Shown in pieces: positions 1-56,301 of a stretch of 56,301 bases of DNA. The notes under the pieces were generated by a model. That model worked only from the letters and a program-made list of their open reading frames with translations. It had not been told where the DNA came from and searched no databases. The stretch comes from a virus. The position numbers and the translations under genes are program-made. The stretch covers positions 1 through 56,301 of the IMG/VR virus record IMGVR_UViG_3300043409_000379; one strand, written 5' to 3'. Each line of letters begins with the position of its first letter. Position 1 is the stretch's first letter.

Positions 1-127
1 CCGTGTCATACGACTGCATGACATAATGCAAACGAGGGATCTTCTCATGCTCCCACGGTTGCCACCACTCACGCTTGATAATGGACGAACCGTCGGAGGA
101 CGGTTGTTGGAGGTACTGTGCATTCCA
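1..127. repeat. Direct overlap of the contig ends (left copy)
   Basis: Bases 1-127 are identical to bases 56175-56301. The repeat lies inside the terminase large subunit reading frame, and joining the ends restores one uninterrupted frame. A length of exactly 127 is a common assembler k-mer size, so this is best read as an assembly overlap of a circular or circularly permuted genome, with a unique length of 56,174 bp. A true terminal repeat cannot be excluded from sequence alone. Confidence 0.95.
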
Positions 128-949
128 CTGTTGCAGCGGAATCGAAGCCTTGATCTTCTCAAGTTCTTCCAGCTTCCAGTACTCGGGCCACAAAGCCTTG
201 CCGCTGTCCAAGATCGCAGGAAATTCGACCACCTCCCACTGATCAGCCTTTGGGTCCATCGCCGACTGCTTTAACAAACGTGCCGTCAAATCCTTCTCAC
301 CCCACCGGGTCATTACCAGAATAATCGAACCACCCGGCTGAAGACGCTGTCGTGGACCCGATGTGTACCAGTCCCACGCATTTTCAAGAGCAGTAGGTGA
401 CATTGCATCCTGCTCAGAGTGCGGATCATCAACGATGAAAAGATCAGCCCCGCGACCCGCAATCGACCCGCCAACACCAGCCGCATAATATTCCCCACCA
501 TCGTCCGTCTCCCAGCGATACGCCGCTTTACTGTCAGACCTTAACTTAACATCAAAAATGCCTTGGTAATCCGGCATCTCCATAAGGTTCTTCACCTTCC
601 GTCCAAACCTGACAGAAAGATCCGCCGTATGGGTCGCTTGCATAATCTTGAGATCAGGCCGCCTACCAATCATCCACGCCGGAAACAAAAAGCTGGCAAA
701 CTCCGACTTCGTATGCCTCGGAGGCATGTTGATAATCAGACGTTTCAACTCCCCCCTCGCAACTCGCTCCAGCTTCTCTGCAACAATCTTGTGATGCCGC
801 CCAGCAATAAAGGCGGGCCACATTTGCCTTACAAAATCCAAGAAGGAATCCTTTGCCTTCTTCTGAAGTTCCAATTTGGCAGCACGGCTCATCAACTGGG
901 CATACTTCTTCAAAGCATCGTCCGGAATAGCACTCGGTGCTTTTAACAA
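1..949 (-). CDS. terL: Terminase large subunit, N-terminal ATPase part (gene continues at 56174)
   Basis: This is the DNA-packaging motor ATPase. Reading the minus strand, a TTG start at 949 follows a GGAGA ribosome site seven bases upstream; the next in-frame ATG is at 892. The reading shows a Walker A-like motif NMPPRHTKSE near position 725, a Walker B-like ADLFIVDDPHSEQDA, and the motif III-type stretch SIILVMTRWGEKDL. The gene runs off position 1 and continues at 56174 down to 55657. Together the parts make 489 codons (488 residues), a normal size for this ATPase-plus-nuclease family. The split is an artefact of the linear representation. The gene lies just downstream of the HExxH-motif protein and is followed by the portal gene, as is usual in packaging clusters. 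Confidence 0.93.
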   Translation of the reverse strand, partial: MLKAPSAIPDDALKKYAQLMSRAAKLELQKKAKDSFLDFVRQMWPAFIAGRHHKIVAEKLERVARGELKRLIINMPPRHTKSEFASFLFPAWMIGRRPDLKIMQATHTADLSVRFGRKVKNLMEMPDYQGIFDVKLRSDSKAAYRWETDDGGEYYAAGVGGSIAGRGADLFIVDDPHSEQDAMSPTALENAWDWYTSGPRQRLQPGGSIILVMTRWGEKDLTARLLKQSAMDPKADQWEVVEFPAILDSGKALWPEYWKLEELEKIKASIPLQQWNAQYLQQPSSDGSSIIKREWWQPWEHEKIPRLHYVMQSYDT

Positions 950-984
950 TCGTTGTCTCCAATGTCAGAGGATGGAGGAAGGTG

Positions 985-1788
985 TTACCAGTTCCGCCGA
1001 TTTTTGTTTTTCTCATACGCATGTTGCTGCGCCAACAACTCAAGGCGGTTCAAATACTCAGGGTTGTTTGCAAGATATTTGGAACCGCTTTCCACCAAAG
1101 TACTATTATGGCGACCCTGAGTTTCAATATCTCCGTAATACTTCTGCATCAAAGCACGAACAATATCTTCCTGCTCGCCACTGCCCGCACGTTTAAGATC
1201 CTCGTTTAGTGTGGGGATGCCACCCTTTTCACGAACAAGAGTAGCGTCCTCTTGGTCCTTCTTCCGAATCAACTGCTCAATACCACGGTGCATTGATTCA
1301 TGTGTCATAGTAGACGGGTCGGTGTCCTGTGATCGCAGGACCATTGTCATGTCTATGTCCTTATCCCTCTTGCCTTCTTCAGTAAGAGTGTGAGGGCGGT
1401 ATTTTCCAGCAGTGTCATATCTTATGTTTTCAGGGTTATCAGAGGAAACAATCGCTCTCGAAGGATCAAACCCTATCGCAGCTATCGCAGACCTCTGAGA
1501 TGCAATGTATGACCTCATCATATAATCACGACGATCAGGATCTGATTCCGCTCGCACCTGTTGCAAAACCTTGTTGTGATCATCTCCGCCCTTCATGTTA
1601 TTAAACAAGCGAACAATGTCCTTGCTTGACATGGTTGGAGTCAGCGACTCAATTCCAAGCTGTCTTCCAGAGTTGTCTCCATATGTTGAGTCGTACTTGT
1701 CAGCCATTTGAACGTCTTCAGACGACGGGTAATCCGTACGGGGCTCAACCTCCTTGCTTCCAAAAAGAAAATCCAGAATGCCAGCCAT
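985..1788 (-). CDS. Hypothetical protein with HExxH metallopeptidase-like motif
   Basis: A 267-residue protein of unknown family. The middle has MTHESMHRGIEQL, an HExxH zinc-peptidase-type motif, preceded by a stretch ending in TMVLRSQDTDPST. The N-terminus MAGILDFLFGS resembles the short amphipathic starts of phage virion-associated proteins. There is no signal peptide or membrane segment. It lies between the HNH-type gene and terL, so roles in packaging, head maturation or a virion-borne enzyme are possible. That is inference: only the motif and position are seen. A third zinc ligand is not evident. Confidence 0.75.
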   Translation of the reverse strand: MAGILDFLFGSKEVEPRTDYPSSEDVQMADKYDSTYGDNSGRQLGIESLTPTMSSKDIVRLFNNMKGGDDHNKVLQQVRAESDPDRRDYMMRSYIASQRSAIAAIGFDPSRAIVSSDNPENIRYDTAGKYRPHTLTEEGKRDKDIDMTMVLRSQDTDPSTMTHESMHRGIEQLIRKKDQEDATLVREKGGIPTLNEDLKRAGSGEQEDIVRALMQKYYGDIETQGRHNSTLVESGSKYLANNPEYLNRLELLAQQHAYEKNKNRRNW

Positions 1789-1791
1789 GAT

Positions 1792-2067
1792 TTACTTCTT
1801 CTTATTCCATCCGCGATTTACCGAGCGGGGCATGACACGGAGATTACCCGGAGTGTTGCTGCCGCCCGAGCGCATGGGCTTGATGTGGTCTATATCTTTT
1901 CCGTCGCCCTTTTGCACCAAGCCCGCCTTCTTAAATTTTGTACGGGCCTGATTTCTAAGTGTACGTTTCTTCACGTTCTCTGGTTCAGCGTCATACCCAC
2001 GGATCATCTTCCGGACCTGCGAAGGTGTGCGGTGAGATGAGGGATCTCTGACTTCCTTTTTGGCCAT
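1792..2067 (-). CDS. Small HNH-like nuclease or DNA-binding protein
   Basis: A 91-residue, strongly basic protein. The reading KDIDHIKPMRSGGSNTPGNL followed by RVMPRSVNRG matches the core of HNH nucleases (DHI.P...GG....NL), where the His of DHI is the general base and the Asn is conserved. HNH proteins beside the terminase are common and in several phages assist genome cutting during packaging. No zinc-binding cysteines are seen and the protein is short. It is the first gene of the minus-strand packaging group and starts 33 bases below a TATA-rich stretch. Confidence 0.7.
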   Translation of the reverse strand: MAKKEVRDPSSHRTPSQVRKMIRGYDAEPENVKKRTLRNQARTKFKKAGLVQKGDGKDIDHIKPMRSGGSNTPGNLRVMPRSVNRGWNKKK

Positions 2068-2326
2068 GCCAGAATTCCTGAAATTTTTATAGTATAGGGG
2101 GGTACTGGGACTCCCGACCTCTTTTATATGAAAAGGGGGGTCGGTGCAAGGAGGCGCGTTTCCAACAGGGGTTGGTTTTTGGATATTTTACAAAATGATA
2201 ATTGTATGTGCAAAATCGTAATATACGTGTGTGTGCGGACGGCGGGGGTCGCAGCAGGGGGGTCGGAGGTCGGAGATCGAAGGTCGAAGGCAATCCGGTT
2301 TTCGGCCAAGGGACCCGTTCGGGCGC
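2068..2326. other. Non-coding region between HNH gene and tandem repeats
   Basis: No convincing gene. It contains a TATACTATAAAAAT stretch just above the minus-strand HNH gene that could supply a minus-strand -10 element. A GC-rich inverted repeat CCGACC (2114-2119) / GGTCGG (2139-2144) encloses a CTTTT...AAAAG inner stem. A purine-rich GGTCGGAGGTCGGAGATC motif follows near 2257-2280; relatives of it occur at about 8254-8275 and 20599-20614. Confidence 0.5.
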
Positions 2327-2406
2327 GTGACAGCGCAACAGATCGCGCCTGACAGCGTGACAGATCGCGCCTGACAGCGTGACAGATCGCGCGTGACAGA
2401 TCGCGC
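2327..2406. repeat. 22-bp tandem repeat, about 3.6 units
   Basis: Units lie at 2327-2348 (degenerate), 2349-2370, 2371-2392 and a partial unit at 2393-2406. Each begins with TGACAGCG-type sequence and ends in GATCGCGC; the two central units are identical. The block carries six copies of TGACAG, the hexamer enriched over the whole genome. It ends 15 bases before the candidate promoter of the MoxR operon and may bind a regulator or mark an insertion boundary. Confidence 0.85.
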
Positions 2407-2421
2407 CGGACCGTCAAAAGA

Positions 2422-2451
2422 TTGTCAATAATAATTGACGATTTTTATTGT
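2422..2451 (+). promoter_or_regulatory. Candidate sigma-70 promoter with overlapping palindromic operator
   Basis: TTGTCA (2422-2427) and TATTGT (2446-2451) are separated by 18 bases and lie about 80 bases before the ATPase start. The -35 element overlaps a perfect palindrome GTCAA-TAATAA-TTGAC (2424-2439). The same GTCAA-N6-TTGAC pattern recurs at 6273-6288 and 6703-6718, suggesting a shared repressor. Confidence 0.55.
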
Positions 2452-2528
2452 AATCACCCTTTGAAACGTGTCATAGTGACGACACCGGAGAACCGTTCTC
2501 CGGACACCGCCACCAGAAAGGGCATCCA

Positions 2529-3773
2529 ATGATTACTCTAAGCATCACCGAAAGAGCCGCTGTCCGTGCCGCGATCCAGTCTCACCCCGATTGGAAATCA
2601 TATCGACAGGCGAATGGCATTGACGCTTCCGCCCTTGGAACAGCGGGTTGCATTCGCGCCGCCGCCGCTTTGAACATCGACATCCCCGCAACAATCGCAC
2701 ATTTGACAGGAAAGACCGCCGACATGACAGACGCCGCCCCTACCTTGGGAATTGATATCCCCTACACCCTCGACCTCACCGCCGACACCGCCGCGCCGAC
2801 ATCTGACAGCTTGCCACCCCTGACAGGCTTCGATCATGCGACAATTACCCAACTCGACAACGTAGCCGCCGCCATCGGTCACGGGCGCGTGTTCTCCTCG
2901 CTTCTAGATAGCGCGATCACCTACCGCGATGAATACCTAAAAGAACGTGACAGAAAGACCGCACCCGCTTTGACAGTCTCCGCCGGACAGAAAGCCGCAG
3001 GATTTATCCCGCCGACATGGTCAAAGCATTTTTTGACAATGGTAAGTCTCGACAAGATTGTCGCCCTGACAGGACCATCAGGAAACGGAAAGACGACAAG
3101 CGCAAAGGCACTACTTGAACAAACCGACTGGAACGTGATCGAAGTTGACTGCACCGCCGACACCACCGCCGCCGATTTGATAGGCCGGAAGACTTTGACC
3201 GCCGACAGCGGGACAACCACCGTCACCTACGAAAACGGACCAGTTGCACGCGCCTTCAATGCAGACAAAAAAACCGCTGTTCTCTTGAACGAGTGGGATG
3301 CAATCGACCCCCGCGCCGCAATGGCATTTCAATCCGCCTTTGAACCCGCTCAAAACGGATCGCGCCGTATCACACTGCCAGAAACAGGCAGACAGATCGA
3401 AAGCAAAAACACCGTGATTTTTGTTCTTACGATGAACACGCTAGGCAATGGCGCATCGCGTCAATTCCAAGGCCGCAACGCACTCGACGGCGCGAACCGT
3501 GACCGTGTGGAAATCATCACCACCGCCTATGAGCATGACGCCGAACGCTTGACCGCTCACGGTTACACGAAAGAAACCGCCGATTATCTGGCAGAGTGGG
3601 CAAACGAGATCCGCGCGAAGATCGACGGTCAGAACTTGCGCTGTTTTGTTTCCCTTCGCCGCTTAATCACCGCCGCCGATTTAATCGACCGCGCCGGATT
3701 ATCGCGGAGCCGCGCCACCAAACTTGCATTCTTCGACCGCCTTGAAGCGTCCGAACTTGCCGCGATTTCTTGA
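2529..3773 (+). CDS. MoxR-type AAA+ ATPase
   Basis: A 414-residue protein. The N-terminal 150 residues are Ala/Thr-rich and unassigned. The AAA+ core shows Walker A GPSGNGKTT (182-190), a Walker B-like VLLNEWD (251-257, with Asn where Asp is usual), sensor-1 TMNT (301-304) and an NRDRVEI arginine-finger region (about 323-329). This layout matches MoxR/CobS-like ATPases, which act as chaperones remodelling a vWA partner; the next gene encodes such a partner. AAAGGG lies ahead of the ATG. The gene is rich in GCC and ACC codons and in TGACAG, unlike the structural genes. Similar ATPases are often named CobS in phages, but nothing here shows a link to cobalamin. Confidence 0.85.
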   Translation: MITLSITERAAVRAAIQSHPDWKSYRQANGIDASALGTAGCIRAAAALNIDIPATIAHLTGKTADMTDAAPTLGIDIPYTLDLTADTAAPTSDSLPPLTGFDHATITQLDNVAAAIGHGRVFSSLLDSAITYRDEYLKERDRKTAPALTVSAGQKAAGFIPPTWSKHFLTMVSLDKIVALTGPSGNGKTTSAKALLEQTDWNVIEVDCTADTTAADLIGRKTLTADSGTTTVTYENGPVARAFNADKKTAVLLNEWDAIDPRAAMAFQSAFEPAQNGSRRITLPETGRQIESKNTVIFVLTMNTLGNGASRQFQGRNALDGANRDRVEIITTAYEHDAERLTAHGYTKETADYLAEWANEIRAKIDGQNLRCFVSLRRLITAADLIDRAGLSRSRATKLAFFDRLEASELAAIS

Positions 3774-3826
3774 TCCAATCGCCCGGGGGAATTTCCCCAG
3801 GCAATCACTGACAGAAAGCAAAAATC

Positions 3827-4753
3827 ATGAAACTTGTATCACCAATCAAAAAACTATCAGACGGTAGAGCAATCGTTGAAATTGACTACAGCCTTGCCGC
3901 CGCTTTCAACGATAAACCAACCGAAGAATTCCGGTCAAGCAAACGTGGACAGCACTACGAAAACCACCGCATCGCCGCCGCGACCGCAACAATCCCCGCC
4001 GCAACCCGCAACCGCGCCGAGCAGTTGAGCCGTGGACTTGCCGACGATTTCCAAACCTACCGCCGTGACTGGACCACGTTTCAGGATAGCGGCAGACTTG
4101 ATAGCCGCGCCTTCACCCGCGCCCTTGAAGCCGGAATGAACGGGCGCGATCCGCAAGAAACCCGCCCTTTCAAACGCTTGACCACCGTTGCAAAAAACGA
4201 TCCGCCGACCATTGCCATTGTTGCCGATTACGCTTGGAGCCTTCGGAGCGACGACGACACTTACGAAGCGCGAGTTGGAACGCTTGCTTGCTCTATCCTT
4301 TGGGCATGCGAGACCGCCGACCTTCCTTGCACCTTCGCCGCTGTTCGCGGCGATTGGAAAGGCGCAATTCATGGCACCCACTCAGACCGTAAAAGCCTGA
4401 TAGCCGTACTCGCACAACCTTCCCGCCCTTTGACCGCCGCCGCATATGCCGCCGCCGTTGGACGAGATGGACAGGACGCCTTTATATATGCCGCTTGTTA
4501 TGCCGCAACCTTGCCAAGCGCACTAAGCGGAAAGAACGGTTCGCCCGATGGTATATCCATTCTGGGATCGACAAGCGGAGCCGGAGGCATTGCATGGGCG
4601 CGTGAGATTGTTAGCGCGTCCTTCATCATTGCGATTGGCAACTTCGAACACAAAGAACGTGAAGACGCCGACATCCTACTTCCCGCAAACGCCAAGCCCG
4701 AAGATGCTATCGCGCAAATCCGCGCCGCCCTTCAAATCCGAAAGGCGGCTTGA
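3827..4753 (+). CDS. vWA-like partner of the MoxR ATPase
   Basis: A 308-residue protein. Residues from about 126 read PPTIAIVADYAWSLRSDDD, a hydrophobic strand followed by D-x-A-x-S (134-138), which resembles the DxSxS metal-site motif of von Willebrand A domains with one Ser replaced. Alternating strands and helices follow to the end. The N-terminal 120 residues are helical and charged. A MoxR ATPase followed directly by a vWA protein is a recurring pair in which the ATPase drives conformational change or metal loading of the partner. The gene is 53 bases downstream of the ATPase in the same operon. The vWA call rests on fold pattern and context. Confidence 0.6.
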   Translation: MKLVSPIKKLSDGRAIVEIDYSLAAAFNDKPTEEFRSSKRGQHYENHRIAAATATIPAATRNRAEQLSRGLADDFQTYRRDWTTFQDSGRLDSRAFTRALEAGMNGRDPQETRPFKRLTTVAKNDPPTIAIVADYAWSLRSDDDTYEARVGTLACSILWACETADLPCTFAAVRGDWKGAIHGTHSDRKSLIAVLAQPSRPLTAAAYAAAVGRDGQDAFIYAACYAATLPSALSGKNGSPDGISILGSTSGAGGIAWAREIVSASFIIAIGNFEHKEREDADILLPANAKPEDAIAQIRAALQIRKAA

Positions 4754-4945
4754 ATGTACGAGATCAAACCAGACGGCCCCGCCGCCCTTGTCGTCCTAAA
4801 GCATGGCAACCTTGCCGGACACATTCTAAGAACCCGCCGGACCGCCGCCCGATGGAAGGCATGCACCGTGACCGGACACCTCGCCTACTTTACCACGCTT
4901 GCCGCCGCCGCCGACTTTATCAAATCAAACGCGCCGCCGACCTAG
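4754..4945 (+). CDS. Small hypothetical protein of the MoxR-vWA operon
   Basis: A 63-residue protein whose ATG directly follows the stop of the vWA-like gene, with AAAGGCGG inside the upstream gene as ribosome site. It reads as two strands, a TRRTAARWKAC basic segment and a C-terminal helix TLAAAADFIK. No family recognised. Tight coupling and the same Ala/Thr-rich, GCC-rich composition make it part of the same module. Confidence 0.7.
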   Translation: MYEIKPDGPAALVVLKHGNLAGHILRTRRTAARWKACTVTGHLAYFTTLAAAADFIKSNAPPT

Positions 4946-4971
4946 TCACCCGATCACCACCCCAAAGCCCG

Positions 4972-5003
4972 AAGCCTGTCGGATCACCCGACAGGCTTTT
5001 TTT
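4972..5003 (+). terminator. Rho-independent terminator of the MoxR operon
   Basis: A perfect 11-bp stem AAGCCTGTCGG (4972-4982) / CCGACAGGCTT (4988-4998) with a 5-base loop is followed by seven Ts (4997-5003). It ends the plus-strand operon. The last codons of the minus-strand XRE gene lie inside the stem. Confidence 0.93.
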
Positions 5004-5208
5004 CTGTCACCACCACATCGAACCCCAGCGCGTGACAGACCGCCAGAACCGTGGACAGCGTGACAGTTTTTTGCCCGACATCTGTCAGCGTAGCATGTGA
5101 CAGACCAGCACGCCGACAGATTTCCCGTTGCGATACGCCGACCTTTTCCCGCTCATCCCGTACCCACGGACCAAAGTCCGAGGGAGTTATAAATTTACGC
5201 GCTGTCAT
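4984..5208 (-). CDS. XRE-family helix-turn-helix regulator
   Basis: A 74-residue protein made almost entirely of a Cro/CI-type HTH domain: WVRDEREKVGVSQREICRRAG then LSHATLTDVGQKTVTLSTVLAVCHALGF. It has no dimerisation or effector domain. Its ATG overlaps the stop of the upstream nuclease gene (TAATG), and its last codons form the 3' part of the convergent MoxR operon terminator. It is the only clear repressor-like protein in the genome and the best candidate to bind the GTCAA-N6-TTGAC palindromes, though that link is inference. Confidence 0.85.
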   Translation of the reverse strand: MTARKFITPSDFGPWVRDEREKVGVSQREICRRAGLSHATLTDVGQKTVTLSTVLAVCHALGFDVVVTEKKPVG

Positions 5209-5666
5209 TATGTGCCTTCCTTGATCCGAGGTTGGTTGGAATTCAACTCGCTCTTTGCATCTACTAAATCCATGTTCGAGCCTACGTGGTCCAATAACCT
5301 CTGCCAGTTGACAGGGTACGATAATATCAGGTCAGGTTTGACAGCGTTTCCAAGGTGTAATTCAAAGACTTTTGACGCTCCATATATTTTGCAGCATTGC
5401 AAGGAAGGGTGGCTTACCAAGTTAAATACGTTTGCAAAAATGCAAGCCCTTTTCATTTGCCATGCAATTTGTTGGGGTCTCCACAGTCCTTTGGTCTGAT
5501 ACCTGTTGGTTTTGCATGCCTTGAGTTCAATCCAGAATTCACCCTTGTCAGTACAACCATTCAAATCGGGAACCCCGCTCCCAACACGGGCTTCGATGCG
5601 CGTCCAATGGACCTTATCGGACGTGGCTTTCTTGATAGACTGCCAGATCGCGGTTTCAGTCTTCAT
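5208..5666 (-). CDS. VRR-NUC-type nuclease
   Basis: A 152-residue protein. The N-terminal half reads RIEARVGSGVPDLNGCTDKG then EFWIELKACK, which fits the PD-(D/E)xK core of VRR-NUC or resolvase-like nucleases: G.PD, then E-x-K on the next strand. The usual role is cutting branched or flapped DNA during replication, recombination or packaging. The start overlaps the 3' end of the terminase small gene by 11 bases and the end is coupled to the XRE gene. The C-terminal 50 residues match nothing I recognise. Confidence 0.8.
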   Translation of the reverse strand: MKTETAIWQSIKKATSDKVHWTRIEARVGSGVPDLNGCTDKGEFWIELKACKTNRYQTKGLWRPQQIAWQMKRACIFANVFNLVSHPSLQCCKIYGASKVFELHLGNAVKPDLILSYPVNWQRLLDHVGSNMDLVDAKSELNSNQPRIKEGT

Positions 5667-6246
5667 CTCTTAAATCCATGTCCGAGCCCTCGGTCGTGTC
5701 ATCCAGATCATCTTCGACAACAAGTGCTTTCATGTCGATAGTAGGCATCGTGGTATTTGCCAGAACAGGGAACTCAGCTTGGAGCCTTCGTATCTCTGAC
5801 AGCACTTCGTCTCGCGACATCTGGTCGATCTTTCCAACAAGGATTTCCGATCTGGTAATGTACAGCCCCGCAGCCTGACCTCTGGCCTTCTCCGCCGCGA
5901 CAGCAGCAGTGAAGTTCTTGCCGTCCAGTGCCAAGTCCCTGATCTGGGCCATCCGCATTACATGGTTCTCAAAAGTCACCTCGTATTTCTGTGCCAGTTC
6001 TTCCTTGATCTCTTGCACACGCTTCAAAACAAGCGGGAACCTCTTGCCAGACATGAAGTGAGAGGCAGCATTGCCGGGGTCTTTGTATCCTGCCAGACGT
6101 GCAGCCTCGGTCTGCGTGACATCCTCGGTCGCATAAATCTTTGCAAACTTTTCCTGTCGGTCTGTCAGTCCGAGTTCCAGTCTTGGGGCAACAATCACCC
6201 TCAATGAGTTCGTAGGGACCTTATGAGTTTTCTTTCCACGGGGCAT
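5656..6246 (-). CDS. terS: Terminase small subunit
   Basis: A 196-residue protein. Residues about 27-65 read LTDRQEKFAKIYATEDVTQ then TEAARLAGYKDPGNAASHFM, the HTH-type DNA-recognition domain of small terminases. A helical oligomerisation region (VLKRVQEIKEELAQKY) and an acidic tail (DDLDDTTEGSDMDLRDED) follow. It recognises the packaging site and recruits the large subunit. AAGGAG lies seven bases before the ATG. It is separated from terL by nuclease, regulator, MoxR module, HNH and HExxH genes, an unusual distance. Confidence 0.88.
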   Translation of the reverse strand: MPRGKKTHKVPTNSLRVIVAPRLELGLTDRQEKFAKIYATEDVTQTEAARLAGYKDPGNAASHFMSGKRFPLVLKRVQEIKEELAQKYEVTFENHVMRMAQIRDLALDGKNFTAAVAAEKARGQAAGLYITRSEILVGKIDQMSRDEVLSEIRRLQAEFPVLANTTMPTIDMKALVVEDDLDDTTEGSDMDLRDED

Positions 6247-6272
6247 ATCACATCTCCTTGCCCTTATACCTA

Positions 6273-6288
6273 GTCAAGTTCTGTTGAC
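6273..6288. promoter_or_regulatory. Operator-like palindrome GTCAA-N6-TTGAC
   Basis: GTCAA-GTTCTG-TTGAC lies 27 bases above the terS start. It has the same arms and spacing as 2424-2439 and 6703-6718. A minus-strand TATAAG (rc of 6265-6270) nearby could be a -10 element, but spacing to a -35 is not convincing. Confidence 0.55.
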
Positions 6289-6340
6289 ACATCAAGACGG
6301 TCCACCCAGTTTCCCTATAAGAAAGTGACACTTATCAAGC

Positions 6341-6365
6341 TAAGTGATTGATAATATTGAGTATA
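6341..6365 (+). repeat. Degenerate copy of the 25-bp repeat
   Basis: TAAGTGATTGATAATATTGA and the following GTATA differ from the consensus by a few substitutions and a one-base shift. Confidence 0.6.
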
Positions 6366-6438
6366 GCCCTATATCCCCCGTTTGGAGATCGTTTTTCCAA
6401 AAATAATTCTACAACCGGAGCCCTCTAAGACTAAGTGC

Positions 6439-6463
6439 TAAGTCATTGAATATATTGATATAA
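6439..6463 (+). repeat. 25-bp repeat, direct copy 1
   Basis: Begins TAAGTCATTGAATATATTGA and is identical over 25 bases to 6478-6502. The copies start 39 bases apart, close to four helical turns. Confidence 0.9.
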
Positions 6464-6477
6464 CTGAAATAAAACTG

Positions 6478-6502
6478 TAAGTCATTGAATATATTGATAT
6501 AA
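6478..6502 (+). repeat. 25-bp repeat, direct copy 2
   Basis: Identical to 6439-6463. It is followed by ATCCATATAGGGG and an A/T-only stretch that could unwind easily. Confidence 0.9.
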
Positions 6503-6574
6503 TCCATATAGGGGTATTTTAAAAATAAAATATGCGAAAAAAACACGATTTTGCCCAAAAGTGCTGATATCGAC

Positions 6575-6598
6575 TATATCAATATATTCAATGACTTA
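6575..6598 (-). repeat. 24-bp repeat, inverted copy
   Basis: The reverse complement matches 24 bases of the direct copies, so the AT-rich segment 6503-6574 is flanked by inverted copies that could form a large hairpin or a looped protein complex. Confidence 0.9.
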
Positions 6599-6702
6599 CA
6601 ATTATATCCCGACTATATCTCCCTTCCTTATAGAGAAACCCCTATATTTCTGGACCAAGGACGGAGGACGACCCTCCCCAAACCCACCCCCTAAAATAAT
6701 CC

Positions 6703-6742
6703 GTCAACCCCGCTTGACACCACTTCCCACACCTGTTACACC
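6703..6742 (+). promoter_or_regulatory. Candidate early promoter with overlapping operator
   Basis: TTGACA (6714-6719), a 17-base spacer and TACACC (6737-6742) form a plausible promoter about 50 bases before the first early gene. The -35 hexamer is part of GTCAA-CCCCGC-TTGAC (6703-6718), so a protein bound there would block RNA polymerase. The -10 is weak. Confidence 0.5.
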
Positions 6743-6791
6743 TATATCCACGGTCAGATGACCGCGAACCTTTATCACTGGAGAAAGTGTG

Positions 6792-7037
6792 ATGACTGAA
6801 GATAGAATTTTCGAAGATTGCGCCCGTCTTGAGGACGAACTCAAACTTTGCGTGTTGTCTTATCTGGAAAAGAGCAAGACGGACAACGGCGAGAAACTCA
6901 TTGTTCTCCAAGCGACTGTTCTCAGCTTTTACGTGAACCTGTTGACCAAGGCGGGGCATGACCCTGACGAAATCATGCAGATCACGAAGCAGGGCATCAT
7001 GGCGGTACGCGAAGACCGCAAGAGGAGCGCGGCATGA
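6792..7037 (+). CDS. Hypothetical early protein 1
   Basis: An 81-residue protein. The ATG at 6792 is preferred over the GTG just before it because GGAGAAA lies eight bases upstream. It is helical and acidic (LEDELKLCVLSYLEKSK) with a central hydrophobic helix. First gene of the early operon; its stop overlaps the next ATG (ATGA). Family not recognised. Confidence 0.75.
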   Translation: MTEDRIFEDCARLEDELKLCVLSYLEKSKTDNGEKLIVLQATVLSFYVNLLTKAGHDPDEIMQITKQGIMAVREDRKRSAA

Positions 7038-7252
7038 CCCCGAACGTACAAACTTTATCGGATGTTGCTGTGTTCGCCATGAACGAGACTGACCTTTTGG
7101 AAGAGGAATGGCTTTCGGAGTGGGATGTTTGGCTTGGATATGAAGGTTACTCTGTTAACCTGTTCTTCAATGGCGAAGGCTCACCCCAAGCAACAATGTA
7201 TTCGTCAACAGAAGACGGCATTAACTTTGATTCCGCTATCGAACTTTTTTAA
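7034..7252 (+). CDS. Hypothetical early protein 2
   Basis: A 72-residue, very acidic protein (ETDLLEEEWLSEWDVWLGYE). The ATG overlaps the upstream stop. Short, acidic and early-expressed resembles host-takeover or DNA-mimic proteins, but nothing specific supports that role. Confidence 0.7.
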   Translation: MTPNVQTLSDVAVFAMNETDLLEEEWLSEWDVWLGYEGYSVNLFFNGEGSPQATMYSSTEDGINFDSAIELF

Positions 7253-7266
7253 GACAGGAGAGCATC

Positions 7267-7506
7267 ATGACTGAACGTGGCGATGAGAAATCAGCATTGG
7301 TCGGCGACAACGACCACTTTGTAAAAGTGCGGGTGACAGGGTATGTCACCTACCGCTTCCAGAACAACATGACGAGGGCAGAGTTTGAGAGTTGGGCGGA
7401 GGTCAACCTTGACCGTTTCGACCAGATGACAAATCGGTCCCTTGATCGCATCAACTACCACATTGTAGAACTCGAAACCCGCCAACTAAAGCGCAAGCAA
7501 GCATAG
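7267..7506 (+). CDS. Hypothetical early protein 3
   Basis: A 79-residue protein with AGGAG before the ATG. It reads VKVRVTGYVTYRFQNNMTRAE, two strands and a loop, then helices ending in RQLKRKQA. Family not recognised. Confidence 0.7.
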   Translation: MTERGDEKSALVGDNDHFVKVRVTGYVTYRFQNNMTRAEFESWAEVNLDRFDQMTNRSLDRINYHIVELETRQLKRKQA

Positions 7507-7520
7507 AAAGGCCCCGTGTT

Positions 7521-7847
7521 ATGGCAAAGTTTGCAACAGGCACCATTAACTACGAGTTTGACGACCTCCCGATCTACATCTTGAAGGCGGACGGCACGAA
7601 GCAATACCGACTTGTGGAAGGGGAAGCCGAGATCAACTACTCGGCCTCCACCTACCAAGACGAGGCTTCTGGTGAAGCGTGGGAAATTGACTACACGATT
7701 GACGGTCTGTCCTGTCTTTCCATGACCGATTACGCATTTGATCAGGTGGCGGACATAGTAGACCACCACCTCCCCCTTGTACTCGAAGCACTTGATCTCA
7801 AAACATTTGACATTGAGTGCCAGATTTTGGAAGAAATAGAAGATTGA
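7521..7847 (+). CDS. Hypothetical early protein 4
   Basis: A 108-residue acidic protein. It has an N-terminal strand-rich half (GTINYEFDDLPIYILKADGT) and a C-terminal helix ending ECQILEEIED. AAAGG lies 10 bases before the ATG. Family not recognised. Confidence 0.72.
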   Translation: MAKFATGTINYEFDDLPIYILKADGTKQYRLVEGEAEINYSASTYQDEASGEAWEIDYTIDGLSCLSMTDYAFDQVADIVDHHLPLVLEALDLKTFDIECQILEEIED

Positions 7848-7868
7848 CACTGTGAAAGGACTATCAAA

Positions 7869-8234
7869 ATGCACATCTTGAAAAAGATTACTCAAGACGA
7901 ATATGACGGCTCTGATACCCCAACGAAAGAGTTTCTCAAGGAAGAGGTCGCCTTACAGGAAGACATTATCAATGAGTTTAGCAGGATTGCCAGTTTGATT
8001 GTCGAAGCGCATCCCGAGAACCACCCTCATCAGACAATGGCAAGCATTCTGTCAGCGGGGACGCAGTTTATTATCAAGTCCGCGTACTTTGCAACCATTC
8101 CAAAAGAAGTCGTCCATCAGATGTGTGATCAGATCATCGAAGACACATACAAAAGCACGAAGGAGCGCGACGACCTCATTGAAAAGGTCAAAGCGCACAT
8201 AGAGGGGATCGCAAAGAAGGCGACGAAGCATTGA
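7869..8234 (+). CDS. Hypothetical early protein 5
   Basis: A 121-residue, mainly helical soluble protein (LKEEVALQEDIINEFSRIASLI) with AAAGGA before the ATG. No motif recognised. It closes the first early sub-cluster. Confidence 0.72.
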   Translation: MHILKKITQDEYDGSDTPTKEFLKEEVALQEDIINEFSRIASLIVEAHPENHPHQTMASILSAGTQFIIKSAYFATIPKEVVHQMCDQIIEDTYKSTKERDDLIEKVKAHIEGIAKKATKH

Positions 8235-8376
8235 AACGCTTCTGGCAGAGGACGGAGGTCAAAGGTCGGAGATCAATCAACCTCCCTCCTGTGACCATCC
8301 ACCTATCCCTTCCCACCACCTCCCTTTACCTTTGCATCAACGACAAAGTAATCCTGTCATTAAAGAAAGAAATCCG
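8235..8376. other. Short non-coding gap with strand-skewed sequence
   Basis: About 140 bases before the DnaA-like gene. The left part is purine-rich and carries GGAGGTCAAAGGTCGGAGATC-type sequence (about 8254-8275) related to 2257-2280 and 20599-20614. The right part (about 8279-8333) is nearly all pyrimidine. No clear promoter is seen. Confidence 0.5.
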
Positions 8377-8844
8377 ATGACACTCCAGTTTAACACCAAG
8401 GAAGAATTAACCACCCACTACACCAGTCTTCGGATGAAGTTCCGAAACCCTCCCGAAACAGTCCGACCAATTCTAAGGGTCGTGGACGGCCCTCCATCCA
8501 TTTCTGGTAGGGTAGGTGCCGACAGCCCCGTCTTGGATGACAGCGCACCCTCCCTGCTCGACCTAGAGATACGCCGCCGCCACGAACTCCTCGACGGTTG
8601 CATTCTCTCCCGCCCTCGTAAACTTGTCGTGCTTCCTGTCTTGGAAGAGATCGGCATGGGATGGAAGCATTTGTTCAACGGAACGAGGAAGCCGGATATT
8701 GTCAGAAAGCGTTGGTTGGTATTCCGCGCACTTCGGGATGACGGCATGAGTTTACCGCAGATTGGTCGGGCTTGCGGTAACATGGACCATTCGACCGTTT
8801 TCCACGGCCTTAAGGGCTTAGAAAAAAGCCTATCCTGCTCTTAA
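8377..8844 (+). CDS. DnaA domain IV-like DNA-binding protein
   Basis: A 155-residue protein from the ATG at 8377, chosen because AAGAAAG precedes it; the frame opens at 8332. The C-terminal 60 residues read RKRWLVFRALRDDGMS, then LPQIGRACGNMDHSTVFHGL, matching the DnaA domain IV signature (SLP.IG..FG.RDHSTV.H). No AAA+ domain is present; the N-terminal 80 residues are unrelated to DnaA. It may bind DnaA-box-like sites to start phage replication, or compete with host DnaA. It lies in the early operon about 1.6 kb from the repeat array. Confidence 0.82.
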   Translation: MTLQFNTKEELTTHYTSLRMKFRNPPETVRPILRVVDGPPSISGRVGADSPVLDDSAPSLLDLEIRRRHELLDGCILSRPRKLVVLPVLEEIGMGWKHLFNGTRKPDIVRKRWLVFRALRDDGMSLPQIGRACGNMDHSTVFHGLKGLEKSLSCS

Positions 8845-8875
8845 GTCCACATTGTAACTGAAAAGGAAATTGAAG

Positions 8876-9298
8876 ATGATTGTAGAAAATATTCTAACGG
8901 AAAGACAAGAGACGCATGGCACCTATCAGGAAGTTGCCAGTATCGCGCAGTTGTTCCGCGAGATCATGCGTGGAACGGACGGTTGGCAAAGGATGAACGA
9001 CGCACAGCGTGAGGCCTTGGACAGCATGGCGTCGAAGTTTGGTCGCCTTGGTTCTGGCAACCCGCACTTCCGCGATCATTGGGACGATCTGGCAGGGTAC
9101 GCTGCGCTTGCATCCATGCACTGCGATAGCAACAACTGTACGGTGCAACAGGACATCGCCAAGGTTGTCGAGCAGATCAAGGTCGGAGGAGAGCCGACAG
9201 GTGTTGACGAAGACGGAGAGAGGTTTCCGGAAGTCGCAACGCTTCCGAAAACTGGCAAGAAGGGTTTCTTTAGTGCCAAGAAAGATGAAGGAGAATAG
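8876..9298 (+). CDS. DUF6378-like conserved phage protein
   Basis: A 140-residue protein from the ATG at 8876, preferred over the TTG at 8870. It reads [21 protein letters not shown], then [29 protein letters not shown], the pattern of the phage family I know as DUF6378 (RQ..HG..... and GNP...DHW.D.AGYA). Members are common beside replication genes; the function is unknown. Confidence 0.75.
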
Positions 9299-9300
9299 AC

Positions 9301-9756
9301 ATGGGACTCAAGAAACTTGAAGAGCGAAACAATCAAATCTTTGCACAAAGAAAGCATGGACTTACCTACCGAGAACTAGCCAAAGAATTTAATCTAAGCG
9401 GCTTCCGTGTTTCAAGTATATGCGCCCAAGAACAACGCAGGAAAGACAAAAGAGTAGTCCACGATGAGGTAATTGCATCAAGTAAACCGGAACTTGCCGA
9501 TCTCAACCCCGTGTTATTTAGGAAGGTTGACGAGTTGGAGTGGTCGGTTCGCACAGGAAATTGTCTTGCGAATGACAACATCATCTATATTTGCGACTTA
9601 GTTCTTCAATCAGCACCGGACCTTCTACGTATCCCAAACCTTGGTCTCAAGGGTATAGATGAGATCAAGGAAGTTCTGGCAACGATGGGGCTTCATCTCA
9701 CCTTGAAGAAGATGACAAAATGGGGACACAGGGAATTGATTACTTATTATGCTTAA
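9301..9756 (+). CDS. HTH plus RNA polymerase alpha C-terminal domain protein
   Basis: A 151-residue protein. Residues 5-45 form a helix-turn-helix ([20 protein letters not shown]). Residues 67-135 match the RpoA C-terminal domain: [20 protein letters not shown], then [23 protein letters not shown]. Positions equal to E. coli R265, N268, C269, G296, K298 and E302 are kept (R84, N87, C88, G115, K117, E121); the S299 position is Gly118. No alpha N-terminal assembly domain exists, so it cannot enter polymerase as a normal subunit. It could bind UP elements or activators. The GLHL ending is alphaproteobacterial. Confidence 0.88.
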
Positions 9757-9792
9757 CGACAGAAAACACATCAACAAGAAAGGGCTAAGGCA

Positions 9793-10320
9793 ATGTCAAG
9801 TTTTATAACTGTATATAACATTATCATCCATCTTCCACCGAGCCATTCCAATGACAAATCCCCCAAGGTCCGAGTAGCGGACAGCTTTGGCAATGAGCAG
9901 ATGGCGAAGGATGCCTTGTTTGATCTGGTGGTGTCTGATTTTGATGCGGCACAAAAAGAAGGCACGGACTTGATTAACAAGCGTTCGTTCTCCCTCCAAA
10001 AGATGCTTGTTCATACGCCACAAGACATTTCTAAGGAGTTACTTAAAGAGCAGAAATACTCCTTCAATCCGGCATTGTTTGAAAAGGTTGAGGAACTAGA
10101 ATTGTCCGTTCGTTCTGTGAACTGCCTCAAAGAGGGTAATATTGCCCTTATTGGAGACCTCATCCAATGGTCGGGAGCAGAACTGCTACGACTTCCATAC
10201 TTTGGTCGCAAAAGTCTTAATGAGATCAATGAAGTTCTAGCAACGATGGGGCTTCATCTTGGCATGGAAGTGAAGGGGTGGGAACGTCAGCCTTCCCCAT
10301 ATCGGAGAGATCATGATTAG
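9793..10320 (+). CDS. Second RNA polymerase alpha C-terminal domain protein
   Basis: A 175-residue protein. Residues 92-160 read [20 protein letters not shown], then [20 protein letters not shown] and GMEVKGW, very close to alphaproteobacterial RpoA. All DNA-contacting positions known from E. coli are kept (R107, N110, C111, G138, K140, S141, E144). Residues 1-90 are unrelated to the alpha N-terminal domain and match no family I know. It follows the other alpha C-terminal protein by 36 bases. Host-like conservation suggests later acquisition than its neighbour. Confidence 0.88.
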
Positions 10321-10411
10321 TCCTGTCGGACTTGCAATCATGCAATCGTTGGCAGCGGTGGTATTTATCACCGCTGCTGTCATCCTCATCCACTCCATCT
10401 GGAGAAAGTAA
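10313..10411 (+). CDS. Micro-membrane protein, 32 residues
   Basis: The ATG at 10313 overlaps the end of the upstream gene and the TAA is immediately followed by the ATG of the sigma region 4 gene. The product has one hydrophobic segment ([13 protein letters not shown]-like, residues about 12-26) and ends HSIWRK, so it is a single-span, positive-inside peptide. Its last codons (TGGAGAAAG) also form the ribosome site of the next gene. Tight packing supports a real gene; function unknown. Confidence 0.65.
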
Positions 10412-10873
10412 ATGTCTGTCAACAAGGAAACCGGTGACCCAAGAAGTTTAATTTACTCTTTGGAAAATCTTGCGATTGATCCGTTTCAAAGGTTGGTGGA
10501 CAAAGATGCGACTGCTTTTGTCAGGGATAAAATTCTCTCTAACTTAGCACCCCGTCAGAGGCGTATCCTCATACTGAGATTTGGATTATCTGACGGGGGA
10601 CAGGAGTTATCTGTCAGTGAATTAACGGAGATGTACGGAGTTACTCGCGAGAGAATTAGACAGATAATAAACTTTTCAATTCTTAAATTAGTTATGGTTA
10701 TCGTAGGGAACAAAGATTATAGGGCCGCGTTAAATTCTTTTTATAATACAAACATAGAAGAACGAGACATTAAGTTATCCTATAAAAAATCAAACACGTC
10801 ACATGCCTTGTGGCAACATACTGGATTAAATATTGAAAAAGAATACAAGCGTGACAATCATTGGAGAAAGTAA
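10412..10873 (+). CDS. Sigma-70 region 4-like protein
   Basis: A 153-residue protein. Residues 36-96 match sigma-70 region 4: SNLAPRQRRILILRFGL, then LSVSELTEMYGVTRERIRQI and INFSILKL; VTRERIRQI is the -35 recognition helix of housekeeping sigma factors. Region 2, needed for -10 melting, is absent, so it cannot be a full sigma factor. It could occupy the beta-flap or -35 site and redirect or block host holoenzyme. It follows two alpha C-terminal domain genes. Codon use is AT-rich relative to the upstream genes (many TTA, AAA). The C-terminal 55 residues are basic and unassigned. Confidence 0.88.
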   Translation: MSVNKETGDPRSLIYSLENLAIDPFQRLVDKDATAFVRDKILSNLAPRQRRILILRFGLSDGGQELSVSELTEMYGVTRERIRQIINFSILKLVMVIVGNKDYRAALNSFYNTNIEERDIKLSYKKSNTSHALWQHTGLNIEKEYKRDNHWRK

Positions 10874-11068
10874 ATGCCCGATATCACGATGTGCAACGGC
10901 GAGACATGCACCCTGTCAGAAACCTGTTTCCGCGCACCACAGAGCGGGACAGAGCCGAACGGTCGCCACCAGTCGTGGTTCATGGAGGAGCCGTACTGGC
11001 GGGATGGCAGAGGGCCGACCGTCTGTGATTACTATTGGAAGATTGACCCGTCGAAGGAGAAAGAGTGA
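10874..11068 (+). CDS. Small cysteine-containing conserved phage protein
   Basis: A 64-residue protein directly abutting the upstream stop. Cysteines at 7, 12, 18 and 51 (MCNGETCTLSETCFR ... VCDYY) could bind a metal. The MPDITMC.....C....CFR pattern is familiar from small phage proteins of unknown role. The 3' end carries the AAGGAGAAAGAGTGATG junction. Confidence 0.72.
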   Translation: MPDITMCNGETCTLSETCFRAPQSGTEPNGRHQSWFMEEPYWRDGRGPTVCDYYWKIDPSKEKE

Positions 11069-11070
11069 TG
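11054..11070 (+). repeat. Gene-junction cassette, copy 1
   Basis: AAGGAGAAAGAGTGATG combines a ribosome site, a stop (TGA) and the next start (ATG) in 17 bases. Identical copies occur at 11146-11162, 11361-11377 and 11678-11694, each joining two early genes. Confidence 0.9.
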
Positions 11071-11160
11071 ATGGACGTATTACACTATATTGGGATAGTC
11101 GTTATTTGCATCTCGCCTCTACTACTTGGGATCGTCATAACTCGTAAGGAGAAAGAGTGA
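11068..11160 (+). CDS. Micro-membrane protein, about 30 residues
   Basis: Starts at 11068 (or the adjacent ATG at 11071) from GGAG eight bases upstream and ends at 11160. It has one hydrophobic segment (IGIVVICISPLLLGIVI) followed by TRKEKE, a single-span peptide with a basic end. The start overlaps the upstream stop and its stop overlaps the next ATG. Function unknown. Confidence 0.65.
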   Translation: MMDVLHYIGIVVICISPLLLGIVITRKEKE

Positions 11161-11162
11161 TG
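11146..11162 (+). repeat. Gene-junction cassette, copy 2
   Basis: Identical to 11054-11070. It ends the 30-residue membrane peptide and starts the next gene. Confidence 0.9.
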
Positions 11163-11375
11163 TTTGGAATGCCATCAATCAAACGTGAAGGACAAACCAT
11201 GCTGAATATGTGCATGGAACAATGCGAAGGCGTCTACTTAATGGATGAGATTAAGCGGTTGCGGGGAGTTTTTTTGACAGTATTGGAAGCCTGTGAAGAT
11301 GTAAATTCTCCCGACAGAAAAGTACGTGTAGAAATTACAAAGAGATGCCGTGAAGCACTGAAGGAGAAAGAGTGA
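11160..11375 (+). CDS. Hypothetical early protein ending in REALKEKE
   Basis: A 71-residue protein starting at the ATG at 11160 that overlaps the upstream stop. It is helical and charged (YLMDEIKRLRGVFLTVLEAC) and ends in REALKEKE, encoded by the repeated junction cassette. No family recognised. Confidence 0.7.
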   Translation: MFGMPSIKREGQTMLNMCMEQCEGVYLMDEIKRLRGVFLTVLEACEDVNSPDRKVRVEITKRCREALKEKE

Positions 11376-11377
11376 TG
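11351..11377 (+). repeat. Gene-junction cassette, copy 3, extended to 27 bases
   Basis: The 17-base junction is preceded by TGAAGCACTG, and the full 27 bases are identical to 11668-11694. Confidence 0.9.
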
Positions 11378-11692
11378 ACTGATATCGTTGAACGATTGCG
11401 GGAACATAATGAACCTCCGTTTGATTACATTGCCCACGAAGCCGCCTCCGAGATTGAGCAACTGAGGAAAGACAAACAACTAGGGTTTGAGCTGATGGAT
11501 GTTTTTGTAAAAGAGATCAATCAATTGAAGCAAGCCGCCAACGAGAGCGAACGGTTGCGGAACGCGCTGCGGCAGATAACTGAACTCAGCCCATTCAAAT
11601 CTAATACTGGTAACGCGTCTCTCCAGTACATCACTCAAAGGTTGGTTGAAATGACAGCGTTGGCCCATGAAGCACTGAAGGAGAAAGAGTGA
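11375..11692 (+). CDS. Hypothetical coiled-coil early protein
   Basis: A 105-residue protein starting MTDIVERLREHNE and continuing AASEIEQLRKDK, a pattern seen in many small phage proteins that pair two short helices. It ends AHEALKEKE in the same junction cassette as the previous gene; 27 bases are identical at 11351-11377 and 11668-11694. Function unknown. Confidence 0.72.
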   Translation: MTDIVERLREHNEPPFDYIAHEAASEIEQLRKDKQLGFELMDVFVKEINQLKQAANESERLRNALRQITELSPFKSNTGNASLQYITQRLVEMTALAHEALKEKE

Positions 11693-11694
11693 TG
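11668..11694 (+). repeat. Gene-junction cassette, copy 4, extended to 27 bases
   Basis: Identical over 27 bases to 11351-11377; both encode an EALKEKE tail, stop and next start. Confidence 0.9.
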
Positions 11695-12021
11695 GATGCT
11701 ACTGAAAAATTATCTCAAATGATGATCCGATGTGGATTGGCAACGGGACACGGTGACACTATTGACGATTTGATTTTTGAATTGGAAAAACAATTCAAAA
11801 ATACATCAAACGCTTTTAGCGATGCACAAAAAGAGATTGAGCGGTTACGGGTATGGAATAATCTGGTGGAGAACAAGTGGCTGTGGATAGAAAGTGCATT
11901 GCAATTCATTGCGATGGCAAAGCCGCTTGATGGACAGACGTGGGAAAAACATTCAAAACAAGTAAAAGACTACGCTATCAAGGCACTTGAATTTAAGGAG
12001 TTCAACGATGACGTACGATAA
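11692..12021 (+). CDS. Hypothetical early helical protein
   Basis: A 109-residue protein whose ATG overlaps the upstream stop. It shares the IDDLIFELEKQF ... AQKEIERLRVWN helix style of its neighbour, suggesting distant paralogy, and has a Trp-rich middle (ENKWLWIESAL). It overlaps the next gene by 14 bases. Function unknown. Confidence 0.7.
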   Translation: MDATEKLSQMMIRCGLATGHGDTIDDLIFELEKQFKNTSNAFSDAQKEIERLRVWNNLVENKWLWIESALQFIAMAKPLDGQTWEKHSKQVKDYAIKALEFKEFNDDVR

Positions 12022-12226
12022 CAGCGGGATCATTAGCAAGAATGACCGCAAGGAAACTGATAAGCATCCTGACATATCTGGTAGCGCAACAGTAGACGGC
12101 GTGGAGTATTGGCTGTCAGGCTGGAAGAAGGAGAAGAACGGTAGGGGTTTCTATACCCTGTCGTTCAAACCAAAAGATGCGAGAACACCTGAACGTAAAG
12201 AACTTGATGACGAGATACCATTTTAA
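12008..12226 (+). CDS. Small protein with SSB-like acidic C-terminal tip
   Basis: A 72-residue protein from the ATG at 12008, with AAGGAG seven bases upstream. It is strand-rich (GSATVDGVEYWLSGWKKE, GRGFYTLSFKPK) and ends ELDDEIPF, the acidic-Phe tip that single-stranded-DNA-binding proteins use to recruit partners. The larger SSB-like protein at 18804-19628 ends DDDIPF. It may be a small SSB, a competitor for SSB partners or an OB-type protein. Confidence 0.7.
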   Translation: MTYDNSGIISKNDRKETDKHPDISGSATVDGVEYWLSGWKKEKNGRGFYTLSFKPKDARTPERKELDDEIPF

Positions 12227-12242
12227 CAAAAGGATGCGCGAT

Positions 12243-12551
12243 ATGAACAACGAAGACAAGATTGAATTGGCTTTTCTAGTTTTTCACATGGACAACCCTC
12301 ATGTGTATGAGGAGGTTAAGAAGATTGCATTGGACTTAAAGAGGTCTGGCAGAGATTTCTACGGCATTGGAGCGATCTTTGAGATTGTCCGGTACCACAG
12401 AGCCATGACAACGAATGACCCTATTTTTAAATTGTGTAACAATCACAGAGCCTTATACAGCAGACTTCTGATGAAACAGGAACCAGAATTGGCTGGTTTC
12501 TTTAAGATCAGACAACGCGGCGTGACAGAACAACAACACGGAGAAGAGTGA
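12243..12551 (+). CDS. Conserved phage protein of unknown function
   Basis: A 102-residue protein from the ATG at 12243, with AGGA eight bases upstream. The order PHVYEEVKKIALDLKRSG, FYGIGAIFEIVRYH, FKLCNNHRALYSRLLMKQEP, GFFKIR matches a small family often seen in phages of proteobacteria and actinobacteria, which has no known role. Its stop overlaps the next ATG. Confidence 0.75.
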   Translation: MNNEDKIELAFLVFHMDNPHVYEEVKKIALDLKRSGRDFYGIGAIFEIVRYHRAMTTNDPIFKLCNNHRALYSRLLMKQEPELAGFFKIRQRGVTEQQHGEE

Positions 12552-13219
12552 TGTCGAAAGAGAAACGAGAACTTGCGCGGCTTGAGATATGTATGGCCTT
12601 TCAAAGGTCGGCGGACAACTTTTCCCGCGAGATTGAGGACCAAATTAGAACCATAAAATCTATCTCCGAGAAGAACACGATCCGGATGGAGGCACGGCGG
12701 AGAAAGAAGAAAGAAGCCGAAGAGGAAGCACTGCGTCTGGCACAGGAAGAAGCGGATATTGCTGCCAGAAAAACAAAAAGGACTAAATCTAACAAGACTT
12801 TTTTAGTTCCCGCAATTCCTTTGCCCATTGTGGTTAAGAAGAAGGTTTACAACAAGGCACTTGTGGCGGAGTTTGAACCTTTTACCATTAAAAAAGGCCG
12901 CGATATAATTGAGGTCTCTATGAAACTGTCAACGATTGGTGAGTTGGAAGAGTTGCCAGATGTTATCCGCGTTTATGCGGGATATCTTGAGACTTTGATC
13001 AAGGAAGAGACGTTTAACTTGAACCCTTTGCCCGGATCAATGGAAACATTTGCGGCGGAGGTTGCCAGAAAAACCTTGGATCAAATACAAATTTGCAAGA
13101 GCCTTCTGCATATCTATCAAGGGCATCCAGACAATGCGATCAAGAGAGCGAAAGAACTTTTGAATTTTAAAAAAAGAACTGTAAAGAATGTGTCCATGGT
13201 GGTTGACAATCACTATTGA
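12551..13219 (+). CDS. Hypothetical coiled-coil protein
   Basis: A 222-residue protein. Residues about 20-80 form a long, highly charged helix (RMEARRRKKKEAEEEALRLA), then a basic linker, then a mixed domain with IKKGRDIIEVSMKLSTIGEL and helices to the end. The size and order suggest a coiled-coil tether with a globular C-terminal domain. Not recognised. Confidence 0.72.
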   Translation: MSKEKRELARLEICMAFQRSADNFSREIEDQIRTIKSISEKNTIRMEARRRKKKEAEEEALRLAQEEADIAARKTKRTKSNKTFLVPAIPLPIVVKKKVYNKALVAEFEPFTIKKGRDIIEVSMKLSTIGELEELPDVIRVYAGYLETLIKEETFNLNPLPGSMETFAAEVARKTLDQIQICKSLLHIYQGHPDNAIKRAKELLNFKKRTVKNVSMVVDNHY

Positions 13220-13263
13220 TCATGCGATAAGAGGTTATTGCTTAACGAAGAAAGGTAAGTGAA

Positions 13264-13599
13264 ATGAGAGCCATCCTAATTGATCCGAACGAACAGTCCT
13301 TCACTGAAGTCGAGTACAACGGTGACTGGAAAACCATCGCGCCTCTTCTCGGGTGCGAGTTGTTCACCGTCGTCTATACCGACTTTGGCGACATCTATGT
13401 TGATGACGAAGGTCTGTACAATACCGAGAACGCTTTCTTTGTTCTCGATAGCGTACCACAACCTCTTTGTGGTCGTGGCTTGGTGTTTGGACCTGTTGAT
13501 GACGAGGGTGACACAACCGCTGCAACGATCTCCATCGGAGACCTTGAGGAAAAATTATTCTTTATGTCGAGGTCAAAGGTTTACAAAATGTTTGCATGA
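13264..13599 (+). CDS. DUF3846-like protein
   Basis: A 111-residue protein. MRAILIDPNEQSFTEVEYNG, then FTVVYTDFGDIYVDDEGLYN, then PQPLCGRGLVFGPVDDEG is the pattern of phage and plasmid proteins assigned to DUF3846, whose function is unknown. It is the last gene of the early operon and is followed by a terminator. Confidence 0.78.
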   Translation: MRAILIDPNEQSFTEVEYNGDWKTIAPLLGCELFTVVYTDFGDIYVDDEGLYNTENAFFVLDSVPQPLCGRGLVFGPVDDEGDTTAATISIGDLEEKLFFMSRSKVYKMFA

Positions 13600-13627
13600 T
13601 ACTATCATGCGGTTTCTCCTAAACTTG

Positions 13628-13665
13628 ACCCTGCCAGTTTCCTCCCAGACTGGCAGGGTTTTTTT
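13628..13665 (+). terminator. Terminator of the early operon
   Basis: A perfect 11-bp stem ACCCTGCCAGT (13628-13638) / ACTGGCAGGGT (13649-13659) with a 10-base loop is followed by a T run to 13665. It separates the plus-strand early operon from the convergent polymerase gene, whose stop codon (13664-13666) touches the T run. Confidence 0.93.
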
Positions 13666-15550
13666 ATTCCATCTTGTTGGTAGCTGTTCCCCATGACGGG
13701 CCGAGTTCCGCATCGACGACAGACGGGACGCGAAGCTGAACACAGTTCTCCATGATCTCCTTCGCCCGTCGTGCTGTCGCCATGTCAGGAATGTTCAAGG
13801 CCAGTTCGTCGTGTATCTGGATCATCGGAAGGATGCCCTCGTCTGCCAGATCCACCAGAGCCTTCTTCGTTTGATCCGCCGCCGAGCCTTGGATCAAAGC
13901 GTTCAACGCCTTGTATGTGAAAGCCCGTTTGATGTGCGAGCCATACTCTGCAAACGCTTCCTTGTGTGGCAGGGGTTTATGGACCCCGAAACTCGCAGGT
14001 TCCCATTTGTCAAATCGGCACTTGCGACCGAGCAGCGTTCTGATTGACCCGCGCTTGGATGCTCTGTTGGATACTTCATCGGTCAACTGCTTGATGAAGG
14101 GAAGTTCTGCGTGATATCTGGCAAAGAGTTCTTTGCCCTCTGACAGATTCAAACCGAGTTGCCCCGCCAGTTTTGTAACACCCATGCCGTAGAACAGGCC
14201 GAGGTTGATGGTCTTTGCTTGCTTGCGGGGAACACCCACGATGTCAGCGGCGATCTGGTGGAAGTCCGACCGAGCATCGTCAGCGTATTTATCCACGAAA
14301 TCCAACGCTCCGCTCAGAATGTTTCCATCGTGGTCGCGTGTTATAGACGCATAGTGGACGACGATCCGAGGTTCCTGTGAGGAGTAATCGAACGCACCCC
14401 ACTGACAGCCTTCTTCCGGTATGAAGAGGTTCCTGATCATAGGCCCGATGATTTCATCGCGTGAAGGTATCTGCTGCAAGTTCGGGTTCGAGTAGCTGAA
14501 GCGTCCCGTGATCGTCCCACCACCGTCCGACCGAAGCTGATGGATGTCAGCATGAATTCTGCCGTTGGTCTGATGCTTCGAGATCGTTTCGATGAATGTC
14601 GTTCGAGCCTTGTTCAGTTCGCGAGCCTTGACGATCATGCGCGGCAACTCATGTGAGTGACCTGCGAGAAACTCCTTCGTGAAGCTGGGGGCCTTCGTGC
14701 CATCTGTCACGGGATATTCCAGACCCGCAGCATCAAAGACTTTTGCAACCGATGCTGCCGCCCAGATGTCGGGGCTGTGACCGTAGTCGTCCTTGATCTT
14801 CTTTAGGAGTGCGCTTTCTTGCTGCCCCAGTTCCCGCTGCGCCTGTTCAGCAGCGTCCATGTTCACACGAACGCCGCGTGTCCGCATATCAATGACAGAC
14901 CGTAACACGCGCAATTCAAGTTCAAAGATGTCGGAGACCTCTTCCTTTTCAATCAAGCCACTCAGAAGTTCCCACAACTTCAATGTCAGAAGAGCGTCCT
15001 GCTCTGCATACGGCCCGACATAGTGAGGAGGGAGTTTGTACATCTCCGCCTTCGCGTCAACACCCCACTCGTTTGCAGCGTTGTACAGGAGTTTCTCGTC
15101 TTTCTTGACTGACAGATAGTCCTTGCCAAGATTGTTGAGCGAATAACTAAAGCGGTTCTCGTCGATCAAAGCCGCCGCGACCATCGTGTCAATGATGCGA
15201 CCCTTTACCTCGACGCCTTCGGCGCGAAGCCAACCCACGTCGTACATAGCATTGTGAAAAACGTATGTCTTGTTAACATCGGAACACAAGTCCTGCACCC
15301 AACGCATAACTCGCTTGGGGTCCATGTTCCCGCCATTCAAATGTCGGATGGGGAAGTACCATGCTTGACCAGATGCTGCGACGGCAACACCGATGATGTT
15401 GCCGTTTCTGGTGGGCCACCCGCTTCCAAGGGTTTTTAGGTCTGGGTCACGGGTCTCAAGATCAATGGCAATCTCGGGTTCATTGGAAAGATTTGGAAAT
15501 CCGTCCGGACATACCCACTCCGACGCTGTTTGAAACATTGATAGCTGCAT
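13664..15550 (-). CDS. polA: DNA polymerase family A with 3'-5' exonuclease
   Basis: A 628-residue replicative polymerase. Exonuclease motifs: AIDLETRD (D30, E32), HNAMYD (D104), YAEQDALL (D185). Polymerase motif A is WGAFDYSSQEPR (D388), motif B RKQAKTINLGLFYG (R442, K446, Y454) and motif C IQIHDEL (D581). There is no 5'-3' exonuclease domain, as usual for phage enzymes. The residue equal to E. coli Phe762 is Leu450; in viral polymerase A this position varies (Phe, Tyr, Leu) and has been linked to speed, fidelity and lifestyle. No good ribosome site precedes the ATG. It is the last gene of the minus-strand replication operon. Confidence 0.96.
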   Translation of the reverse strand: MQLSMFQTASEWVCPDGFPNLSNEPEIAIDLETRDPDLKTLGSGWPTRNGNIIGVAVAASGQAWYFPIRHLNGGNMDPKRVMRWVQDLCSDVNKTYVFHNAMYDVGWLRAEGVEVKGRIIDTMVAAALIDENRFSYSLNNLGKDYLSVKKDEKLLYNAANEWGVDAKAEMYKLPPHYVGPYAEQDALLTLKLWELLSGLIEKEEVSDIFELELRVLRSVIDMRTRGVRVNMDAAEQAQRELGQQESALLKKIKDDYGHSPDIWAAASVAKVFDAAGLEYPVTDGTKAPSFTKEFLAGHSHELPRMIVKARELNKARTTFIETISKHQTNGRIHADIHQLRSDGGGTITGRFSYSNPNLQQIPSRDEIIGPMIRNLFIPEEGCQWGAFDYSSQEPRIVVHYASITRDHDGNILSGALDFVDKYADDARSDFHQIAADIVGVPRKQAKTINLGLFYGMGVTKLAGQLGLNLSEGKELFARYHAELPFIKQLTDEVSNRASKRGSIRTLLGRKCRFDKWEPASFGVHKPLPHKEAFAEYGSHIKRAFTYKALNALIQGSAADQTKKALVDLADEGILPMIQIHDELALNIPDMATARRAKEIMENCVQLRVPSVVDAELGPSWGTATNKME

Positions 15551-15674
15551 TTTTTTCTACTCTCATCGACTTTCCACACAAACACCTTGGCCATTTCCTG
15601 CGTATCGCATAAAAGGTGATGTTTGATGCTGGCTTTCCACAACCACACTTGGCCACCAGTCTGATATCTTCCAT
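15480..15674 (-). CDS. Candidate small zinc-ribbon protein overlapping polA
   Basis: A 64-residue frame between the helicase and polymerase genes. Two CxC knuckles (KCGCGKP at 10-12, RCLCGKS at 31-33) separated by 18 residues look like a zinc ribbon. AAAGG lies eight bases before the ATG. It fills the only gap of the replication operon but overlaps the 5' end of polA by 71 bases, so its 3' half may be fortuitous. Confidence 0.45.
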   Translation of the reverse strand: MEDIRLVAKCGCGKPASNITFYAIRRKWPRCLCGKSMRVEKNAAINVSNSVGVGMSGRISKSFQ

Positions 15675-15685
15675 TGAAGTAGCCT

Positions 15686-17203
15686 TTACTCAGTTATGTT
15701 AAAACCGCGTGACATCATTGGATGTATCAAATGGAGACTGCTCTTTGCTCGCGTAACCCCGACGTAGAACACTCTCACCTCGTCATCCTCTTCGTAGGAC
15801 GTGCTGCGCCACATGCCCTGATTTTTCCTGACACCATCTGTCAGCAGCATCACGTTGTCCGCCTCTGTCCCCTTCGACCCGTGGATCGTCGAGATTGTTA
15901 TGCGAGGCTTGCTCTTGAAATCCTCTCCGTTGCGGAGACATGATTTCAGGTAACGACGATCTTCGTCAGATATCTTTCCAAGCGTCTCGGACCAAGGCTT
16001 CTTGTGCAAAAGACCGTGGTCGGAGGTCAGATCACCGATGGTCAATAATTTGTTGTCAGGAACATCCGGCAACGTCTTGTGACCATAGGCTACATCATCG
16101 TTTATTACCATGTACTTGTAGACGTTTCGCACGGCCTTCGCTGGTACAACCCTGTTATCTCTAAGGATTTCCCAATCCTTTACCGCATTGATAACATCGG
16201 TTCCAAGTTCCTGTCCTGCATCATACGAGTAAAGAAAACCGCGCTGGCGTACTTCCTGTTCAATCTGTGCTGCACCGCGTCGTGTCCGTGACAGAAGAAG
16301 CCACTCACCTCTGGTCATGTCAACCTCTTCGCTGTGGCGATACCACGATACTGTTCCGTCCTCTGACCGAGGTTGGAAGTCCTTCTTCCTGCGGTTGCTA
16401 ATCCTGCTGATTAGGTTCTGGCTCAGAGCGTGATGCGATACAGGCATCCGGTAACTCTGTGTGAGGACCTCGACGTTACCTGCAAGCGTGATGAAATGAT
16501 CCACGTCCGCGCCAGCCCACCGATAGATCGCCTGATCGTCGTCACCTGCAACAAACACCTCCTTTGATTTATCAACGATCTTGTTCACCATCGCCCATTG
16601 CAGCGGTGACAGGTCTTGTGCCTCGTCGATGAAAACAATATCAAGGCTTGGTGCGAGGTCACGTTCGATGAACATCTCCAATAGGTCGGTGAAGTCGAAC
16701 AGGATATTGTCCTTCTTATATTCTCTCAGGCCGCGATCAACGTACTCGACGCGACTCCAGTCAATCTTCCGCCCTGTTTCCGACCCATTGTAGACTTCCC
16801 GAAGCGGTCTCTGGCGTATCCGAGCCATGTGGATGACTTCCAGAAACCTGTCACCAAGGCCGAAGTCAACGAAAGGACCGTTTGCCAACTGCCCGTTCTC
16901 TGCGAATCCGCCGATCTTCAGCCAGTCCGCCGCTTCCTTGTAATGCTTCCAGAGCATCATAGAGTTCTTGCCAAGTGACAGGCAATAGTATGCAAGGCTG
17001 TGCAGCGTCCGAAAGAACGGGAGTTCCTTTTCTGACAGGCCAAAACGAATGACAGCGCGAAGAACTGCTTCCTGCGCTGCGTTCTTCGTGAACGAAAAAT
17101 ACCCAATCCGGTCGGGTGGTATCCCCTTTTCTAAACTGTCTTCTACCAGATTTAGTAGTCTGGTAGTCTTCCCCGTTCCGGGCGGTCCAAGAATGATGTT
17201 CAT
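15686..17203 (-). CDS. UvrD/Rep-type superfamily 1 helicase
   Basis: A 505-residue protein. Motif I is GPPGTGKTT (6-14), motif Ia region GYFSFTKNAAQEA, motif II VFIDEAQDLSPLQ (191-203) and motif III GDDDQAIYRWAGA (220-232). LTQSYRMP is motif IV-like, and ISTIHGSKGTEADNVMLLTD with VRVFYVGVTRAKSSLHLI give motifs V and VI. It is the likely replication or recombination helicase moving 3' to 5'. It is shorter than UvrD, with reduced accessory domains. The ATG overlaps the stop of the primase gene. Confidence 0.94.
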   Translation of the reverse strand: MNIILGPPGTGKTTRLLNLVEDSLEKGIPPDRIGYFSFTKNAAQEAVLRAVIRFGLSEKELPFFRTLHSLAYYCLSLGKNSMMLWKHYKEAADWLKIGGFAENGQLANGPFVDFGLGDRFLEVIHMARIRQRPLREVYNGSETGRKIDWSRVEYVDRGLREYKKDNILFDFTDLLEMFIERDLAPSLDIVFIDEAQDLSPLQWAMVNKIVDKSKEVFVAGDDDQAIYRWAGADVDHFITLAGNVEVLTQSYRMPVSHHALSQNLISRISNRRKKDFQPRSEDGTVSWYRHSEEVDMTRGEWLLLSRTRRGAAQIEQEVRQRGFLYSYDAGQELGTDVINAVKDWEILRDNRVVPAKAVRNVYKYMVINDDVAYGHKTLPDVPDNKLLTIGDLTSDHGLLHKKPWSETLGKISDEDRRYLKSCLRNGEDFKSKPRITISTIHGSKGTEADNVMLLTDGVRKNQGMWRSTSYEEDDEVRVFYVGVTRAKSSLHLIHPMMSRGFNITE

Positions 17204-18738
17204 CAGAACGGGCTCACATCTTTTGGTTTCGGGGGAAGTTTTAGCTTAGTCTCGGAGTGCAGTTGGTTGAAGAACGGTTGCGGAAAGAACCAGACATGCA
17301 AGCCCTTGCCGTTGACGCTCCAGAATATTTTCTTCCCATCAAGCTGCTGCAACCGAAGGCCGAGTTTGTTAGGACTGTAGTGCAGGAAGTTGTTGACAGT
17401 CAGGTGCTTGTGTAAGTCCTTCGCTTGGAAGAAGACCTTGCCACCATGCCAAACGGCGATGCCCTGCAAGATGTCCTCTTTCTCTTCACCCTTTGCACGA
17501 TCACAGCAGAAGCTGACAAGCAAATCCTCGAACGCACCCTTGAACGTAGCGTCTGGTGCTACTTCCTCAACCGTGACAGCATCCAGAAGCATTTGCATTC
17601 TGCGCTGCCATGCTGGTGCGCCCATTGCTACAGGAAACTTGTTAATCTGCGCTACGCATTCTTTCTGAAACAACGTCTGCGATACAAGCGCGTCCGTGCT
17701 GAGTTCGACCCGATGCCCGTCTACGTTCAGGAGCCAGATCGGAGGATCACCGTTAATCTTTGTCAGACCTGACAGATCGTTTGACTTTCCGCCCGGCCCG
17801 ATACCAAACTTCCGTGTCAGACAGAGTTCCTTGTTGCAAAAGCTGACAATCGGTTGGTCATCGCACTTGTAGAAATACTCTTTCTTCTGCAACTGCTTGA
17901 TGATTATGGATACCTCTTTCTCACCAAGGGGCGGCCTCATGTACTTTATATTGTACGTTTGAAGCACTTCCTCCCACTTCTCTTTATGCGCTTGTCTGGC
18001 ATAGACACCGAGACTGAACAGGGCGTTGTTCCTACCGCCTTCACCAAACCCTTGTGAACACAGGTGCTGTAAGCATGGCGGTCCATGTGGGAGCAACTCC
18101 TCTACCTTGTCGCCTTCCGCCTTCCAGAGCATAAAGTCGTTCGGGGAAACGCGAAGACTGAACGCCAAGGCGAGGAACTCAGCCTCATCCATACTCTCGC
18201 CAGACTGGTCAAAAGCATAGCGTGTTGTGTTCGCGCCGCTGAAGTACGGCATGTTGATGAAATTACCCGTGTCACCGCGCTCGACCAACAGCTTCGTCTG
18301 CTTCGGGAACACTTCTGATCCGGCATGACCGAGGAAGGAGGATATCTCTGTCAGCTTCGTGTGCAGATGCAACGCCGTGATCTCTTCCGTGAAGAAGAAA
18401 TAGACGTGCGCTCCACCCGACTTGCTGCGACAGACGACCGCATCGAACCCGTGCTTCTTGAGTTTCAGTGACAGGTCTTTGTGATTAATGTTGTACGTGT
18501 CGATGTCGATGGCACCCCAGTGACAGCAGTTGTTGTCCTTGATCGGGATGATGCCAAGACCAACCTCACCTGCGAGGTGCTTCGACCAATGGTCTAAGGT
18601 TGTCTTCTCTTGGATAACACGGGCAAACCCCTGCTTCTTGCCGTCGCGTTCTCTGTCAGTCGTGACATTGAACACGCCGTGAGCGCGGTCGTTACCCAAA
18701 AATAATTCAAAAAACTTGTCGGAGTTTGCAGAGTTCAT
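17203..18738 (-). CDS. AEP-type primase with C-terminal PriCT-like region
   Basis: A 511-residue protein from the ATG at 18738 (AAGAGG upstream); the frame is open to a TTG at 18780. HWGAIDIDTYNI (D78, D80) and CRSKSGGAHVYFFF (about 104-117) are the catalytic motifs of archaeo-eukaryotic primases of the kind found in TOTE-type and mobile-element proteins. Near 245-290, GFGEGGRNNALFSLGVYARQ resembles the PriCT helical domain that often follows. The C-terminal 200 residues are unassigned. It is placed directly before the helicase and polymerase, giving a self-sufficient primase-helicase-polymerase set. Confidence 0.85.
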   Translation of the reverse strand: MNSANSDKFFELFLGNDRAHGVFNVTTDRERDGKKQGFARVIQEKTTLDHWSKHLAGEVGLGIIPIKDNNCCHWGAIDIDTYNINHKDLSLKLKKHGFDAVVCRSKSGGAHVYFFFTEEITALHLHTKLTEISSFLGHAGSEVFPKQTKLLVERGDTGNFINMPYFSGANTTRYAFDQSGESMDEAEFLALAFSLRVSPNDFMLWKAEGDKVEELLPHGPPCLQHLCSQGFGEGGRNNALFSLGVYARQAHKEKWEEVLQTYNIKYMRPPLGEKEVSIIIKQLQKKEYFYKCDDQPIVSFCNKELCLTRKFGIGPGGKSNDLSGLTKINGDPPIWLLNVDGHRVELSTDALVSQTLFQKECVAQINKFPVAMGAPAWQRRMQMLLDAVTVEEVAPDATFKGAFEDLLVSFCCDRAKGEEKEDILQGIAVWHGGKVFFQAKDLHKHLTVNNFLHYSPNKLGLRLQQLDGKKIFWSVNGKGLHVWFFPQPFFNQLHSETKLKLPPKPKDVSPF

Positions 18739-18803
18739 TTCTACGCCTCTTACAGAAAAGGAAACGGTCGCCTCAATCAAGAGACGACCGCCGATAGGGT
18801 AGA

Positions 18804-19628
18804 TTAGAAAGGAATGTCATCGTCGTGACGTGAAGCAACTTGTGGTGCAGCAGACGTTGCATCTACCTCTATCTTTACCTTCACCTCTCCGGCCTTGACA
18901 GACTTGGAAAACTCAAGAGCCATGTGAAACAGTTCTTTTTCCATTGAGTTTTTCATATCCAACGTAGCGGTCTTGGAGATATCCCATCCGAACCACGCAC
19001 CCTTGTCGTTCTTCTCTTGCACCGTTTTCAAGCGATAGGTGTGTGACATCATCGGAAGCGTGTAGATATTACCCGCCGCAGTTCGACCCGTCAGGGTCTG
19101 CATCTGTGTCAGCCATTTGCGAGCCTTCTTTAACTGTGTCGAAGTCATCGTAATCAGGCAGCGGCTTGGACCGTCCTTGCCAATCATCAGCACATAGAAT
19201 TCTGCTGTATTGGTAAGAAGGTTACCGTTTGGCAGGATTTCCTGTCCGCGGTCATCCCGATAGGTCGTTCCGACAATCGGGTCATCCACGGAATGCGTTG
19301 CAACAAATCCACCACCCTTCTCGCGAGGCTTCCACTCGACATACACGCGACGATAGTAGCAAGGGACAATCTCAAGACCCGCGTCACCATTGTAAGCTGT
19401 ATTCTCTACGGTGTTGTAGATCATACCCGCCTCAGCACCTTCAACATAGGCACCATCACGCTTGTTCACCTGTGGCGACAACTGCGCCAAGATGCGTAGA
19501 TATGGAATAGACAGGTCCTGAGCAGAGATATTCTCAAGACCCTCGTTTGCATACGCCTCAAAGAACTCGTCCATCATTATCACAACAGCACCAGTCTTCG
19601 CCGCAGCCACTTCTGTACCTTTAGCCAT
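18804..19628 (-). CDS. Single-stranded DNA-binding protein
   Basis: A 274-residue protein. It has a strand-rich core (GLEIVPCYYRRVYVEWKPRE, NTAEFYVLMIGKDGPSRCLI) and a low-complexity tail ending SRHDDDIPF, the acidic-Phe tip of SSB proteins. Larger than bacterial SSB and nearer in style to phage gp2.5-like proteins. The position between the primase and a conserved replication-cluster protein supports the call. The OB fold is inferred, not shown. Confidence 0.75.
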   Translation of the reverse strand: MAKGTEVAAAKTGAVVIMMDEFFEAYANEGLENISAQDLSIPYLRILAQLSPQVNKRDGAYVEGAEAGMIYNTVENTAYNGDAGLEIVPCYYRRVYVEWKPREKGGGFVATHSVDDPIVGTTYRDDRGQEILPNGNLLTNTAEFYVLMIGKDGPSRCLITMTSTQLKKARKWLTQMQTLTGRTAAGNIYTLPMMSHTYRLKTVQEKNDKGAWFGWDISKTATLDMKNSMEKELFHMALEFSKSVKAGEVKVKIEVDATSAAPQVASRHDDDIPF

Positions 19629-19631
19629 AGT

Positions 19632-20180
19632 TCACTTTCTCCTTATCTTAGCTTTTGCACCAACAAAAATACCAAACAGATCGGACGGAATTGATTTACC
19701 CGCCTCCACTTGCTCTTTCACAAACGCCTTTAACGTCATAGGCTCGACCCAAACCTTGCGGCTTGCGTTAAACCCTTCTTCTTCCAAACGCTCTACAAGA
19801 CTGTCTGCAAGACCGTCTTGTCCGCGACTGAATGAAGCCGAGACCTGATTTTTAATCAGGTCTTCAAATCCGTTTGAGTGCAACCACTCAAACGCCTCCT
19901 CTGTCCGTTCCTTCGGGATAGACGCCCCGTAGAACGTCGATACCGATACTTCGCTGCCATCAGCCATGCGGAGTTTAGTCAACCCATTCTCCGCAAGAGC
20001 CGCAGGGAGCAGGTCATCGGAGATGGCAGTCAGACGCTTCTTCTCGGCTGCCAGTTCCTCTTCCAAGTCAGCGACACGCTTCTCCAAAAGAAGTTGCTGC
20101 CGAACCAACGTAGATACTTGTGAAAGACCCCTGTCGTCTACGGACTGTAGAGCGAGGGCCGCATCTTCAAAATCATTCAT
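19632..20180 (-). CDS. Conserved phage replication-cluster protein
   Basis: A 182-residue protein from the ATG at 20180, with GGAG eight bases upstream. The N-terminal helix LVRQQLLLEKRVADLEEELA is a coiled coil. The middle reads GLTKLRMADGSEVSVSTFYG, and the end IPSDLFGIFVGAKAKIRRK matches a family regularly found beside the SSB of short-tailed phages. Function unknown. Confidence 0.78.
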   Translation of the reverse strand: MNDFEDAALALQSVDDRGLSQVSTLVRQQLLLEKRVADLEEELAAEKKRLTAISDDLLPAALAENGLTKLRMADGSEVSVSTFYGASIPKERTEEAFEWLHSNGFEDLIKNQVSASFSRGQDGLADSLVERLEEEGFNASRKVWVEPMTLKAFVKEQVEAGKSIPSDLFGIFVGAKAKIRRK

Positions 20181-20502
20181 CGAATGCTCCAATTTCTATT
20201 TCTAACGAAACCGAATAGTACGTCTCCCGAAGTCGATCCCACTTCAGTATCCTAATCTTGCCCTGATTGTTTAACAAGGCAATGGCGAAGGAAAGACCGA
20301 TAGCAGCAGGATCTCCGGACAACAGTAGGTAGTCGTCATCGCCAAACTTAGCAAGAACGCTCTCTATCTTATCCACCAGTTCTGTTTTTTTATCGGAGTC
20401 GGTAATCTGCTCTTCGGCTGCAAGAATGATCTCCAAGGAGCCAAATGCAATGGCGTCGGTCAAATCCTTGCCGCGTAATTCTTGTGTAATGAAGACTGTC
20501 AT
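20173..20502 (-). CDS. Conserved small phage protein
   Basis: A 109-residue protein from an ATG at 20502 (another at 20505) behind AAAGGG. VFITQELRGKDLTDAIAFGS, then DDYLLLSGDPAAIGLSFAIA and GKIRILKWDRLRETYYSVSL follow the order of a small protein common in marine podoviruses, role unknown. The frame is open farther upstream to 20634, but that would run through the divergent promoter. It is the first gene of the minus-strand replication operon. Confidence 0.75.
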   Translation of the reverse strand: MTVFITQELRGKDLTDAIAFGSLEIILAAEEQITDSDKKTELVDKIESVLAKFGDDDYLLLSGDPAAIGLSFAIALLNNQGKIRILKWDRLRETYYSVSLEIEIGAFDE

Positions 20503-20535
20503 CATACCCTTTCTAAGTTCGCTTTCTACCTTCCG

Positions 20536-20564
20536 ACAATACGAATCACTTGTGAACTTGTCAA
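20536..20564 (-). promoter_or_regulatory. Promoter of the minus-strand replication operon
   Basis: On the minus strand TTGACA (20559-20564) and TATTGT (20536-20541) are 17 bases apart, a near-consensus sigma-70 promoter 34 bases above the first gene. The -10 TATTGT equals that of the MoxR operon promoter. Confidence 0.65.
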
Positions 20565-20576
20565 TAGGGTGATTGA

Positions 20577-20593
20577 TATAATTGACAGTCAAT
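20577..20593 (+). promoter_or_regulatory. Candidate -10 box and palindrome ahead of the SNF2 gene
   Basis: A perfect TATAAT (20577-20582) lies about 50 bases before the SNF2 start; the nearest TTGTCA is only 13 bases upstream, so the -35 is uncertain. It overlaps the palindrome ATTGAC-A-GTCAAT (20581-20593), a likely regulator site shared by the divergent genes. Confidence 0.4.
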
Positions 20594-20633
20594 GTTAAAG
20601 GTCGGAGGTCAAAGGGCAGAGGAGAAAGAGCCA

Positions 20634-22082
20634 ATGAACAATTACGAATTTAAATTCACCCCATACAAACATCAGATGACTGCTCTGGATATGAGCAAGA
20701 ACAAGGATAATTTCGCGTTGTTCTGCGAGATGGGGACGGGTAAGTCCAAGATACTCATAGATACAATGTGTATGCTTCGGGATGCGGGTGACATCAACGG
20801 TGCGCTGATCGTCGCTCCGAAAGGTGTTTATAAGAACTGGGAGCGCAGTGAACTTCCCACCCATATGCCTGACCGCTACGTGGATACCACCGACATAGTT
20901 GCGTGGAGTCCGAAGGAAACCAAAGCGCAGTTGGCGGCGTTGAGCGTTCTTCTAAAGAAGGACGGGCGATTCAAACTCCTTGTAATGAATGTCGAAGCGT
21001 TCTCGACCTCGAAGGGAACTGAGTTCGCCACGAAGTTTATGAAGGCGAACAAGTGTCTGATGGCGGTGGACGAAAGCACGACGATCAAGAACAGAACCGC
21101 CAAGCGCACCAAGAACATCGTGAAGGTTGGCGATCTGGCAGAGTACCGCCGCATTCTGACAGGCTCTCCGGTGACGAAATCTCCGATGGACCTGTACTCA
21201 CAGTGTGCCTTCCTTGATCCAAGGCTGATCGGGTTCAACTCGTTCTTTGCATTCCAAGCGCGATACGCAAAGATGGTGCGTCGAACAATGGGGGCGCACA
21301 GCTTCAACCAGATCGTCGGGTATCAAAACTTGGAAGAGTTATCCACCCGACTGGATAATTTTAGCTATCGCGTTCTGAAAAAGGATTGTCTCGACCTTCC
21401 GGAGAAGGTTTACATCAAGCGTACCGTTGAACTCTGTCCGGAACAGGCCGTCCTCTATCGGCAGATGAAAGACATGTCGATTGCGCTTTTGCAAAACAAG
21501 GGAATGGTGACAGCCCAAAACGTGCTGACACAGCTTCTGCGGTTGCAACAGATTTGCTCGGGCTTCATCAAGAACGACGACGGCGAGATCAAACGCTTCG
21601 AGTCAAACAAGATCAAAGAACTGATGGAGACTGTCGAGGAGATCGACGGGAAGGCGATTATCTGGGCGGTGTTTACGGACGACATCTTGGCGATCACCAA
21701 AGCACTCAAGGAAGAGTACGGTCCTGACTCCGCTGCTGCGTACTACGGCGCGACCGAAGCTGACGAGAGACAGAACATCGTCGATAAGTTCCAACAGCCA
21801 GACAGCAAATTACGCTTCTTTGTTGGACAGCCGCGTACTGGTGGGTATGGCCTGACGCTGACAGAAGCCCGCACCGTGATCTACCTGAACAATGTCTTTG
21901 ATCTGGAGGTTCGTCTTCAGAGCGAGGATCGCGCTCACCGTATCGGACAGAAGAATACTGTCACCTATATCGACATTGTTGCCGAGGGAACGGTGGACGA
22001 GAAAATCCTCAAGGCGTTGCGAGACAAGATTGATGTCGCAACGCTGATCTTGAAGGAAGAATACAAGGACTGGTTGATTTAA
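20634..22082 (+). CDS. SNF2-family DEAD/H-type ATPase
   Basis: A 482-residue protein from the ATG at 20634 with GGAG upstream; the frame opens at 20592. Motif I is EMGTGKSK (about 32-39) and motif II is VDEST (about 145-149), a variant of DEAH/DESH. RILTGSPVTKSPMDLYSQC is motif III, and LNNVFDLEVRLQSEDRAHRIGQ is the SNF2 motif VI. Such proteins move along double-stranded DNA and remodel bound proteins. It is the only plus-strand gene in a minus-strand region. Its stop codon overlaps the stop of the convergent endolysin gene. Confidence 0.93.
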   Translation: MNNYEFKFTPYKHQMTALDMSKNKDNFALFCEMGTGKSKILIDTMCMLRDAGDINGALIVAPKGVYKNWERSELPTHMPDRYVDTTDIVAWSPKETKAQLAALSVLLKKDGRFKLLVMNVEAFSTSKGTEFATKFMKANKCLMAVDESTTIKNRTAKRTKNIVKVGDLAEYRRILTGSPVTKSPMDLYSQCAFLDPRLIGFNSFFAFQARYAKMVRRTMGAHSFNQIVGYQNLEELSTRLDNFSYRVLKKDCLDLPEKVYIKRTVELCPEQAVLYRQMKDMSIALLQNKGMVTAQNVLTQLLRLQQICSGFIKNDDGEIKRFESNKIKELMETVEEIDGKAIIWAVFTDDILAITKALKEEYGPDSAAAYYGATEADERQNIVDKFQQPDSKLRFFVGQPRTGGYGLTLTEARTVIYLNNVFDLEVRLQSEDRAHRIGQKNTVTYIDIVAEGTVDEKILKALRDKIDVATLILKEEYKDWLI

Positions 22083-22681
22083 CCGAGAGCCTTTTGATAC
22101 GCATTGGCCAGTTTGATATCGTACTGGTTCTTTGCGTACTGGGGTCCGTTGTACCCTTTTGCAAACGCTGCCCAGTCTTTGCTCTTTAGTGCATTCAAAA
22201 GACCTGCCGACTTACAGAAGTTTGCCATGTGGCGAAGTTGCTGCCCCTCAGACTGCATGGCCTGAGCCAGCATCTCGGCAACATTCTCGCATCCCACCAT
22301 CTTGTAGTTCGATCCCATCACCTGACCGAGACCCCACGATGTTGACAGAAGTGCGGCATCCGCGTCGATGTCGTATGCTGCTGCGATCTCCGCATACACA
22401 GCGTCCGATCCTTTCGGGTACGGCTTCTCTCCCCACTTCGGGTATGCAAGTCCCATAGCAACCGCCTGATCCAACTCAACAGGTTTTGTCTTGAGGTGCT
22501 TGAAGAAGTGGTGCCGCTCGAACAGGGCCTTTGGTCTGCCAGATTTGTCAAAGCCAGATCCTGCCGACTCCACTGCCAGAACTGCTTTCAGGGCAGCGAC
22601 CTCCACGCCGATCTCCCCGGCAACCGTGGAGACATCTTCGTCCGTCATTGGTAGGGCAGCACCTTTGAAATCGTCACTCAT
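22079..22681 (-). CDS. N-acetylmuramidase endolysin (DUF3380 type)
   Basis: A 200-residue lytic enzyme. Residues 15-60 read VSTVAGEIGVEVAALKAVLA then VESAGSGFDKSGRPKALFER; the Glu of AVESAG is the likely catalytic acid. WGLGQVMGSNYKMVG and FAKGYNGPQYAKNQYD complete the family pattern. It cleaves peptidoglycan glycan strands. There is no signal peptide, so it needs a holin. It lies far from the holin candidates at 48740-49693. Confidence 0.92.
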   Translation of the reverse strand: MSDDFKGAALPMTDEDVSTVAGEIGVEVAALKAVLAVESAGSGFDKSGRPKALFERHHFFKHLKTKPVELDQAVAMGLAYPKWGEKPYPKGSDAVYAEIAAAYDIDADAALLSTSWGLGQVMGSNYKMVGCENVAEMLAQAMQSEGQQLRHMANFCKSAGLLNALKSKDWAAFAKGYNGPQYAKNQYDIKLANAYQKALG

Positions 22682-22683
22682 TA

Positions 22684-25600
22684 TCAGTCCTCAAGTTTTG
22701 TTGCACGGGCAGTTTCCGTCGCATACTTCTGGATTTTTAAGTAGTCTTCCCGAATGCTCTTATTCAAGTCTTGGATCTCGGCACGACGCTTTTCAGGAGT
22801 CATGCTCTGGTCTTTTGCTATCTGGGCGCGATACGCCTCGCGCTTGTGAATTGTATTTAACATGTAATTTATATTCTGCGCCCTCTGCTTGACGACATCC
22901 AGCGGGGTAATGTTAAACCCGAACAGTCTTGCGGCAGTAGCAAGGGTATCAGGCTTCGCCATCCCACGCTTGTCTGTTCCCGTCCCGTCCGAGAACAGGC
23001 TGTTGTAGATACGCGGAATCGCACCACCGCTGTTGTCCATGTTGTTCAGGTCAAAACTTAACATCGGAGGAAGGGCTTGGTTCCAAGCATACGAAAGACC
23101 AGAAAAGAACTGATTCATTCCAGTATCCAACGGGTTTACAACCTGCTTGTCAGTGAACGGGTCACGTCCTGTCGCCATGACAGCAATCGCTGTGATGAGT
23201 GGTCCACCGGGAACAAACTGTCCGCCGAGTTGCTTCAAACCCTTTACAGGCTCTCCGTACCACGCGGCTGTCACGACAGGATCGGTGAATGCCGCCCAAG
23301 GGAAGAAGTACCCAAGATCGACCATCTGGATTTTTCCGTTGGAGTCCTTCCAAGGAAGGATATACATCGACCCCTTGTCACGCATATAGTCTGCCGCAGT
23401 TTTACGAGCAGCCTCGTAATCCTCATCGTCCCAATCCAACTGTGCCATTGCAATCTGTGGGAGGGCATAGGACAGCATAATGTATGGAGCAAACCGAAGT
23501 GGATGCTCTCTTGCTGTCTGGATCAGCTTTGGCAGAACCTTGTAGTAGTATGTAATGAACGGAAGACCGAGGGGAGCGTTCCGAAGCCATCTGATATTCG
23601 GGTTCACCATCGTGTAATCAAACAGCGAGTCATGTGCAGCGTCCACAGACTCGGATACCGTCTTGCCGTTCTTCCGGCTCTCAATAAAGAGGGCCATCTT
23701 GAACAGAACTTCCATGTTCTGATAGAACTCGCCCGGCTTTGACAGAAGGTACTTCGCTGCAATACGGCCCGTAGCCATCGCTCCGAAGAAGTTGTTCTTG
23801 TCTCCGCGAGCCTGATACTGCTTCATAGTGTTGAACATTATTTTAAGTTCGGCAGCCGCCATCGTTCCACCTTGGATGCCGTACTCCTGTGCGTCCTTCC
23901 AATACTGATCTTTGCTCGACCATGATTTTGCTGCCGCTGACAATGCGCTTGGCAACTTGTGCAATGGAATTCCACCAAATACGTTCAATGCCACAATGTT
24001 CGAGATGACGTTACGAACCTGAGATGGGACGTTAAAAGTTACTTTTCCAAGTTTCCAAACCTTGTTTGCATTGACCAACAGACTTTGTTCGTCACCAAGA
24101 ATTTTACCAATCATCGACTGGTTCGTGTTCGGAACCATTGCAAAAGTACCAACAAGATCGTCGTAGATACCCTCTTGAACAACAGCACCGCGCAACACAC
24201 CGTATCGTGGCGTATCTGGCAAACGCTGATACCCGTCTGGAATCTTTGACTCTGGTCCATATCCCGGAATTTTATCCAGCAACTTCTGCATACTTGCAAT
24301 CTCCTTGCGGACGATTGCAGCGCGGGCGGGATCTGTCTGCTCTGCCAGAGGAAGAGTGACCGTCTTCATCAACTTGATCTCGCTTGCCATCCAGAACGGG
24401 GATACCATCTTCCCCCTCCAGTTGATCACACTGTCGTCGAGTACCCACTTGACGCCCGATGTGGTGCCAATCTCGGCAAAGTATTGGGCCAGAGCCATGT
24501 CTCTGGCAGGACGGGCGATTGCAACATACGCCAAGAACGCAGGGTTCTTGATTTCACCCAGCAGTTCGCGCTCCTCGACAGAAAGCTGATCATCACGGAG
24601 TTTCAAATACTCCTGCTTGCTCAGTCCCATGTTAGGGGTCTTCATTCCCCGTTCAGTCGCCTCATAGTACAAATAAAGACGCGGGACGTACTGATCGTAG
24701 TTTTTATCAAGCGATTCCTGCGTCATGAATCCGGCATCAACAAGCCGCTTACCTTGCTTATTGATCTCTTCCTTTGCACGGACAGCAGCCTTGCGGACTT
24801 CCGGATCGACAATCATCGACGGAGATGCGCCGCGTGTCGTCAGGAACTTGTAGACATTCCCGTTGTGACCGCTGTCAGCCTTTGATCCCTTTGCAATGTC
24901 GGCAGCAATCTTCTGTCCAAGTTCGTTTGCAGTTCCGGTCGTGCCAAGAAGCCTGTTGCGGAACGAACGAAGCAGTGGCGCGTTGTCGATGAAAGCCCAC
25001 GGATCGAAGAATTCCTTCACCGTGTCCGTGATATTGCTCCATCTGGTAGAGTTCACCTGCGCCCCCGCTGCATTCGGAGCGTTTGCAACTTTTGGTGGAA
25101 CCTTTACACGAGAGTACCTAATATCAGGGTTAGTTTCATCAAACGTACCTATGTTACCCGTGGCAGATTTAACCTGTGTTGGTTTGAATACAACAAACTC
25201 TTTTGTTCCTTCCGCATCTTTGCTATCAAGAATGACACCATCATACCCAGCATCAATCAACTGTTTACGGATGTTCTCAGCAATCTCTGTGTCACCGGCT
25301 TCAATGGCTTCTTTAATCGCAGTCTTTTCTGTTTGCGTTGCAAGGTATGGGTTCTTCATACTTAAGTGAAGAGGCATGACATTCGGTGCGTTGCCTCTCT
25401 TCATACTAGCGTACATGCTTGCAAGAGAGGTGTTATTAGTAAAATAAAACCCACGACCAAGCCACCCAACGTCTTTCTTGTTGGGCTGATAGTCTCTGAA
25501 CTCAGAAAAGACATCAGCTGTGCCATGGTACACGACGTTAGGAACATCCGGATGATTACCTTTTTGGAAGGCAGCAAGGTTCTCTGACCTTACACCCTCG

Positions 25601-28600
25601 TCAGCAATATATTCTTTTCTAAACCTAGCCCGAGAGAACTCAAAGTCCGATCTTCCAGCGTATGTTGGATTTTTGGCATACACCAACGGCCCAATCTGTA
25701 AAACTTCCTCTGCTGCAACAACAGGCTTCATATCACCACGGGTATAGAAGAACGAATGCCGTGTCGGGTCCATCCCCACCTGCACCCATGCGGGATTGAT
25801 ATGAACCTGTTTCGCCTTGGCGTATGCTTCCTTTGAAGTAATTGGTTTGAAACCACCCCTCATGGTTGCGTATGGTGCTTTACCTGCACCCTTAGCTGTG
25901 GCAAGGGCCGCACTTTCTGTTACGCTAAATGTGACATCAGTTGCCGCGCTTACGCTTTCATAGACAGTTGGTTTTTTGGTTTGAGTACCCGAACTTCCAT
26001 CATGGATAGCGTTAACCCAAGCATTTTTACCATCCTCTCTGGCATAAGCAGGGATATCCAATCGCAGTTTAACGGGATCGCCTTCTTTGTAGTACTGGTC
26101 TGCTAAACCATACTTGTCCTGTTTATTCTCATATAAGGCGTTTATCGCTTGTTCAGAGGTTGCTGGAACAGGGATATTTTTTATGTCATACAACTCGACA
26201 GGTTTTCTCTTACGAACCAACGCATCCCATTGATCCGGCGTAATCTCCCCATCCTTTAACTTAGCTACGTTCTCTTCCAAAACAGGATCACGTTTTAAGA
26301 TATCCTTATGGGGCATCCCTATTCGTGAGAAGTTCTTAGCACGGGAGAATTCTGTTGACCTTGCCGTTCCCGGCTTGAACTCATTGAAAACACTTTTAAT
26401 GGCAGTTGGGTCTTTCAATATAACAACAAGGCTGTCATTGGTTGCTATACCCGTTTTCCGGTTTGGTGGAATCCAAGCGTCATACCCCTGACTACGTAGA
26501 GTATCAAAAAATCTAGATTGCGCTTCCTTGTAGTTATCCTTCTTCGCTTCTGGCGGCAAGTTACCTCTATAGGGATTTTCTACCCTTAAGAATACAGGTA
26601 TGACACGACTTGCCGTATTTTTCAGTTGGGGACTAAAATCTTTTTTAGAGACTAGATCGTAGTACTCGGCAAGTGTGAGTTTTTTAACACCTTGGCTATC
26701 ATTATTTTCAGCATACTTAGATGCCTCTTCTGGATCAGTGGTAAACCAAGTACCATGGCGTCCAACCTTAAACGACTTGAAAATAAAATCCTTTGACGTT
26801 CCGGTGTAGAACACAAGCGGCTTGCCTGTATTAACATCCGTAATTGCGGCCCCTCTTGACCACGCATCATATTCCTCGTCCCTAGTACGATTGACAGGCT
26901 TATCGCGATAAACCCTTTCTTTTTTTGCAGGAACTATACTTTCGAACTCTGCTAAAAGATCATCAGGAAGATCCCAATCAATCACCCCCTCCGCCCTGTT
27001 TATGGTGTAAGGGTCGCGAGAATACTCCGGCCCAGAAGTCTTCTGACCAGTATTAAGACCACGCTGTGCAACACCTGCCGACACACCAGCAAACGCTTCT
27101 TCAACAGTTGTGAAGCCCTGACCACTTAGCATATTGCCAATGGCTTCTCTGACAGACTTTACAAAATTTACAAAACGTACAAAAGCCGACCCGAGCCCAC
27201 CAATCTGGACGTTGTTCTGTCTGGCCTGATCAAGAAGACCAAACACATATGCCTTGAGTTCGCGTTCCTTCTGGAACTGGCTCGTCTCTTCTGCAACAGC
27301 AGCGTCGATATCACGCGACATCAACGTATCATACAGTGATTCCTTGCCGTCCACCATCGGGTTGCGGGTGTTCTTCAACACACGCAGAAGATTTGGATTG
27401 ATCTCGTCAATCTTCGTCGCGCCCTTGAATGCAGCGTCGATAATCCGGCCCGTTGCACGATCAGAAGCAGCAAAGGCGTCCTCCAACGAATGCCAGATCT
27501 CATGCGATGTTGTTTCCAGCGGATTGTAGTCCGGGTTCAACGACAGTTCGATAAGCTGGCGGTACGCTGACCGGGTTCCTCCGACTTCCACGTCTGCCAG
27601 AAAATCACCGGGATTCTCCGGATCTGGGAATGTACCAAACAAGTTGGCAGCAAACTTGATCTTCTGCGCTCCTGTCACGCCGCTCAACAGGCGCATGACA
27701 GTTTCTGACATCTTGAACGCTTGAAGAACCTGATCGACAGATATTTTTCTGTCAGCAATAGCCCGCTTCAAAGCTACTGCCAGATTCCTGCCCTGATCGG
27801 TATCGTCACCTGCCAGCTTCTTGATGGCGTCGTCGATCCGCTGCATTGCAGCAGCTTTGTCTTCCGCCGTAATCGTCTTGACGGGCTCAACAACAGGGGT
27901 CGGAGGTTGTTGGGCAGCCGTCTTCGCTGCACGGGCCTTCGCCTTGGCCTTCTTGGACTTCCGTTTTCCACCAGCACGGGAATATTCTTTATCAATTTCA
28001 GAAATAAATATGTTTTCGAGGCTAGGTTCTCTGGGATTGAAAGGGATTTTCTTTGCCGTTGCCTCCGCCTTTGTTTTCAAAGCGGCAGCATATGTCGCTT
28101 GTGGATCAAGCGTCGGGTCGTTTATGATCTTATCATAGGCAAAGGTCATCGCTTCATTGTCGAGCGGCATCTTGTCAGTGAATACAAGACGGTTCAAATC
28201 ATCCGCAGCCGTTCGACGTGCAGTATCTTTCCGCTCACCACTCACCTTTTCGTCATTAACAATCGCCTTTTCTACCGCAACAACAGGGTCGTCCTCCCGT
28301 CCTTCTACCAGACGGCGGACAGCATCATCGTAGGCTTCATCGGAATAGTTCTGATATCCGGCATCTGCAATCGCGCCATCGACGGCACGTTCGATATCCC
28401 CTATTAGAGCCTCTTTTGTCTGACCTTTTCCTGCAAACGCTGCGAGTTTTTCTGGGTCGTACACACCGTTCGTAGGAAGATCGGCAGTTCTACCAGCAGA
28501 GATGTCTTGCGCCAACAGGGTACGGAATTTAGCAACGTCTTCTTTGGTGACAGCCCCGCCTTGTTGATCAACAGGTCCAAGCCATCCAGCATTCTTGGCC

Positions 28601-30264
28601 ATTTCAACCATGAATTCTTCGGGCTTTTGATCTCTTCCAGACTGCATAGCAGCGGTGGTTGGAGCAATGTATTGAGTGGTTATCGTTCCGCGACTACCCC
28701 TAATAACATCTCTTCCATACTCACCCGCATCCATTTTACCAATACGGATACCACCCTTGCTGGCGACCCAATCCTTCAAACGCGCCACGCCGCGCATAGA
28801 AGGTTTAGAAGATAAACCCTCAATCCTCGACACAGGCTCTTTGTTGGTATCTTTCAGAAAATCATCAAGTTTGTTTGGCGGCGCACCCATGGGTATGGCA
28901 ATTTCTGGAGTGAGCGGCGCAGCGGCACCCTCCGCCCTGAGTTCAACAGGACGACCTTCCCGTGTAATCGGGCCAGTCTTTACAGTCGGGAGTATTCCAG
29001 TGTCAGCCATCGTTTGACGCTGCTCTTGCAAACGGATTTCTTCTTCCGTCTGTGGAACATACGGCTCCTCAATCGCACGACCCATAACGCCCGGACGATT
29101 GGCTGCTGTCGGAGCCCCAATCGAAGGAGGGAGGTCGGCGGACGTGATGGCCTCGGTCGGAGGAACTCCGCCCTCCAGCACAGGCTGTTTGACCGTCAAC
29201 CTTGGACGTGAAGGCGCACCGGAAACTTCTTCTGTCGCTGCTGCCGCTTCTGCCGCAGCAGGTGGCGGAGGAGGGAGGGCGGTCTTCTGCGAACCCTTGA
29301 GAATATCTGTCAGGTCTTGTTCTGTCGGGGTACGTGCCGCTTCGATATCAGCACGAAGTCTTTCGTAATCGGTCAGAGGACGTGGGCCTTCGGGGCGTCT
29401 ACCAAATGCACCAGATGTCGCGCCACCAGCAACGCCGCCGAGAATACCTTCTGCGATTGCTTGCTTACCGCTGATGTCCAAACCAGCCTCTGTCCCGAGA
29501 GACGATCCGGTCTGTTCAATAATTGACTGGAGGAGTTCTGTCCCGCCTTCTCCAATCAGACCTTCCCCCATGCGCTTCATCAGAGGAGCAGCAGCCTGTC
29601 CACCACCGGGGAGATATTTAGCACCGATAGCGTTTAACGCACCGCTGCCAGCAGCAGTGAGTGCCGCCGCTCCAATGTCGGAAGCGTTAGGAGTATCACG
29701 ACCTTCTTTCTGAGCGCGTTCTTGTGCAACAGGGCCAAGGATTTGAAGTGCTTCAAACAAGAATGGACCGAGGAAAGCACCCGCAATAGCACCCGCAGCA
29801 GTACCAACAATAGGCACAACAGAACCCACCGCCATGCCAATCGCTGCACCAGCCGCTCTTGTTCCAATAGCACCAGCAATCTGACCAGATTGTTCTGCGA
29901 CAGCAGCAGGAAGCGAGCCAATACCAAACCCGCCGAGGGTAACGTCCCCTTCTTGTGGGGTAATAAATCGACCCGCCGCCGACTCATATCCTTCTGGGGT
30001 AATGTATTCAGCAGCACTTTTCAGTGCTGCACCCGTTCCTGTCAGGCCGAGAGTTTCTGCTGTCGTGCCGAGGGCTCCGAGCGGCTGCGCCAAACCAGCT
30101 TGGAGAGAACCCATGATGGATTGTTCTTTTGGTTTGTTTGCTGCTTGCCATTTTGGAAACAGATCGGTTGCAACATAGGCGATGGCATCATCTAAAGTAG
30201 CACCTTCTGGAGCATCTACTCTAAATTTTACATTATTCGGAGCAGTTACTTCAAATACTGGCAT
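22684..30264 (-). CDS. Giant polyvalent virion protein with ART-like and metallopeptidase-like domains
   Basis: 2526 residues. Residues 1-40 (MPVFEVTAPN...APEGATLDDA) match a start common in phage ejection proteins. Residues about 110-175 are Gly/Ala-rich and hydrophobic. HEIWH (921-925) is an HExxH motif. Residues about 1140-1295 are a first ADP-ribosyltransferase-like fold (VFYTGTS, GTWFTT, LVVILKDPTAIKS) with Thr/Phe in place of His/Tyr. Residues about 1575-1718 are a second with intact VVYHGT (H1580), GRGFYF (Y1607) and KEFVVFKPTQVKS. Residues about 2065-2300 resemble the C-terminal domain of polyvalent proteins (NVPSQVRNVISNIVALNVFG). Such proteins are thought to enter the cell with phage DNA. 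It takes 13% of the genome. Confidence 0.88.
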   Translation of the reverse strand: MPVFEVTAPNNVKFRVDAPEGATLDDAIAYVATDLFPKWQAANKPKEQSIMGSLQAGLAQPLGALGTTAETLGLTGTGAALKSAAEYITPEGYESAAGRFITPQEGDVTLGGFGIGSLPAAVAEQSGQIAGAIGTRAAGAAIGMAVGSVVPIVGTAAGAIAGAFLGPFLFEALQILGPVAQERAQKEGRDTPNASDIGAAALTAAGSGALNAIGAKYLPGGGQAAAPLMKRMGEGLIGEGGTELLQSIIEQTGSSLGTEAGLDISGKQAIAEGILGGVAGGATSGAFGRRPEGPRPLTDYERLRADIEAARTPTEQDLTDILKGSQKTALPPPPPAAAEAAAATEEVSGAPSRPRLTVKQPVLEGGVPPTEAITSADLPPSIGAPTAANRPGVMGRAIEEPYVPQTEEEIRLQEQRQTMADTGILPTVKTGPITREGRPVELRAEGAAAPLTPEIAIPMGAPPNKLDDFLKDTNKEPVSRIEGLSSKPSMRGVARLKDWVASKGGIRIGKMDAGEYGRDVIRGSRGTITTQYIAPTTAAMQSGRDQKPEEFMVEMAKNAGWLGPVDQQGGAVTKEDVAKFRTLLAQDISAGRTADLPTNGVYDPEKLAAFAGKGQTKEALIGDIERAVDGAIADAGYQNYSDEAYDDAVRRLVEGREDDPVVAVEKAIVNDEKVSGERKDTARRTAADDLNRLVFTDKMPLDNEAMTFAYDKIINDPTLDPQATYAAALKTKAEATAKKIPFNPREPSLENIFISEIDKEYSRAGGKRKSKKAKAKARAAKTAAQQPPTPVVEPVKTITAEDKAAAMQRIDDAIKKLAGDDTDQGRNLAVALKRAIADRKISVDQVLQAFKMSETVMRLLSGVTGAQKIKFAANLFGTFPDPENPGDFLADVEVGGTRSAYRQLIELSLNPDYNPLETTSHEIWHSLEDAFAASDRATGRIIDAAFKGATKIDEINPNLLRVLKNTRNPMVDGKESLYDTLMSRDIDAAVAEETSQFQKERELKAYVFGLLDQARQNNVQIGGLGSAFVRFVNFVKSVREAIGNMLSGQGFTTVEEAFAGVSAGVAQRGLNTGQKTSGPEYSRDPYTINRAEGVIDWDLPDDLLAEFESIVPAKKERVYRDKPVNRTRDEEYDAWSRGAAITDVNTGKPLVFYTGTSKDFIFKSFKVGRHGTWFTTDPEEASKYAENNDSQGVKKLTLAEYYDLVSKKDFSPQLKNTASRVIPVFLRVENPYRGNLPPEAKKDNYKEAQSRFFDTLRSQGYDAWIPPNRKTGIATNDSLVVILKDPTAIKSVFNEFKPGTARSTEFSRAKNFSRIGMPHKDILKRDPVLEENVAKLKDGEITPDQWDALVRKRKPVELYDIKNIPVPATSEQAINALYENKQDKYGLADQYYKEGDPVKLRLDIPAYAREDGKNAWVNAIHDGSSGTQTKKPTVYESVSAATDVTFSVTESAALATAKGAGKAPYATMRGGFKPITSKEAYAKAKQVHINPAWVQVGMDPTRHSFFYTRGDMKPVVAAEEVLQIGPLVYAKNPTYAGRSDFEFSRARFRKEYIADEGVRSENLAAFQKGNHPDVPNVVYHGTADVFSEFRDYQPNKKDVGWLGRGFYFTNNTSLASMYASMKRGNAPNVMPLHLSMKNPYLATQTEKTAIKEAIEAGDTEIAENIRKQLIDAGYDGVILDSKDAEGTKEFVVFKPTQVKSATGNIGTFDETNPDIRYSRVKVPPKVANAPNAAGAQVNSTRWSNITDTVKEFFDPWAFIDNAPLLRSFRNRLLGTTGTANELGQKIAADIAKGSKADSGHNGNVYKFLTTRGASPSMIVDPEVRKAAVRAKEEINKQGKRLVDAGFMTQESLDKNYDQYVPRLYLYYEATERGMKTPNMGLSKQEYLKLRDDQLSVEERELLGEIKNPAFLAYVAIARPARDMALAQYFAEIGTTSGVKWVLDDSVINWRGKMVSPFWMASEIKLMKTVTLPLAEQTDPARAAIVRKEIASMQKLLDKIPGYGPESKIPDGYQRLPDTPRYGVLRGAVVQEGIYDDLVGTFAMVPNTNQSMIGKILGDEQSLLVNANKVWKLGKVTFNVPSQVRNVISNIVALNVFGGIPLHKLPSALSAAAKSWSSKDQYWKDAQEYGIQGGTMAAAELKIMFNTMKQYQARGDKNNFFGAMATGRIAAKYLLSKPGEFYQNMEVLFKMALFIESRKNGKTVSESVDAAHDSLFDYTMVNPNIRWLRNAPLGLPFITYYYKVLPKLIQTAREHPLRFAPYIMLSYALPQIAMAQLDWDDEDYEAARKTAADYMRDKGSMYILPWKDSNGKIQMVDLGYFFPWAAFTDPVVTAAWYGEPVKGLKQLGGQFVPGGPLITAIAVMATGRDPFTDKQVVNPLDTGMNQFFSGLSYAWNQALPPMLSFDLNNMDNSGGAIPRIYNSLFSDGTGTDKRGMAKPDTLATAARLFGFNITPLDVVKQRAQNINYMLNTIHKREAYRAQIAKDQSMTPEKRRAEIQDLNKSIREDYLKIQKYATETARATKLED

Positions 30265-30276
30265 GATATGATACCT

Positions 30277-31578
30277 TTAAGGTGCGATGGTCGTCCCACT
30301 AAATCCGGAGAAAGCGGGTTTTGCTTTTCCTGCACCCATATCTTGCATGAGTTGATCGCGGACCGCTCTTAGATTTTTAACTTCTTCCGGATCAACAATA
30401 CCACCTTGCGATTCCACTTTCAACAAATTGGACAACTGGTCGTTGACCTCAGAGAGAGTTTTGCTGCGGCTAAGAACGCTGAGACCAGTGGTATACTGTT
30501 CCTGAGTTGGCGGCTTCCCGCTTTCCGGATTATATCCGCCAGCCATAGCAGCGGCCAGAACGGCTTCTGGAGCGCGGTCCATCTTCTTCTGTTCCATACC
30601 GAGGGTCCTCTCCCGATACGCCGCAGTAGCTTCGTCCTGCTGCTGCGCCCGAAGAGCCGCCATATCCTCGCGCTCGGCCTTACGGGAATCAGATTCCAAT
30701 CCAGCATACGACTGAAGACCAGACATACCACCCTGTGCAATGTTCTGTAACGCATTAGAACTCTTTCCACCCATCGTAGCCAGACCAGCTTGCATTAAAC
30801 CAAGCCAGAAATTCTTTTCCTTCTCTGCTTTTCTGTCAGCCTTGATCTGCTCAAGTTCTGTTTGTTTCTTGTCGGCAGGAGGAGAAGGCTCTTCCTTTTT
30901 CGTCGGATCTTCAACCGGCTTTTCTGTCTCTGTTGGCTTTTTAATAGACAAGATACCCCGATCTGCATCAGCCAGTTTCCCCGAGGATGAATACGGAAGT
31001 GACTCCGGTATATCAAAACGAGTTTTTGGCCGAGAAGTTCCATCTTCTCCTTCAACCATCGGAACTGCTGGTGGTATCAAACGAGCAGGTCTGCTAAACG
31101 ACCCTACTGTTAAGGGTCCTATATATGTGGATGGTCTACGTCTATCGACATTCCCACTTTCTGCATACTGAGCCATAAGTTCGTCATACGACATGGGTCC
31201 GCTTGGAGTTACAAGGCTTCCGTCTTCATACCCATGCCGGACCATACCACCATCAGCCATCCCGACAGGACGAACGCCAGCGGCTTGCATCTGCGCCATC
31301 TGCTGCATCGGAGGCATCTGTTGCATGGCAGGAGGCGGAGCAGAACTTGCAACAGGACGTGTCATGGCCGGGCGATCACCCTGAGCAAGGGTGTTGAAGT
31401 AATACTCAGGGTTCTGCTTCATCTGTGCTTCGGCCAGCATAGCCTTGGCCATCTGCAACCGCTCTTCGCGTGTCATGCCCGACGATCCGTCATCGACCAT
31501 GGACGTTATTCCGCTGCCCCTTGCAGAGCGGTCGCGGGGATTAAACATTTCACGCTGAAGTACTGGATCTTGGGCCAT
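30277..31578 (-). CDS. Internal virion or ejection protein
   Basis: 433 residues. The N-terminal half has low-complexity Met/Gln/Pro (MQQMPPMQQMAQMQ) followed by VGMADGGMVRHGYEDGS, a GGMV motif shared in variant form by several virion proteins here. A central acidic/basic coil (KKQTELEQIKADRKAEKEK) precedes FWLGLMQAGLATMGGKSSNAL, an amphipathic or membrane-active helix pair, and more coil. This matches ejected helical proteins of short-tailed phages. Specific homologue not recognised. Confidence 0.72.
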   Translation of the reverse strand: MAQDPVLQREMFNPRDRSARGSGITSMVDDGSSGMTREERLQMAKAMLAEAQMKQNPEYYFNTLAQGDRPAMTRPVASSAPPPAMQQMPPMQQMAQMQAAGVRPVGMADGGMVRHGYEDGSLVTPSGPMSYDELMAQYAESGNVDRRRPSTYIGPLTVGSFSRPARLIPPAVPMVEGEDGTSRPKTRFDIPESLPYSSSGKLADADRGILSIKKPTETEKPVEDPTKKEEPSPPADKKQTELEQIKADRKAEKEKNFWLGLMQAGLATMGGKSSNALQNIAQGGMSGLQSYAGLESDSRKAEREDMAALRAQQQDEATAAYRERTLGMEQKKMDRAPEAVLAAAMAGGYNPESGKPPTQEQYTTGLSVLSRSKTLSEVNDQLSNLLKVESQGGIVDPEEVKNLRAVRDQLMQDMGAGKAKPAFSGFSGTTIAP

Positions 31579-31589
31579 GATTAACTCGC

Positions 31590-32483
31590 TTATTTTAATG
31601 CGCCATACGCGCCAATACCTGTTGCAGCAAGACCAGCCAACTGTGAAAAAGGACTTGCGGCGGGTGTTGCTGTTTGGGTCGTCTGAGTCTGACCGGATGG
31701 CGTCTTGTTAAGAACATCACCGTAGTAAGATATCTGTTGATACGGAGCATATGAAGTCTGCTGCTCATTGAGACGTGTCGCATCCAAAACCGCTTGATTT
31801 TGTGTCTGAAGTTTTTGCCCCATATTATACAGGTATGATGTATCTCCTTGTCCAAGGGCCGAGGCATTTTGTCCAAGGGCGGCAGTGTTAGTTCCAAGAC
31901 TAGCAATACCCGCTGCCGATGTTTGCGCCCTTGCCTGTTGGTTCTGGAATGCGTCCATTGCAGACTTTTGTGCCTGACTGTAGTTCTGCGAGTAATCTTG
32001 CATAATACGCTGCGATTGGACATCTGCCAGACCACGGCCCAACTCGGCCTGTTGAACACCGAACCTGCTACCACCAAACGCACCCGACTTTACGGCCTGC
32101 GCAGCAAGCGTCTGCTGTTGGATATCAGCATTGCGGCCCATCTCCTCAACAGCACGTTGTGTCACGGCAGCTTGGTATGGATTCATATATGCTTGAACCG
32201 AGTTCGGATCATACGCACCCGTCGTTCCTGCGTACAAACCACCCGCCTGACCATAGGCTTTATTCGCCTGTTCAAAATACGGGGCATACGCTCCAAGACC
32301 TTCCGAGGCCATAGTAATGGCCTTTTTCTGCTCTGGCGACATCCCAGCAACTTTATACTCTGCTGGGGTAAGTGCTGTCGAAGTCAGGTCCGACACCTTT
32401 TGCAAGTAGCCTTGACGCAGTAATTCCATCCACTCCGGTTCGCGGGAAATTACTTGCTGTGTGGTTACGTCATCTTTAGCCAT
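31590..32483 (-). CDS. Internal virion protein, Ala/Gln-rich
   Basis: 297 residues with VKSGAFGGSRFGVQQAELGR in the centre, a motif frequent in DNA-ejection-type phage proteins, then long Gln/Ala helices (SQAQKSAMDAFQNQQARAQT) and a small hydrophobic C-terminus (LAGLAATGIGAYGALK). It lies between two other Gly/Ala-rich internal proteins. The role in DNA transfer is inferred from position and composition. Confidence 0.75.
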   Translation of the reverse strand: MAKDDVTTQQVISREPEWMELLRQGYLQKVSDLTSTALTPAEYKVAGMSPEQKKAITMASEGLGAYAPYFEQANKAYGQAGGLYAGTTGAYDPNSVQAYMNPYQAAVTQRAVEEMGRNADIQQQTLAAQAVKSGAFGGSRFGVQQAELGRGLADVQSQRIMQDYSQNYSQAQKSAMDAFQNQQARAQTSAAGIASLGTNTAALGQNASALGQGDTSYLYNMGQKLQTQNQAVLDATRLNEQQTSYAPYQQISYYGDVLNKTPSGQTQTTQTATPAASPFSQLAGLAATGIGAYGALK

Positions 32484-32486
32484 AAC

Positions 32487-33974
32487 TTAAGCCCTCTTCT
32501 CAAACTGGTGCATCATATCGTACATACGTTTTGCTCCCGCTGCGCGACTTCCGCCCCCAGCACCTTTCACGGCTCTTGCTGTCATAACAAACTCGCCGTC
32601 GCTTAACTTCGCAGGGATGCTGTCACTCGTTCCAGTACCCGGACCCTTGAGGTGGCCACCAACACGGGCATCCACTTCAATCTGTCCGCCACGCGCAGCA
32701 TAAATTGGATTTGGTGAATACGTTGGGACACGAACGTCACCCGTGTATGGAGTAGAGGACGTTGGACCACGGTAAGACATAGAAGCAATTTGCTCGGGTG
32801 TCATTTTTGGGAAAGGGTCCTTAAAGCTGGTCGCTTTTGCTGTTGGTGTCATTGCACTACCAAGCAAAAGACCTGCGCCACCGGCAAGTGCCATGGCGGT
32901 CTTTGGATTGGTAGAGATGTAGTTGCCAACACTGTCGAGGAAACCACCACCTGCCTGTGCTGCCGTTGTTGGTGCTGCCGCCGCGCCTGAAGGAGGCATC
33001 CCACTACCGCCGGGAAGAGCATTTGCCCCCATAGTAGTGGTTGGTGTCACTCTTCCGCCGCCAAAAATGTTTTGATTTAAGAATGGAGTCTGTGGGTTTC
33101 CAAACATCCCGGAAGGAAGACCACCTTGGACGCCGCCCATAAACGTGCCGCCACCGAGCATGCTCGAAACGCCAGAGAATATGCCACCAGTAACACCACC
33201 CATCAAGCCCGCTTGGAGTGCCTGACTTGGATTTGCCCCGTTGATCATGGCACCTAAGCCTGATCCAATGACGCCGGATGCAATCGTACCCAAGCCCGGG
33301 GCGAGGAAGTTCAATGCCACAGGAAGAATGACGCCCGCAGCCTTCTTGAGGAACTTGCCAATGCTGTCAAAGAACCCGTACTCAGGAAGGCCCGTAATCG
33401 GGTTGATGCTGGACCCTTGCGTTCTTCCAAGCATCGCAGCTTCACGCGGGTTGATGTGTGCCAGAACGCTATCACCGCTACGGTTTGCACGGCGCACCAT
33501 ATCAGCCTGTGACCGGAGATTGGTAATACCACCACCCGCCATTGCAAGAGGTGGCATTTCTGCCGCTGGACCTTCCATTGGCATGGCAGCAGGAGATGCT
33601 ATGGCATCCTTCACCATACCAGCCAAAATCTCAAAGAAACTCTGCACGTACTTCGGCGGCAGATCACCCGGCTGAACAATACCTTTTTTAATCAAAACTT
33701 GGACTGCACGGTCGTACTGATCCGACTTGTCCATAATAAACTGGATCGTCTGCTCCAAAACTGTCAGCTTATCCGAACCCATTGTTTTGAGATCGTCTGA
33801 CAGATTCCTGAGATCCGTAATTTCCTCGACGGACAGACTGTTAAAGGCCCGTCCAAGAGCAGAAATAGCCTCACCAGAAACCGGCGGTTGTGAGGGTTTT
33901 GCTGTTGGGGGAGCAGAAGCTGCTGCCTTTGGTGCGCCTCCCATCATTCCTTGAAGATCTGCAATTCCAGCCAT
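32487..33974 (-). CDS. Internal virion protein with Gly-rich hydrophobic core
   Basis: 495 residues. The N-terminal helical part contains a GGGITNLRSQAD motif, then SVLAHINPREAAMLGRTQGS, closely related to TILAHINPKEAALLKRMGGS of the transglycosylase at 50375. Residues about 210-300 are Gly/Ala-rich and hydrophobic (ILPVALNFLAPGLGTIASGV), suited to membrane insertion. The C-terminus is Gly/Lys-rich. Probably ejected with DNA; function inferred. Confidence 0.72.
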   Translation of the reverse strand: MAGIADLQGMMGGAPKAAASAPPTAKPSQPPVSGEAISALGRAFNSLSVEEITDLRNLSDDLKTMGSDKLTVLEQTIQFIMDKSDQYDRAVQVLIKKGIVQPGDLPPKYVQSFFEILAGMVKDAIASPAAMPMEGPAAEMPPLAMAGGGITNLRSQADMVRRANRSGDSVLAHINPREAAMLGRTQGSSINPITGLPEYGFFDSIGKFLKKAAGVILPVALNFLAPGLGTIASGVIGSGLGAMINGANPSQALQAGLMGGVTGGIFSGVSSMLGGGTFMGGVQGGLPSGMFGNPQTPFLNQNIFGGGRVTPTTTMGANALPGGSGMPPSGAAAAPTTAAQAGGGFLDSVGNYISTNPKTAMALAGGAGLLLGSAMTPTAKATSFKDPFPKMTPEQIASMSYRGPTSSTPYTGDVRVPTYSPNPIYAARGGQIEVDARVGGHLKGPGTGTSDSIPAKLSDGEFVMTARAVKGAGGGSRAAGAKRMYDMMHQFEKRA

Positions 33975-34005
33975 CGGTCTGTCCTATGTGTGAACTCGAA
34001 TAGCA

Positions 34006-34034
34006 GGAGCCGTGATCCTGAAGTAATCGGCTCC
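34006..34034. other. Intergenic hairpin
   Basis: GGAGCCG (34006-34012) and CGGCTCC (34028-34034) form a 7-bp GC-rich stem in the only gap of this gene run (33975-34069). No T run follows, so it is not a classic terminator; it could trim or stabilise the late mRNA. Confidence 0.45.
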
Positions 34035-34069
34035 GCTAAAATACCTCTTTGTGTGATGAAACACAAGCC

Positions 34070-34363
34070 TTATACCGTCACGGTTACCGTACCAACGGAA
34101 CCCGTTGCAGCATTTCCAGCAACATACGCTCTGTATGGCACAGAGACATACACAGTTCCGTTGACCTGAAACAACGTACCCGGTTCTGCACCGGCATCGT
34201 TTGTCGGCAAGTTTGTCAGAACAAGGGTTGTTTGTCTGCCCTCTCCTGCGGATCGGAGGGCGATGGTCATCTGGTTCAACATACGAACCATATCATTGAA
34301 GTACATCGGATCATATGCGGTTGGCGCACGTCCAAATGCAGGTAACGTAAGTCTGCGGTCCAT
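34070..34363 (-). CDS. Small virion-associated protein
   Basis: 97 residues. The N-terminal helix FNDMVRMLNQMTIALRSAGE is followed by strands (TLFQVNGTVYVSVPYRAYVA). Its ATG overlaps the end of the tail hub gene. The helix-plus-beta form is frequent among fibre-associated trimer proteins. Not recognised. Confidence 0.72.
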   Translation of the reverse strand: MDRRLTLPAFGRAPTAYDPMYFNDMVRMLNQMTIALRSAGEGRQTTLVLTNLPTNDAGAEPGTLFQVNGTVYVSVPYRAYVAGNAATGSVGTVTVTV

Positions 34364-36228
34364 TACCTACGTCCGTCAGGTTGTATTTCAAGGCGAGGTG
34401 ATCCTAATGACCATCTTGTTCCAAGCGTGTTGCTCTCAATCTTAAAGGTCGCCTGTCTACCCCGCAGACGTACATACGCCTGTGTCGTGAACTGCTCGAC
34501 AGGAACCGTGGCAGACCTTGTGACAGGAGAATCCGTTGTCTTATTGTAGTTGGACCCCGGAAAGTTCTGCATCTTAATCGTCATATCAACCGTTGGCGTA
34601 TTGGTTGAATCGTAGAACGTCACGTCGGGAATAATCCTGCGGATAAACACGAAGTTGTCGCCCTCGCCGATATCAAAAGGAGAACTCTCAATATACGCAT
34701 TTAGCGGAGTGGCGGGGCTGGTGCTGCCGTCGTCCATGCCATACTCATGATTGTATAGGTAACTATCCGGCGATGCAGCAATCGGGTAGGCATTGGTGCC
34801 GCTATCAAGCCACGCCGTACGCGCCATGCTGCCATATGTCCACGCACGATCCATATAGTTAAACGTCACATAGGCATTGCACTCCGAGGAGTCAGCAGTA
34901 GGATAGAACCAAGTCACCTCATTAAATTCACTGTTTACTGCGGCATAAACCTTGTCAGACTCACCAATGTTGAGATTGGTAAAAATGTAGTTTTTCAACG
35001 GACATTGAAGTTCTTGCGTCGAACCGCTGAAAATATAGAACTTGCCAAGTCCCATCCACATAACAACATCGTCAACGGCTGCAAAGCAGTTAAACCCCAT
35101 AGACGTAATGCTGCTTGCCACCGTCGTAAGTCCGAAGGTGTACGGAGGCCCGATAAACTGCATTGAATAAAGAGCAATATCCGTCCAGATAAGGATTTCG
35201 CGCTTTGTCTCAACAGCACGAATAATGCGTGTGCCGGAACCAAGGCGTAAATCCCCCGCCGTATTTGTGGCAATCGGTGTCCAAACGGTGTAGTCCTCTT
35301 GATCACTAAATTTAATAAGCAGTGGATCTTGGGCCGTCTCTAATGTGTTAGAGGAGTTCAAATAGTTGTTGGCACCAAAGGCAATCACATGACGATCATT
35401 GTCCGAGACCATGATCTGTGTAGCAATAGTCGGAGTTTGAACGTCCGTACTTAGTGACGCAAGGGTTACCCCGCGAACTGACAGGGCATTTGTTGCGTCC
35501 CAGAAATACACCCCTGCGTTCCGAACATTGAACAACAAATCCTCACCAAAATTATCTGAGGCCCATAAACGCAATGTATTACCCGCGTTTATTGTAGCAG
35601 CAGACCCCCATCCACCACGCCCCCAAACACCCGCTCCCCACCCCGTACCAGACAGTTGGACATCCAAACCGGTGTTAATCTGATAGGCCGCCGTAATGCT
35701 TGACCCACCAGTCCCGGAGTCAGAACCATTCGCAGCTATCGAAGCAGTAATTGTGTATGCGTCAACAGTAAGTACCGTAATTTGATACTCTTTGTTAAGA
35801 ATTGCAGCGGTAATGTTGCCGCCCAAACTGGTGGCACCACTAAATGTTACAAAGTCATTGGTTACCGCCCCATGGGCAACATCTGTTACAGTAATAACAG
35901 TAGACCCGTTGGTCGCAGCAAAGGCACCGCTCAGGACTACCGTGCTGCGGATAGGGGTAATGTCGTTAAACACACCACCGCTTTCAATGTAGAACTTAAG
36001 ATGTGTGCCTACGCCAAGGTAATTATCGCCAGCAAGAGTGATCCAGTTGATCAACTCACGGCAAGTTCCAAGAAATGATGTTTGCGCGTACGCGGCCCAC
36101 CCGCCAATGGATTGAGGGAAGCTGTTCTGAAACCGCACAAGGTCGCAGTCATACCACCCACCCTCATTGGTATAGGCAGTAACGTCCCTTACCACTCCGG
36201 GCTTGAACTGGATCTTTTGCAGGGCCAT
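34363..36228 (-). CDS. Tail hub / head-closure protein (P22 gp10-like)
   Basis: 621 residues from the ATG at 36228; the frame opens at 36291. The start MALQKIQFKPGVVRDVTAYT then NEGGWYDCDLVRFQNSFPQS is the hallmark of the packaged-DNA stabilisation/tail-hub family of short-tailed phages. The rest is repeated strands (RIIRAVETKREILIWTDIALY, EVTWFYPTADSSECNAYVTF), fitting a propeller-like hub. It seals the portal channel and anchors fibres. The exact equivalence to P22 gp10 is inference. Confidence 0.8.
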   Translation of the reverse strand: MALQKIQFKPGVVRDVTAYTNEGGWYDCDLVRFQNSFPQSIGGWAAYAQTSFLGTCRELINWITLAGDNYLGVGTHLKFYIESGGVFNDITPIRSTVVLSGAFAATNGSTVITVTDVAHGAVTNDFVTFSGATSLGGNITAAILNKEYQITVLTVDAYTITASIAANGSDSGTGGSSITAAYQINTGLDVQLSGTGWGAGVWGRGGWGSAATINAGNTLRLWASDNFGEDLLFNVRNAGVYFWDATNALSVRGVTLASLSTDVQTPTIATQIMVSDNDRHVIAFGANNYLNSSNTLETAQDPLLIKFSDQEDYTVWTPIATNTAGDLRLGSGTRIIRAVETKREILIWTDIALYSMQFIGPPYTFGLTTVASSITSMGFNCFAAVDDVVMWMGLGKFYIFSGSTQELQCPLKNYIFTNLNIGESDKVYAAVNSEFNEVTWFYPTADSSECNAYVTFNYMDRAWTYGSMARTAWLDSGTNAYPIAASPDSYLYNHEYGMDDGSTSPATPLNAYIESSPFDIGEGDNFVFIRRIIPDVTFYDSTNTPTVDMTIKMQNFPGSNYNKTTDSPVTRSATVPVEQFTTQAYVRLRGRQATFKIESNTLGTRWSLGSPRLEIQPDGRR

Positions 36229-36242
36229 CCTTCGTCCTCTGA

Positions 36243-37286
36243 CTACATTACCAAAAAGAAGTTTGAACTGATGGGAGAAGCAAAAATCCATCCTGTGTTT
36301 CCGCTAACATTTGTACTGTATGAACCAGCATTCCATGTAGCCCCGCCTGTAGCAGTGCTATCTTTAATTATAACAAGATCAACCGAAACTGTTCCGGAGG
36401 CCTTAGATAACGTCGCAGCAGTTCCGGGTGTTGTGCTGTCAATAGTAAGGTGTTTTCCTGAAAGTCCTTCTGCCGTAAAACTTGTAACAGTTTGCGTTGC
36501 TCCAGACGGAAAACGTATTGATGTCGCACCTGTCGCATTGTAGGAATTTGAAATATTTGCAAATGTGTTGGAGCCATCAATTTGTAGTCGTCCTGAGCCT
36601 CCTTGATCTAATGTTATTGCACCATAATTAGAATTGCCATTAAAAAATTTGTTCGAACTAGCAGTCATTGTAACAGTAGCACCGGAACCTGACACAGTAA
36701 AATTAGTTGATGTTGTGCAATTCCATTGCGTACCTGTAAATGTAAGTGTAGAAGCATTTAAATTTAATGTTCTAGTGTTAGAATTACTTGAACTAAAATC
36801 TCGAATAGCCACAGAATAATTTGATGAACTTGTGCTAAATGTTCCGTTTGTTAATGTAGTTGTTCCTCCGCTATTTACTGCAAATGCACTACCGAGAGTC
36901 CAAGTTCCACCTACACCATTAAATATTGGCTGAGCTATAGCAACACCATTAGTTGATATTGTTTTTGATGTTGTAGCCTTGAAGGTAGGTATAAAACTGG
37001 ATGACCAAGTGCCAACAGTTCCAGAAGAAAGTGCCAAACTACCGGAAATAGCTATTGTTGAACTACCGCTAACAGTAAATGTGACTACGCCAAGAGAAAC
37101 CGTAAAATTAAGACAAGCTAGTGCGCCCGTAACAGTTACTACATAAGTCCCTACTTGGTCGAAGAAGACGTTATCGGAGGCAGTTGGAACAGATGCACCA
37201 CTAGCACCACCGGATGAAGCAGACCAAACGGTCGTGCTTGATGTAGTCCAACTACCCGCGCCTCCAACCCAATATCTATCCGCCAT
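36243..37286 (-). CDS. Tail fibre or adhesin, Thr/Ser/Asn-rich
   Basis: 347 residues. The start MADRYWVGGAGSWTTSSTTV then ASVPTASDNVFFD is a beta-helix-like entry module common in phage fibres and surface proteins. The rest is almost all short strands of T, S, N, G and V, with no charged coil. AT content rises compared with neighbouring genes, as often in exchanged receptor-binding genes. Probably contacts the host surface. Confidence 0.78.
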   Translation of the reverse strand: MADRYWVGGAGSWTTSSTTVWSASSGGASGASVPTASDNVFFDQVGTYVVTVTGALACLNFTVSLGVVTFTVSGSSTIAISGSLALSSGTVGTWSSSFIPTFKATTSKTISTNGVAIAQPIFNGVGGTWTLGSAFAVNSGGTTTLTNGTFSTSSSNYSVAIRDFSSSNSNTRTLNLNASTLTFTGTQWNCTTSTNFTVSGSGATVTMTASSNKFFNGNSNYGAITLDQGGSGRLQIDGSNTFANISNSYNATGATSIRFPSGATQTVTSFTAEGLSGKHLTIDSTTPGTAATLSKASGTVSVDLVIIKDSTATGGATWNAGSYSTNVSGNTGWIFASPISSNFFLVM

Positions 37287-37482
37287 CTATGATCTCCTCA
37301 GATGCTTCCTTGACCATAGCAACCCATTTGTCGTATCTCTCTTGTTTCATTGCCTCTATCTGGTCAAGTGTCAGAGCATTATATTGATTAGGCGGCATAA
37401 CAATAGCGTCATTATATGGTGGTAATTCACCAATCGTAAAACTGTCGGAAATCCAACCATTATCTAAAACTGTAATTGTCAT
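37276..37482 (-). CDS. Small tail-associated protein
   Basis: 68 residues from the ATG at 37482 (AGGATT upstream); the frame opens at 37548. MTITVLDNGWISDSFTIGE, then a helix LDQIEAMKQERYDKWVAMVK. It overlaps the start of the adhesin gene, indicating coupling; it may be a fibre assembly chaperone or joint. Not recognised. Confidence 0.68.
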   Translation of the reverse strand: MTITVLDNGWISDSFTIGELPPYNDAIVMPPNQYNALTLDQIEAMKQERYDKWVAMVKEASEEIIDGG

Positions 37483-37492
37483 TTTTAATCCT

Positions 37493-38458
37493 TTAGGCTG
37501 TAGCCACACACCGCCACTTGCTAGTCGCGACATTCCATATGAAACCAATATCTAGCCTGTTGGTAGTAACCGTTGTTGTGGGCAAAGCAATATTAGAAGC
37601 CTCAAATGAAGAACCAAAAGTAAGAGCAATAGCCGCTGTTCCGGTAATTGAAATTATCAATTTTTGACCGTTTGTGGGGGTCCCAGTCAAATTTGTTGTG
37701 AAACTGGTGATGGCTACTGATTGAGCCGTGATAACCATCATGTCAAAATTATCAGTGTTCAGAGTCGGTGTTGCACTATTTGCAGTGCTTGCTGACACAC
37801 GGGGAGTTACCCTTTTATTCGTCAATGTCTGTGTTGCGGCAATACCGACTACGGTATCACCTGTGACCGCAGTGGATAAATTAGTGTAAGTTGGTGTTGC
37901 AAGAAATGTCGCCACGCCTGACCCAAGTCCTGATACACCTGTAGATATAGGTAACCCTGTAGCATTGGTAAGAACACCACTTGCAGGAGTTCCTAATGCA
38001 GGGGATGTAAGAGTTTTATTTGTAAGCGTCTGTGTGCCAGCTTCTGTCACAGGAGCGTTGGCAACTTCAACAACATCGGTGCTATTTGCATAGACAATAG
38101 CTTTTTTGCCTGCTGCAATCGTAACGCCCGTCCCTGCCGTTGTTTTTACAAGTACCGAAATAGAAGTGTTATTAAACAAAATATAGGGCTTATCAACAGT
38201 CGGAACAACAACCGTATGGGTAACCGTTGGTGTACCAGTAAACTCAATAACGTAATTACGGCCTACTGAAGTTGCGCCATCAGGAATTGTAAGGGTGGTA
38301 GTTGCACTAGCACCTGTTAATGCCTGTGTGGTGTAACCAGCAACAGCCTCTTCAACCAACGTACCAAGGTTCGTATTGGTCGTATCGCCCCACGTACCGG
38401 ACTGATCGCCAGTACCCATCAAAGTAAGTTTAAGATTAGGTGAGTAAGTACTTGTCAT
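37493..38458 (-). CDS. Tail fibre protein
   Basis: 321 residues. It starts [20 protein letters not shown] then [20 protein letters not shown], a well-known fibre N-terminus. It contains [12 protein letters not shown] and [12 protein letters not shown] repeats of trimeric fibres and ends with a strand-rich knob ([20 protein letters not shown]). Probable receptor-binding or side fibre. Confidence 0.85.
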
Positions 38459-38469
38459 GCCAAAAACCT

Positions 38470-39240
38470 CTAGGCGGCTATCTGAGTCCAGTTTGGAGAC
38501 TGAGATGGTGTGATGGGACTATACCCCGGAACTTGATTTGGTGCAATCGTTACCCACGCAGGAACTTGTCCCGGAGCAACTTCATTCCATGCAGGAGTTT
38601 GAGACGGACCAATTCCCACCCAAGCAGGAGTTTGGTCAGGAACAATCTGACCCCAGACAAGAACTTGTCCAACAGACCCCGTAGAAAATACACCCGTGAC
38701 ACTGACGTTGGCGTCCGCTGTGACAGATACTGAGCCAACCTGCCCCGTTGCAGATACGCCCGTGACATCGACAAGGTTGATGGTTTCAACATCAACTGAG
38801 CCTACTTGGCCCGTAGCCGCAACGCCCGTAAGGCTTACATTGGCGTCTGCCGTGACAGTTGCTGTGCCAACACCGCCTGTTGCAGATACGCCCGTGACAT
38901 CAACATTTGCTCCTGCCGTGACAGTTGCTGTGCCAACACCGCCTGTTGCAGATACGCCCGTGACATCAACATTTGCTCCTGCCGTGACAGTTGCTGTGCC
39001 AACACCGCCTGTTGCAGATACGCCCGTAAGGCTTACATTTGCGGTTGCCGTGACAGTTGCCGTGCCGACAGCACCCGTGGCAGACACGCCCGTAAGACTT
39101 ACATTTGCTGTTGCCGTGACAGTTGCTGTGCCAACACCGCCTGTTGCAACCCCAATATCAATCGCACCCGTGCCAAACGCACCCAGACCCCATCCTTGGG
39201 ATCTAGACCATCCTTCAAAGGCTACGACTGCATCGGTCAT
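38470..39240 (-). CDS. Repeat-built fibre protein
   Basis: 256 residues. Residues about 30-195 are eight copies of a unit of about 22 residues ([20 protein letters not shown]-type). Residues about 197-253 are a second repeat of 11-12 residues around P-x-Q-[TV]-P-A-W. The first part fits a solenoid or trimeric beta stalk, the second a Pro/Trp-rich tip. Repeat number may vary between relatives. Confidence 0.82.
38700..39150. repeat. 66-bp tandem repeats inside the fibre gene
   Basis: Units of 66 bases encode the 22-residue repeat; three adjacent units between about 38860 and 39030 are nearly identical in DNA, so expansion was recent. Most units carry GTGACAGTTGC, adding to the TGACAG excess. 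Confidence 0.85.
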
Positions 39241-39246
39241 TACTCA

Positions 39247-39705
39247 TCACGCTATGCGAATAATGGCATTGGAAGCATCGTTTGTCGGGAAGATAACAGA
39301 GAATGTACCAGCCGATGACGTTTTATCCGCACCAAAATCTAACACAACAACGGCCTTATTGCCCTGCGTTGAGTTATAAATTAATGCGCCACGAGCAGTA
39401 AACGACGCCGTGGTCCACGTAGAATCGGCAAAGTCAGCAAAAGCTGTCGTGCCAGAAGACGACGTTGTGCCAGCAGTAAGGGTATTACCGCCCGCTACAT
39501 ATGCGGAACCCGTGGTGTTGGTCGTCTCGTTGGTCGCAGAGTATGCGGTTGTTGAAGCATCAAGCGTTGCAGACGATGTGTACAAGGCCAGCTTGAATGT
39601 GTCAGCAGTCGTTGCACCACGGACAACCGTTGTGGCGATTGCGTGGATACCGCTCAAGAGTTCAGTCTTGAACGATGTCGTCATGAAGTTTCCAGTAAAT
39701 GCCAT
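39247..39705 (-). CDS. Virion protein, possible fibre-base or decoration protein
   Basis: 152 residues from the ATG at 39705. MAFTGNFMTTSFKTELLSGI then FKLALYTSSATLDAST is a pattern common in phages just upstream of fibre genes. It is strand-rich with a hydrophobic end (GTFSVIFPTNDASNAIIRIA). Function unknown; position suggests the fibre attachment region. Confidence 0.75.
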   Translation of the reverse strand: MAFTGNFMTTSFKTELLSGIHAIATTVVRGATTADTFKLALYTSSATLDASTTAYSATNETTNTTGSAYVAGGNTLTAGTTSSSGTTAFADFADSTWTTASFTARGALIYNSTQGNKAVVVLDFGADKTSSAGTFSVIFPTNDASNAIIRIA

Positions 39706-39995
39706 CACGGCCTCCTTATGAGTTCAGCTAATTGTGGTTGACCAGCTTCTGTCACCAGATGACTGACCGTGGATCTGTCGCATTGTATAGCACGTTTCAT
39801 GTAGTGCAGTATAACCTGTTCTACCTGATCTTGAAACGCTATTGCTTGACCTCGGATTACATCCGGTGCATTTGCTGAGACATCGACAATCCTCTTCGAC
39901 GCCTGTTCTGCCCAAAACTCCGGCGGATGACCGCCATTGTTCGACGTAACTACCTCAACTGTAAATGTTCCGGTTTGCATCGCTGGGGTAAACAT
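39705..39995 (-). CDS. Conserved small virion protein
   Basis: 96 residues, with its ATG overlapping the upstream TGA. FTVEVVTSNNGGHPPEFWAE then a helical domain (IRGQAIAFQDQVEQVILHYM) and AGQPQLAELIRRP at the end. This order is familiar from phage structural clusters, role unknown. Confidence 0.75.
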   Translation of the reverse strand: MFTPAMQTGTFTVEVVTSNNGGHPPEFWAEQASKRIVDVSANAPDVIRGQAIAFQDQVEQVILHYMKRAIQCDRSTVSHLVTEAGQPQLAELIRRP

Positions 39996-40630
39996 CAATT
40001 AGCCTTCACTCTAATAAGACCATCACGATAAGCATCGTCGTTCTCACGACCTTCACCATAGTTCTTGAGGCGGGTAAGGGCCTCAATAAACCGTTGATTG
40101 TACGTGTTGAGGAGTTCGTTCTCACCCTTCATAAACGTATAAGCCTCTACCAGAGATCCATACAAAAGGGCTTCGATAGCATTGTCTCCAAGCCATGTTG
40201 TTCCAGAAACTGTGATACTGGCGGGCTTGTAGTAATAGTGGATTTCAGTAACAAACGCTGCATTTGGCACCGGGGCAATCAGGAAGTTATCCTTGTCAAA
40301 CAAGGCGTAGTATTTTGGAATACCGGTGGCCTCGGTCGGGTTATACTCCTGTAGATACTCCACGTCCTTGTTCAACAGGATAACCTTTGACCCAGACGAC
40401 GTGATCATCAAGCTGAACGGGGCTAGAAAATCTGTTGGGGCTGTCAGATACTTATTTGAGGCAGTCATTGTACCAGTGGAATTCTTCCTGAAGTCCTCAA
40501 GATCGACGGCATAGAAGATGCGTTCTTCAGCACTCTGGATGAAGTTGTCGATGTTCGCCGAGAATGTCGTCTCGTCGTACTCGGTGTAGTCCTTGATGGC
40601 TTGCACCAACGTAGCGTATGTCCAGCCCAT
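39995..40630 (-). CDS. Head-tail adaptor-like protein
   Basis: 211 residues. YTEYDETTFSANIDNFIQSA then EERIFYAVDLEDFRKNSTGT matches adaptor proteins of short-tailed phages (SU10-adapter type), which bind below the portal. The middle is strand-rich, the end helical (LNTYNQRFIEALTRLKNYGE). Assigned from pattern memory and position. Confidence 0.78.
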   Translation of the reverse strand: MGWTYATLVQAIKDYTEYDETTFSANIDNFIQSAEERIFYAVDLEDFRKNSTGTMTASNKYLTAPTDFLAPFSLMITSSGSKVILLNKDVEYLQEYNPTEATGIPKYYALFDKDNFLIAPVPNAAFVTEIHYYYKPASITVSGTTWLGDNAIEALLYGSLVEAYTFMKGENELLNTYNQRFIEALTRLKNYGEGRENDDAYRDGLIRVKAN

Positions 40631-40935
40631 CAGGTTATATCCACTTCAACAACGCCAACCTGCGTAATCATCTGCAACAGGTTATACTGTATTAACGGGA
40701 AAATGTCAGTACCAACTGGTACATCCATCGGCTCAATACGGGACGGTCTTGGAGCAACCAACGCCTGTGGCTCAGGTGGCGGAAAGATCGGGTCCAACTG
40801 AGGATGCTTCGGCTCCCAGCACTCAGTGCAAGTCCTAAGACCATTCCATTCCTTCGCAAGCAGGTGATAGTCATATTGAAATCCGCACCTGTCGCAGATC
40901 GCAATGGCGTATTTGCCGTTTGCAAAAAGACCCAT
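40630..40935 (-). CDS. Small zinc-finger-like virion-cluster protein
   Basis: 101 residues. CDRCGFQ and CTECWEP (C14, C17, C36, C39 by count) form a CxxC...CxxC zinc site, then a Pro-rich linker (PPPEPQALVAPRPSR) and a helix. Such proteins often sit between adaptor genes. Function unknown. Confidence 0.75.
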   Translation of the reverse strand: MGLFANGKYAIAICDRCGFQYDYHLLAKEWNGLRTCTECWEPKHPQLDPIFPPPEPQALVAPRPSRIEPMDVPVGTDIFPLIQYNLLQMITQVGVVEVDIT

Positions 40936-40938
40936 GGG

Positions 40939-41625
40939 TTACCCCAACCGATAGTTGGACCGAGAAGGCGTCAATCTCAGAGATGCCCGATCACGATCTT
41001 CCGTGGCAGCACGTTCAAACTCTTCCTCGTAGATCGCCTTCAACATCTGAATACGGTCAGGAGCCTTCTTAATTGCAATGTAGTACGCCAACCCGGCAGC
41101 AAGACACGGATAGAAGCGAAACGGGATCTGCATGGTGTCTACACCAGAATTAGCATCGTCCAATCGCACCAGCTTATCAACTACTAGAGTGTATGTTGTG
41201 TTAGGCTTCGGCCAAACGTACACAACAGGGATAATCTTGCGATCTACAAAGTACTGTACAGGGCGACCAATGCTCAACTTGTTCGGGATGTTCTGGTAAA
41301 TCTCGCGGCTAATGCGGTCAATGGTAAGGTCCGACTGAGACGCTGTACCAACTCCCGAACTATCTCTTATAACAGCGGTAATGATGTCGATCACACTTGA
41401 TGTCAGCGTGTAGGATTCATTGCTGGCATTAAGAGCAATATTTTCTTGGACAATCGTCCACTGGTTCAAACCACGGTTTGCCCACTCAGCAAGAAGCAGA
41501 TTCAAGCTACGGCGAGCCGTGCGCTGGTCGTATCCTGTGCGGATCTCGATGCCACAACGCTCAAACGCCTCTTCGATGTAGTCGGCTACATCTAACTCAA
41601 ATGTCTTCGTGCCAGAAACTGTCAT
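40939..41625 (-). CDS. Tail accessory / adaptor protein (P22 gp4-like)
   Basis: 228 residues. DVADYIEEAFERCGIEIRTG then SLNLLLAEWANRGLNQWTIV is the helical N-terminus typical of gp4-like tail accessory factors. The middle has strands and the C-terminal part is helical (RIQMLKAIYEEEFERAATED). It extends the portal channel. Position between capsid and hub genes supports this. Confidence 0.78.
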   Translation of the reverse strand: MTVSGTKTFELDVADYIEEAFERCGIEIRTGYDQRTARRSLNLLLAEWANRGLNQWTIVQENIALNASNESYTLTSSVIDIITAVIRDSSGVGTASQSDLTIDRISREIYQNIPNKLSIGRPVQYFVDRKIIPVVYVWPKPNTTYTLVVDKLVRLDDANSGVDTMQIPFRFYPCLAAGLAYYIAIKKAPDRIQMLKAIYEEEFERAATEDRDRASLRLTPSRSNYRLG

Positions 41626-41626
41626 A

Positions 41627-42037
41627 TCAACTCATCTTGCAAGGTTTCATACGAATCACTATTCCGCCACCACGGCTTACAACAGAGCCGCCCTTACTCA
41701 TCTTCTTTGCCTTGCCTTCGCCCATGACACGCATACGCTTCATCACGCGCATCGGTTTCATAGGCTTTACAAGGCCGCCCTTGGCAAATCCGGCAGTAGC
41801 ACCCATCTGTCCGGTTGTCTTATTCATACCCACAAGAGCAGGATTTGTCTGCTCCGTTGTTCCCTGCGGTTGACCAAAAGCTGTGCCCTGCATCCCGTAA
41901 TCCATTGGTGAAGCATATGGGGATGCCTGTGGTACCTCTGGCGCGGCAGGTTGTGTGACACCAAGATTTGCCATGCCTATAGGAGGAGCAGCTTCAACCG
42001 CACCACCATCGGCGTATTTACGAGTACGGTTCATCAT
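41627..42037 (-). CDS. Small basic Gly-motif protein 1
   Basis: 136 residues from the ATG at 42037. It carries three copies of the GG[V/A/L] motif (YADGGAVEA, FAKGGLVKPM, MSKGGSVVS) and a Met/Arg/Lys-rich C-terminus (MRVMKRMRVMGEGKAKK). Low complexity and strongly basic; perhaps packed with DNA in the head. Confidence 0.68.
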   Translation of the reverse strand: MMNRTRKYADGGAVEAAPPIGMANLGVTQPAAPEVPQASPYASPMDYGMQGTAFGQPQGTTEQTNPALVGMNKTTGQMGATAGFAKGGLVKPMKPMRVMKRMRVMGEGKAKKMSKGGSVVSRGGGIVIRMKPCKMS

Positions 42038-42038
42038 C

Positions 42039-42593
42039 TCAACGTCCCCCTGCTCTACCAAATCCCTTAACAGCAATACCAGCACCACGATTTGAGGTGC
42101 GCTTGGCTTTTACCATGCCGCCTTCAGCTTTTTTCATTGATAAGACACCCGTTTTTTTATTACGAATAATCTGTGAAAAATCTACTTTTCCGCCTTTTTT
42201 CATTTCCATTCTCTGATCCCTAGTTGGAAATCTTCCGGGCAAGTCAGACATCGGATTATCAAAACTTCCGGGAATTGCTTTTTTCGTAGGGATAAAATCG
42301 TCGAGTTCTGGCTTCTTGTATTGGTTCATGCCCATATCTTCGGCCTTGAACCCTTTTGTCTGCTTTGGCGTAATATCGTAGTCCTCAAGTTCACTACGAT
42401 CTACTTTTCCAACCTTTGGAAGAGTGTCCATAATGTCCTTACCGCTCTTCATCCGCGCACCGCCACGATTGGATTCGGTCTTGGGTTTAGCGTAATCCGT
42501 TGTGTACTCTTTACCCTTAAAGGTAAATGTTTTTCCCGGACCCAGCAGTTCTCTTTGCGACTTAAACTCTTGTTCAAAAGGTGTTAACGCCAT
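42039..42593 (-). CDS. Small basic Gly-motif protein 2
   Basis: 184 residues from the ATG at 42593, with GGAG upstream. Lys-rich throughout, with KKGGKVDF and KAEGGMVKAKRTSNRG near the end. There is no clear globular domain. It belongs to the run of basic proteins 41627-44108. Confidence 0.68.
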   Translation of the reverse strand: MALTPFEQEFKSQRELLGPGKTFTFKGKEYTTDYAKPKTESNRGGARMKSGKDIMDTLPKVGKVDRSELEDYDITPKQTKGFKAEDMGMNQYKKPELDDFIPTKKAIPGSFDNPMSDLPGRFPTRDQRMEMKKGGKVDFSQIIRNKKTGVLSMKKAEGGMVKAKRTSNRGAGIAVKGFGRAGGR

Positions 42594-42594
42594 C

Positions 42595-42750
42595 TTACTT
42601 ACTCCTCTTCTTCGACATACCAGCCTGAGACAAGGCAATGGCGATTGCTTGTTTAGGGTTCTTTACCACAGGACCCTTCTTACTTCTTGTATTCAAGGTG
42701 CCAGCTTTAAACTCGCGCATCACCTTGCTGATTTTCTTCTGAGCCTTCAT
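42595..42750 (-). CDS. DUF6496-like small basic protein
   Basis: 51 residues, ATG at 42750, stop at 42595-42597. MKAQKKISKVMREFKAG, then NPKQAIAIALSQAGMSKK, the KQAIAIALS.AG signature of DUF6496. It is too short for most gene finders. It lies snugly between its neighbours. Function unknown. Confidence 0.8.
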   Translation of the reverse strand: MKAQKKISKVMREFKAGTLNTRSKKGPVVKNPKQAIAIALSQAGMSKKRSK

Positions 42751-42756
42751 GGTCAA

Positions 42757-42990
42757 TCACCTGTAGCCGGATGTCTTGGCAGCAATCTTGGGGGGCTGTT
42801 TTACAAACTGCTTTCCCTTCGCCTTGCCAGCACGTTTAGCCTTCGTCGTCGCAGCATACTCAGAAGGAGTAAGAGCCTTAATGGCAGCCTCCGGCAAATA
42901 CCTCTCACCTGTCTTACTAGACGGCTTACCAGATTTGGTACGCCACTTCTGATCAGACCAGTTCTTCAAGGATTGCTGTGGAGCCTTCAT
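42757..42990 (-). CDS. DUF5872-like basic protein
   Basis: 77 residues. LKNWSDQKWRTKSGKPSSKT then GERYLPEAAIKALTPSEYAA matches DUF5872, found in phages and large viruses. Very Lys-rich. The ATG overlaps the upstream stop region at 42990. Confidence 0.8.
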   Translation of the reverse strand: MKAPQQSLKNWSDQKWRTKSGKPSSKTGERYLPEAAIKALTPSEYAATTKAKRAGKAKGKQFVKQPPKIAAKTSGYR

Positions 42991-43175
42991 TAGTCCCTAT
43001 ATCCTCCGCCCTTTGCCTTGTACTGTTTAGCCAGCATCTGCGCTTTACGAGCAGACCACTGACCAGCAGCCGTACCCTGCACGGCTGCGCCTTTGATTTT
43101 GCTAAACAAAGCCTTCCTCATGGTAGGCTTTGTGTAGTTACCTGAGGCATTTACACCAGACTTCTTCACAGGCAA
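42990..43175 (-). CDS. Small basic protein
   Basis: 61 residues: SGNYTKPTMRKALFSKIKGA then SARKAQMLAKQYKAKGGGYRD. The KGGGYRD end recurs in similar phage genes near DUF5872 proteins. Possible nucleic-acid binding; function unknown. Confidence 0.75.
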   Translation of the reverse strand: MPVKKSGVNASGNYTKPTMRKALFSKIKGAAVQGTAAGQWSARKAQMLAKQYKAKGGGYRD

Positions 43176-43186
43176 CTCAACCTCCT

Positions 43187-43573
43187 TTAGCTTTTACCAC
43201 GGCCCTTTGGCTTACCAATAGCAATCATGATCGCCATGCCACGGCCTTTTGGAGCCATGCCACCCTTCTTCATGGCAAGACCTTTGCCCTTGGCAGCCAT
43301 TCCGCCGCCACGCATCTTCATGCCTTCAGACTTCTCCATCTTCATGCCTTCCATGCCTTCGTGCTTCATCATGGCCTTCTTGGAAGAGTACATTTCCTTG
43401 CCGCCGTACTCGCTAATCTTGCCAGCCTTTTTCTTGGTAGCCATGCCGCCCTTTTTCATGCCAAGACGAAATTCAGGGCGGGTGGGATCAAACTTGCGAA
43501 GCCCTGAGCCCTGTGCCGCCATCGGAGGAAATGCTTCCTGCTGTGCTTTGTTTAATCCCCGTTTCGGTTTCAT
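43187..43573 (-). CDS. Lys/Met/Gly-rich repeat protein
   Basis: 128 residues built of KKGGMATKKK, MKMRGGGMAAKGKGLAMKKG, GGMAPKGRGMA-type repeats, with more than 40% Lys, Met and Gly in the second half. No globular fold expected. A DNA-condensing role in the capsid is a reasonable guess without direct evidence. Confidence 0.7.
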   Translation of the reverse strand: MKPKRGLNKAQQEAFPPMAAQGSGLRKFDPTRPEFRLGMKKGGMATKKKAGKISEYGGKEMYSSKKAMMKHEGMEGMKMEKSEGMKMRGGGMAAKGKGLAMKKGGMAPKGRGMAIMIAIGKPKGRGKS

Positions 43574-43582
43574 GGTAGTCTC

Positions 43583-43825
43583 CTATCTGTTTTCAACTAA
43601 ACGATCTATTTTCTCTTCAATCCGATCAAATCTCTTGATGAGTTGGTCTAGATCGTTATGAAGATCTACTCGGGTAACATAGTTTCTGGCTATGTCTTCT
43701 CGCGTATTTGAGGTATGGCGGAACAATTCGTTAACCCTGCCATTAAGATACACCAAAATCCACGCCGTAGGAATGAGGATTATCGTTAAAAGTATGTTCC
43801 AGATAAACTCTAATCCAACCATCAT
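43583..43825 (-). CDS. Single-span membrane protein with coiled coil
   Basis: 80 residues from the ATG at 43825 or 43822; the frame opens higher. A transmembrane segment (FIWNILLTIILIPTAWILVY) is followed by a coil (LDQLIKRFDRIEEKIDRLVE). The form resembles small phage proteins called holin-like or spanin-like, but it lies amid head genes. It overlaps the DUF6321-like gene end. Confidence 0.7.
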   Translation of the reverse strand: MMVGLEFIWNILLTIILIPTAWILVYLNGRVNELFRHTSNTREDIARNYVTRVDLHNDLDQLIKRFDRIEEKIDRLVENR

Positions 43826-43826
43826 G

Positions 43827-44108
43827 TCAGCATTTCCATCTTTTACGTGCCTGACGAAGACGGCTGTTTGGATCTTTTGCAGCTTCCGGGAACATCTTCG
43901 CTTGTCCCGCTGATCTTGCACAGTAAGACTTACGGCGTTTAGCCCGCTCTCCTGTGGGCTTGTCTTCTGTCACGGCAGTCTTCAACTTCGATCCGGGGTT
44001 GGCACGGCGGAATGCTTTGACACCTTTTTCTGTCATGCCAGCACCGGTCTTCGTTTTACGGAAGTTGCCGGATTTGACAGATGTCTTAATCCCCATGCCC
44101 TTGGCCAT
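43827..44108 (-). CDS. DUF6321-like basic protein
   Basis: 93 residues. GMTEKGVKAFRRANPGSKLK then TAVTEDKPTGERAKRRKSYC and DPNSRLRQARKRWKC at the end match DUF6321, common in aquatic phages and other large viruses. Highly basic. Possibly DNA or RNA binding. Confidence 0.82.
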   Translation of the reverse strand: MAKGMGIKTSVKSGNFRKTKTGAGMTEKGVKAFRRANPGSKLKTAVTEDKPTGERAKRRKSYCARSAGQAKMFPEAAKDPNSRLRQARKRWKC

Positions 44109-44506
44109 CAGAAGTTCTTTACCATTTCAAGAACAATAGTATATCTGTCGCCGGAGGAGGCACCTACCGTAGTAAAAAGAAGGTCGCCTGTTTTTCCCGC
44201 ACCAGCGTTATTTGACAGACCACCAAACCTGTTAAAATCAAACGAAACGAATTGGTCCGCGCCGATGGTGTAACAAATAACGTCCGTTGACGCATCCCAA
44301 AGGAGGTCAACGCCCATACCTACTGTTATGGCGTCGAGGTTAACAATGTTGACTCCGGTGCAAGTTTGCCCTTGAAAACCAGTCAAGGCGGAAACATCTA
44401 CCTTGAGTACACCAGTTTCACCCGTTCCATCGGAAATGTTGGTAAATTTCATGACGGCTGTTCTTGTGCCATCAAAAATTATCTGTGAAGTTACTGCATC
44501 TGCCAT
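44108..44506 (-). CDS. Virion structural protein
   Basis: 132 residues, nearly all strands: QIIFDGTRTAVMKFTNISDG, VDLLWDASTDVICYTIGADQ, FDFNRFGGLSNNAGAGKTGD. The order is familiar from phage head-decoration or neck clusters; role unknown. The stop overlaps the next ATG. Confidence 0.78.
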   Translation of the reverse strand: MADAVTSQIIFDGTRTAVMKFTNISDGTGETGVLKVDVSALTGFQGQTCTGVNIVNLDAITVGMGVDLLWDASTDVICYTIGADQFVSFDFNRFGGLSNNAGAGKTGDLLFTTVGASSGDRYTIVLEMVKNF

Positions 44507-44530
44507 GTGATCTATCCTTCAAATAAGTGG

Positions 44531-44554
44531 AAGGGGTGCCAGATATTGACACCC
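44531..44554 (-). other. Intergenic hairpin
   Basis: GGGGTG and CACCCC flank an 11-12-base loop between two structural genes. On the minus strand it is followed by TTCC only, so it is at best a weak terminator or an mRNA-processing element. Confidence 0.4.
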
Positions 44555-44565
44555 CCTAAATCACA

Positions 44566-45042
44566 TTAGGGAACGTAAGTACCCTGCTGTATGTAGTTTA
44601 CTACCAGATAGCCCGTACCTGTGCCGGTGTTTGTTGATGTAATCATGATCTTTACATCAGTCGTCCCAACAGTAATCCAGTTACCAATTCGAGTTGCATC
44701 TGCACCCGCCGTGGCAGCAATAATACCAAGTGTACCGCCCGCAACTGCCGCAGCCGCCGTGAGTGCTGTTGCCGATGCTGTTGTGCCAACACCAAGGGTA
44801 GAGGCTACACCGCTCCAAATAGCAGTTACATAAAGTTGAATGCTTGTGATTGTGCTGTTCGCTGGGATTACGATGGATGTGGTATAAACGCCCGCAGACA
44901 CACCATTGGTAAGCTGAGTGATTGTTTCGTGCTGAGAAAGAACAACTTCGCCGACGTTATTAATGTCTGTGCCAAGTGTCGTACCCGTTGTAGATTTGAT
45001 GGTGCCAGCGCGAATTGGGCCAGAAAAGGTCGTCGTACCCAT
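44566..45042 (-). CDS. Possible capsid decoration protein
   Basis: 158 residues, Thr/Ala/Gly-rich: FSGPIRAGTIKSTTGTTLG then VGEVVLSQHETITQLTNGV and a strand-rich C-terminus (DVKIMITSTNTGTGTGYLVV). It lies immediately after the capsid gene terminator. Decoration or fibre role is inferred from position and composition. Confidence 0.7.
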   Translation of the reverse strand: MGTTTFSGPIRAGTIKSTTGTTLGTDINNVGEVVLSQHETITQLTNGVSAGVYTTSIVIPANSTITSIQLYVTAIWSGVASTLGVGTTASATALTAAAAVAGGTLGIIAATAGADATRIGNWITVGTTDVKIMITSTNTGTGTGYLVVNYIQQGTYVP

Positions 45043-45105
45043 GAGGATCTCCTGTCGTTGGGTTGTCTGCCACAGTGGCAGTCAGGGATTACAAAACTCT
45101 ACAAT

Positions 45106-45136
45106 AAAAAAAGGGCTGACACAAGGCCAGCCCTTT
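45106..45136 (-). terminator. Terminator after the major capsid gene
   Basis: AAAGGGCTG (45110-45118) and CAGCCCTTT (45128-45136) form a 9-bp stem with a 9-base loop; on the minus strand it runs into seven Ts (45106-45112). It would lower transcription past the highly expressed capsid gene. Confidence 0.9.
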
Positions 45137-45143
45137 CATATTT

Positions 45144-45156
45144 CTGTCAGTGACAG
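45144..45156. repeat. Perfect palindrome CTGTCA-G-TGACAG
   Basis: Two facing copies of the genome-enriched hexamer form a 13-base palindrome between the capsid stop codon and its terminator, in non-coding DNA. It may be a binding site or part of an extended terminator fold. Confidence 0.8.
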
Positions 45157-45159
45157 ATT

Positions 45160-46068
45160 TTATGCACCCTGCGAGCCGTACATGGCGCGAGGATCAGACC
45201 AACCGAAGCTATAACGCTCACGGGCCTTGTAACGAGCGTTGCCCGTTTCAAAGTCACCTTCCATAGCCGTCTTGATTGGGCTACGGACAAAGTGCTTCAT
45301 GCCGTTTGGTGCGTCTGTCTTAATGAAAAACGCATCAGGATCGGTCAGGAAGTGGTTAACACAGAAGCCCTGTGGCATGTAACCACCGGTCTTGATCGCA
45401 TTGATGTCATTATCAGCAGTACCAACACGCTGTTCCGACTTCAAGATACGCTCTGCGGTGAACTGAAGAGCAGATGGGATGATCAGCTTCATGCCACGGA
45501 GGGCAATCTTCAGACCACGCTCGTCGATGAACGCTGCAATGTCGATCAGAGCCTGTTCGAGAGAAGTCTCGTTAAGATCTGCCTGAGTTGCAAGCGTGTT
45601 CGACAAGTTACCGCCGCCAGTTGTAGGATGTGCGCTGTTGATCAACGAAACACCGTCGCCGCCCTTATAGGACGAGGAAAATGCGTTGTTGAGGACAGAA
45701 GCAGCCTTCACCTGTTTGGTGTTGGACATCGACCGTGCAAGAGCGCGGGTATAACGAGCCGACAGCTTGTCATACAGGTTATCTTCCACTGCCTCTTCCG
45801 TGATGGCGAATGCAAGAGCAATCGTCTCATGGGTGTAGCGAGCAGTAAAGGCTTCACCAGCGGTGTCATACGAAATGGCTGCGCCTTCGCCCTTTACAGG
45901 GGCTTGGCCGAAGCCGGAGAGCATGACCTCCTCCTCGAATGCACGGTCAGAATTTTCCGTGTCGAAGATTTCGGAATGCTCATTGTCGTAACGGTCGTAC
46001 TCCAAACCGAAAAGGGCGTTAAGACCCGGCTCCAGTTCTTTGAGGAGTTGTGAACGAGTAATAGCCAT
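45160..46068 (-). CDS. Major capsid protein
   Basis: 302 residues with AAGGAG nine bases before the ATG. MAITRSQLLKELEPGLNALF, GFGQAPVKGEGAAISYDTAG, FAITEEAVEDNLYDKLSARY and NDINAIKTGGYMPQGF match the Mu gpT-like branch of HK97-fold capsid proteins. It forms the icosahedral shell. It is followed by a terminator and preceded by a decoration-like gene and scaffold. Confidence 0.93.
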   Translation of the reverse strand: MAITRSQLLKELEPGLNALFGLEYDRYDNEHSEIFDTENSDRAFEEEVMLSGFGQAPVKGEGAAISYDTAGEAFTARYTHETIALAFAITEEAVEDNLYDKLSARYTRALARSMSNTKQVKAASVLNNAFSSSYKGGDGVSLINSAHPTTGGGNLSNTLATQADLNETSLEQALIDIAAFIDERGLKIALRGMKLIIPSALQFTAERILKSEQRVGTADNDINAIKTGGYMPQGFCVNHFLTDPDAFFIKTDAPNGMKHFVRSPIKTAMEGDFETGNARYKARERYSFGWSDPRAMYGSQGA

Positions 46069-46081
46069 GGTTCATTACTCC

Positions 46082-46699
46082 TTAAATACCCGCGCCAGTG
46101 CCATTGGCATTGTAACGGTAGAAGTGGTTGTTAAGCAAAACAATCGCCAGACGCCCAGCAACCGTTGCATCGGAGTTCGCAGGAGTATCCTCGAAGCCCA
46201 AAATGCGGAGGTTGAGAGTGTTGGTAGTTGTCGCCGTTGAAACTGCCAACTCACCTGCGGACAAACCAGAGGTCGTTGAACCCGTGGTAGCCGTTGCAAA
46301 GTTAGCATTTGCGTGGATGATAGAGTCGGCGGCAGCCGCATCGCAGTTGATCAAGAACGTCTGATCAGGATGTGCAGAAATGATAGCCGTAGCCGCAGAA
46401 CCACTAAGGACCGCAGCCGTACCGGGCCAGAAAGGTGACCACTTAGGTTTACCTGTCAGGTCGATATAGTTACAGCCAAGAAACGCACCTAGAATTGGAA
46501 CAGTACCACCGGCAGCCGCGCCAACAACGTCAATCATACCGTTTGTCAATGGAATCACAGGAGTACCCTGATAGATTACCGAAGACGTTCCAGCAGTTGC
46601 CGATGTCTGAATGTTGAATACAACATCACCGTTGGTATTTGCACCGCTTCCAAGCATACGATACGGGCGAAGCCCGAATGCGGCATCAATATTTGCCAT
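46082..46699 (-). CDS. Capsid decoration / head fibre-like protein
   Basis: 205 residues. MANIDAAFGLRPYRMLGSGA is a well-known start for proteins beside Mu-like capsid genes. The body is strand-rich (GGTVPILGAFLGCNYIDLTG) and ends FYRYNANGTGAGI. A stabilising role on the capsid surface is likely but inferred. Confidence 0.8.
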   Translation of the reverse strand: MANIDAAFGLRPYRMLGSGANTNGDVVFNIQTSATAGTSSVIYQGTPVIPLTNGMIDVVGAAAGGTVPILGAFLGCNYIDLTGKPKWSPFWPGTAAVLSGSAATAIISAHPDQTFLINCDAAAADSIIHANANFATATTGSTTSGLSAGELAVSTATTTNTLNLRILGFEDTPANSDATVAGRLAIVLLNNHFYRYNANGTGAGI

Positions 46700-46715
46700 T
46701 GCTTAGATCCTTATG

Positions 46716-47171
46716 TTATTCGGCTGCACGATTGCCGCCGAAAGTGACTCTAGATTGCCGTTCAGGTTTAATAATCGGCATGGACGGATGTTGATCTCTC
46801 ATCAGGTCGTTATCAACCGCGTCAAGCTGTTGCTGCGCTTGGCGGTTATAATAAGCAGTACGCTGATTTACCAGATCTACGGGAATACGCGCTAAGACAA
46901 GACCCCCAACTGCAATGACACCAGCATGCTTGCCGTTATCAATCGTGGGAAGATCCCAATCTGGGTATTCTTCGGCGCGAACGAGTTCAAACCCTTCGCG
47001 AAGTCGTGCGGACATGTTCTTCCGATCATCAACACCTGCGGCCTCCATTCGGAGCCAACGGTGCCTAAAACCCTCCGGTGCGGGGGGCGCGTCCAAAGAG
47101 GACGGTGGTTTCCAAGTCGTAGGTTTTACGGTCTTGGAGCGGACGGTATCTTCGCGTTTTGAGCGATCCAT
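46716..47171 (-). CDS. Conserved head-cluster protein
   Basis: 151 residues: TWKPPSSLDAPPAPEGFRHR then WLRMEAAGVDDRKNMSARLR and EYPDWDLPTIDNGKHAGVIA. This order is frequent between scaffold and capsid genes of related phages. Function unknown, perhaps a minor head protein. Confidence 0.78.
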   Translation of the reverse strand: MDRSKREDTVRSKTVKPTTWKPPSSLDAPPAPEGFRHRWLRMEAAGVDDRKNMSARLREGFELVRAEEYPDWDLPTIDNGKHAGVIAVGGLVLARIPVDLVNQRTAYYNRQAQQQLDAVDNDLMRDQHPSMPIIKPERQSRVTFGGNRAAE

Positions 47172-47173
47172 AA

Positions 47174-48043
47174 TCAGTCTCTCTCTGCTTGCTTCAGATT
47201 TACCTGCCGGGCGTACTGTTCATAACTCAGCCCCAGTGCTTTGGCAATCTTTTTTTGTGAAGTGGAAAGGTCGTCACCCTTGACAGCCTTGTTTGTTCTT
47301 TGTGCGCTGGTAGGCCGCGCACCTCCGACAGCGGATGCCAGCTTGGTTCCCTTGGCAAATTTATGCGGGAAATCATTCCGAATACGCTTGTCCAACTCAC
47401 GATAATACGCATCGCTCGAAGGATTGAACCCCTCTGCAACAAGATCATTGTGAGTGTCGTAGGCCGTGTAAGTCATGGCCTTATCCGCTCCAAACCATTC
47501 ATTACGCTCCGCCCACTGCTGGGCCTTCTCGTCAGGAACTGGTTCTCTTTGAGGAGCAGCAACTTGCTGCGCAGACTGTTTGTCATACAACGTCCGCTGT
47601 TCCTGTTGATACTTGTAGTTGCGGATCTTGTCGCGTTCCAGTTCAAGCCTTGCAAGATACTGGTTAGCTTCAAGCTGTTTATCCGTGTCACCAGTGTCAA
47701 CAGCAGATCGATACTGGTCCTTGTAAAGCTGCTCTTGGACCTTGATCCGCGTGTCAGCTTCTGTCGTGTACGACTGATCCAAAAGTGATGTGCGCCTCTG
47801 CATAACATCAAGCTGGTTCTTGACAGATTTGGCATAGTCCAGTGCCGCCTGTTCACGACGCTCGGTTTCGCGGACTTTATAAGTCAGCTTACCAATGCGC
47901 TTCCTGACAGATTCACTCTGGGAGGCTAGGTCGTCATCGTCGTCGTCTTTTGATTTCGGTTTAACCTCTACCTCAACATCCTCGTCATCTGACAACTCTT
48001 CATCTACAACGGTTACTTCAACATCTTCATCATCTTCAAACAT
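47174..48043 (-). CDS. Scaffolding protein
   Basis: 289 residues. The N-terminal 35 residues are very acidic (DDEDVEVEVKPKSKDDDDDD), a long coiled coil follows (RKRIGKLTYKVRETERREQA), and the C-terminal half is mixed. It directly precedes the capsid genes in transcription order. This acidic-plus-coil form is typical of scaffolds that guide shell assembly. Confidence 0.85.
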   Translation of the reverse strand: MFEDDEDVEVTVVDEELSDDEDVEVEVKPKSKDDDDDDLASQSESVRKRIGKLTYKVRETERREQAALDYAKSVKNQLDVMQRRTSLLDQSYTTEADTRIKVQEQLYKDQYRSAVDTGDTDKQLEANQYLARLELERDKIRNYKYQQEQRTLYDKQSAQQVAAPQREPVPDEKAQQWAERNEWFGADKAMTYTAYDTHNDLVAEGFNPSSDAYYRELDKRIRNDFPHKFAKGTKLASAVGGARPTSAQRTNKAVKGDDLSTSQKKIAKALGLSYEQYARQVNLKQAERD

Positions 48044-48063
48044 GGTAACTCCTTAATGCGCTG

Positions 48064-48543
48064 TTAGACATTCATGATGTCTTCTGGATCAGCGATGGTT
48101 GCGATGACCTCATCATCGTTTAGGATACGAACTTCACCGCCATCAATCTTGAAGCGTGAACCCGCATAGCGACCGAATAGAATCCAGTCGTTCTTCTTGC
48201 ACCACGGACCTGCGGTGAATTTGTTTTCGTCCCCGTAAGCGTCTGGCCCAACTGCCAGAACAAGCCCGACGACGGTGGCAATGGTCTGTCTCTCGACATA
48301 CTCATCTGCCAAATGAATACCGCCTCGTGTCTTACCTATGCCACGATAGGGAAGAACAAGGATGCGCCATCCTGTAGGTTTTGGTAATCGGTCGAATACA
48401 CTGGAGGGGATCTTGGCAGGGTCTAAATACCTGTCCTCCAAGGCCACATAGGCTTCTTCCAGTGCGGATTTTGGGGCCTCTACATTCTGAGGCTGGGCCT
48501 TCATAGCTTCTGCAACGTGAGTTGGCAGTATTAAACTACTCAT
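48064..48543 (-). CDS. GroES-like co-chaperonin
   Basis: 159 residues. After a 50-residue phage-specific N-terminus, RLPKPTGWRILVLPYRGIGK, RGGIHLADEYVERQTIATVV, GLVLAVGPDAY, DWILFGRYAGSRFKIDGGEV and IRILNDDEVIATI follow the Cpn10 order with the mobile-loop position at KTRGGIHLAD. It probably caps host GroEL during capsid folding, like T4 gp31. Neighbouring capsid and scaffold genes agree. Confidence 0.9.
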   Translation of the reverse strand: MSSLILPTHVAEAMKAQPQNVEAPKSALEEAYVALEDRYLDPAKIPSSVFDRLPKPTGWRILVLPYRGIGKTRGGIHLADEYVERQTIATVVGLVLAVGPDAYGDENKFTAGPWCKKNDWILFGRYAGSRFKIDGGEVRILNDDEVIATIADPEDIMNV

Positions 48544-48730
48544 CCTTGTCTTCCTGTTTAAGCAGAGAGCGTATTACGTATTCGGCTTCCACCCAGACTT
48601 CGTACTTTGCACGAAGCTGCTTGTATGCCACGAAATCAGGAACCGCGCCCTCTGTGATCGCTTCCCTGATAACTTCTTTTCTGTTAGCAAATGTCCTTAG
48701 AACTCTGTCAGCAAAGAACAGACTATCCAC
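48536..48730 (-). CDS. Small conserved protein
   Basis: 64 residues, helical: FFADRVLRTFANRKEVIREA then VPDFVAYKQLRAKYEVWVEA. It overlaps the GroES-like gene by 8 bases. Known in related phages without a role. Confidence 0.75.
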   Translation of the reverse strand: MDSLFFADRVLRTFANRKEVIREAITEGAVPDFVAYKQLRAKYEVWVEAEYVIRSLLKQEDKDE

Positions 48731-48739
48731 ATGATCTCC

Positions 48740-49267
48740 TTATCCAATCGGCGTTGAGTTATGGATCATTGCATCCTTCTTCTGGCTACCTGCGGAGGAG
48801 CCAAAGAAGAACGCCATGATTCCGGTCCAAGCCGCGCTTAACGTACCAAACATCATCAAAAGCACGTCGCCGCCTTTTTCTGGCAGACCGTATACCAGAA
48901 TGTACAGCAATATCCCAAAAAAACCGAACGTCACCCCAATGGCAAGCACCCGGGGGAGCCAGTCCTTTGTTTCCTTCTGCATGTCACGGGCTGATTTCCT
49001 GTCATCAACAGCAATCCGCTCCAGATCAATGTCAAGACTTCTCATTTGAACCTTGAAGTCCGCATCCACCTTCTTGACAGAAGCAAGCTGTTCAGGGGTT
49101 GCCGTAGACAGGGCCGTTGCAATGTCACTGTCATTACCATCGGGGTGGCCAAGAAGAACCTCTGACAGGGCTTTGACAGCAACACCAGCAAGGGGTCCAC
49201 CCAAGGCTGTTGCCAGAGTTGGCGCGACAGACCCGATCAAAGGGCCGAATGTTTTAAGAAGATCCAT
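48740..49267 (-). CDS. Holin candidate
   Basis: 175 residues. It has a hydrophobic Gly/Ala-rich N-terminus (LIGSVAPTLATALGGPLAGV), a charged middle (VDADFKVQMRSLDIDLERIA) and two transmembrane segments (VLAIGVTFGFFGILLYILVY and LLMMFGTLSAAWTGIMAFFF) before a short tail. This form is common for phage holin-family proteins. It starts the lysis-like group 48740-50160. Confidence 0.78.
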   Translation of the reverse strand: MDLLKTFGPLIGSVAPTLATALGGPLAGVAVKALSEVLLGHPDGNDSDIATALSTATPEQLASVKKVDADFKVQMRSLDIDLERIAVDDRKSARDMQKETKDWLPRVLAIGVTFGFFGILLYILVYGLPEKGGDVLLMMFGTLSAAWTGIMAFFFGSSAGSQKKDAMIHNSTPIG

Positions 49268-49508
49268 TTTTATCTCCAGTGGATTTAGAACCTAACATGA
49301 TCCCTGACAGAGTTCCTGTCAGGAAGGTGGCGATTGGAGCAATTAGCTTGAAAAACTCTTGGTCATTGGGGGCCTGTCCGTCTATCGGCTGCACAACAAA
49401 TATTAGACTATATAAGACAGCAAAGACAGTTCCTGTCAGAGTAAGACATAGGGATATCCCAATGATAAACTGAAGCAAGGCATGTAGTTCGTCCTCTTTA
49501 ATCCTCAT
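49254..49508 (-). CDS. Two-span membrane protein, holin/antiholin candidate
   Basis: 84 residues from the ATG at 49508. Two hydrophobic segments: LLQFIIGISLCLTLTGTVFA with VLYSLIFVV, and FFKLIAPIATFLTGTLSGIM. It overlaps the holin-like gene and the upstream lipoprotein gene. A hairpin with arms CCTGACAG and CTGTCAGG (49303-49323) lies inside the gene. Confidence 0.7.
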   Translation of the reverse strand: MRIKEDELHALLQFIIGISLCLTLTGTVFAVLYSLIFVVQPIDGQAPNDQEFFKLIAPIATFLTGTLSGIMLGSKSTGDKNGSS

Positions 49509-49693
49509 CTTGCGACGGCTCCGCACGGGTTTCTTTTTAGGGTGTCGGCTGAACAGGTTCCAGAAGCGGTGCAGATAGGAGGGTTGCACTCCGCCGCGTC
49601 CCAGTTCTTGGGGTCTTGACACGGATACCTGTACCGATCCTCACATCCTGTCAGAACCAAGAATATTGTTCCAGCCACCAACAAGTGTTTCAT
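49505..49693 (-). CDS. Small lipoprotein, outer-membrane spanin candidate
   Basis: 62 residues from the ATG at 49693. The signal MKHLLVAGTIFLVLTGC ends in a lipobox (LTGC). The mature part is Cys-rich (CEDRYRYPC, AECNPPICTASGTC). It overlaps both neighbours by 4 bases. Small lipoproteins beside holins often act as o-spanins. Confidence 0.75.
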   Translation of the reverse strand: MKHLLVAGTIFLVLTGCEDRYRYPCQDPKNWDAAECNPPICTASGTCSADTLKRNPCGAVAR

Positions 49694-50160
49694 TTGTGCG
49701 TGAACACGACCATTCCGATGCCAACGCATACGGAGAACAAAACAACAGCACCAACAAGCCATGCGCCTATGATTAAGTCCTTCATGTTCTCTTCAGCCTC
49801 ATGCTGGGCCGCCGCTGCCTGACGCTGGGCTTCCTTACGCATTTCGGTTACTTCCTTCTGAATTGAAATCCACGCCTGTTGACCGTATGCGCCTACAAAA
49901 AGGTTTCTGGTGTCTAACTGAAGTTTTTGGGCCTTCTGTTTCAGTGTGTACAGCTTAATCGCCTCGGCCTCAAATTCAGCTTGGCTTTGGAAAAGCCGTT
50001 TATTCCTTTTGCCGCTGGTGAGCTGGGTTATCTGGGCAATTCGGGCAAAGAGGCTTCCGACTTTTTCGGCAACGTCCAGCATCTCATGACCAGAGTCCAC
50101 GGCACCTTTAATGCCGTTGTACAACGCCGTGGCTCCAGCAATGAGAGTAAAAGGGTCCAC
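49690..50160 (-). CDS. Coiled-coil protein with C-terminal membrane anchor
   Basis: 156 residues. MDPFTLIAGATALYNGIKGA start, central long helices (EFEAEAIKLYTLKQKAQKLQ, VTEMRKEAQRQAAAAQHEAE), then a transmembrane segment (LIIGAWLVGAVVLFSVCVGI). The start is common in phage structural/lysis clusters. It could pair with the lipoprotein, but i-spanins usually have the membrane segment at the N-terminus. Confidence 0.72.
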   Translation of the reverse strand: MDPFTLIAGATALYNGIKGAVDSGHEMLDVAEKVGSLFARIAQITQLTSGKRNKRLFQSQAEFEAEAIKLYTLKQKAQKLQLDTRNLFVGAYGQQAWISIQKEVTEMRKEAQRQAAAAQHEAEENMKDLIIGAWLVGAVVLFSVCVGIGMVVFTHK

Positions 50161-50161
50161 A

Positions 50162-50350
50162 TTAACTCACTGTGTACTTTTGAGGGCGGAGCATTGCACC
50201 AAAGCCACGGGCAGTCTGTTCACCCTTCGGTGCTGGTGAAACTCCGACGGCCGAACCGTTCTTCAAAGGGATTGTCCCCTGATTAACGATTGACTGCGAT
50301 GTCTCAATGGATGGTGTCTTAGTGGCAGCGCGTGGAATTGGGTAGTTCAT
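50162..50350 (-). CDS. Small hypothetical protein
   Basis: 62 residues, unstructured in appearance (PRAATKTPSIETSQSIVNQG), ending FGAMLRPQKYTVS. It fits tightly between neighbours. Not recognised. Confidence 0.65.
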   Translation of the reverse strand: MNYPIPRAATKTPSIETSQSIVNQGTIPLKNGSAVGVSPAPKGEQTARGFGAMLRPQKYTVS

Positions 50351-50374
50351 GGTAGTCTCCTGTTAACCTGATCA

Positions 50375-53308
50375 TTACGATGAAGTAGCATAGCCAGCCC
50401 CGGGAATACCCGGAAGAGGACGTGGTGGTGATGCAGCGTACAACGCTCCGGGGATGCCCGGAAGAGGCTGCACTGGTGGTGCCGTGGATAGCGCAGTTGG
50501 TGCATATGCTGGTCCAAGATTCGCAAAATCAATCGGCGGTCTTGGCGCAAAAGGTTTTGAGAAATCAAAACCTTTAGTGGCTACCGTTGGCGTTCCAGTA
50601 TACTTCTGTGCCGGTGCAAATTTAGGAACAGTTGGCATAGTTGGCGTAGTTGGCGTAGTTGGCGTAGTTGGCGTAGTTGGCACCACAGGTGTTGTTGGCG
50701 TGGTAGGAGGTTTTGGCGTTAACGCTGTTGGCGTTGAAGGTACATCAGTTCCGCCGGAACCGGATTCTTTAGGGACAACTGGCTCTGATTTTGTAGGAAC
50801 AAATGGGTCTGTTACTATGGGTTGCATTGCAGTGCTTGTTCCGCCTGTTGGAATACCCAACAAGGACGCAATGCCTTGCCCGGCAGTCGAAATACTTCCG
50901 CCTAAAGTAGATAAGGCTTCTCCCGCAATATCCCCTAAATCCTTAACGTAATAATCAACCTCCGGCCCATTCCCATAGTCTACAATCCGGCTTTGGACTT
51001 TGGAAAGATCCCCGTTAGCATATAGATCGGCATATTCTTGTTTTGTTAGACCCGCTAAAAGATCTTGATCCTCAAGGTTTTGTATTTGAGGGGTGCTGTC
51101 AAACAACGATAATAGGCTATCAACAAAAGATTTTTCCACCGCAGGGGGAGGGTTGTAAATGTAGTCGTAGTTAGGTGCCGTCGGTAGTACGGGAGAAGCA
51201 GGGGAAGTGTCGGGAGTGTCGGGAGGGTTGTAAATGTAGTCGTAGTTAGGTGCCGTCGGTAGTACGGGAGAAGCAGGGGAAGTGTCGGGAGTGTTGGGAG
51301 TGTCGGGAGTGTAAGTGTCGGGGCGAGTGCCGTAAAAATAATCAAAATTAGAGTCATCATCGGCGTATAGAATTGATGATGGTGGAAGACGTTCCGCTTC
51401 TCCTGAATCAACAGTAGAATCGGTAATTGTACCAGTATTACCTTCGGCATATTGAACCGGTTTGACGGGAGTGCCGTAAAAATAATTAGAATCAGAGCCA
51501 GCATCTGCACTTTGAGTTGATGGTGCCGTCGAAACTCCGGACATATAGTTTCCGCTGCCACCTGCAACTTGTGCGGGAGTGGTGCCGTAAAAATAATTGG
51601 AATCAGAGCCCGCATCTGCACTTTGAGTTGATGGTGCCGTCGAAACGCCGGACATATAGTTTCCGCTGCCACCTGCAACTTGTGCGGGAGTGGTACTAGT
51701 AAGACTAGCAATATCAAACGAGGTGGTCCCACCCATCTTTAGGTCGGCCCACTTCAAAACATCCGCAGCAGTTTTCCCACCACCTAAAATAGTTGGGTTT
51801 GCTGTGGCAGCATCTCCTCCCGCTACAACAGAGGCAGGGGTATCTGCGGCAGCGTTTAACATGTTTATAGCACCGCCAAGCCCAAGAAAATGAGACAGGT
51901 ACAAGGTGCCTTCGTTTACAGGAAATCCCGCATTTGTAAGACCTTCAGAATTTTCTTTTGCTAGATTTCTTGTCATTTCAAAAGAAATATTAGGGTCAAA
52001 CCTAAGATCAAGAATTTGATCTTTAGTAAGACCCGTTATTAAATCGGGTCGATATTTATTAATTATGTCTAACCACGTACCCTTTGTAAACTGGCCAAGG
52101 CCCGTCGCTGAAGAATTAGGGTTCTGGGCATTAGGGTCCCCCTTAGACTCAACAGTAATAATCTTACCTGTTACTTTGTCTAGGACCGCTTCAATACCTT
52201 TTTGAACAGCTACCCCACCACGGCCGGTTGGACCCGTTGAAGGGGCTTGTTCTTGCATATACTTAAGGGCTGCTGCGCTTTCCGCAGCAGCTTTTCTATA
52301 TGCGTCTTCTGTCGCCTGAATAGTAGCATCTCGGGCAGCGGTCTCACGAGCAGCGGTCTCTCGAGCAGCAGCCTCGGCGCGAGCCTGTTGTTGCTCCTGT
52401 TCACGTTTAACCGCAGCGGCAGATTCTGCTGCTTCGCTAACGCGACGTTCTTCCGCCGCCTTGGTGACGGCAGCTTCTCTGGCAAGTTGATCATCCGCTT
52501 CTTTTCTAGCCGCAGCCTCCCTGACACTCTTATCAATCGCCTCCTGAGTTGCTTTAGCTTTAGCATCGTCTGCCGCTTTTTGAACAGCAGCTTCAGCTTC
52601 TTTTCTAGCAGTCTCTGCTGCTGCTGCTTCTCTAACACGACGTTCTTCCGCCGCCTTAGCAACGGCAGCTTCTCTAGCAAGTTGGTCATCCGCTTCTTTT
52701 TTGGCAGCATCCTCCTTGGCCTTCTTATCAAACGCCTCCTGAGTTGCTTTAGCTTTAGCATCGTCTGCTTTTTTTTGCTTTTCTGCTTCTTCTTTCTTAA
52801 GACGTTTTTCTGCCGCCTTGGCAACGGCAGCTCGTCTAGCAAGTTCTGCGTCGGGATTGTTGGCGTTAGGGGAAAAGCCGGGGATGTTACCACCACCACC
52901 ACCGCTGGAATTACCACCGGAATTACCACCGGGATTGACTGAGTTAACAGAGTTGCCGCCGTATCCACCACCTCCGCCTACAGAACCTCCGCCGCCAGTT
53001 CCAAAACCGGGACTGCCTCCGCCTCGGGCATCCCACCCGGCAGCCGAGCCTCCGCTAACATTGCCGCCTCCGTAATTACCAGTCGCTCCTGAACCAAATC
53101 CCCCAAATCCGGGTTCAAAACTCATTAGCCCCGTGTTCGGATTAATTTTGCCACTGCCGCCCATACGCTTTAACAGGGCAGCTTCTTTTGGGTTAATGTG
53201 GGCTAATATGGTGTCGCCATTACGCCCCATACTCTGCAACTTCTGAGCGGTAGACTGTACACTGCCGCCGTTAGCATAGTTACGACCTACGTACTTATTT
53301 ATCGGCAT
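50375..53308 (-). CDS. Virion lytic transglycosylase with TolA-like coil and repeats
   Basis: 977 residues. Residues 1-70 share ANGGSV and TILAHINPKEAALLKRMGGS with other internal proteins. A Gly-rich linker (67-143) and an Ala/Lys/Glu coil (about 153-350, TolA-like) follow. The SLT-type transglycosylase (about 365-500) has TVESKGDPNAQNPNSSATGL with Glu387 as likely catalytic acid and GQFTKGTWLDI. Then come two 37-residue repeats (539-612), two 25-residue repeats (about 673-720), a mixed domain, a Pro/Thr linker (about 845-925) and a PLPGIPGA tail. It probably opens cell-wall peptidoglycan for DNA entry. Confidence 0.88.
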   Translation of the reverse strand: MPINKYVGRNYANGGSVQSTAQKLQSMGRNGDTILAHINPKEAALLKRMGGSGKINPNTGLMSFEPGFGGFGSGATGNYGGGNVSGGSAAGWDARGGGSPGFGTGGGGSVGGGGGYGGNSVNSVNPGGNSGGNSSGGGGGNIPGFSPNANNPDAELARRAAVAKAAEKRLKKEEAEKQKKADDAKAKATQEAFDKKAKEDAAKKEADDQLAREAAVAKAAEERRVREAAAAETARKEAEAAVQKAADDAKAKATQEAIDKSVREAAARKEADDQLAREAAVTKAAEERRVSEAAESAAAVKREQEQQQARAEAAARETAARETAARDATIQATEDAYRKAAAESAAALKYMQEQAPSTGPTGRGGVAVQKGIEAVLDKVTGKIITVESKGDPNAQNPNSSATGLGQFTKGTWLDIINKYRPDLITGLTKDQILDLRFDPNISFEMTRNLAKENSEGLTNAGFPVNEGTLYLSHFLGLGGAINMLNAAADTPASVVAGGDAATANPTILGGGKTAADVLKWADLKMGGTTSFDIASLTSTTPAQVAGGSGNYMSGVSTAPSTQSADAGSDSNYFYGTTPAQVAGGSGNYMSGVSTAPSTQSADAGSDSNYFYGTPVKPVQYAEGNTGTITDSTVDSGEAERLPPSSILYADDDSNFDYFYGTRPDTYTPDTPNTPDTSPASPVLPTAPNYDYIYNPPDTPDTSPASPVLPTAPNYDYIYNPPPAVEKSFVDSLLSLFDSTPQIQNLEDQDLLAGLTKQEYADLYANGDLSKVQSRIVDYGNGPEVDYYVKDLGDIAGEALSTLGGSISTAGQGIASLLGIPTGGTSTAMQPIVTDPFVPTKSEPVVPKESGSGGTDVPSTPTALTPKPPTTPTTPVVPTTPTTPTTPTTPTMPTVPKFAPAQKYTGTPTVATKGFDFSKPFAPRPPIDFANLGPAYAPTALSTAPPVQPLPGIPGALYAASPPRPLPGIPGAGYATSS
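50633..50690. repeat. 9-bp repeat tract (GTTGGCGTA)
   Basis: Consecutive copies of GTTGGCGTA encode a TTP linker in the transglycosylase. Repeat number is likely to be unstable. Confidence 0.85.
51150..51300. repeat. Two 75-bp tandem repeats
   Basis: They encode two copies of DTSPASPVLPTAPNYDYIYN. The DNA copies are almost identical, indicating recent duplication in the surface-exposed linker. Confidence 0.85.
51473..51694. repeat. Two 111-bp tandem repeats
   Basis: Units at about 51584-51694 and 51473-51583 encode the two 37-residue repeats of the transglycosylase (PAQVAGGSGNYMSGVSTAPS core). They differ at only a few bases. Confidence 0.85.
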
Positions 53309-53320
53309 CAGCGTAACCCC

Positions 53321-55657
53321 TTACTGTCTAGCGCGTTCAAGTGAGACATTTGCACGAAGTTGTGCCACATCTTCCATGGATTGCAATCTTTCGCGGTCCA
53401 AAGCGTCCTTCTTAGCCAACTTCTGCTGATCAAATGCCAGACGAGCCTGACTTTCCTGACCCTTCTGCTGCAATTCCTGACCCTTAAGCTGCAAATTCTG
53501 CTGCTGGATTTCAATCAAAGGATCTACGCCCTGTGGTGGTGGCGGAACAATCTGTTGCAGCAACTGACCCATCAACTGCGATTCTTCCTTCGCAACCTCC
53601 GCAGCCATCTGAACAGGGTCAAGATTAGGCATATTCATGCCCATTTCCTGCTGCATCTTCAACACAACTATTTGTTGTGACGCCAAAGAAGCGTGTTCCA
53701 AGATGTGTGACAGCAACACACCGTACACAGCAGGGGATGTTTGCATGATCGGCATCTGAATGAAGGCAATATGGGTCTTCATATGCTCAATATGGTCCTG
53801 ATCAGGGAACGCCTTCAAAGGATTGCCGCCAGATGGGATCACCAACGACCGAGCATTCTCCAAAAGAGCGTCTTCAGGCTGCGATGGAGGGGGAGGAGGT
53901 AGTACAAGATCAATGTCTTGTACTCCGAGGGCCGAGTACATCCGTCGGTACGCCTCGTAAAGGTTGTGCATCTGCGGTGCAGCCTGAGCCAACTGCAACT
54001 GCTGCTGTGCAAGCGATATCCGCTGCGTCATTGAGAAGATATTCGGGTCGCTGACAGGAACTACGTCCACCCGACCGTCGAAATCAGCCGCCATAATCGT
54101 TTGTTCACCGCCAATTACCTCATATGGGTACTCAGGTGGCAGTGAATCAGCAAAAACCTGCGCCAGCAGCTTCAATTCCTGCATCTGGGCGTTGTGCAAC
54201 CGCTTGTGAACAGCAGAAATGACCCTTGAACCACGCTCCAGCAACGCAATCGTCGTCCCGACAGGCATTTCTTGGTTGGAATCACCCATTCCAAGGTCCG
54301 TGGTCCCCACAAACTTCTGCGCGGCGTCAATACAGAAGCCCAAAAGCTGCATAAGTACCGCAGATGGCTCCTTATACGGCAGCGGCATCAACCCTTCACG
54401 CAATGCGCCACCCGGAGCATCGACATCCCGCCACTCTCCGGGCTGAATAGGACTTTGGTCCTCCATTCGGAGGCCCCTTGTCTTAAACCCACCCGGCAAA
54501 TTGGACAATGTACCCGCGTCAATCAACTGGCGGAGGATGGAGGTCGAAGATCGTGACAGATTCCCCAAAAGGTGAACCAGCCCAAAGCCATAAAACCCTA
54601 ACCCCGGCAAGAACTTGTAATGAACAAAGTACTGACGCTTCTTTTTCTTCGGATCGTCTTCACGGTAGTTGCGACGGATGGACAAAACTTCCATCGAATC
54701 AGGGTCAAACGTAACAATGTACGGCAGTTTGATGCCAGTCTCTTCACCGTCCTCGTCCGTGTCTTCAAAACCCTCTATGTCAAGGTTGCAGTGGCACTCG
54801 TACAAAGCGTACTCTTCGCTGTCGCCCGTAGGTTCCCTGCCAGAAATATCGTCCAGCCGCTCTTGGATCTGGTCGCGCTCGTTCTCTGCCGGTTCTCCGA
54901 GGTCTACGTCCCGATAAAATCCGCTCACCTGCTGCTTGCGGAGTTCATTCTTGCTCATACGTAATACGTGTGTAACGCGCTCCGCCGTCATCAGATCTCT
55001 TGCAAGATACGGAACGATCAAATCCTTCGGCAAAACGTACGGACTTGTCGCCCTTTCCAGAGATGTGTCGTAATACACCTTCTTGAAGGTACTTCCGCCG
55101 TATCCAACATAGAACAGCATCTGATCAAAGTCAGGGTCATACTCTTCCATGACCTGAGTGATCTGGTAGTTCATGTACGCCTTTACGCGCTCCGCCTGTG
55201 CTTCACGCTCCGGTGTTACCTTTCCGATGATCGCCGCCCTCGCAGGGCCGCCCGGTGGCAGCAGTTCCTTGTACGACTGTGCTTGGAACTGTGTCACAGC
55301 CTCATTCAAAATAGGATGGGTCACGCCGGAAGCACCTTCAAAAGGTTCCGAACGCTCCTCAAAGGTCAGACCAAGGAGGACCATCCCCTCTTCATAGACC
55401 TTCTTCCACTCTTCGCGGCTGCTGTCGTCATTTTCAATCAAGTCTACCAGATCCAAGGCAATCGTCTTCATGACCTTCTCGTCAAGGACCTCTGCCAGAT
55501 TTGCTTGGAACTCGATCTCTTCGACCTCGGCCTCTTCTTCTTCAAAACCGACTTCATCGTCAATCTCGGGAAGGCCATCAATGTCCTCGTCGTCCATCAT
55601 ATCGTCAACTGGACCACCAAGAGGTGTACCGATATTGTTATATGGCTGCATAGACAT
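53321..55657 (-). CDS. Portal protein
   Basis: 778 residues. After an acidic N-terminus, SREEWKKVYEEGMVLLGLTF, EGASGVTHPILNEAVTQFQA and FYVGYGGSTFKKVYYDTSLE give the portal wing/stem order of short-tailed phages. YKFLPGLGFYGFGLVHLLGN and the helix GTTIALLERGSRVISAVHKR follow. The C-terminal 130 residues are a Gln-rich helical barrel (QQNLQLKGQELQQKGQESQA). It forms the dodecameric DNA channel. The ATG overlaps the terL stop (TGATG). Confidence 0.93.
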   Translation of the reverse strand: MSMQPYNNIGTPLGGPVDDMMDDEDIDGLPEIDDEVGFEEEEAEVEEIEFQANLAEVLDEKVMKTIALDLVDLIENDDSSREEWKKVYEEGMVLLGLTFEERSEPFEGASGVTHPILNEAVTQFQAQSYKELLPPGGPARAAIIGKVTPEREAQAERVKAYMNYQITQVMEEYDPDFDQMLFYVGYGGSTFKKVYYDTSLERATSPYVLPKDLIVPYLARDLMTAERVTHVLRMSKNELRKQQVSGFYRDVDLGEPAENERDQIQERLDDISGREPTGDSEEYALYECHCNLDIEGFEDTDEDGEETGIKLPYIVTFDPDSMEVLSIRRNYREDDPKKKKRQYFVHYKFLPGLGFYGFGLVHLLGNLSRSSTSILRQLIDAGTLSNLPGGFKTRGLRMEDQSPIQPGEWRDVDAPGGALREGLMPLPYKEPSAVLMQLLGFCIDAAQKFVGTTDLGMGDSNQEMPVGTTIALLERGSRVISAVHKRLHNAQMQELKLLAQVFADSLPPEYPYEVIGGEQTIMAADFDGRVDVVPVSDPNIFSMTQRISLAQQQLQLAQAAPQMHNLYEAYRRMYSALGVQDIDLVLPPPPPSQPEDALLENARSLVIPSGGNPLKAFPDQDHIEHMKTHIAFIQMPIMQTSPAVYGVLLSHILEHASLASQQIVVLKMQQEMGMNMPNLDPVQMAAEVAKEESQLMGQLLQQIVPPPPQGVDPLIEIQQQNLQLKGQELQQKGQESQARLAFDQQKLAKKDALDRERLQSMEDVAQLRANVSLERARQ

Positions 55658-56301
55658 CAGTAATAAACCCTTTTCCCAACCCGCTCTTCCCTCACCGTCT
55701 CGTAATCATCGGGATGTGAAAGAAAGCCGCCTTGCCTGAAACGCATTAACGCCTGTGTCGCCGCATCGCAATGGTCATCATGCTCGCCAAATGGAAAAGT
55801 AGCCATCTCTTCGATGACTTCTTCCGCCCAGCTTGTTTCAGGATACCACACTAATCCTGCCTCGAACAGAGGCGCGACAGAATTCATTCGGCTAAATTTA
55901 TCGTTGCCGCGACTTGGCGTGAAATTTACAACAGGAATACCAGACGCTCGCAATTCCTGTGTCAACGGCATACCCGCAGCCTTCGCTTCCACAAGGATTA
56001 CCTCCGGCTCCCAGTACTTGTACTCCTCAAACGCAATCCTCTTCAGATCAGGAAACTCCCACCGACCCTTCTTCGCATCCATCAGGATCACGTTTGGTGG
56101 ACCGTCCTCCTTCGGGTAAAAAACACCCCACGTATGAATCGCTGTAAAGTCAGCCGTCTGCGTCTTCAAATACGCCGTGTCATACGACTGCATGACATAA
56201 TGCAAACGAGGGATCTTCTCATGCTCCCACGGTTGCCACCACTCACGCTTGATAATGGACGAACCGTCGGAGGACGGTTGTTGGAGGTACTGTGCATTCC
56301 A
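55657..56301 (-). CDS. terL: Terminase large subunit, C-terminal nuclease part
   Basis: This is the continuation of the gene whose start is at 949. The reading LHYVMQSYDTAYLKT has the first acidic residue of the RNase H-like terminase nuclease, followed by an ILVEAKAAG strand and FPFGEHDDHCDAATQAL with the last acidic cluster. Its TGA stop overlaps the portal ATG at 55657 (TGATG), so the two genes are translationally coupled. Bases above 56174 duplicate bases 1-127. Confidence 0.93.
   Translation of the reverse strand, partial: WNAQYLQQPSSDGSSIIKREWWQPWEHEKIPRLHYVMQSYDTAYLKTQTADFTAIHTWGVFYPKEDGPPNVILMDAKKGRWEFPDLKRIAFEEYKYWEPEVILVEAKAAGMPLTQELRASGIPVVNFTPSRGNDKFSRMNSVAPLFEAGLVWYPETSWAEEVIEEMATFPFGEHDDHCDAATQALMRFRQGGFLSHPDDYETVREERVGKRVYY
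56175..56301. repeat. Direct overlap of the contig ends (right copy)
   Basis: This is an exact copy of bases 1-127. Removing it leaves a 56,174-bp circle. The terminase gene reads through the junction in a constant frame. Confidence 0.95.

Follow-up and report, generated by a model that had tools for sequence, protein, structure and literature searches.

A set of promoter-recognition modules related to host RNA polymerase has been identified in a marine phage, comprising two C-terminal domains of the RNA polymerase alpha subunit (alphaCTD) and a sigma factor region 4 (sigma4) without region 2, encoded by three genes (genes 1, 2 and 3; proteins P1, P2 and P3) in a slot whose content varies among close relatives. 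These genes are tentatively explained as accessory modulators of host RNA polymerase built from captured promoter-recognition modules, a reading that we prefer with slightly less than even confidence. They look like swappable add-ons, gained and lost among closely related phages, rather than core expression machinery. The window, i.e., the whole stretch of DNA that was analyzed, is the viral IMG/VR record IMGVR_UViG_3300043409_000379 (positions 1 to 56,301; 56,301 nucleotides). All three open reading frames described in the initial annotation were recovered where it had placed them, and its assignment of two alphaCTDs and a sigma region 4 without region 2 was borne out by Pfam, PDB phmmer, and NCBIfam; its gene list had missed a 32-aa peptide gene between genes 2 and 3. 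The features are listed in Table 1.

Table 1. Features of the variable slot and its borders (window positions)
Feature	Positions	Strand	Basis
DUF6378 gene, upstream border of variable slot	8870..9298	+	Pfam, sister comparison
Gene 1 (P1), 151 aa: sigma4-like HTH, then alphaCTD	9301..9756	+	ORF, Pfam, whole-record sigma4 search, PDB phmmer
P1 HTH (residues 3-47), sigma70 region-4-like, at or just under curated cut-off	9307..9441	+	Pfam, whole-record search, AlphaFold, Foldseek
P1 recognition-helix positions 34-39	9400..9417	+	column permutation, four-homologue alignment
P1 alphaCTD (residues 68-141): R265 N268 C269 G296 K298 G299 E302	9502..9723	+	PDB phmmer, residue table
Gene 2 (P2), 175 aa: orphan N-domain and complete alphaCTD	9793..10320	+	ORF, Pfam, PDB phmmer
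P2 N-domain (residues 1-90), predicted beta-beta-alpha-beta, not alphaNTD	9793..10062	+	hhalign, AlphaFold, Foldseek, relative search
P2 alphaCTD (residues 91-164), seven DNA-contact residues and E261 kept	10063..10284	+	PDB phmmer, residue table
Peptide gene, 32 codons/aa, hydrophobic, likely single-TM	10313..10411	+	sister comparison
GGAGAAAGTAAATG direct repeat copy 1, start of gene 3 (ribosome-binding site, stop, start)	10401..10414	+	repeat search
Gene 3 (P3), 153 aa: sigma region 4 without region 2	10412..10873	+	ORF, Pfam, PDB phmmer, region 2 search
P3 sigma4 domain (residues 39-93), -35-reading helix VTRERIRQI intact	10526..10690	+	PDB phmmer alignments
GGAGAAAGTAAATG copy 2, end of gene 3	10863..10876	+	repeat search
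64-aa gene, downstream border of variable slot	10874..11068	+	sister comparison

The phage encodes a family-A DNA polymerase, a UvrD-like helicase, a primase, a portal protein, and a terminase, and its DNA polymerase shares 49-55% identity with the enzymes of HTVC023P-type pelagiphages, in which neither alphaCTD nor sigma4 was found when both were searched for. The GC content of the window is about 50%, and genes 1, 2, and 3 (43, 45, and 37%, respectively) lie under the genome mean. Judging from gene order, the three genes probably belong to an early-expressed region. Sigma region 2 (PF04542) had no match in gene 3 or anywhere in the record, while controls matched. The earlier claim that the phage has no RNA polymerase held for the multisubunit type, as the whole-record search detected no beta domain; a T7-type enzyme was likewise not found in the record, by a model that also matched no control genome.

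In E. coli, alphaCTD positions 265, 268, 269, 296, 298, 299, and 302 contact DNA, and R265 is the key UP-element residue. The alphaCTD of gene 2 (PF03118, E=1.7e-20 in Pfam; E=1.5e-28 in PDB phmmer) carries RNCGKSE at these positions, which equals the host set, and that of gene 1 (E=2.6e-16 and 4.8e-23, respectively) carries RNCGKGE; 9zum_A and 7ye1_A were the best alpha matches of both. The initial annotation was thus correct that Gly replaces Ser at position 299 in the first domain and that the other contact residues are kept in both. In the gene 1 homologues of three related contigs (L007, L013, and L022), V298 and C299 are found instead (pattern RN[CY]GVCE), i.e., K298/S299 is lost in three of the four family members, and the gene 1 family appears to be drifting off the canonical alphaCTD surface, with part of the DNA surface lost. 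Both domains are nearest to alphaproteobacterial RpoA; based on alphaCTD identity (at most 78% between P2 and the sampled alphaproteobacterial domains, and no higher to any sampled genome), the host may be assigned no more finely than "alphaproteobacterial". An origin of gene 2 by recent tandem duplication of gene 1 was not supported, as the two fall in separate supported clades; a single viral alphaCTD clade was not rejected by the AU test (p=0.31, 74 columns).

Pfam detected no alphaNTD in genes 1-3. Although phmmer matches of P2 to some alpha subunits extended into its N-domain, the possibility that this domain is an alphaNTD remnant was ruled out by hhalign against 77 RpoA proteins (probability 0.1%). 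Outside the clade, no relatives were found for the N-domain of either P1 or P2. AlphaFold models, which were built from 4-row alignments, were poor outside the HTH of gene 1, and Foldseek searches with them yielded nothing significant.

Profile searches, which had been proposed as a check on the domain calls, matched all three genes, and only marginally in the case of the gene 1 HTH. This domain scored 21.8 bits against PF04545 (sigma70_r4) in hmmscan and 23.5 bits in the whole-record sigma4 search (24.1 counting its neighbours in frame), at a cut-off of 24.1, and the homologue in L013 exceeded the cut-off with 26.3 bits. Comparison with sigma region 4 by hhalign gave E=0.0014 and a probability of 17.5%. 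AlphaFold predicted a helical HTH (pLDDT 71-85), for which Foldseek listed the SigF chains of 8jzt (rmsd 0.9-1.0 A over 45 columns, with an E value that was not significant). Weak similarity to PHROG late activators was also observed (E=3e-4), and the match to Mor (PF08765; 15.7 bits) was under the cut-off of 24.9. Among four homologues, the HTH scaffold is kept (e.g., EERN, RK.G.T, NLS, and IC), and positions 34-39 form the most variable 6-column window of the domain (0 of 20,000 column permutations as extreme). It seems that the DNA target of gene 1 may shift among relatives, which is the pattern expected if sites differ, with few sequences (n=4) behind it.

Gene 3 matched PF04545 well above the cut-off (E=8.5e-13, 48 bits), and PDB phmmer aligned it with region 4 of SigA/RpoD (E=3e-8). 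Its match to the NCBIfam model of the MzaA sigma factor of the MZA defence system (NF041931) covered region 4 only and reached 47 bits at a cut-off of 800. In sigma70, a helix of the VTRERIRQI type reads the -35 element, and the charged residues of the following patch (EAKALRKLR in E. coli) contact alphaCTD and activators. P3 keeps the helix, but its corresponding patch, INFSILKLV, is mostly hydrophobic and has lost these charged residues. Whole-gene omega values of 0.32-0.52 for gene 1, 0.24-0.67 for gene 2, and 0.29 for gene 3 suggest that all three may be under purifying selection.

The three genes co-occur only in the window record. Gene 2 alone is present in L003, L004, and L005 and genes 1 and 3 in L007, and the DNA polymerases of these four sisters are 98.6-98.9% identical to that of the window; among more distant relatives, gene 2 occurs in L006 and gene 1 in L013 and L022. 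A stable three-gene operon, as implied by the initial annotation, was rejected since sisters hold subsets: co-occurrence was confirmed for genes 1 and 3 in L007, whereas four relatives have gene 2 without them, and two carry gene 1 but lack gene 3. One or more alphaCTD genes occur in each of the eight contigs that have both slot borders (the window counted). The peptide gene follows the alphaCTD gene(s), and gene 3 comes next where it is present. The peptide gene is present across sisters and is more diverged (61%) in relatives without alphaCTD. In such relatives, the slot contains a conserved 98-aa protein (L019 5865-6161, with equivalents in L016, L017, L020, L021, and L023-L025), which resembles a winged HTH, has no Pfam match, and gives weak sub-cut-off sigma4 matches. 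A stand-alone DnaA C-terminal DNA-binding domain without the AAA+ motor is encoded a short way upstream of the slot (window 8332-8844, +; Bac_DnaA_C, 2e-8), representing another host DNA-reading module without its engine; its counterparts in L006, L013, L015, and L022 show only 27-41% identity.

This comparison, which covers a handful of contigs that are mostly fragments, includes one near-full-length sister (L005, 49.6 kb) with gene 2 only. Intergenic DNA, taken as a stand-in for promoters, is 96.6% identical between L005 and the window (coding DNA, 93.3%), and a 395-bp region upstream of early-type genes is 96.3% identical. Because L005 keeps this DNA without genes 1 and 3, the comparison argues that these two genes would not be needed to read the phage's own promoters; it bears on genes 1 and 3 only, as gene 2 is present in both phages. 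A promoter consensus scan found 32 sites versus 18 expected, which says nothing on P1-P3.

Short repeats may provide a basis for this mosaicism. The 14-bp GGAGAAAGTAAATG pair brackets gene 3 as a cassette, and similar 15-17-mers occur at nearby junctions. In addition, AAGGAGAAAGAGTGATG recurs at gene junctions (window 11054, 11146, 11361, and 11678, +; as a 15-mer at eight places in L021), so that many small proteins end in -KEKE. The AAGGAGAAAGAGTGATG repeats may drive cassette shuffling of the region, and junction repeats in general could make the exchange of cassettes straightforward.

A profile-guided search of IMG/VR returned 113 contigs with alphaCTD genes, 80 of which were fetched. The 59 distinct sequences analyzed show that such stand-alone genes are widespread among uncultivated viruses. 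The encoded proteins are short and have varied partner domains, none being a full RpoA. Both R265 and G296 are present in all 59 sequences; G296 was partly imposed by the search patterns, whereas R265 lies outside the peptide patterns and its retention is therefore not explained by the search. Two contigs encode sigma4 and alphaCTD in one protein, with both domains above Pfam cut-offs: sigma4 followed by alphaCTD in L059, and DUF6891, alphaCTD, and sigma4 in L091. These fusions come from unrelated contigs and have opposite domain orders, which lends some support to the earlier idea of sigma4 and alphaCTD as a working pair. Among 51 viral alphaCTD proteins (the fusions being 2/51), sigma4 is the sole Pfam family other than HhH that occurs in at least two, and neither fusion had a match covering 80% in 50,697 phage records (for L091, the alphaCTD-sigma4 part was searched). 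PF04545 exceeded its cut-off in 10 of 49 records searched and in none of the nine without alphaCTD, which are too few records, and a claim of sigma4 enrichment near alphaCTD was dropped. Two alphaCTD genes in one contig were not found among 46 other viral contigs searched. One 236-aa viral protein contains two tandem alphaCTDs (L080 4575-5285), and in the related contigs L103, L106, and L107, a protein of 230 aa that carries a strong sigma4 domain (L103 1669-2361, 1.5e-18 in L103; L106 and L107 1324-2016) sits 2.4-2.8 kb upstream of a stand-alone alphaCTD gene.

According to the preferred explanation, the modules would trace to alphaproteobacterial RNA polymerase and sit in a recombination-prone cassette slot of the early-type region. 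P2, with a predicted DNA-binding-competent alphaCTD that is cut off from polymerase and joined to a phage-specific N-domain, would most likely occupy A/T-rich UP-type DNA or compete with host alphaCTD for sigma4 and activator contacts. P3, a free sigma4 with a consensus -35 helix and without sigma2, would most likely occupy -35 DNA and/or the beta-flap and thereby compete with host sigma4, and P1, in which an alphaCTD follows an HTH whose specificity changes, would most likely be a site-specific regulator. Jointly or singly, they would redistribute host RNA polymerase among promoters and would form an optional layer rather than the phage's obligatory means of promoter recognition. The elements of this scheme that the analysis establishes are the identity of the domains, their alphaproteobacterial affinity, the residues retained, the patchy distribution among relatives, and the conservation of intergenic DNA; binding to DNA or polymerase, timing, and direction of effect are inferred. 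A sharper form, doubtful but not far-fetched, is that free alphaCTD and sigma4 act as decoys, occupying UP elements, -35 elements, or activators and silencing strong host promoters such as those of rRNA. Since the DNA-contact residues are kept without alphaNTD or sigma2, the modules could bind but not carry the enzyme, and the lone DnaA domain in the same region is likewise engineless; optional presence also suits a host-directed function. However, the variable recognition helix of gene 1 fits poorly to a fixed host -35 target, and isolated alphaCTD is in general a weak DNA binder.

The main idea of the initial annotation was that all three proteins together could retarget the polymerase to phage promoters. 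In such a model, P1-P3 would jointly recruit host RNA polymerase via UP and -35 contacts as a split sigma4 and alphaCTD surrogate, which we regard as unlikely. The two unrelated sigma4-alphaCTD fusions, the recurrence of sigma4 among the partners of viral alphaCTDs, the co-occurrence of genes 1 and 3 in L007, and the lack of a detected polymerase in the record are consistent with it, but it is weakened by the near-full-length sister, whose intergenic DNA is almost the same although it lacks genes 1 and 3, by the substitution of gene 2 and genes 1 and 3 for each other among sisters, by the missing residues for alphaCTD contact in gene 3, and by the rarity of the fusions. Quite improbable is that the three proteins are ordinary small DNA-binding regulators that reuse HhH and HTH folds and have no particular connection with RNA polymerase: such domains are generic and the gene 1 HTH also weakly matches other activator families, yet PDB and NCBIfam matches are specifically to RpoA alphaCTD and sigma region 4 rather than generic HhH/HTH, and R265 is invariant across viral copies. 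Overall, a host- or competitor-directed effect is somewhat favored by the optional presence of the genes and by intergenic DNA that has hardly changed, and a positive promoter-reading unit by the fusions. A broader and rather speculative proposal, which we consider unlikely, is that phages have on several occasions combined sigma region 4 and alphaCTD into a minimal unit that recognizes promoters without a polymerase, whether within one polypeptide (L059, L091, and the gene 1 type) or encoded separately (gene 1 or gene 2, together with gene 3). The modules of this unit would read adjacent -35 and UP DNA with interchangeable specificity and override host promoter choice.

Single phage alphaCTD annotations and single-HTH sigma factors are already known. 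A stand-alone phage alphaCTD gene, ORF40, was described in Erythrobacter phage vB_EliS-L02 (PMC9127768), and the "RNA polymerase subunit alpha" of Bacillus phage vB_BmeM-Goe8 is an annotated phage alphaCTD gene. These resemble the window genes in being short phage proteins with an alphaCTD and not full RpoA, as do about 50 further distinct sequences in IMG/VR contigs; the difference is that the window slot holds two alphaCTD genes and sigma4. Compared with host RpoA, P2 residues 91-164 are up to 78% identical to the alphaproteobacterial alphaCTD and share the seven contact residues, whereas the place of alphaNTD is taken by an HTH in gene 1 and by an unrelated N-domain in gene 2. Minimal single-HTH sigma factors and gp33 of jumbo and T4-type phages also contain a region-4-like HTH without region 2, and engagement of the beta-flap has been proposed for them (PMC7824862). 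Gene 3 is similar in this respect, but its match is to region 4 of cellular sigma factors, the -35 helix included. In T4, Alt/ModA and AsiA/MotA act on alphaCTD R265 and sigma4 (PMC2988021); the same two polymerase elements are involved, but T4 modifies or remodels the host copies, whereas the window phage encodes copies of the domains. The AsiA, MotA, and gp33 families were absent among the Pfam and PHROG matches of genes 1-3. In the literature searched, with most subscription papers falling outside it, only single phage alphaCTDs were found, and no sigma4 and alphaCTD set, cassette behaviour, or fusions. Known phage strategies alter or inhibit alphaCTD and sigma4; encoding swappable or fused copies of these domains would reach that point of control in another way. 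Direct tests with purified RNA polymerase are feasible for the viral alphaCTDs and the fusions, which are small, and the sister phages are natural with/without pairs.

Two further observations were made in the window. A 2526-aa polyvalent-type protein (22684-30264, -) contains two ART-PolyVal ADP-ribosyltransferase domains (25141-25542 and 26380-26829; 2.1e-37), which were not detected in the homologous protein of the sister L005. Since T4 Alt/ModA ADP-ribosylate alpha R265 (PMC2988021), phage-encoded alphaCTDs could serve as substrates or sponges for such enzymes. Furthermore, three perfect copies of AAGTCATTGAATATATTGATATA (6440-6462, +; 6479-6501, +; 6575-6597, -), where none is expected by chance, flank an A/T-rich stretch within the 395-bp region, and at least two copies are retained in L003, L005, and L007. 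This array appears iteron-like and is perhaps an origin or control region.
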